DNA of 24,467 nucleotides from a virus, in IMG/VR virus record IMGVR_UViG_3300031565_004291, positions 1 through 24,467 of that record; one strand, written 5' to 3'. Shown here one piece after another: positions 1 through 24,467 of the stretch. The position numbers were made by a program, and so were the translations under genes. Each line of letters opens with the position of its first letter. Position 1 is the stretch's first letter. The notes under the pieces are model-generated. The model had not been told where the DNA came from and searched no databases. It saw nothing but the letters and a program-made list of their open reading frames with translations.

Positions 1-2
1 TC

Positions 3-137
3 GAGGCGGAACGGGTCGAGATGGAGGCGGAGACGGTCGCCCTTGGGGCTCCGTTCCTTAGGACGCGCCTGGCCACAGCCGAGGCAAAGGCCGAATGCGG
101 GCATGATGTGATCGCCGCGATTGGGGATCTACCGTGA
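3..137 (+). CDS. C-terminal end of an unknown protein (5' partial)
   Basis: The frame is open from the left edge of the window to the TGA at 135-137 and encodes the last 44 residues of a protein. The visible part is rich in Ala, Glu and Arg and looks helical. It ends with the residues AAIGDLP. No domain can be recognised from this fragment. The reason for calling it a gene is its junction: its stop overlaps the GTG start of the next gene in a GTGA arrangement, the same arrangement that joins the following genes. It is therefore probably the upstream member of the same plus-strand operon. The function is unknown. Confidence 0.6.
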   Translation, partial: EAERVEMEAETVALGAPFLRTRLATAEAKAECGHDVIAAIGDLP

Positions 138-376
138 CCCCCCTTCCCTGCCCCCGCTGCCTGATGTGGACGGGCACCTGCGAGCACCCCGACCCTACCG
201 CCCGGCTTCCATGTCCCCTAATGGGACGTGGTGGCGCCCGGCAGCCCGCTGAGCCCGGCGACGATGCGGCATCCGTTGAGGGCTGGCGCGCCATGATGGC
301 GGGCAGCTCTGCCTACACCCCCGACCGTGGCGCGGCTGTCCCCTGCCCCGGATTCGTGCCGATGGAGACGACGTGA
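134..376 (+). CDS. Small Cys-containing protein, function unknown
   Basis: This encodes an 80-residue protein that starts at GTG 134, overlapping the previous stop. Its own TGA overlaps the GTG start of the next gene. The N-terminus has a CPRC pair (C6, C9) followed by C16 and C27, which resembles a short zinc-binding knuckle. The rest is rich in Gly, Ala and Pro with no clear secondary structure. The two flanking GTGA overlaps are the best evidence that it is translated. It lies directly before a second predicted zinc-binding protein. I do not recognise a family. Zinc binding is inferred from cysteine spacing only. Confidence 0.55.
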   Translation: MTPLPCPRCLMWTGTCEHPDPTARLPCPLMGRGGARQPAEPGDDAASVEGWRAMMAGSSAYTPDRGAAVPCPGFVPMETT

Positions 377-918
377 CCACCACCACCACCATTCCACCCG
401 TGACCTGCGCCTCGCCGGGGTGCAAGCGCCGGGCCGCCCGCTATGTCGAGGTCGAGTACCAGGGCAGCGCCGACTACTTCTTCGTCTGCCAAGCCTGCCT
501 GACCGACATGAGGAACGACCCCCAGGGCACGACGATCACCGTCCGAGCCATGCCGCCGGTATCCACCGAGCCCGCGCCCGAGGGCGAGCCCCCACCACCA
601 CGGCGGCGCCACAGGGCCACCCGACCACCGCCACCACCGCCACCGCCCCCGCGCGACCTCAGCTCGTGGAACCGTATGACGGTGGCCAACGAGTACGGCC
701 TATCCAAAACGGCGATCATCCTGCTCAAGTCGTGGCAGGGCAGCCCGCGCACGGTCCACACCACCGAGAGCGCGGCCGAGATGACCGGCTGTGGAGCGAG
801 CCACACCCGCACGGCCCTGCGCGAACTGGCAGGCATCGGCCTGGCCCAGCGAAAGCCACACCCGCGAACGAAGTGCGTGATCCTGTACCACTTGACCGTC
901 AAGGGAGAACGAGCATGA
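373..918 (+). CDS. Zinc-finger / winged-helix DNA-binding protein
   Basis: This encodes a 181-residue protein with two parts joined by a proline-rich linker. Residues 10-46 carry four cysteines (C12, C17, C39, C42), with the last two as a CxxC pair, which fits a small zinc ribbon. Residues 74-93 are Pro/Arg-rich and include a run of nine prolines. Residues 97-181 look like a winged-helix domain: a helix, a helix-turn-helix around TESAAEMTGCGASHTRTALRE, then a basic wing ending in YHLTVKG. Winged helices of this type usually bind DNA as regulators or replication initiators. It starts at GTG 373 and its stop overlaps the next ATG. Its target is unknown. Confidence 0.7.
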   Translation: MTTTTTIPPVTCASPGCKRRAARYVEVEYQGSADYFFVCQACLTDMRNDPQGTTITVRAMPPVSTEPAPEGEPPPPRRRHRATRPPPPPPPPPRDLSSWNRMTVANEYGLSKTAIILLKSWQGSPRTVHTTESAAEMTGCGASHTRTALRELAGIGLAQRKPHPRTKCVILYHLTVKGERA

Positions 919-1499
919 CCACCGAAAAGACGCCCCGCCACGGCACCCTCGCCCACTACCGGGAGCGCACCGCCGGGTTGGCCAACCAGCTTGCCAACTA
1001 CAAGGCGGGCCTCGAAGACGCCAACCGTGACGCCCTGCGCTGGCACGCCGCGGCGGTCGAGCGCGACCGGGAGCGCGAGGCCGAAGTCCTGCGCGCCCGC
1101 ATCGCCACCGAGCGGGCAGAGCAGGCCGAACGCGAGCGCGACGGGGAGACGGCGCGCGCCGACCGCCTGAGCGCCGACCTGGCCCGCATCACCGCGCGGC
1201 ATGGGCAGCAGACCACGGCCCTCTGTCGGGCGCGGGAAGACCTGGCCGAAGAGTCGCGCACCGTCGAGATCCTGACCGCCGAACTCGACACCGCGAAGAG
1301 CGCCTATGCCTCTGCCCGCCTCCGGTGCGACGAGTTGGCGGGGCAGATCATGGCGCTCCAGGTGAGGCTCGGTGAGGCCCAGGCCGCCTCGATCGCCCAA
1401 TACGACGCCCGCCGCCGTGCTGAGCGCATCGGGGTCGCGGGGATCTGCGTTGCCCTCGCCTGCATCGTTGCCCAGGTGGTATGGGCGGTGCTGTCGTGA
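915..1499 (+). CDS. Coiled-coil protein with C-terminal membrane anchor
   Basis: This encodes a 194-residue protein. Residues 12-170 are almost entirely charged and helical (Glu, Arg, Ala, Leu) with heptad-like spacing, so a long coiled coil is likely. Residues 172-192 form one hydrophobic segment that ends at the C-terminus, and there is no N-terminal signal. This is the layout of a tail-anchored membrane protein whose coiled coil stays in the cytoplasm. The start at ATG 915 overlaps the previous TGA, and its own TGA overlaps the GTG of the next gene. An inner-membrane spanin is unlikely because those have their membrane helix at the N-terminus. The function is unknown; organising a replication or regulatory complex at the membrane is one possibility. 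Confidence 0.65.
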   Translation: MTTEKTPRHGTLAHYRERTAGLANQLANYKAGLEDANRDALRWHAAAVERDREREAEVLRARIATERAEQAERERDGETARADRLSADLARITARHGQQTTALCRAREDLAEESRTVEILTAELDTAKSAYASARLRCDELAGQIMALQVRLGEAQAASIAQYDARRRAERIGVAGICVALACIVAQVVWAVLS

Positions 1500-1672
1500 G
1501 CGCCGACACCCCCGCCCTCGCTCTGTGGCGCTCCATCGGCCTGTTGCTCGTCGTCGTGGCCCTCGCTGCGTCCACCTGCCGACGCGGGCACCCTGAGCCC
1601 GCCGACACCGACACCCCCGAAACCACCCCCAACGACGGGCCGTGCTGGCCTGCGGAGGTCTGCCATGTCTGA
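1496..1672 (+). CDS. Small membrane protein
   Basis: This encodes a 58-residue protein that starts at GTG 1496 in a GTGA overlap with the coiled-coil gene. A hydrophobic segment covers residues 11-27 and is followed at once by C28 and two arginines. The remainder is a short acidic, Pro/Thr-rich tail with two more cysteines (C50, C56). The ASTC sequence before C28 is close to a lipobox, but Thr at the -1 position is not typical, so lipid modification is doubtful. It is probably co-translated with the preceding membrane-anchored protein, which suggests the two act together. An in-frame ATG at 1481 is a weaker alternative start. Confidence 0.5.
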   Translation: MSADTPALALWRSIGLLLVVVALAASTCRRGHPEPADTDTPETTPNDGPCWPAEVCHV

Positions 1673-2132
1673 TCCCATCACCATCGCCGGGGTCGAGGAC
1701 TTCGCCGCCGTGCTGCGGCTGGCGCGCGGCGAGCTGGACCGGGCCATCGTCGGGGCCGCGGCTGGGTGTGATGCCCGGACCCTGCGCCGGCATGAGGGCG
1801 GCGAAGCCTGCAACCCTCGCACCCTGATCGACCTGCTGAGCGCGTGCGGCTACCATATGGAGGTCCGCCTTGTGCCCGCCCACACCGCCGGGGCGGCCCG
1901 CGTGGCAGCGGCGCCCGCCCATGCAGTGCCCACCCACCACCGGGCGCTGGCCTATGTCGGCAGCCATCCGGGCACAGGGTCGCAGGACCTGGCCGACCAT
2001 CTACGGGTGACCCGCCAGCACGCACGCCGCCTGATGCGTGAGGCCATCCGGGCGGGCGAGGTCTGGACGATGGCGGGCCGGCATGGGAGCGAACCGTGGC
2101 GCTACTGGCTGGCCGACCCCGCCCCCGAATAG
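1665..2132 (+). CDS. Transcriptional regulator with two helix-turn-helix domains
   Basis: This encodes a 155-residue protein. Residues 13-70 look like an XRE/Cro-type helix-turn-helix: the CDARTLRRHEGG segment fits the recognition helix and following turn, and the domain ends in a GYHMEVRLVP-like strand as in many phage and antitoxin regulators. Residues 92-148 form a second, winged-helix-like unit (SQDLADHLRVTRQHARRLMREAI, then a basic wing). Two DNA-binding domains in one chain suggest a repressor or switch protein. The start at ATG 1665 has a good GGAGG site about 8 bases upstream and overlaps the previous gene by 8 bases. The next gap begins right after its stop and carries a perfect dyad that could be its operator; this last link is inference. 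Confidence 0.7.
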   Translation: MSDPITIAGVEDFAAVLRLARGELDRAIVGAAAGCDARTLRRHEGGEACNPRTLIDLLSACGYHMEVRLVPAHTAGAARVAAAPAHAVPTHHRALAYVGSHPGTGSQDLADHLRVTRQHARRLMREAIRAGEVWTMAGRHGSEPWRYWLADPAPE

Positions 2133-2205
2133 TTGCGCCACCGCTCTTGCGCCAGCGCATACCCGACGATACTCCACCACTGACCCCACACCCAAGGAGC
2201 CCACG
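2133..2205 (+). promoter_or_regulatory. Intergenic control region with dyad TGCGC-CA-GCGCA
   Basis: The gap holds the 14-bp sequence CTTGCGCCAGCGCA at 2146-2159. The same 14 bases recur at 4080-4093 in another early gap. Inside it, TGCGC and GCGCA form a perfect inverted repeat with a 2-base centre. A partial copy, TTGCGCCA, lies 14 bases upstream at 2133-2140. TTGCGC could double as a -35 element, but the best -10 candidate here (GATACT, 2168-2173) is poorly spaced. A strong ribosome site, AAGGAG, at about 2194-2199 serves the gene at 2206. An operator or promoter role is inferred from repetition and symmetry. Confidence 0.45.
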
Positions 2206-2451
2206 ATGGCCCCGCTCAAGCCCCGGCGCATCGCGCCGACCTTTCGCCCCATCTCCGGGCGCTCTGTCCGCGCCGACTGGTGTACTTCGCCGGAGACCGC
2301 CGCCAAAGTGCAGGCGATGCTCCCCGCACACGTCACCGTCTCCGCCCTGCTCGACCTCGCCGTGGGCCGCCTCATGGCCGCCCACGCCACCAACCCCGAC
2401 GCCGCGAACGAGGCCCTCGAAGCGGCCGAAGCTGCCCGGCGGGCGCGATGA
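2206..2451 (+). CDS. Small helical protein upstream of the sliding clamp
   Basis: This encodes an 81-residue protein. The ATG at 2206 is chosen over an earlier in-frame ATG (2038) because AAGGAG sits about 7 bases before it and the earlier start would run through the previous gene. The N-terminal 25 residues are basic and rich in Pro and Arg. From about residue 30 the protein looks like a set of amphipathic helices (SPETAAKVQAMLPAH, then VSALLDLAVGRLMAAH). This layout is loosely like a small ribbon-helix-helix or anti-sigma-like fold, but I cannot assign it. Its stop overlaps the dnaN start in an ATGA junction, so the two proteins are probably made together. Confidence 0.6.
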   Translation: MAPLKPRRIAPTFRPISGRSVRADWCTSPETAAKVQAMLPAHVTVSALLDLAVGRLMAAHATNPDAANEALEAAEAARRAR

Positions 2452-3581
2452 ACCTCACGATCCCCAAGCCCCTCCTGCTCTCCATGCTCGACTCCACCGC
2501 CCGCTCTGTCGGGCAGATTGGCGGCTCTGGCATGGTCCTGCTGTCGGCCGACGCTGACTCCCTCGCCGTGACCACGGCAGACGGCACAACCGAAGCGCAG
2601 GCCACCTCGGGCCGCGCCACCATCACCCGCGACGGCCGGGCCATGGTAGACCATCGCCTGCTGAGCCAGGCCGTCAAGAGCCTGCCCGATGGCCCCGTCT
2701 CGCTCGTCATGGACGGGCGCGGCAAGGGCCTGGTGGTCGATGCGGCAGGCGGCGCGCGCTTCAAACTGCTGAGCGCCGACCCCGACAACTTCCCGCCGTC
2801 CATGCAGGCCCGGATTGCGGCGGGCAGCGTGGCCAGTTCGTTCATCGGCGCCGACTTCGCCCTGACCGTCGCGCGCACCATCTACGCCGTCAGCCGCGAC
2901 GATAACCGGTATGGGCTCAACGGCGTCCACATGGAGGCCACCACCGACGACGACGCGGGCGACATGGCGCGGCTGGTTGCGACCGACGGCAGCCGCCTCG
3001 CGTGGGCAGAGATGGAGGTGGCAACCGGCGCCGTCCAGGTCCAGCCCCGCCGCCTCGCCCCTGTCGCGTTCCTTGGGGCCGTGGCTGCCGTCTGCCGGGA
3101 CGCTGCTACCGTTGCCCTCTCGCTGGGTGAGCACGGCCTGAGCGCGACTGTGGAGGGCGACGGGATGACCGTCACGCTCTGCTCTCGCTGGGTCGAAGGC
3201 GAGTTCCCCGCCTACCGGAGCATCACCGAGGCGATCAAGACCACCAGCACCGTCACCGTCCGCCGCTCCGACCTCGTGTCCAGCCTGCGCCGGGTGGGCA
3301 TCATGGCGACCGGGCAGCATCGCCTGGTGACCGTGACCACCGACGCGACCGAACTGCGCCTGAGCGCCGCGGGCGATGGGGGCGACGCCGCCGAAGTGGT
3401 GGCCGCCACCGTCGAAGGCGCGGCCGGCTGGCGATCCGGCGTCAACGCCGCCTATCTCGCCGACGCGCTGGGCCAGCAGGCGAGCGAGCTGGTGACGCTG
3501 GACCTCGGCGCCGCCCTCGACCCCATCTGCATCCCCTCGCCGCACGGGCTGGCCCTCGTCATGCCGATGCGGATCGACTGA
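2448..3581 (+). CDS. dnaN: DNA polymerase III sliding clamp (beta subunit)
   Basis: This encodes a 377-residue protein, close to the roughly 366 residues of bacterial DnaN. The clamp forms a ring around DNA and tethers polymerase and other replication proteins. Family landmarks are visible in order: YAVSRDDNRYGLNGVHME at 146-163 (start of domain 2), LVATDGSRLA at 176-185, GEFPAYRSI at 251-259 (domain 3 boundary), SGVNAAYLADAL at 330-341, and the C-terminal VMPMR at 371-375, which lines the pocket where client proteins dock. The pocket residues look intact, so the protein should still bind clamp-binding partners. ATG 2448 overlaps the previous stop. No polymerase or clamp loader lies in the window, so partners must come from the host or from the rest of the genome. 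Confidence 0.95.
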   Translation: MNLTIPKPLLLSMLDSTARSVGQIGGSGMVLLSADADSLAVTTADGTTEAQATSGRATITRDGRAMVDHRLLSQAVKSLPDGPVSLVMDGRGKGLVVDAAGGARFKLLSADPDNFPPSMQARIAAGSVASSFIGADFALTVARTIYAVSRDDNRYGLNGVHMEATTDDDAGDMARLVATDGSRLAWAEMEVATGAVQVQPRRLAPVAFLGAVAAVCRDAATVALSLGEHGLSATVEGDGMTVTLCSRWVEGEFPAYRSITEAIKTTSTVTVRRSDLVSSLRRVGIMATGQHRLVTVTTDATELRLSAAGDGGDAAEVVAATVEGAAGWRSGVNAAYLADALGQQASELVTLDLGAALDPICIPSPHGLALVMPMRID

Positions 3582-3799
3582 TGGGCGCCACCACGAACGG
3601 ATCACCCATGACGACCGAAGACCTCGAAGAGCGCGCCGCCCGCATCCTGCGCGGCGCCAGCGACGGCAGCCCCATCGGTGACCTGACCGCGGCGCTCGAT
3701 GCTGTGGAGCGTCTGCGGGAAGAGCGCGACGAAGCCCACCGCACCCTCGCCCGGCTGCGCGAAGAGGTCGCCCGGCTGCGAGCGGTGGTGCGGGGGTGA
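3581..3799 (+). CDS. Small coiled-coil protein, unknown
   Basis: This encodes a 72-residue protein that starts at ATG 3581, overlapping the dnaN stop by one base (TGATG). An in-frame ATG at 3608 is an alternative. Residues 12-35 are acidic and helical. Residues 36-70 form a clear heptad pattern (ALDAVERLREERDEAHRTLA, then RLREEVARLRAVV), so a short parallel dimer is likely. No catalytic motif is present. Coupling to dnaN suggests a role in the same early process, but nothing in the sequence shows what it does. Confidence 0.6.
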   Translation: MGATTNGSPMTTEDLEERAARILRGASDGSPIGDLTAALDAVERLREERDEAHRTLARLREEVARLRAVVRG

Positions 3800-3802
3800 C
3801 CG

Positions 3803-4027
3803 ATGGATGACCACAAGCGCCACATCTGGCGCGGCTACACCTGCCGATACTGTGGGCCTGCCCCGAAGCGCCAGGCCGTCAGGATGGCCCGCCACCGGCT
3901 GCGGGCTGAGGACCGGCGCACCATCGGGCCGGCGCTGATCGAAGAGCGGATCGACGACGCGCTGGACGCGGAGTACCGGGAGATCGAGGCGGCCGGGGGG
4001 CTGACGTTTCGGCGGGCGGGCTCGTGA
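3803..4027 (+). CDS. Small basic protein with CxxC motif
   Basis: This encodes a 74-residue protein. The N-terminus reads HIWRGYTCRYCG, with H7, C14 and C17 as possible metal ligands, though no second CxxC is present. A strongly basic stretch (residues 22-39) follows, then an acidic helix. The ATG at 3803 lies 3 bases after the previous stop, behind a G-rich stretch that may act as the ribosome site. It could be a small nucleic-acid-binding protein. I do not recognise a family. Confidence 0.55.
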   Translation: MDDHKRHIWRGYTCRYCGPAPKRQAVRMARHRLRAEDRRTIGPALIEERIDDALDAEYREIEAAGGLTFRRAGS

Positions 4028-4079
4028 CGGCGTGGTGGATGGGGCGACCGAAATAGTTTGAGGAATCGTACCGGGTCAG

Positions 4080-4109
4080 CTTGCGCCAGCGCAGGGCGGG
4101 GCATATAGG
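4080..4109 (+). promoter_or_regulatory. Second copy of the early dyad, with promoter-like spacing
   Basis: The sequence CTTGCGCCAGCGCA at 4080-4093 is identical to that at 2146-2159 and contains the dyad TGCGC-CA-GCGCA. If TTGCGC (4081-4086) is a -35 element, TATAGG at 4104-4109 lies exactly 17 bases downstream and matches four of six -10 consensus bases. It lies in the 121-base gap 4028-4148, which also holds a short hairpin (GCGGG/CCCGC, loop AAGGAA) at about 4116-4131. A weak sigma70-like promoter overlapping an operator is the simplest reading, but it is inference. Confidence 0.45.
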
Positions 4110-4148
4110 AATGGGGCGGGAAGGAACCCGCGCCACCCTGGAGCCGAC

Positions 4149-4319
4149 ATGACCCCCAACGCCATCATCGCCAAGATCGAAGACGCCACCATCGCCCGCC
4201 TGCTGCGCGAGCTTCAGAACGACATGGCCGCGCTGGTTGAGTCCGGCGACATGACTGCCGACGAGGCGAACGAGTGGGTCAACCACAAGGCCGACCAGTG
4301 GGCCGGCGGGCTGAACTGA
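4149..4319 (+). CDS. Small acidic helical protein
   Basis: This encodes a 56-residue protein from ATG 4149 to TGA 4317-4319, with a GGAG ribosome site about 5 bases before the start. The sequence looks fully helical, with segments NAIIAKIEDATIARLLRELQ and DMTADEANEWVNHKADQWA. It is acidic and has no cysteine or membrane segment. It follows the second early dyad and is the first gene after it. No family is recognised. Support comes from the ribosome site, typical GC-rich third positions and its fit in the gap. Confidence 0.6.
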   Translation: MTPNAIIAKIEDATIARLLRELQNDMAALVESGDMTADEANEWVNHKADQWAGGLN

Positions 4320-4401
4320 CCGGGGCCGCCCCCGTCGCCGCTGGGCTCCGGTCCAGTTGCGACGCGGGCGACCGCGAACCACCCGCCCGAATGGAGACGA
4401 G

Positions 4402-4707
4402 ATGACCCGCATCAAGCCCAGCGCCAGCGCCGCCCACGTCGTCGCGTTCTACGCTGACCAACTCCCCTGCGACATCTGGCCCGACCTCAACCCGCTCACC
4501 GCGTGGGACGGGTCGGCCCTTGTGGTGACGGCGCAAAACAAGGAGGGCATCGCCGACGCGCTATTACAGCTGGCGAACCATTACGATAATATGGCCGAGG
4601 GCATCACCCCCGCCGACTACGGCAGCCCCGGGTTCTGCCGGGACGCATCGCGCGGGCTCTCGACCGCGTGGCGGAAGGCCCTGAGCCTCACGGTGGAGGC
4701 GCCATGA
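4402..4707 (+). CDS. Unknown small protein
   Basis: This encodes a 101-residue protein. The ATG at 4402 is preferred over an upstream in-frame start because GGAGACGAG lies just before it. The protein has mixed alpha/beta character: a helix at 8-19, a strand at 37-45 (GSALVVTAQ), a helix at 48-63 (GIADALLQLANHYDNM) and a C-terminal helix. It contains two cysteines and no obvious motif. The stop overlaps the next ATG (ATGA), so it is co-translated with the ribbon-helix-helix protein. The 82-base gap before it shows no clear signal beyond the ribosome site. The function is unknown. Confidence 0.6.
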   Translation: MTRIKPSASAAHVVAFYADQLPCDIWPDLNPLTAWDGSALVVTAQNKEGIADALLQLANHYDNMAEGITPADYGSPGFCRDASRGLSTAWRKALSLTVEAP

Positions 4708-4886
4708 CCCGCCGCCCCGGACGGCCCCTGCAAGGCGCCGAACGCCTCAGCGCGAACATCGCCTCAGCCATCACCCCCGCAGAGCGTGACGCCGTACTGG
4801 CGGCCGCCCATGAGGCCGGGCTCACCGTCTCTCAGTGGGTGCGGCTGGCGGTTCAGCGGGCGCTTGCGGAGGTGGCTCAGGTGTAG
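4704..4886 (+). CDS. Ribbon-helix-helix DNA-binding protein
   Basis: This encodes a 60-residue protein. After a basic N-terminus (RRPGRPLQ) comes a short strand (about 15-22), helix A with TPAERDAVLAAAHEAG (24-39) and helix B with TVSQWVRLAVQRAL (41-54). This is the layout of CopG/Arc/MobC-like ribbon-helix-helix proteins, which bind operators as dimers through paired strands. It is the last plus-strand gene. It could regulate the early operon or the early/late switch, but its target is not shown. Its stop codon lies inside the last codons of the convergent minus-strand gene. Confidence 0.7.
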   Translation: MTRRPGRPLQGAERLSANIASAITPAERDAVLAAAHEAGLTVSQWVRLAVQRALAEVAQV

Positions 4887-4896
4887 AGCAGCCACC
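4871..4896. terminator. Stem-loop at the convergent operon junction
   Basis: GGTGGCT (4871-4877) and AGCCACC (4890-4896) form a perfect 7-bp stem with a 12-base loop. The loop covers nearly all of the 10-base overlap between the convergent genes, including both stop codons. Being symmetrical, it can form in transcripts from either side. There is no U-tract on either strand, so intrinsic termination would be weak at best. It may instead protect 3' ends or limit read-through. Confidence 0.35.
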
Positions 4897-5224
4897 GCTT
4901 CATGGCGTCCCGCACCAGCTCGTGCGGCGGGATGCCGAGGTCGTTGGCGCGCGGGCTGGCCACCAACTCCATCAGCCACCCGTGAATCGGCGGCGCGATC
5001 TGGGCAGCGGCCTCGACCATGCAGGGGATCGACATATCGGCCGCCGTCGCTACGACCCTGGCCTGCTCACCCGTGACGGGCGCGCCCTGCGAGATGTGGA
5101 GCATCCCCAGCCCGTCGGGGTGGGCCTGGAGCCCGAACGACCACCGATAGGCGGGCACGACGTAGCCCCCGAACATGGAGACCTCTACGATCTCGCAGGG
5201 GATGTTCGGCACGTCTTTGCCCAT
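4877..5224 (-). CDS. Unknown protein at the end of the late operon
   Basis: This encodes a 115-residue protein. The ATG at 5224 is preferred to an upstream in-frame ATG (5263) because TGAGGCGACC lies just before it and the longer form would overlap the previous gene. The N-terminal half looks like beta strands (CEIVEVSMFGGYVVPAYRWSF), and the C-terminal half has helices ending in HELVRDAMKRWLLYT. No signal peptide or catalytic motif is visible. It is the last gene of the minus-strand operon, beyond the lysis genes, a place where phages often carry non-essential functions. I do not recognise it. Confidence 0.6.
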   Translation of the reverse strand: MGKDVPNIPCEIVEVSMFGGYVVPAYRWSFGLQAHPDGLGMLHISQGAPVTGEQARVVATAADMSIPCMVEAAAQIAPPIHGWLMELVASPRANDLGIPPHELVRDAMKRWLLYT

Positions 5225-5231
5225 GGTCGCC

Positions 5232-5435
5232 TCAGTGGTGCGGGTGAATATCCTGCGGCGCATGGATGCCCGCGGTCGGTTCGTCGTCGTCGTCGGCGGG
5301 GTCGTGCGGGGCCTGGCGCACCGTACACGGAGACACGCGCCCGGCGATCTCGGCGATGGTCTCGTGCCTGCCCTGCATCTTGGCGACCTCCATCTGCATC
5401 GCCCGAAAGATTGCGCCTCGCTCGACTGTCCCCAT
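5232..5435 (-). CDS. Small HTH-like protein, unknown
   Basis: This encodes a 67-residue protein starting at ATG 5435, in a TGATG overlap with the upstream gene and behind a good GGGAGG site. Residues 5-40 are helical, and RHETIAEIAGRVSPCTVRQ resembles the helix-turn-helix of small phage regulators. The last 25 residues are acidic and then rich in His and Pro, probably disordered. It might be a late regulatory protein. The HTH assignment is tentative because the domain is very short. Confidence 0.5.
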   Translation of the reverse strand: MGTVERGAIFRAMQMEVAKMQGRHETIAEIAGRVSPCTVRQAPHDPADDDDEPTAGIHAPQDIHPHH

Positions 5436-5854
5436 CAACCACCTCCCTCAAGGCGCTTGAGGCTGGCGGCGACCGAATCGAGGCCCGCCGTGGTCCTCTC
5501 GCTCGCCTGCGATACCATAGCCCGGAGGGTGGCCGTTTCGGCCGACAGGCTCGTCACTTTCGCTTCAAGCTCACTCAGGCGCTTGTCGCGTTCGGCCGTT
5601 TCGCCTTGCTCTTTCGAGGCCCGGCCTGCGTCCTCGATCGCCTTGATGCGCGCGGTGATGTCCGTATCCGCGCCCACGGCCCCGCCCTGACGCAGCCGCC
5701 CGATGATGGTGGACCCGCCGAACCCGCCGGTCAGGATGAGGGTTGCCCCGCCGAGCACCAGCTCCCACCATGATCCCGGTATGGGCAGACCTCCCGAATC
5801 CTGAGCGAGCGCCACGGCGGGCCAGAGCAGGGCCATGATCGCAAGCCCGAACAT
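5435..5854 (-). CDS. Membrane protein with signal peptide and coiled coil, holin-like candidate
   Basis: This encodes a 139-residue protein. Residues 1-17 form a hydrophobic signal-like segment ending in AVALA-QD. Residues 29-52 form a second hydrophobic helix (WWELVLGGATLILTGGFGG). Residues 63-136 form a charged heptad-type coiled coil. It lies two genes downstream of the endolysin, where phages often keep a holin or spanin. Two possible membrane segments and a soluble coil fit some small lysis proteins, but no family signature confirms this. The start may be ATG 5854 (TGATG) or the adjoining GTG 5857. If the first segment is cleaved, the coil would face the cytoplasm after one crossing, which does not suit a spanin. 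Confidence 0.55.
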   Translation of the reverse strand: MFGLAIMALLWPAVALAQDSGGLPIPGSWWELVLGGATLILTGGFGGSTIIGRLRQGGAVGADTDITARIKAIEDAGRASKEQGETAERDKRLSELEAKVTSLSAETATLRAMVSQASERTTAGLDSVAASLKRLEGGG

Positions 5855-6306
5855 CACGGGGCGTCCTCATCGGCGAAGGGCACGATCGGCGCCGGCGTGT
5901 CAGGGGTCATCCCGACGTGATGCAGGCGGGCAGGGCGAGGGCGTGACCCGCGTTCGGGCAGGGCAGACTCCCCCGGCGCTGCTTCGATCCCCTTGCGGAT
6001 GGCCTTGCGGTAGCGAGCGGCGATGAGGTAGGCGAACGCGGGGCCGTCCGCGACTTCGAGGATGGCGGCGATCACGTCGTCGGCGATCGGAGCCGTCGCG
6101 CTGGCGATGGAGCCGGGGCGGAACAGGTCGTCCAGCTCGTCAGCGATGCTGATGGCGTACCCGAGCAAGTCTGCGAACCGGTCGTCGGGCTCTGCCCCAA
6201 GGTCTTCCATCGCCCGGCGGACGATGGGCAGGGGTAGCCGGCGGACCAGCTCTCGGAGCGGGGCAGCCTCACGGGCGATGGCAAGGATGGCGGCAAGGGG
6301 GGTCAT
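5854..6306 (-). CDS. Unknown helical protein in the lysis region
   Basis: This encodes a 150-residue protein starting at ATG 6306 with GGAG about 6 bases upstream. It appears mostly helical (residues 3-105), with alternating acidic and hydrophobic patches such as DDRFADLLGYAISIADELDDLF. A Pro/Arg-rich tail (110-150) ends in an acidic segment. There is no signal peptide and no continuous membrane helix. It lies between the endolysin and the holin-like protein and overlaps the latter, so co-production is likely. A regulator of lysis or a virion accessory role are both possible; nothing shows which. Confidence 0.6.
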   Translation of the reverse strand: MTPLAAILAIAREAAPLRELVRRLPLPIVRRAMEDLGAEPDDRFADLLGYAISIADELDDLFRPGSIASATAPIADDVIAAILEVADGPAFAYLIAARYRKAIRKGIEAAPGESALPERGSRPRPARLHHVGMTPDTPAPIVPFADEDAP

Positions 6307-6314
6307 GGGCTCTC

Positions 6315-6773
6315 CTACGGCCGCCACGGGGAATAGCCCCCGCCGGCCGGCGCGTGCAAGGTCTGCCGGCGGTTGGGCCGGGCCGTCGTGTAACTGACGT
6401 GGACGTGTCCGCCGCGGGCTGTGTCGTACCAGATCACCTGGTCGAAGTCGGCCGCGAAGTCGCAGATGGCGCGGGCCAGGTCCACAGCGGGGACGCCGGA
6501 CACCTTGATATCCACGGCCTCGCCCACCATGTGCTGCGAGGTCTTCGAGCCACCGATCAGCCGGTTCGTTTCGGGGGTCCGGTAGCCGCCCGTGATGCGG
6601 ACGGGCTTTCCGATGCGCTCGCGGAGGGGGTCGAGGACGGCAGCGCACAGCTGGCGCACCGCGGGCATGTGCTCGTCGGGCACCCGCAGGACGATCCTCG
6701 CCTTCGCCGCCGCGCGACCACCCTCGAACTCCGACCACGAGAAGTAGCGGCCGGGGGGCGTGGCGCGGCTCAT
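6315..6773 (-). CDS. Endolysin, M15-family peptidase (D-Ala-D-Ala carboxypeptidase-like)
   Basis: This encodes a 152-residue single-domain enzyme. M15 peptidases are zinc enzymes that cut peptide bonds in peptidoglycan. The family motifs are present: GGYRTPETNRLIGGSKTSQH at 62-81, with zinc ligands H81 and D88 in SQHMVGEAVDI, then DQVIWYD at 111-117 and the HVHVS motif with H123 and H125 near the C-terminus. No signal peptide is present, so it should need a holin to reach the wall. ATG 6773 overlaps the previous stop (ATGA) and has no good ribosome site of its own, implying coupled translation. It is most likely the lysis enzyme, though a virion-associated wall-cutting role cannot be excluded. 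Confidence 0.88.
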   Translation of the reverse strand: MSRATPPGRYFSWSEFEGGRAAAKARIVLRVPDEHMPAVRQLCAAVLDPLRERIGKPVRITGGYRTPETNRLIGGSKTSQHMVGEAVDIKVSGVPAVDLARAICDFAADFDQVIWYDTARGGHVHVSYTTARPNRRQTLHAPAGGGYSPWRP

Positions 6774-6976
6774 CGGAGCGCCGCAATCAGGCCCAGCACC
6801 TCGGACGGGTCCACGTCACGCGCAGGGAGGTAGAGCACGACCACCACACCGGGGATCGCGGCGCCATCGGGCGCGGGGTCCAGCGTGGTGCTCTGCCCGG
6901 TCGGCGTGCCATCGGTCGAAGGGGTCAGCAGCCCCGACACCTCGACGCGGCCGTCGGTGGTCAGGGCGGCGATCAC
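6770..6976 (-). CDS. Small unknown protein
   Basis: This encodes a 68-residue protein starting at GTG 6976 in a GTGA overlap with the previous gene; its stop overlaps the endolysin ATG. The frame is open further upstream, but that part would overlap the neighbouring gene in full, so the GTG is preferred. The sequence has short beta-like stretches (DGRVEVSGLL, GVVVVLYLPARDV) and ends in a helix, DPSEVLGLIAALR. It has no membrane segment or cysteine. It may be a small virion or assembly protein. The function is unknown. Confidence 0.5.
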   Translation of the reverse strand: MIAALTTDGRVEVSGLLTPSTDGTPTGQSTTLDPAPDGAAIPGVVVVLYLPARDVDPSEVLGLIAALR

Positions 6977-7185
6977 TGCTGGCTCTCCCGGATCGCGTCC
7001 AGGATGGGCCGGGCGATGGCGCGACAGGTCGCGGCCGGGGGGCTCGACGCGCTGGACGGGTCGTAGTCCGCCAGGATGGCCTCGTACTCGGCCACGGTCA
7101 GGCAGAGCGTCACGGCGGGGACCTGACGCTCGGTCCCGTCCGTGCTGATCTCGACCCGGCGGCAATCCTCGGCGATGGTGTGCAT
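6973..7185 (-). CDS. Small unknown protein
   Basis: This encodes a 70-residue protein. ATG 7185 is chosen because CTGGAG lies about 9 bases before it; an earlier in-frame ATG (7230) would run into the previous gene. It begins with strand-like EISTDGTERQVPAVTLCLTV and continues with the helix AEYEAILADYD and a C-terminal helix ending in DAIRESQQ. It lies between the tail fibre-like protein and the endolysin, where small tail or lysis accessory proteins are common. No family is recognised. Confidence 0.55.
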   Translation of the reverse strand: MHTIAEDCRRVEISTDGTERQVPAVTLCLTVAEYEAILADYDPSSASSPPAATCRAIARPILDAIRESQQ

Positions 7186-7190
7186 GATGA

Positions 7191-8228
7191 CTACTCCAGA
7201 GCCTTGATGCGAAGGCGGGTCAGCGTGCAATCAGCCCGCCAAATCGAACGAGTGCCGACCCACAGCGCCGAGGGGAAAGCGACGGCCACGCCCGCGCCAG
7301 CATTACCGCCGAACAGGCGGCCACCCGCATCAATGGTCGCATCGCTCGGCGGGGTGGCCCCAAGGGTGTAGAACACGTCGAATTGCACACCTGCGTAGAC
7401 CACGATGGTCACGACCCACGACACCGCAGGGGTCGCCTCAGCCGACCCCCAGCCGGCATACACGCCGTTCCGGCCGGTCTTCCGCAGTTGGTTTCCGCTT
7501 GAGTAGTCGGCGCGGAGCGACCGAGACGTAACGGCGGTGGAGAAGTTTCCGGCGCTGTCCACCAGCCCCGCCTCCCACCCGTCGTTGGCTCCAGTCCAAC
7601 CCGCCAGACCTGTCATCCCGATGTCCACGCGCAGGGCGCGGGTCCGCATCGCGGCGAAATCGACGTAACTGGACACGTCCACAGCGAGATTGGCCGACCC
7701 GGCTGCGTTTAGCCCTGTCATCACGATGCCAGACGAGCCCGCCGTGATGCTGCCGCCGTTGCCGCCGTAGATGTCCACCTTGACGACCGGCCCGTACTGG
7801 ACCGCGCTCTTTGTGACCGTGTCGGTCCCAGTGAGGGTATCCGCGTCCAGCCCGGTGTAGTCGAGGTCAACCAGGTCGGTCCAGGTCGCCCCGGTGGTCA
7901 CGGCGGCGATGTCCCACGAATGGTAGGCCGTCGCAAGGGGGTCGCCTGAGCTGTCCAGCGCCGTCAGGGCGAGCGTACCGCTGTCCCCGTCCGCGCTGCT
8001 GCCGATGGTGTAGGCCCCGAGCCCCGTGCCCGTCCAGGTTGCCGATCCTACCGAGTTGGTGGTCGTCGCGCTGTAGGACGCGATTCGAGAGTCGGGGTCG
8101 GTGAAGGCCGAGAACGTCTTTCCGGCTGGCGTTCCACCCGCGGCAACGCTCTCGGTCGTCGGCGAGGGGGCGGTGACGGCTGCGGGGGCCGCCCCTCCAC
8201 CCAGCCCGAGTGCTCCTACAACGTGCAT
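7191..8228 (-). CDS. Beta-rich virion protein, possible tail fibre or receptor-binding protein
   Basis: This encodes a 345-residue protein. It is rich in Gly, Thr, Ser and Ala with few charges, as expected of beta-structured virion proteins. A flexible N-terminus (residues 1-35) is followed by an Ig-like or fibronectin-like stretch (about 35-115). The C-terminal 230 residues resemble a lectin-like beta sandwich, with strands such as NLAVDVSSYVDF and SWVVTIVVYAGVQFDVFYTL. Its place at the end of the tail genes and before the endolysin fits a distal tail protein that touches the host. Specific binding is not shown by any motif. The start at ATG 8228 follows closely on the previous gene. Confidence 0.6.
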   Translation of the reverse strand: MHVVGALGLGGGAAPAAVTAPSPTTESVAAGGTPAGKTFSAFTDPDSRIASYSATTTNSVGSATWTGTGLGAYTIGSSADGDSGTLALTALDSSGDPLATAYHSWDIAAVTTGATWTDLVDLDYTGLDADTLTGTDTVTKSAVQYGPVVKVDIYGGNGGSITAGSSGIVMTGLNAAGSANLAVDVSSYVDFAAMRTRALRVDIGMTGLAGWTGANDGWEAGLVDSAGNFSTAVTSRSLRADYSSGNQLRKTGRNGVYAGWGSAEATPAVSWVVTIVVYAGVQFDVFYTLGATPPSDATIDAGGRLFGGNAGAGVAVAFPSALWVGTRSIWRADCTLTRLRIKALE

Positions 8229-8229
8229 G

Positions 8230-8577
8230 TCAGACCTCGCACGATTCGATCAGCACCGAGATCGTGGGCGTGCCCGTGGTGGCCGCCAAGAAGATCGAGA
8301 CGCCCGACGGATTGGCGGGGTCGGGAGTCAGCCGGAACGAATAGGGCGCGTCTGCGGTGCCCAGGAGCTGCCGGTGGGTGCCGACCGCGCCGCCGTCCGT
8401 GGGCTCTTCGGGGCTGGCCGTGGTGCCGTTGGCCGGTCCTGCAAGGTAGGCCGTCCCGCTCTCGATCGTCACCGTCACCCGGCAGCGGGGCGGCATCTTC
8501 ACCTCCTGCCAAGTCGTCGCAGAGGTGAAGGCATAGGCCCACAGCGGGGTCGCGGCGCGAAGGTCGATGGCTGCCAT
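8230..8577 (-). CDS. Small beta-structured virion protein
   Basis: This encodes a 115-residue protein starting at ATG 8577 with GGAGCG about 5 bases upstream. It looks wholly beta: CRVTVTIESGTAYLAG, then APYSFRLTPDPANP, then GVSIFLAATTGTPTISVLIE. Such small proteins often decorate the tail or bind fibres in phages. Its stop is 2 bases from the next ATG. The assignment to the virion rests on position and composition only. Confidence 0.55.
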   Translation of the reverse strand: MAAIDLRAATPLWAYAFTSATTWQEVKMPPRCRVTVTIESGTAYLAGPANGTTASPEEPTDGGAVGTHRQLLGTADAPYSFRLTPDPANPSGVSIFLAATTGTPTISVLIESCEV

Positions 8578-8601
8578 GTGGTCGCTCCTATCTGGCGCGC
8601 A

Positions 8602-10290
8602 TCATAGCACGCCGCGTCGATCTCTGATGGCATCGTCATCCAGCAGCACCTCGAACACCCACCGGTCCTGTTGCCAGGCGCGGGCGTTGATCGTGCATAT
8701 CTGCGAGGCCATGCCGATGCTGGCATCCGTCAGGGTCACGATGTTGCCGACCTGGAGCCAGCCCCAATACCACGGCGCTTCATATGTGCGGGTCGCGAGG
8801 GCCAGCGAGTAGGCACGCGCCCGCCACAGGCCCACCGCGCCAGCCGAGGCCGCCTCCCACACCGCCTTCAGCTCCAGCTCATGCGGCGCGCTGGTGGGGC
8901 TCGTGTCGGGTGACCCATCGCCGACCCGCACCGTAGTCCCGGCGGGCACAGGGTAGCCCGATATGTCCCGACCCCGCCGGATGGCCGCGGCCCGGCTGTA
9001 CCAACTGCCCCGCTGCGAATCGACCGCGACAGCCCCAAGCGGGCCGTTACGCTGGCCGTCGTAGGCGTACCGGACGACCGTGGCGGCGTCCAGATCCTCG
9101 GGCTCAGTCTGGACGGTGACGCCCGACACCGCCACCCAATCGCCCGCGCCCCCATAGTCGGGCGAGTCGGACGCCTGGACATGCGCCCTCGCCGCGCTGC
9201 CCCTCACCGCCGAGTCATAGACCACCGGGTAGAGCCCGTCGGGGCCGCGCCGCACCGTCACCGGCAGAAGGGGTAGGACGTTGGCCTGCGCCCACTCCCA
9301 CGGGGTCGAGTCGTCGTTGATGTAGATGGCGATCTGCACCGCCGGGACGCGCGCCTTGATCGCCTCGAAGGCGGGCACGTCTACCGGCTGGCCCGTCAGC
9401 GACAACGCCCACACCAGCACGTCTATGGCGTCGCCGCTCTGTGGCTCTGAGAGTAGCCACGACACCCAGAACTCCCCATCCGTGTGGGTAAACGGCGGAT
9501 GAGCTGCGGTCACGTCTACGATCGCAATCTGGCGCCCTTGCCCGTCGGTCGTTGTGACGGGGCTGACCGCATAGGTGTCGCCGTTCTCGTCCAGCACGGT
9601 CACCGCGGCCGTTGGTACGGGGTGGCCTGCGATGATTAGGATCTCGGCCTTGCCTGTCGCAGCGTTCCGTTGGATGCAGTAGGCCGGCGACCCCGATGCG
9701 GCCACGGCCGCCCCGCCAGCCGAGTAGGCACCGGGTGAGCCGATGATCCGGGGGTATCGCTTTCCGGCCGCCTCGCGGCTGGCGTTGGGCCAGGTCGCCG
9801 ACGTGATCCGGGCATCGGCGGGGACGATGGGCGCAGAGGTAGTCCACGGGGCGGCCGATAGGGTGAACTCGACAGCCCCCGGCGGCGCGTCGGGGATGGC
9901 ATAGGTCGGCCTGCGGATTGAGCCCGTCAGCAGCGGCCAGCGGTCGGCCGCCAGTACCATCGGGGTCGATAGCCGCGCCTCGCCTGCGGGACAGGGCACC
10001 ATCCACAGGGTAGCCGTCGCCCGCGTCAGATCGTGCCCGGCGCGTCGATAGGCCGCCACGTCGATCGGGAGGATGCAGCGGACGGTGGCAGTCGGGGCCG
10101 CGGCGTCGATGCTCAGCCGCCCCAAAGTCTCGGCCACATCGACGGGCGATAGGCCGCCAGCGTAGGACAGCGACCGCCCCGTGCTGTCCACCACGTCGAT
10201 CGGCTCGGAGGCCACCCGGTAGACCTGCCCCGCATAGTGCAGGTCGAGAAGGATCACCGGGTAGGAATCGATGAAGTCGGCGGGGGTCAC
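8602..10290 (-). CDS. Tail hub or tip-type structural protein
   Basis: This encodes a 562-residue protein starting at GTG 10290, overlapping the previous stop (GTGA). The N-terminal 150 residues are beta-rich (YPVILLDLHYAGQVYRVASE, with SLSYAGGLSPVDVAETLGRL further on). A central part carries Asn/Gly-rich turns and EWAQANVLPLLPVTVRRGPDG. The C-terminus is again beta-rich, with LQVGNIVTLTDASIGM resembling the end of phage hub or baseplate proteins, where this motif describes a cleft-forming barrel. It is the second large gene after the tape measure, which is the normal place for tail-tip components. No peptidase motif is visible. The exact family is not recognised. Confidence 0.6.
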   Translation of the reverse strand: MTPADFIDSYPVILLDLHYAGQVYRVASEPIDVVDSTGRSLSYAGGLSPVDVAETLGRLSIDAAAPTATVRCILPIDVAAYRRAGHDLTRATATLWMVPCPAGEARLSTPMVLAADRWPLLTGSIRRPTYAIPDAPPGAVEFTLSAAPWTTSAPIVPADARITSATWPNASREAAGKRYPRIIGSPGAYSAGGAAVAASGSPAYCIQRNAATGKAEILIIAGHPVPTAAVTVLDENGDTYAVSPVTTTDGQGRQIAIVDVTAAHPPFTHTDGEFWVSWLLSEPQSGDAIDVLVWALSLTGQPVDVPAFEAIKARVPAVQIAIYINDDSTPWEWAQANVLPLLPVTVRRGPDGLYPVVYDSAVRGSAARAHVQASDSPDYGGAGDWVAVSGVTVQTEPEDLDAATVVRYAYDGQRNGPLGAVAVDSQRGSWYSRAAAIRRGRDISGYPVPAGTTVRVGDGSPDTSPTSAPHELELKAVWEAASAGAVGLWRARAYSLALATRTYEAPWYWGWLQVGNIVTLTDASIGMASQICTINARAWQQDRWVFEVLLDDDAIRDRRGVL

Positions 10291-13200
10291 AGCTCGGGCT
10301 CCAGGCTCAGGCTTGCTACCGTCAGTTGCTCGTCGGTGCCCTCATCCCCGAGCGGGTGAGTCACAACCAGCCCGCGGTCAGCGTGGCACAGCAGGTGCTC
10401 GTGCCACCGGCTCAGGGTCCGCAGGTCGCCCGATGCGGCCCGCTCAATCCGGGGCAGGTACACCAGCGGCGAGGTGCCCGCGGCTGACAGCTCGCCTTGC
10501 AGGTCGTAGACGGTGGCCGTCCAGGTGGCCGCGCCCTCTATGCCAGCGGTGGCCGTGGTCGTGATGTACTGCGGCTCTCCGCCCGCGTGAAACTCGGTGC
10601 TGTCCACAGGGGCGGGCCACGCCACCTCCACCTGCATCCCCGTCGGGCGGGGTTGGCTGGCCGCGGTGCTGCCGTCCTGCTGGGTGGAGTAGGCCGCGCC
10701 GAGGATCTGAGTCGTGCGCCGGCCCCAATCGGGCGGCAGGCCAGCGACCCACACCCGGCCAAGCATCATGGTCCCGATCTCGAAGTACCCCTCTACCGTG
10801 TCCTGCGCGCTGATGACCAGCCGCCAGCCGGCCAGCGTGGTCGCGGCGGGGATCTCGAACACCAGGGTCACCGACCGCGGGCAAAGCACCACCGTCCCGG
10901 ATGCGGCCTCTGTGCCCGTCACGCCAGCCAGGTCAACCCGTGCCCTCGGGCCTGCCGTGGCGCCTGTGCTCCATCGGCCGCCCCGGTTGCCCTTGACGCG
11001 CCGGATATCGCCCGCCACGATCCGAGCATCCCACCCGACCAACTCCTGCCCCGCAATCTGATGGTCCAGCGCCGCGTTGGGCAGCAGGGTAGCCCCCTCC
11101 CGCGTGAAGGCCACCGCGCCCCATGGGCTCGTATCAATGGCGGCCACCTGGACCCATGCGGCCCCGGTGTAGTACTCCAACGAGCCCTGCCGCCAGTTGA
11201 TGCCGCTCAGGTGGAGCGCATAGAGCGGCGCGCCCGCGTGGCTCTCGTCGGTGCCCAGCAGCGTCTCGTCAAGGGCGACCGCGATCTGTTGCTGCGTCTC
11301 ATCGGTGGACCGCCAGCGCGTGCGAGGCGAGCGGCTATAGGTCGGCCAGATGCGCTCGATCGGGTACTCGTAGGCAGTCTTCACCGTCCACGAATCGCCC
11401 TTATGGGCCGGGCCGTCCACAGCGAGGACTTCGAGCCCATCGGCATAGTAGACAGGCGACGACGACAGCGGGCGCCCGCTCAGTTGCTCGGGGTTGTCGG
11501 TGGTCGCCCACTCGTGCCACTGGTAGGCAGATCCGGCGATGCAGCTGGAGCGGGTGATATCGTCGATAGCGAAGTGTGGGCCGTGGTACACGTCGAGGTC
11601 TGCCACGCTGGTTCCCGTGCCCCAGATGCCGTACTTGATGCGGTTGGCTCCGACCGTGCCGCCATCGTCGGTAAGCGCGTAGGCCCCCACGAAGGTCCAC
11701 CGCCGGTCCTCGTCGCCCACCGCGGAGCCGGTCTTGTTCCATTCCCGATACCACACGCGGCAGCTTCGGACGCTGTTGGCCTCGTTGGCGTAGACGCCGA
11801 TCCGAAACTCCCGCGCGTTGTTACTCAGGCTTTGGATTAGGCCGAGTTGGGTGCCGGTTACCACGTCGTAGACGCCGAACTCGGTTGAGCCCATGTAGAT
11901 CCCCACCTCCACCCCGCGCGTTCCGTTGTCGATCCGCGCCGACAGCGCAGCACGCTGGGCCGTGCCCGTCGCACCCGCCCCGCTCGCATAGGCGGCAAAG
12001 GTGAGCACGGCGAGATCGTCGCCCACCGCCGTATAGTCGCGATAGACGTAGCCGCCAGCCGCGCCGCCGGGCGCGCTGAACCGCTCAGCCCCGACGCTCT
12101 GGAGCGCGTTGGCGAACGCGCCCGAACTCACGAGGGTCCAGGACGACGTATCCTGCGCCCGCTCAATCGGAAGGCGCGTCAGCTCCCAGGGGTGCCGGTC
12201 CACCAGCGAAGTGCCGCCGCGGATCGGGGCGATGGTCAGGTCGTGGTAGCCCCCGATGTAGGCCACCCCGAGCGAGGTCTGGGTGGTTGTGGCCGTCGCG
12301 GCATACCACTGGTGGACCATGACCGCGCGCCCTCGCTGCCAGCACACAGCGAGGCTTGTCGGGTAATGGGTGACGTCCGCTGATGGGTTGTGCCCGGCGC
12401 TCCACACCTGCGCGGTGTCCACCAGGGAAGCCGGATCGAAGCTATTGAGCCCGACCCTGCCGAAATTCTTGCCGTCGTCGTCGCTGTAGACGACTCGGAT
12501 CTGCTGCGGGTTGCCCGCAGCTGTGGAGGCCACACGCGCATAGAGCCACACGATCCCCGCATCGTCCACGGCGGCGGCGATGTCTGCGTCCTTGATGTGC
12601 CCGTTTGCGTCTACGTTGGCCCACGCCTCATCCCAACCCGCCCCGCCGCTGGTCCCCCATTGGGCTGCCGTGAAGTCACTGTAGGCCGACCCCAGGCGTG
12701 CCCAGAAGATGTCGCTGCTGGCCTGGACCCACGCGAGCACGAAGACCCCGCCGCTCACAACGAGATCGTGAGGGCCGCCGGTCAACTCGTCCACCACCGC
12801 GTCCACCGGCTGCGAGATCACGAAGTCCAGGCCGAGGCCGAGATTCGTGCTGGCGTATTGGTGGAGGCGATCTACGGCGATGCCCGCGCCAGTGGCGCCG
12901 CTCTCGGTGACGTAGACAACCAGCACCTGCCCCGCGTTGTAGGCCGCCCGGATGCGCCCCACCCCATCGTTGCCCGACGTGGCCGGGGTGCCCTCTACAT
13001 AGGTGGCAGCGCCCGCGGTGTAGCGCCTGGCGACCGACCACGTAGCCCCGCCGTCCTCGCTGACCTGGACGCGAATCCACCGTCCGTCCGATGCCTCACC
13101 GACGCCGGGCACCCAGTGGAGGCAATAGAGCCGGTCCCCAACCTCCACCAGACACGGGTGAGACGCGGCGCCATCGGTCGCGCCGCTGTGGATGACCACC

Positions 13201-13688
13201 GCAGACGACCACGATCCATCGGCGGGGTCGCGGCGCCAGCAGTAGATGGAGTTGTTGTCGGTGCGCTCGGCCACGACAACGAGCCTGTCGCGGTACTTGT
13301 CGGCCTTCAGACTGGCGATGTGTGGCGTGGCGTAGTCGGTGGTCGTCGGCGCCCACTGAAGCACTTCCCACGCGCTGAACGTGGCGGGAATCTCCCAGCC
13401 CCGGAAGGCGTTGGTGCCGTCGCCCGTGCGCCTCCACACCATCTGCGCCGCGTCAATGGTGCGGCCCACTGGCCCACCGTCCACCGCCAGCAGGTCGATA
13501 GACGAGTCGGCCACCTGTAGCCCTTGAGCCTCCAGGACGGCCTCAGATTCGCTCTCAGGGACGGGCACGCCTGCGCGTGGCCCCGCCTGGCTGTAGCTGC
13601 TCTGCGCCGCCCAGAGCGCCGTGGTGGCCGTCAGCCGGGCGTCGGGGATTAGCAGGCCCTGGTATTGGTCGCGGTTCTTCACACCCAT
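10287..13688 (-). CDS. Large tail protein with Asp-box (sialidase-like) repeats
   Basis: This encodes an 1133-residue protein, the longest in the window. ATG 13688 (TGATG overlap) is preferred to the adjoining GTG 13691 because GGAGG lies at better spacing. Residues 120-480 contain repeated strands and two good Asp-box motifs, SEDGGATW (210-217) and SDDDGKNF (402-409), the turn signature of sialidase-type beta-propellers. Residues 515-710 look like a concanavalin/LamG-type sandwich. The C-terminal 400 residues are beta-rich and unrecognised. Lying directly after the tape measure, it is likely part of the tail tip or central fibre. The catalytic residues of neuraminidases are not obvious, so binding of sugars or simple structure is more likely than cleavage. 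Confidence 0.65.
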   Translation of the reverse strand: MGVKNRDQYQGLLIPDARLTATTALWAAQSSYSQAGPRAGVPVPESESEAVLEAQGLQVADSSIDLLAVDGGPVGRTIDAAQMVWRRTGDGTNAFRGWEIPATFSAWEVLQWAPTTTDYATPHIASLKADKYRDRLVVVAERTDNNSIYCWRRDPADGSWSSAVVIHSGATDGAASHPCLVEVGDRLYCLHWVPGVGEASDGRWIRVQVSEDGGATWSVARRYTAGAATYVEGTPATSGNDGVGRIRAAYNAGQVLVVYVTESGATGAGIAVDRLHQYASTNLGLGLDFVISQPVDAVVDELTGGPHDLVVSGGVFVLAWVQASSDIFWARLGSAYSDFTAAQWGTSGGAGWDEAWANVDANGHIKDADIAAAVDDAGIVWLYARVASTAAGNPQQIRVVYSDDDGKNFGRVGLNSFDPASLVDTAQVWSAGHNPSADVTHYPTSLAVCWQRGRAVMVHQWYAATATTTQTSLGVAYIGGYHDLTIAPIRGGTSLVDRHPWELTRLPIERAQDTSSWTLVSSGAFANALQSVGAERFSAPGGAAGGYVYRDYTAVGDDLAVLTFAAYASGAGATGTAQRAALSARIDNGTRGVEVGIYMGSTEFGVYDVVTGTQLGLIQSLSNNAREFRIGVYANEANSVRSCRVWYREWNKTGSAVGDEDRRWTFVGAYALTDDGGTVGANRIKYGIWGTGTSVADLDVYHGPHFAIDDITRSSCIAGSAYQWHEWATTDNPEQLSGRPLSSSPVYYADGLEVLAVDGPAHKGDSWTVKTAYEYPIERIWPTYSRSPRTRWRSTDETQQQIAVALDETLLGTDESHAGAPLYALHLSGINWRQGSLEYYTGAAWVQVAAIDTSPWGAVAFTREGATLLPNAALDHQIAGQELVGWDARIVAGDIRRVKGNRGGRWSTGATAGPRARVDLAGVTGTEAASGTVVLCPRSVTLVFEIPAATTLAGWRLVISAQDTVEGYFEIGTMMLGRVWVAGLPPDWGRRTTQILGAAYSTQQDGSTAASQPRPTGMQVEVAWPAPVDSTEFHAGGEPQYITTTATAGIEGAATWTATVYDLQGELSAAGTSPLVYLPRIERAASGDLRTLSRWHEHLLCHADRGLVVTHPLGDEGTDEQLTVASLSLEPEL

Positions 13689-15529
13689 CACCAGCCTCCT
13701 GCGCCCATCGAGCGCGCTCTGCTCATAGCCGCGAAGTCGGCACCGGGCCTGCGTAGCGCATCGCGCCGGGCAAGCTCATAGGTGCGGCCCTGGTAGGACG
13801 GGACCGCCACCACCTGCACTTGGGGCGCGTTGCTGTCGCCCTGCGCTACGTCGATCTGGCGCCGCATGTCGCCCAGGTCTTTGCCGGCCACCACCATGTC
13901 ACCGGGCGCGAAGTTGGCCGACCCGCCGCCCTGCCTCATCTGGACGACGCCGGGGGTGTCGTTGAACTTGGGGGCCTGGCTCTTGATCTTCATTACCTGT
14001 GCGAAGACCGATGCACTCACGCCCGCTGCCGCGACGGCCCCAAACACCGGGCCGAGGTCTGCCCACGCCTTTGAGATGGCCACCGCGCCGTTGATGATCG
14101 TCGTTGCCACCGCTGCGTTTTGGGACACCTGAAACGCCTGCTTGGCCGCCTTCTTGTTTGCCTTCGCTTGATTCTCGATTGATGCGGCCATTGACAGGTC
14201 AGAGATCCCTTGCGTGAAGGCGCTGATGGCCTGAATGTCCTCGTAAACGGCCGCCTGGCGCGCTGCCGACTCCGCTTTGATCCGCTTCTGCTCTGCTTCT
14301 GATGCATCGCGCTTGATCTTGTCGAGGTCTTCGGCCTGCTTGACCCGCAGGGCTTGTAGCGACGCCTCACGCTCAATCAGCGCCGCGTCAATGCCCGCCG
14401 CGACCTCTGCGTTGTAGCCAAGCCTCTGCCCGATCTCGTCAAGCAACTTGACGCGCTGATCGAACTCCGCATTGATCGCGGCCTCTGCCTCTGTCCCGTT
14501 CCGGCTGGCGTTGATCTCGCCCATCATCTCGGCCAGTTGCTCGCGGGCCGTCTGCTCTGCCTTGACGCCCGCGAGGAGTTGGCCGCGGGTGACGGTCTCA
14601 CGCTGGACGGCTGCCGCCGCCTTGCCTGAGCTTTTGGCGTTGGCGTCGGTGGCTGCCGTGGTGGCCAGCACCGCGTCCTTGACGCTCTTCTGCGCCGCCG
14701 CCTGCTTTTGCAAAAGGCCATCCATGACCCGCAGCTGGCCCTCGGCGTCCTCGATCGAATCGGAGAACCCGAATACCTTGTCAGCCGCCCATGCTGCGGC
14801 CTTTCCAAGCGGGCCGAATGTCGCAGAGTCGATCGCCTGCTTCCACTTTACAGCGCTCTCGATCGTGGCCTGCTGCTCTTCGCGTTGGGCGCGCTGGGCT
14901 TTGGCGTAGTCCAGCACGGCATCGCGGGCCGCGCGCTGGGTTGTGATCTGCGCCGCCTGCTCTTTCGTCGTCGCGCCGGTCGCGACGGCCAGGGCCAGCT
15001 CGGCAGACTCGAGCTGCCGCAGCGATGGCTCCAACGAATCGGAGCCATCGCGCAACAGGCGGGCCATGCCCGCGGCCTGCTCCATCTCCCGCGCCATCGT
15101 CTGATAGGCGATGAAGGCGGCCCCGGCTGCCACGCCTGCGATACCCAGCGTGCCCACCATCGCCGCCAGGCTGCCGCCCATCAACTGCGATGCGTTGGCG
15201 GCGCCCTTGAGCCCGTTCGCTACCGCGCCGATGCGCGACACCATTCCGCCCAGCTCGGGGCTCACCGTGCTGAGCGCGGCGCCCATAGAGGCGAATGATT
15301 CGTTGGTCTTGCCCGCCGCATCACCGAGCGACTTGAGCCCGTTTGCGCTGCCCTGCGCGGCTTTCTTCGCCTCGGCCTCAGCCTTGGCCACCAACTTGAC
15401 GGCCTTGCTCACCTCAGCGACGGCCTTCTTGGCCTCCCTGCCCGTCGCGCCGGGGATCTCGGCGAGCTTCTTTTTGAGGTCTGCGATCTCTGCGGTGTAC
15501 GTGAGAGAGACGGTATCGGCGCGTCCCAT
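13688..15529 (-). CDS. Tail tape measure protein
   Basis: This encodes a 613-residue protein. It is mainly helical and rich in Ala, Lys and Glu, with a long N-terminal coiled coil (10-75), a hydrophobic segment at about 117-142 (GGSLAAMVGTLGIAGVAAGAAF), further coiled coil at 200-430 and a second hydrophobic part (IINGAVAISKAWADLGPVFG). The C-terminus is Gly/Gln-rich. These features and the position after the chaperone genes identify a tape measure, which sets tail length and is ejected with DNA. From the known relation of about 0.15 nm per residue, a tail of roughly 90 nm is expected. ATG 15529 overlaps the preceding stop. Confidence 0.88.
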   Translation of the reverse strand: MGRADTVSLTYTAEIADLKKKLAEIPGATGREAKKAVAEVSKAVKLVAKAEAEAKKAAQGSANGLKSLGDAAGKTNESFASMGAALSTVSPELGGMVSRIGAVANGLKGAANASQLMGGSLAAMVGTLGIAGVAAGAAFIAYQTMAREMEQAAGMARLLRDGSDSLEPSLRQLESAELALAVATGATTKEQAAQITTQRAARDAVLDYAKAQRAQREEQQATIESAVKWKQAIDSATFGPLGKAAAWAADKVFGFSDSIEDAEGQLRVMDGLLQKQAAAQKSVKDAVLATTAATDANAKSSGKAAAAVQRETVTRGQLLAGVKAEQTAREQLAEMMGEINASRNGTEAEAAINAEFDQRVKLLDEIGQRLGYNAEVAAGIDAALIEREASLQALRVKQAEDLDKIKRDASEAEQKRIKAESAARQAAVYEDIQAISAFTQGISDLSMAASIENQAKANKKAAKQAFQVSQNAAVATTIINGAVAISKAWADLGPVFGAVAAAGVSASVFAQVMKIKSQAPKFNDTPGVVQMRQGGGSANFAPGDMVVAGKDLGDMRRQIDVAQGDSNAPQVQVVAVPSYQGRTYELARRDALRRPGADFAAMSRARSMGAGGW

Positions 15530-16083
15530 CAGCCACTCCTTGCGAGGCGGGCGAGGTCAGCCTGGAGGCCAGCGATTAGCGCCGGGGTTGCGTCCCTCGC
15601 GGGCTTGCGGACGTAGAGCGCCCACGGATTCTTATTGGCGAGGCTGGCGTCAGGCGCCATCGGCGGAGGATTCGGCCCGTTGATCCGCTCTTTCGCCCGG
15701 TCGAAGGCTGCGGACTTGGCCTCTTGGCTGCCCCTCTTGCGGGCAAAGGATCGGGTCCGAGCGTCGGCGATTAGCTGCTCTTTGGTGCGCTTGGCGTACC
15801 GGATGAACCAGGCGTACTGGCGCCCACGCGCGAAGGCGGGGTTGAGCAGTTGGACCGATACGCTCGTCTCTGCCACCCGCGACGCGATATGGAACGCGCC
15901 CCGGCTGCGCCCCGTCGCCACCGGCCAGCGGCCGACCGCGCCCTGTTCAATCGGCTGTAGGGTGTCCGTCGCCAGCTTGACGAATCGACCAGCCGCGCCC
16001 TCGCTGACGGCATCAATCGCCCGCAGCGCGGCCGTCATGTCTACGTCAATGCGAGCGACGCCGGCTTTGAATGTCTCAGCCAT
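15529..16083 (-). CDS. HK97 gp10-like putative head-tail or tail completion protein
   Basis: This encodes a 184-residue protein starting at ATG 16083 with GGAG 5 bases upstream. An N-terminal helix is followed by WPVATGRSRGAFHIASR (53-69), similar to the P-V-x-T-G-x-L/R-R motif of the HK97 gp10 family, then strands and a YAWFIRYAK segment. It ends in an ALYVRKPARDATPALIAGLQ helix, again as in gp10 proteins. Those proteins usually complete the head-tail joint and are encoded before the tail tube gene. Here the gene lies between the chaperone and the tape measure, which is unusual. The assignment is moderate; a minor tail protein is the alternative. Confidence 0.5.
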   Translation of the reverse strand: MAETFKAGVARIDVDMTAALRAIDAVSEGAAGRFVKLATDTLQPIEQGAVGRWPVATGRSRGAFHIASRVAETSVSVQLLNPAFARGRQYAWFIRYAKRTKEQLIADARTRSFARKRGSQEAKSAAFDRAKERINGPNPPPMAPDASLANKNPWALYVRKPARDATPALIAGLQADLARLARSG

Positions 16084-16200
16084 TGGCGCTCCGTAGTCGG
16101 TAGTCAGCGAGGAGTAGGGCCTGGTCGTCTCTGCTCAGTGTATCCCACCATGCCGGGGACTGGCCGTGCTCCCGGCAGAGGTGGAGCACCACGCGAATCA
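16076..16200 (-). CDS. Tail chaperone frameshift extension (GpT-like)
   Basis: Directly past the chaperone stop, the -1 frame stays open for 40 codons from ATT (16198-16196) to the TGA at 16078-16076. The product reads like the second part of a tail assembly chaperone: REHGQSPAWWDTLSRDDQAL then LLADYRLR, with aromatic residues before an acidic turn and an ALLLA-Y-RL helix. No ATG is available; GTG 16192 could serve but lacks a ribosome site. The likelier route is -1 frameshifting on the GGGGGGC just before the stop, giving a fusion of 170 residues with Leu at the joint. The extension ends inside the start of the next gene. Confidence 0.65.
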
Positions 16201-16207
16201 GCCCCCC
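16151..16207 (-). promoter_or_regulatory. Programmed -1 ribosomal frameshift signal: slippery heptamer plus pseudoknot
   Basis: Read on the minus strand, G GGG GGC (16207-16201) fits X XXY YYZ in the chaperone frame and is followed at once by TGA. After 11 bases, GTGCTCC (16189-16183) pairs with GGAGCAC (16172-16166). The loop sequence TGCCG (16177-16173) can pair with CGGCA (16155-16151). This gives an H-type pseudoknot with stems of 7 and 5 bp and connecting loops of 5, 0 and 10 bases. The spacer is somewhat longer than the usual 5-9 bases. The fold is drawn by hand from complementarity. Confidence 0.6.
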
Positions 16208-16587
16208 TGAGCCTCGGGGGCGTCGGAGAAATCCTCAGCCGCCTTGACCTCTGCCTCAGACACCGCCGACATGGCCGCCCATTCGCGCGCCCGGTTGAGG
16301 ATGGCGGCGAGGTCCACCAACTTCATCCCGCTCTCTTTGTAGAGCGCGTCGAAGGCTTCCGCTCCCCAGTCTGCGGTATTCGTCCGCACCGTCCACGGGC
16401 GCGGGCGCCGCTTGGCGGGCCAGGCCACCGACTCAGGCCACGCCATCCGCAGCGCCGCCGCACCGAGGGCGAAGGCCAGCGATATCGGCCCGTCCTCGGT
16501 GAGCGTGAGCGCCGCGAGCATAGGCACCGGCTGTAGGGTCGCTGTGATGGGGCCGACCGTGACGGTCGGTGCCTCGTGCTCGGGCAT
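16198..16587 (-). CDS. Tail assembly chaperone (GpG-like)
   Basis: This encodes a 129-residue protein starting at ATG 16587 behind a strong GAGGAGG site. The N-terminal half has strands (PTVTVGPITATLQPVPMLAA). The C-terminal half is helical (ADWGAEAFDALYKESGMKLV, then AAILNRAREW) and ends in an acidic tail, EAQGG. Tail assembly chaperones lie between the tail tube and tape measure genes and coat the tape measure during tail assembly. They are usually made in a short and a frameshifted long form. Both position and frameshift signal fit here. There is little sequence similarity to judge by, so the call rests mainly on context. Confidence 0.72.
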   Translation of the reverse strand: MPEHEAPTVTVGPITATLQPVPMLAALTLTEDGPISLAFALGAAALRMAWPESVAWPAKRRPRPWTVRTNTADWGAEAFDALYKESGMKLVDLAAILNRAREWAAMSAVSEAEVKAAEDFSDAPEAQGG

Positions 16588-16601
16588 GGTGTCCTCCTCA
16601 G
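16588..16601 (-). promoter_or_regulatory. Ribosome-binding cassette CTGAGGAGGACACC (copy 1)
   Basis: Read on the minus strand, this 14-base sequence directly precedes the chaperone ATG. GAGGAGG matches the anti-Shine-Dalgarno sequence and has good spacing. The same 14 bases occur before the genes starting at 19402 and 21147. Confidence 0.75.
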
Positions 16602-16619
16602 ATGGGGCAGGGAATCAGG

Positions 16620-17099
16620 TCAGCGGGCGGCGATGACGACCACAGCGTCAAGCGACAACGGACCATAGACGGTGAACTCAAACGAGATCGTGGACACCTC
16701 GCCCTCGGTGATCTCCATGCTGGTCAGCACCATGTCTTCGCCGCTGTAGGACCGGGTCTCGGCGCCATAGTCAAAGCTGAAATCGAAGTCCACGCCGAAG
16801 AGATCGCCGATGTCCAGCGTGGTCGAGATCGCCGTGGCGGTCTTGCCGAGGGCGAGCGACTGAAAAGCCGCGGCCGGGCCGGCAAGGGTGGCCGAGACGC
16901 TGATGGTGGGGAAGGCGCGGGCGCCCTTGCGCAACCCGACGACTGCGCCGCGGGACTCGGTGACCACCTGGGCGCGGCCATAGGCCACAAGCCCGCTCAG
17001 CGACTGGTCGCCGTTGGACATGAGAAGCGTGGCGCTCAGGCTGTTGTCGTCGGTGATCGTGAAGACGCCATCGGTGAAGTTGGCCGGAATGTTGCTCAT
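16620..17099 (-). CDS. Major tail protein (tail tube)
   Basis: This encodes a 159-residue protein. ATG 17099 (MSNIPANFTDG) overlaps the previous stop in ATGA; a longer in-frame form would run into the neighbouring gene. It is beta-rich throughout, with SLSATLLMSNGDQSLSGL at 20-37, PTISVSATLAGPAAA and EGEVSTISFEFTVYGPL, and has a short central helix. The pattern and length suit siphovirus tail tube proteins, which stack as hexamers around the tape measure. The position between the terminator-like gene and the chaperone agrees. No C-terminal Ig-like extension is present. Confidence 0.72.
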   Translation of the reverse strand: MSNIPANFTDGVFTITDDNSLSATLLMSNGDQSLSGLVAYGRAQVVTESRGAVVGLRKGARAFPTISVSATLAGPAAAFQSLALGKTATAISTTLDIGDLFGVDFDFSFDYGAETRSYSGEDMVLTSMEITEGEVSTISFEFTVYGPLSLDAVVVIAAR

Positions 17100-17533
17100 G
17101 TCGTGCCTCGCGGGAGGTGGAAGGTGATCGCGATCGTCGTGACAACCCACTCAGCCGAGAGGGCCTGGATATCGAAAGATGCGGGGCGGCTGCGGGTCTT
17201 GCTCGGCCCGCTCCAGGTGGTCAGCCACTCCATCACCGCGCGGGTAGCTGCGTGGATTCGGGCCTGGCTCATGGCGTCGTCGTCGGGCGCGTACCGGTGG
17301 ACGATGGCCAGCGTGCCGGAATGAATCAGGAAGCCAGGGGTCAGCGATGCGCCGCCCAGGTCCAGCCATGCCTCCAGATGCCGCGCGCCGCTCCCCCGCT
17401 CGGGGTCAATGTACCGGGCGCGGGTGAAGCGGTCGGAGGTGGACCACTGGTAGCCGGACGTGTCCAGCGCCTCGAGGTCCGAATAGAACCCGTCCAGCTC
17501 AGCCTGATAGGCCGCGGCTGTGACCGCTACCAC
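17096..17533 (-). CDS. Putative tail terminator protein
   Basis: This encodes a 145-residue alpha/beta protein starting at GTG 17533, overlapping the previous gene by 7 bases. It starts with a helix (YQAELDGFYSDLEAL), followed by strands (HLEAWLDLGG, GTLAIVHRYAPDD) and a long helix (SQARIHAATRAVMEWLTTW), and ends in a strand pair (SAEWVVTTIAITFHL). This order resembles tail terminator proteins of the lambda gpU type, which cap the tail tube and join it to the head. Its place just before the tail tube gene supports this. Sequence motifs are too weak to be certain. Confidence 0.6.
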   Translation of the reverse strand: MVAVTAAAYQAELDGFYSDLEALDTSGYQWSTSDRFTRARYIDPERGSGARHLEAWLDLGGASLTPGFLIHSGTLAIVHRYAPDDDAMSQARIHAATRAVMEWLTTWSGPSKTRSRPASFDIQALSAEWVVTTIAITFHLPRGTT

Positions 17534-18279
17534 AGGGGCCGCCCAACCGGCGCCAGCCGGATCACGGGCGATGCGCCGCGACGGATGCCGGGGTCTTCGG
17601 TGTCATATTGCACCCGGAGCGCCGCTTGCACCTTCAGCATCTCGAAGTGCAGCGCCTTGCTTTGCTGCGCCCAGGTCGAATCGGCACCGAAGGAGATGGT
17701 GCCCACGGCAAGCTGGAGGGCGCGGGTGAGCAGCCAATCCCGATACCCGGTGACCTCGCGGATCAACCAGGGTTGCCGGCCATCCGACAGCAGCCGGCGG
17801 ACCAGCTCATAATATGCCTCGTCGATCTGCGGCTGCCACCCGACGCCCGACCCGCCGCGCGCTACAAGATCCTGGGCCTGCGGTACGCGGTGCTGGAGTT
17901 CGGGCACCCTCACGAACATATCAACGGTGCTGATCACGTTGGGCGGGACGTACTTGCATAAGTACGCCGACTGCCGGAACACGGGGTAGACCGTGCCAGC
18001 GATGGTCAGCGTCCACAGAACCGTCCACCCCTCGCCCAAGGTCTCCGAGGCGGCCGGCAACACCGTATAGGTCGCGGTCGAGGAGGTGACAGTCACCGCC
18101 GCCCCGGAGACGAGATCGGTGCCATCGGGGCGGGTGATGGTGACGGTCCCCGAGTCGGGCGCCACGAGCGAGCCGTCGGGGCCATACCGGATCGGAGCGG
18201 TGAGGGTCTGGGTAGCCCCGCGCTCGATCAGGTAGGGCGCCGATCTGGCCAGCGCGTAGGTTTCGACCCGGATGGCCAT
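17527..18279 (-). CDS. Putative head-tail adaptor protein
   Basis: This encodes a 250-residue protein in two parts. The N-terminal 110 residues are beta-rich and Ig-like (TLTAPIRYGPDGSLVAPDSG, then TVTITRPDG, later WTVLWTLTIAGTVYPVF). The C-terminal half is helical, with IDEAYYELVRRLLSDGRQPW at about 151-170, then LIREVTGYRDWLLTRALQLA and HFEMLKVQAALRVQYDTEDPG. Helical bundles of that kind appear in head-tail connector proteins that sit under the portal. The gene lies between head genes and the terminator, as expected. The N-terminal beta domain is an addition to the usual short adaptor. ATG 18279 overlaps the previous stop. Confidence 0.55.
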   Translation of the reverse strand: MAIRVETYALARSAPYLIERGATQTLTAPIRYGPDGSLVAPDSGTVTITRPDGTDLVSGAAVTVTSSTATYTVLPAASETLGEGWTVLWTLTIAGTVYPVFRQSAYLCKYVPPNVISTVDMFVRVPELQHRVPQAQDLVARGGSGVGWQPQIDEAYYELVRRLLSDGRQPWLIREVTGYRDWLLTRALQLAVGTISFGADSTWAQQSKALHFEMLKVQAALRVQYDTEDPGIRRGASPVIRLAPVGRPLW

Positions 18280-18710
18280 CAGGCGAGGATCATGTAGTAG
18301 ACGTGGACCGCGACGGTCCCTGCGTCAAGGTCAGTGGTTGCACCGTCCCCGAAGTTGGCGCCGGTCGCGGTGAACTTGGCCTTGAGGGCGGCGGCGCTGG
18401 CCGACGGGTTGACGCCATCGCCGCGAAGGCGGCCGGCGCTCGCACCGCTCAGCAGTTCTTGGCTGACCACGAAGGCGTTGGGGTCGCCAGTGGTCCCGAT
18501 CTCCAGGCCCACCGCAGAGATGGAGCCGGCGTCGGTGAAGGGGTCCACCAGGTCGAGGTAGGCCATGACCACCTGAGCCCCGGCGGGCAGCACGCCGATC
18601 GTGATGCTCTGGGTCGTGGCAGCGTCGATCAGTTCGTTGTAGTCGATCGCATACGACATCTGGAGAAGGTTGACGCCGACGGGGCGGGCGGTGTGGAGCG
18701 CGGTAGCCAT
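18279..18710 (-). CDS. Beta-rich head-region protein, possible capsid decoration
   Basis: This encodes a 143-residue protein starting at ATG 18710 behind AGAGGTCTG. It looks like a small beta sandwich: QSITIGVLPAGAQVVMAYLD at 34-53, SISAVGLEIGTTGDPNAF, then KAKFTATGANFGDGATTDLD and TVAVHVYYMIL. Alternating strand and Gly-rich turns without cysteines are typical of capsid-surface or tail-associated proteins. It lies two genes after the major capsid gene. A decoration role is inferred from location and fold type; no known family is recognised. Confidence 0.5.
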   Translation of the reverse strand: MATALHTARPVGVNLLQMSYAIDYNELIDAATTQSITIGVLPAGAQVVMAYLDLVDPFTDAGSISAVGLEIGTTGDPNAFVVSQELLSGASAGRLRGDGVNPSASAAALKAKFTATGANFGDGATTDLDAGTVAVHVYYMILA

Positions 18711-18721
18711 TGGGCAGACCT

Positions 18722-19402
18722 CTACCGCTTGCGCGGCGCAGGGGTGGTAGCGGGCCGCAGCGCCGCCAAGTCGTCGGGGGTGTGCTCGGGCGGGAGGTGC
18801 CCGAGCAGTTCGGTGACCGTGCGCTTGCCCCGCTCGTCGGAGCGGTCCTGAGCGGCGCGGATCGCGGAGATTAGGGGAAGCGTTGCGATCTCGACCTGCA
18901 CGGGGTCAAGCTCGCCGGGGGTGACCAGCTTGAGGCATTGGGCCAGGAAGGCCATCCATCCGGCCTCGTCAAAGTCCCAGGCCACCAGATGCCCGATGCG
19001 CCGGGGACGGTGCCAGGCGTCCGAGTAGTAGGTGACAGCGCGGCCCTGCGCGACCCCTTGGTATCGGTCCAGATAGGCCGATACCTCGGGGTTCACGCGG
19101 GGTGCCCCGAAGGCTACGCAATCCATGACGTGAGGCACGGCGACAAAGCCGAGCTGCATCATGTTGCTCTGGTAGCCCTCGCCACGCCCCCAATCCCGCC
19201 CGTTGCCGTGAAGGCCGGGCGTATGCCATGCCTTCGCCAGCGCGGGGAGGATGACACCCTTGTAGCTTCTCAGTTTCGTCGGGCTGACCATGTAGGTCCA
19301 GGGGTCGCGCTGGCCGGGAAGCGGGAGCGGACCACTGCCGAGGGATGGGCCTGCAAGCGCAGGTACCATCAGATTCGGGGCTGACGAGCCGGGGATAGCC
19401 AT
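18722..19402 (-). CDS. Unknown protein of the head gene cluster
   Basis: This encodes a 226-residue protein starting at ATG 19402 behind the GAGGAGG cassette, which suggests high expression. The N-terminal 35 residues are Pro/Gly-rich and probably disordered. The middle has many aromatic residues and histidines (WHTPGLHGNGRDWGRGEGYQ, VPHVMDCVAFG, YYSDAWHRPRR). The C-terminal part is helical and ends in a basic tail. No metal-binding or catalytic pattern is certain. It follows the major capsid gene, so it may be a minor virion or head completion protein. The strong ribosome site argues for a structural role. Confidence 0.6.
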   Translation of the reverse strand: MAIPGSSAPNLMVPALAGPSLGSGPLPLPGQRDPWTYMVSPTKLRSYKGVILPALAKAWHTPGLHGNGRDWGRGEGYQSNMMQLGFVAVPHVMDCVAFGAPRVNPEVSAYLDRYQGVAQGRAVTYYSDAWHRPRRIGHLVAWDFDEAGWMAFLAQCLKLVTPGELDPVQVEIATLPLISAIRAAQDRSDERGKRTVTELLGHLPPEHTPDDLAALRPATTPAPRKR

Positions 19403-19404
19403 AG

Positions 19405-19418
19405 GGTGTCCTCCTCAG
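19405..19418 (-). promoter_or_regulatory. Ribosome-binding cassette CTGAGGAGGACACC (copy 2)
   Basis: This is the same 14-base sequence as the one before the chaperone gene, placed 2 bases from the ATG at 19402. The GAGGAGG core sets the start of the 226-residue protein. Confidence 0.75.
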
Positions 19419-19440
19419 GATTTAGGGGCGGGGTGCGGGA

Positions 19441-20397
19441 TTAGGTGGCGTAGCGAATGGCGGCGAAGCGCCCGGCCTCGGCGATGGCGAAGCCGTTGTA
19501 TGAGACGGTCTCAACGATGCTGACGCCACCACCGGGGCGGCGGGCCTCCATCGTGAAGAAGCCGGCATTGATCAGGGCCTGAGCCTCCATCGGCAGGACG
19601 ACCTGCTGGTGCTTGCTCAACAGGGCGCCGTCGGTGATCAGGATGCCCAGCGTGTCGCCGCCATCGGCGTCGAGTTCGCTGTTCAGGTACACGTCGATCC
19701 CGTTGAAGGTGCCGACGTAGGCGCCGCTCTGAGCCGAGGCGATGAAGCCCTGGGTCTGCGCGGCCATCTGGACGGCACCACCGAGAGACAGGGCGTCGGC
19801 GGCGAGATCTTTGGCGCCCTTGGCGCTGACGAGGGCCAGGGCGCGGCTGGTCGCGGCGCCGCGGTCCTTGAGGTCATACACGCCATTGTTGATGGCGCTC
19901 CAGGTCAGCGCGGTGCCCGTGGTGCCGATCTCATGGGTGGCGGAGGCGGCCAGGGCCACGATGCCGTCGACCAGGCTGTTTTGCCAGATCCGCGTGCCCT
20001 CGTAGGCCAGCAGCGCCTCGGTGGTCGGGCTGATCTCGCCGACCAGCAGGCCATCCTGGAGGCTGCGGGCGAAGTCGGAGACCTGGCGCGCGAATGCCTT
20101 GCGGGCGGGGGTGACCACGATGTTGGCGGTCGAGAAGTTGGTCGGGGTGGCCTCGGTGCCCTCAGCGGTCGCGGCGAGCTTGCCGGTGCCCAGGGTGGCG
20201 AAGCTCATGCCGATGCCGAGCGCGCCGAGAAGCTGGCCCAGGCCCTGGTCGCGGGCGAGCATCGACTGGAACACAGGATGCGCGACGGCTTCCTGATTCT
20301 TGATGCTGTCGCTCAGGGCGACGGCGATCGAACGGGCAGAGACGGTGATATTGGCGTCACCAATACCGGAGCTGGAGTACCAGTTGCCAGCGGCCAT
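19441..20397 (-). CDS. Major capsid protein (HK97-fold)
   Basis: This encodes a 318-residue protein. An N-terminal helical arm (1-60) is followed by GKLAATAEGTEATPTNFSTA and the strand-helix pair NIVVTPARKAFARQVSDFAR, typical of the extended loop and spine helix of HK97-type coats. A P-domain-like central part includes NSLVDGIVALAAS. The C-terminus carries GFFTMEARRPGGGVSIVETV and a final strand. It directly follows the scaffold gene, as in most phages of this type, and the size is right for a shell built without a large N-terminal delta domain. It is behind its own promoter-like sequence and a hairpin covering its ribosome site. ATG 20397 has AGAGG about 6 bases upstream. Confidence 0.85.
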   Translation of the reverse strand: MAAGNWYSSSGIGDANITVSARSIAVALSDSIKNQEAVAHPVFQSMLARDQGLGQLLGALGIGMSFATLGTGKLAATAEGTEATPTNFSTANIVVTPARKAFARQVSDFARSLQDGLLVGEISPTTEALLAYEGTRIWQNSLVDGIVALAASATHEIGTTGTALTWSAINNGVYDLKDRGAATSRALALVSAKGAKDLAADALSLGGAVQMAAQTQGFIASAQSGAYVGTFNGIDVYLNSELDADGGDTLGILITDGALLSKHQQVVLPMEAQALINAGFFTMEARRPGGGVSIVETVSYNGFAIAEAGRFAAIRYAT

Positions 20398-20431
20398 GAT
20401 GTACCTCTTGGGTCTGCCTCAGAGGTACACC
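20398..20431 (-). promoter_or_regulatory. Hairpin enclosing the ribosome site of the capsid gene
   Basis: On the minus-strand RNA, GGUGUACCUCU (20431-20421) pairs with AGAGGUACAUC (20408-20398) over 11 bp, with one G-U pair and a 12-base loop. The AGAGG ribosome site is fully inside the stem, which ends next to the AUG. The G-U pair would be an A-C mismatch in plus-strand RNA, so the stem is better on the coding transcript. It could control translation or stabilise the mRNA. Confidence 0.6.
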
Positions 20432-20465
20432 GGTTACGCCGGGGGTCGGGACGAGGCTTAGCGAT

Positions 20466-20494
20466 GTGATACCACACGCGGGCGCGGGCGTCAA
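20466..20494 (-). promoter_or_regulatory. Sigma70-like promoter candidate before the capsid gene
   Basis: On the minus strand TTGACG (20494-20489) and TATCAC (20471-20466) are separated by 17 bases. TTGACG matches five of six -35 bases, TATCAC four of six -10 bases, and TG one base before it forms an extended -10. The -35 overlaps the stop codon of the scaffold gene. The predicted transcript would have a leader of about 60 bases containing the hairpin. Confidence 0.45.
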
Positions 20495-21147
20495 CCGCCC
20501 TGCAAAGCGGCCAGCAGCGCGCCCAGGCCATCTTCGGGCTTGACGGCGGCGGCCCTGCTCTCGGCCGTCTGGCGGTCCATCGGGCGGGCGCTAGCGTCTA
20601 CGCGGGGCGGCGCGCTCTGGCCGTTGGCCTTCGGGGCAGGCGCGGGGGCCGCGGCCGGTAGGTAGCCCTGGAGCACGCGCGGGATTTCGGGGGCGGCCGT
20701 GGTCGGGTCGGCCTCGTGGGCGGCGCGGGCGGCGAGGGTTGAGGCCCACCAATCCGCGGCGCTCTTGCCTCGCTCGGTTGCCGGGCGCGACTCCCACGCC
20801 TGACGGACGGCGGTGCGGCCGAGCGGGTCCTTGATGCCGTGCTCCACCAGCGCAAGGTCTTCCTGGTGCTGGCGCGCGATCTGCTGGACCTGCTCCGCGG
20901 CCTGCGCCTTCAGCGCCTCGGTCTGCTGAGCCATCGCGGCGCGGGCGGCCTCGAACTGGCGCCCCAACTCGGCCAGCTCTTCGCGGGCGGCCTTGAGGTC
21001 GCGCGACTTGCTGGCGAACCGGTCATAGGGCACGCGCCCGCCGCGCGGGTCCATGTCGTCGTCATCGTCGGCAGCGGGGCGCCGGCTGGTCGCAGACGCG
21101 AGGGCGCGGGTGAACCGGTCAATGAGCGCGTCGGTTTCGTCGGGCAT
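20491..21147 (-). CDS. Capsid scaffolding protein
   Basis: This encodes a 218-residue protein starting at ATG 21147 behind the GAGGAGG cassette. Residues 23-32 are acidic (a run of aspartates). Residues 45-100 form a charged coiled coil (SKSRDLKAAREELAELGRQF and EALKAQAAEQVQQIARQHQE). The region 130-200 is Ala/Pro-rich and flexible, and the C-terminus ends in a short helix, DGLGALLAALQGG. An acidic, helical, low-complexity protein directly before the capsid gene is the standard scaffold layout. It would guide capsid assembly and then leave the head. No protease domain is present. Confidence 0.8.
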   Translation of the reverse strand: MPDETDALIDRFTRALASATSRRPAADDDDDMDPRGGRVPYDRFASKSRDLKAAREELAELGRQFEAARAAMAQQTEALKAQAAEQVQQIARQHQEDLALVEHGIKDPLGRTAVRQAWESRPATERGKSAADWWASTLAARAAHEADPTTAAPEIPRVLQGYLPAAAPAPAPKANGQSAPPRVDASARPMDRQTAESRAAAVKPEDGLGALLAALQGG

Positions 21148-21148
21148 G

Positions 21149-21162
21149 GGTGTCCTCCTCAG
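21149..21162 (-). promoter_or_regulatory. Ribosome-binding cassette CTGAGGAGGACACC (copy 3)
   Basis: The same 14 bases precede the scaffold start at 21147 by one base. Part of this cassette (CTGAGGAGGA, 24432-24423) also precedes the putative small terminase gene. Confidence 0.75.
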
Positions 21163-22511
21163 ACTTCGGGATCTTCGTCAACGTCGGGCGGCTCGGCTGC
21201 GGGCATCGCGGGCGGGCCGGCGGGGATGGGCGGGGGCTCGGCGGCGCGCGCATCGGCCAACGCCTGCTCCACCTCCTCGCGGTAGAGCACGCCATAGGGC
21301 GTCTCACTCAGACCGGTGGGCAGGTCGGGGGTACGGTTCGCCATCGCGGCAACGCGGCGTAGGATCTCGCTGTCGAGGCGTCGGGCGTCGGGGTAGAACG
21401 CCGCGATCCCTGACGCGAGGGCCTGGCGCTCGTGCTCCAGCGGTTCGCCGCCCGTGCGCTCATAGCCGACGGGCAGCCCGAGCGATGACATGGCAGTCAT
21501 CTCCCAATCACGGATTGCCGTGCCGATGACGCCAGGGTCAAAGCCGGGCACGTCTTGCCAGTGGGTGCCGGGCCGCTCAGGGTCGAGGTCGATCCATTGA
21601 ATGATCGTTTCTGGACCGCTCGGGATCCCCGCCGCGCCGCCATCGCTGTCGGTGTCCATGCCTGCAAGACCGAGGCCGCGGACATGGCGCTGCGGGTGGC
21701 CAGCGTCGCGGATGCCCGCGTGCCAGTGGGTCCACAGAACGCAGGTGGATAGCGTGGCCTCGACAAGCTCGTTGGTGGCGTAGGGGTGCCGGGTGTCGCC
21801 TGCCACCACGATCCGATGGTAGGGCGTGCCGTCGGCGTAGCGCCACCAGTAGTCATCGCCCTCGAAGGTCTGCCCGTGGACCTCAGCCGTCACATCCTCG
21901 CCCGAGGCGTAGACGACATAGGACGGCGCGTCCAGGTCGGTCAGGTCGTAGACCTCCTCAACCTCCACCCACCGGCCCCTAAACATCATCTGCCGCAGGT
22001 GGCGGATCACCGTGGGCTCGGTCGGGTCGTGGCTCGTGTACTCGGGGCGCAGGACGTCGGGCTTCACCAGCTCCAGATAGATGCTCTTCGACCGCTCGCT
22101 GTACCCGATCAGGACGCCCGCGTACCCGGCAGCGATGCGGTAGGCCAGCGCCTCGCTTGCCACCGTGGCCTGGGGCGTCGGCATTGGGCGCCCGCCTGCC
22201 TGCTGGTAGAGTTCCACCGTGGTCTTGGCGCTGTGGTCGCCCATCGCCATCGCGAGGGCATCGGAGAGATCGTCCACGAAGGGCGGCGGCGTGAGGTGAG
22301 CCTGATTGACCCGCCGCACATAGGCGCGCAGGACGTTGCGGGTCAGGTCAAGCGGGCCGAGCTGGTTGGCGCGGCTGCCGAGTTCAGCCTTCGCGCGATC
22401 GGCAACGTCCTGGAGGTGCCGCCCGTCCATGATGCGGACGATTAGGTCCACCTGCTGCTCGGGCGTCCGGGCGCGGGTGCCAGCGTTGCGGCTCAGGATC
22501 GGGACCATCAT
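21159..22511 (-). CDS. Portal protein
   Basis: This encodes a 450-residue protein. The portal is the ring through which DNA enters and leaves the head. The N-terminal half is alpha/beta with LTRNVLRAYVRRVNQAH and strands such as RWVEVEEVYDLTDL. The region around GFDPGVIGTAIRDWEMTAMS followed by SLGLPVGYERTGGEP looks like the stem and crown helices seen in portals. The C-terminal 40 residues are Pro/Glu-rich and disordered. Size and position between large terminase and scaffold are both typical. Two adjacent ATG codons (22511, 22508) can start it; the ribosome site is modest (TTGAGGCG). Confidence 0.75.
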   Translation of the reverse strand: MMVPILSRNAGTRARTPEQQVDLIVRIMDGRHLQDVADRAKAELGSRANQLGPLDLTRNVLRAYVRRVNQAHLTPPPFVDDLSDALAMAMGDHSAKTTVELYQQAGGRPMPTPQATVASEALAYRIAAGYAGVLIGYSERSKSIYLELVKPDVLRPEYTSHDPTEPTVIRHLRQMMFRGRWVEVEEVYDLTDLDAPSYVVYASGEDVTAEVHGQTFEGDDYWWRYADGTPYHRIVVAGDTRHPYATNELVEATLSTCVLWTHWHAGIRDAGHPQRHVRGLGLAGMDTDSDGGAAGIPSGPETIIQWIDLDPERPGTHWQDVPGFDPGVIGTAIRDWEMTAMSSLGLPVGYERTGGEPLEHERQALASGIAAFYPDARRLDSEILRRVAAMANRTPDLPTGLSETPYGVLYREEVEQALADARAAEPPPIPAGPPAMPAAEPPDVDEDPEV

Positions 22512-22518
22512 GGGCGCC

Positions 22519-23943
22519 TCAATGTTGCGAGCCCTCGACCATCGGGACAGCGATATAACGCAAAGCGTCGATACCGTGCTTCCAAGGGTCGGTGGCCGAG
22601 GTGGACCCCTGCCAAGAGTTTAGGTCGTCGATCAGGGTAGCACACTGCGGGGACACGGTAAAGCGGGGCGGATCTTGCACCATCAGGCGGTGAAGGATCT
22701 CGGCGCCCTCCCACACGGACTGGTCGTACTTGCGGGGCGTCCGCATGAATCGAAGCGGCTGCGGCAACTGGTCGCTCCACCCGCGGCGCGAAGTGTCCAT
22801 GCCCATCTGCTGCGCCATGCTCATGCGGAGCCAGGTGTTGCGCTTTTTTCCTCCGCGGTGGTCGCCGTGGTGCGCGCGGTCGCCCACCCACTGGTCCACG
22901 TCGGCGAGGGCCAGCCCTTGCCGCTCCAGCATGGCGATGATTGAGCGGGCGTCGTCGGCTGTCTCTGTCCGCTTATCGCCGCGGTACTCGTCCAGGACAT
23001 GCACCTGAGAGTAGAGGCCGCGCCCGCCGACCGCGACGAGGATGGCCCGCTGGCTGCCAGGGCTGGACCCGTGGTCGATCCCGATGCCGACGCGCCAACC
23101 AGCCAGGTCGCGCATCTGCCGATCCACCACAAGCTCGCCGCGCCATGCCGAGAAGTAGGCCGTGTCGGTGCGGGGCGTGCGGGTGCGGCCCATCCGCATG
23201 TCCGCTTCAACGCGCGATAGGCCCTGCTCAAACTGGTTGATCTCGTCCTGGGTCATCCACGGCAACTCGAAGAGCCCGCCGCGCGGCGTGACAGCCTCCA
23301 GCGTCAGCGGAACGTGAATCTCGCCCGCCCAGGGCATTCCGGGGTCGTCCACCTTCTCCCACAGGTAGCCCAGCTCATGCGCTGTCCCGAGCGTGGGGGT
23401 GAATCCCGTATACATGCGCCCGCCGCGGCCGAGAAGGCGCGGCCACAGCTCGTTGTAGATTTTCTCTGGCAGTGGCTCGTCGCTGACAACCGCGGTCGCA
23501 CGCGGGCCAGCGAGGGTGCGCGCCCCCGCCGTGAACGTGCCGAGCCGCAGCTCGCCGCCCTTGCCAGGCCCCGCCACGATGTCGAAGACCTGCATGCGCT
23601 GGCCCTTCATGCCGCCGGCCTCGTAGCGCACGCCTTCCTTGAGGTAGCCCTTTAGGCGTCCCTCCATCGCGTAGCGGATGGTCGAGCCCAACTGCGTCCA
23701 GGTGTTGCCCGCGAGGATGACGGTCTGAGGGCCGGGCCGCTGCCAGGGCATCGCGCCCTCAATTAGCCGCGTGGTCAGCTCGGCCATGACCACCGACTTC
23801 CCGATCCCGTTCGCGCCCCACAGCACCGTCAACTTGTAGGGGCTCTCCAGGAATCGGATCTGCGGGTCGGTCCATCGCGATTGGGGCAGGCCCACAGCAT
23901 CGGCCCGCGTCACCCGCGCGCTCGTCAGCAGTCGGCGGACCAT
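22519..23943 (-). CDS. terL: Terminase large subunit
   Basis: This encodes a 474-residue protein, the ATP-driven motor and nuclease that packs DNA into the head. The ATPase part shows a Walker A, GANGIGKS at 43-50, and a Walker B, AVVSDEP at 151-157, with D155 and E156. The C-terminal RNase H-like nuclease has its acidic residues in GIGIDHGSS (D290), VGDR (D355) and HGIDALRY (D459). The full domain set is present and the length is normal. ATG 23943 overlaps the stop of the preceding gene (TGATG); a longer in-frame form would run through that gene. The packaging type (cos or headful) cannot be told by eye. Confidence 0.93.
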   Translation of the reverse strand: MVRRLLTSARVTRADAVGLPQSRWTDPQIRFLESPYKLTVLWGANGIGKSVVMAELTTRLIEGAMPWQRPGPQTVILAGNTWTQLGSTIRYAMEGRLKGYLKEGVRYEAGGMKGQRMQVFDIVAGPGKGGELRLGTFTAGARTLAGPRATAVVSDEPLPEKIYNELWPRLLGRGGRMYTGFTPTLGTAHELGYLWEKVDDPGMPWAGEIHVPLTLEAVTPRGGLFELPWMTQDEINQFEQGLSRVEADMRMGRTRTPRTDTAYFSAWRGELVVDRQMRDLAGWRVGIGIDHGSSPGSQRAILVAVGGRGLYSQVHVLDEYRGDKRTETADDARSIIAMLERQGLALADVDQWVGDRAHHGDHRGGKKRNTWLRMSMAQQMGMDTSRRGWSDQLPQPLRFMRTPRKYDQSVWEGAEILHRLMVQDPPRFTVSPQCATLIDDLNSWQGSTSATDPWKHGIDALRYIAVPMVEGSQH

Positions 23944-24419
23944 CAGCCCGCCGCGCGCACGAGCCGTGGCTCGCCATCCTCCACCAATAGGCGCAGGCCC
24001 ACCCGCGTCAGCCACTCGTGGGCGTAGACCTCCAGGTCTTGGTCGTCGGCCTGCTGAGCGTCCTCCAGGACCGCTTGCTTCCACTCTTCGGGCGTCATGG
24101 TGGCGCGGTCGGCCTCGACCTCGGTGGCCAGCGCGGCGGCCTTCTCCATCGCCGCGTACTTGGCCGCGGCCACCCATGACCCGTCGCCCTCGGCCAGCCC
24201 GCGGAGGATCTGAATGCGCTCAACTTCGGTCGGGGCGTCCAGCGCCCGCCGGGCTGATTCGCGCCTGTGAAGCTCGGCCTGCACTTTGCCCAGGTCGGCA
24301 CGCGCGGCAATCGCGTGGTTGAGCTTGTCGCTCTCGATGGCCGACTCCATGATCAGCCTGAGCTGTCGGGCCTGCTCTCGCAGGGCTGATTCGATCGCTG
24401 GCTCGTTGGCACCGCGCAT
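23943..24419 (-). CDS. Putative terminase small subunit
   Basis: This encodes a 158-residue, wholly helical and acidic protein starting at ATG 24419 behind CTGAGGAGGA. The N-terminal helix pair (ESALREQARQLRLIMESAIE and ADLGKVQAELHRRESARRAL) is followed by EVERIQILRGLAEGDGSWVA and a third helix, then an acidic stretch and a C-terminal segment. Small terminase subunits recognise the packaging site and form rings. The main evidence is its overlap with terL and position first in the operon. A classical N-terminal helix-turn-helix is not obvious, so another head protein remains possible. Confidence 0.6.
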   Translation of the reverse strand: MRGANEPAIESALREQARQLRLIMESAIESDKLNHAIAARADLGKVQAELHRRESARRALDAPTEVERIQILRGLAEGDGSWVAAAKYAAMEKAAALATEVEADRATMTPEEWKQAVLEDAQQADDQDLEVYAHEWLTRVGLRLLVEDGEPRLVRAAG

Positions 24420-24422
24420 AAA

Positions 24423-24432
24423 TCCTCCTCAG
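24423..24432 (-). promoter_or_regulatory. Partial ribosome-binding cassette CTGAGGAGGA
   Basis: Read on the minus strand, these 10 bases match the first part of the repeated late-gene cassette and are followed by TTT and the ATG at 24419. They set the start of the putative small terminase. The remaining 35 bases to the window edge contain a run of seven G on the plus strand and no clear promoter. Confidence 0.65.
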
Positions 24433-24467
24433 ATATTCACTCGGGGGGGTTGTATGTCGAAATCGAC

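Follow-up and report, generated by a model that had tools for sequence, protein, structure and literature searches.

Where on this message do ribosomes change frame? The stretch of viral DNA analyzed here (the window, 24,467 nt) carries on its minus strand a chaperone open reading frame (ORF) at 16587–16198, encoding a gpG-like short form of 129 amino acids (aa), with a syntenic homologous ORF in relatives. The ORF starts with ATG and terminates with the codons CAG GGG GGC TGA. The heptamer G_GGG_GGC at 16207–16201 is correctly phased for slippage by −1. Downstream of this G-run, the −1 frame reads LIRVVLHLCREHGQSPAWWDTLSRDDQALLLADYRLRSANG over 41 codons to a TGA at 16078–16076, overlapping the ATG of the next gene at 16083. 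A sequence-only reading had reported the ORF end, the heptamer phase, and the open −1 frame, together with a stem (GTGCTCC/GGAGCAC) located 11 nt after the G-run heptamer and a possible TGCCG/CGGCA pairing, and we confirmed all of these in the sequence. It had proposed that ribosomes slip on the G-run directly at the stop codon, stimulated by an H-type pseudoknot built from these two pairings.

The −1 frame opens further upstream, at the codon GGA (16234–16232), 27 nt above the G-run and directly after a −1-frame TGA (16237–16235) that touches the sequence GGATTTC and sets the upstream limit of the shift. Because the frame is open up to that TGA, a slip is possible anywhere from 16234 to the stop codon. 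The window contains four copies of GGGGGGC, and three lie on the opposite strand; the heptamer is therefore weak evidence when taken alone.

The −1 extension in relatives and its gene neighborhood

Single-protein scans of viral and genome contigs with the chaperone recovered no relatives, and neither did tblastn against cultured phages; the window belongs to a phage lineage without a cultured relative among the cultured phages searched. Because direct chaperone searches found none, we recruited relatives indirectly, by searching with portal, capsid, connector, and tail proteins and with a profile of the extension. After removal of duplicate contigs, 29 distinct loci, including the window, spanned the junction. 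The homologous loci keep the same gene order, and in all of them (29 out of 29) the extension is in the −1 frame with respect to the chaperone ORF and bears the signature CRE(Y/H)GQ.P.WW or a close variant. Since the extension has homologs, the apparent frameshift is more than chance.

An assembly or sequencing error, or a −1 ORF open by chance, might also have produced such an overlap: the G-run is an error-prone homopolymer, and the window is a virus contig from a metagenome. However, 29 distinct loci, drawn from many contigs and mostly without the G-run, showed the same frame relation, and we regard this explanation as scarcely credible.

Upstream of the chaperone gene, the minus-strand gene at 16620–17099 probably encodes the major tail (tube) protein, judging from its position and its 51–71% identity in relatives; this protein gave no family hit. 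The extension is followed on the same strand by a gene for a 184-aa protein (16083–15529), whose relative in L030 (8210–8728) is weakly HK97-gp10-like (E = 0.031, below the cut-off), and then by the tape measure gene (15529–13688). The tape measure genes of L014, L015, and L030, which are syntenic with the latter, matched PF06791 (TMP_2) above the cut-off, and the window copy matched only phrog_1506 (E = 0.0065). In the relatives looked at, too, the extension and the tape measure gene are separated by a gene of about 180 aa, which is an uncommon order.

Family, PDB, and viral-fold searches gave no significant match for the chaperone. Its L030 counterpart weakly matched the tail assembly chaperone phrog_3860 (E = 0.0077), and several chaperones were among the non-significant fold hits of the structure model, which was confident (mean pLDDT 91.6). 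The gene lies in the tail module, one 184-aa gene short of the tape measure gene, and a short form with a −1 extension is typical of G/GT-type chaperones (PMC5009743). Because of this gene order and architecture, we assign it as very likely a tail-assembly-chaperone gene with a conserved −1 extension. The earlier identification of a gene of the tail-chaperone type ahead of the tape measure gene was thus borne out by the extension in 29 loci and the PF06791 matches in three of them.

Position of the shift

At one homologous position, an in-phase heptamer competent for slippage was present in 29 out of 29 loci, being canonical in 16 and semi-canonical in 13. In the window this heptamer is G_GAT_TTC (16234–16228), 27 nt ahead of the G-run and stop codon; it is not a perfect X_XXY_YYZ, as is likewise the case for the 13 semi-canonical loci among the 29. 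GGATTTC and GGGTTTC were found in 11 loci each and GGGAAAC in two, with AAATTTC, AAGTTTC, GGATTTA, GGGTTTT, and TTTTTTG in one locus each; L030 has GGGTTTC, and TTTTTTG is the heptamer of L055. Turnover among such unlike slippery heptamers at a fixed place would otherwise be hard to explain. By contrast, a canonical heptamer adjacent to the stop codon was present in only 3 out of 29 loci (the window, L027, and L043). Its absence from the other 26 loci counts against the G-run as the slip site, and the −1 extension retained throughout the set leaves the frameshift itself standing.

Conservation of the −1 peptide already begins ahead of the G-run; the peptide reads GFLRRPRGSGGLIR in the window, GFLRRPRGGGGLVR in L005, GFLARPRGLGGLVR in L008, and GFLRRPRGAGGLIR in L013. 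Its pattern, GFLRRPRG.GGL..., starts above the G-run, as in the aligned peptides FLRRPRGSGGL, FLARPRGLGGL, and FLRRPRGAGGL. The 0-frame peptides diverge over this segment (SDAPEAQGG, SDAPEAAGA, SQDREDSAD, and SEGQEEQAD in the window, L005, L008, and L013, respectively; FSDAPEAQGG, FSQDREDSAD, and FSEGQEEQAD are 0-frame counterparts that include the Phe). Among 13 loci, the mean pair score of the segment was 20.9 in the −1 frame versus 10.9 in the 0 frame. When only the 0-frame residues were re-coded, the −1 score was 4.3 ± 1.4, with 0 out of 1,000 values as high as 20.9, and the 0 frame beat its own null too (z = 6.0 for the reverse null), both frames being somewhat constrained; these re-coding nulls take no account of shared ancestry.

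We also counted pairwise differences at 0-frame codon positions 1/2/3 among five loci (the window, L005, L008, L012, and L013). Over the 81 nt ahead of the heptamer these numbered 69/80/135; the 27 nt from the heptamer to the stop codon gave 14/45/29, and the following 60 nt, within the extension, gave 22/92/36. The disputed 27 nt share the codon pattern of the extension, and the switch occurs at GGATTTC, not at the G-run. In L006, L042, and L055, the 0 frame runs on past the conserved CRE motif and stops 78–84 nt after the heptamer. Slippage next to the stop codon therefore cannot yield the conserved extension in these three loci.

Slippage on G_GGG_GGC has in its favor that the heptamer is in phase, that the −1 frame is open beyond it, and that the arrangement of GGG GGC and a stop codon recurs in L027 and L043. 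In those two loci, however, the G-run is also the G-rich 3′ arm of a hairpin whose other arm is C-rich, and the −1 coding constraint reaches 27 nt above the G-run. The heptamer is further disfavored because GGZ is rarely found in the A site at viral shift sites (PMC7618472). Even with the downstream pseudoknot as a stimulator, a slip at the G-run is very unlikely to account for the locus. Comparison of the loci indicates that the slip site first proposed is very probably wrong and that the −1 slip most likely takes place at GGATTTC, 27 bases before the G-run. The description of the locus as an unusual version of the tail-gene frameshift, with an all-G heptamer against the stop codon, is unsupported; the slip would use an ordinary slippery sequence.

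Such a site has precedents, as G_GAU_UUU is a known shift site (pea enation mosaic virus) and G_GA is a recognized variant of X_XX (PMC5009743). A literature search made largely without subscription papers gave nothing relevant on phage frameshifting at GGGGGGC, GGATTTC, or GGGTTTC; given that coverage, this blank is not evidence of absence.

The extension might instead be made as a separate small protein, through termination–reinitiation or from its own start codon. Consistent with this, GTG codons follow soon after the stop codon in the window, with a G-rich, Shine–Dalgarno (SD)-like run ahead of them, and TAATG or TGATG is present at the 0-frame stop codon in L014, the L018 group, L028, L029, and L043. 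However, 14 of the 29 loci have no ATG, GTG, or TTG in the first 22 −1-frame codons from the heptamer, or before or within the conserved CRE part, and the conserved −1 peptide starts at the heptamer, ahead of any start codon. Independent synthesis is, in our estimation, a highly improbable explanation of the extension. Reinitiation, chance, and assembly error were all rejected as explanations on the evidence of the homologs. Where TAATG or TGATG is present, ribosomes could to some extent reinitiate there and make the extension by itself.

Candidate stimulatory elements

In the window, a 6-nt spacer (TCCGAC, 16227–16222) separates GGATTTC from a possible stimulatory hairpin, GCCCCC-loop-GGGGGC (16221–16201), in which GCCCCC (16221–16216) forms the 5′ arm and the G-run (16206–16201) the 3′ arm. 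The usual spacers measure 5–9 nt (PMC7618472). Similar hairpins are possible in most relatives (AGCCCCC/GGGGGCT in L027, L030, and L043; AAGACCGCG/CGCGGTCTT in L008), and the 33-nt fold minimum, averaged over loci, falls 0–6 nt after the heptamer. Dinucleotide-shuffle z-scores were near zero in most GC-rich loci, the window hairpin was not stronger than its dinucleotide or synonymous-codon controls, and the synonymous-codon null was beaten at the 5% level only by the hairpins of L030, L032, L008, and L012. Given these near-zero z-scores and the few loci that beat the codon null, we rate the hairpin as a possible stimulator, a role that can reasonably be proposed for it.

A second candidate, on the 5′ side, is the SD-like sequence GAGGT at 16251–16247, 12 nt before the slip heptamer. 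Averaged over 23 loci, it is the strongest anti-SD position within 240 nt, and SD-like elements stimulate −1 shifts from 9–14 nt upstream (PMC5009743). The signal was gone when set against a coding null; conserved Glu-Val codons account for the SD-like match.

In the −1 frame, GGGGGGC (16207–16201) supplies two Gly codons and the first base of the Leu codon CTG, and relatives encode Gly-Gly-Leu as GGC GGA CTA, GGC GGA CTG, or GGG GGC TTA. On this comparison, GGGGGGC is best read as Gly-Gly(-Leu) coding sequence and as the 3′ arm of the possible GCCCCC/GGGGGC hairpin. We also weighed an arrangement of tandem sites, with GGATTTC as the main site and GGGGGGC catching some ribosomes at the stop codon, into the same −1 frame, in the window, L027, and L043, where both heptamers are in phase. 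The G-run would then double as slip site and hairpin arm, ribosomes that had not shifted would get a second chance, and two alternative junctions would arise, some of the fusion product containing SDAPEAQGGLIR. Selection for the second heptamer is not apparent, however, as Gly-Gly-Leu coding and hairpin pairing suffice, and relatives use GGC GGA CTA/CTG instead. We consider the use of both sites unlikely.

The pseudoknot that had been proposed as the stimulator lies 38 nt past GGATTTC. Its stems do exist, and in relatives 83% of cells are paired, a level not distinguishable from coding conservation. One pair in stem 1 and none in stem 2 has changed on both sides, a pattern that, together with the pairing, would favor a slip at the G-run. 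However, both helices break in some relatives, with three broken pairs in stem 1 and four in stem 2, each in one to three of 6 sequences, and conservation of the downstream pseudoknot is not convincing on this alignment.

Proposed mechanism and comparison with known systems

We consider it highly probable that this tail assembly chaperone gene undergoes programmed −1 ribosomal frameshifting of the lambda G/GT type, with the slip at G_GAT_TTC and the G-run acting as coding sequence and hairpin arm. We infer the slippage itself, its efficiency, and its stimulators as follows. The majority of ribosomes would produce the 129-aa short form, and a minority would slip one base back on G_GAT_TTC, adding 50 codons that run from CTC (16228–16226) to the −1-frame TGA. 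This T-like extension (16228–16076) has a homologous −1 peptide in all relatives covering the region. Re-pairing from UUC to UUU by a single Phe-tRNA is favorable under codon–anticodon rules, and in the window the Phe-tRNA would make this move while the Asp-tRNA shifts from GAU to GGA, or else the P-site tRNA may slip alone. The GCCCCC/GGGGGC hairpin would stimulate the slip across its 6-nt spacer, perhaps along with GAGGT upstream. The predicted fusion of 170 aa (120 aa from the 0 frame and 50 aa from the −1 frame) would end in ...AAEDF-LRRPRGSGGLIRVVLHLCREHGQSPAWWDTLSRDDQALLLADYRLRSANG. By analogy with lambda, the gene would have a chaperone function, in which the tape measure protein is bound by the short form and the tail tube protein is bound or recruited by the extension.

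The fusion has the same length as that expected from a slip at the G-run, with LRRPRGSGG replacing SDAPEAQGG. The predicted shift site is thereby moved to a testable place: the diagnostic tryptic peptide would be GSGGLIR for a slip at GGATTTC versus AAEDFSDAPEAQGGLIR for a slip at the G-run, and looking for the QGGLIR joint alone would give a false negative.

The frameshift would be an ordinary member of the known G/GT class, and the phage lineage that carries it is uncultured. As in the lambda G/GT system (Levin 1993; Xu, Hendrix and Duda 2004; summarized in PMC5009743), the chaperone gene lies between the tail tube and tape measure genes, short and −1 extended forms are predicted, and a slip site of the X_XXY_YYZ type is located near the end of the first ORF. 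Unlike in lambda, whose site is G_GGA_AAG (PMC7618472), the site here is G_GAT_TTC, the 184-aa gene separates the extension from the tape measure gene, and we detected no sequence similarity to known chaperones. The umbravirus and dianthovirus site G_GAU_UUU (PMC5009743) has its P-site half, G_GAU, in common with the site here and also places a Phe codon in the A site, a likeness of the site only, as it serves eukaryotic RNA-virus polymerase genes and ends in U, not C. The Escherichia coli dnaX −1 cassette (PMC5009743) likewise combines an SD-like element 9–14 nt upstream, a heptamer, and a downstream hairpin. It differs in its heptamer, A_AAA_AAG, and in that the shift leads to a shorter product, and the SD-like and hairpin elements of the phage are only candidates. 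In another tail-gene case, a +1 shift reportedly occurs at the stop codon of a tube gene; recoding near a stop codon is common to both, whereas the shift here would be −1 and upstream of the stop.

A homopolymer beside a stop codon can mislead the prediction of a frameshift site from a single genome. The set of 29 loci, with heptamers changing at a fixed position, should be useful for testing the range of slippery sequences, G_GAU_UUC among them, on which bacterial ribosomes will slip.

L042, L043, and L044 come from contigs assigned by binning to Gammaproteobacteria, proteobacterium, and uncultured bacterium metagenome-assembled genomes (MAGs); these assignments, which may be wrong, give the only hint of a host. 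Elsewhere in the window, a gene at 2448–3581 on the plus strand, opposite to the structural genes, encodes a DNA polymerase III beta subunit (sliding clamp) with all three Pfam domains above the cut-off. On the minus strand, a 1134-aa tail-module protein (10287–13691) had a sub-threshold BNR repeat match, and a Peptidase M15 gene at 6315–6773 (PF08291, E = 7e-19) probably encodes the endolysin.
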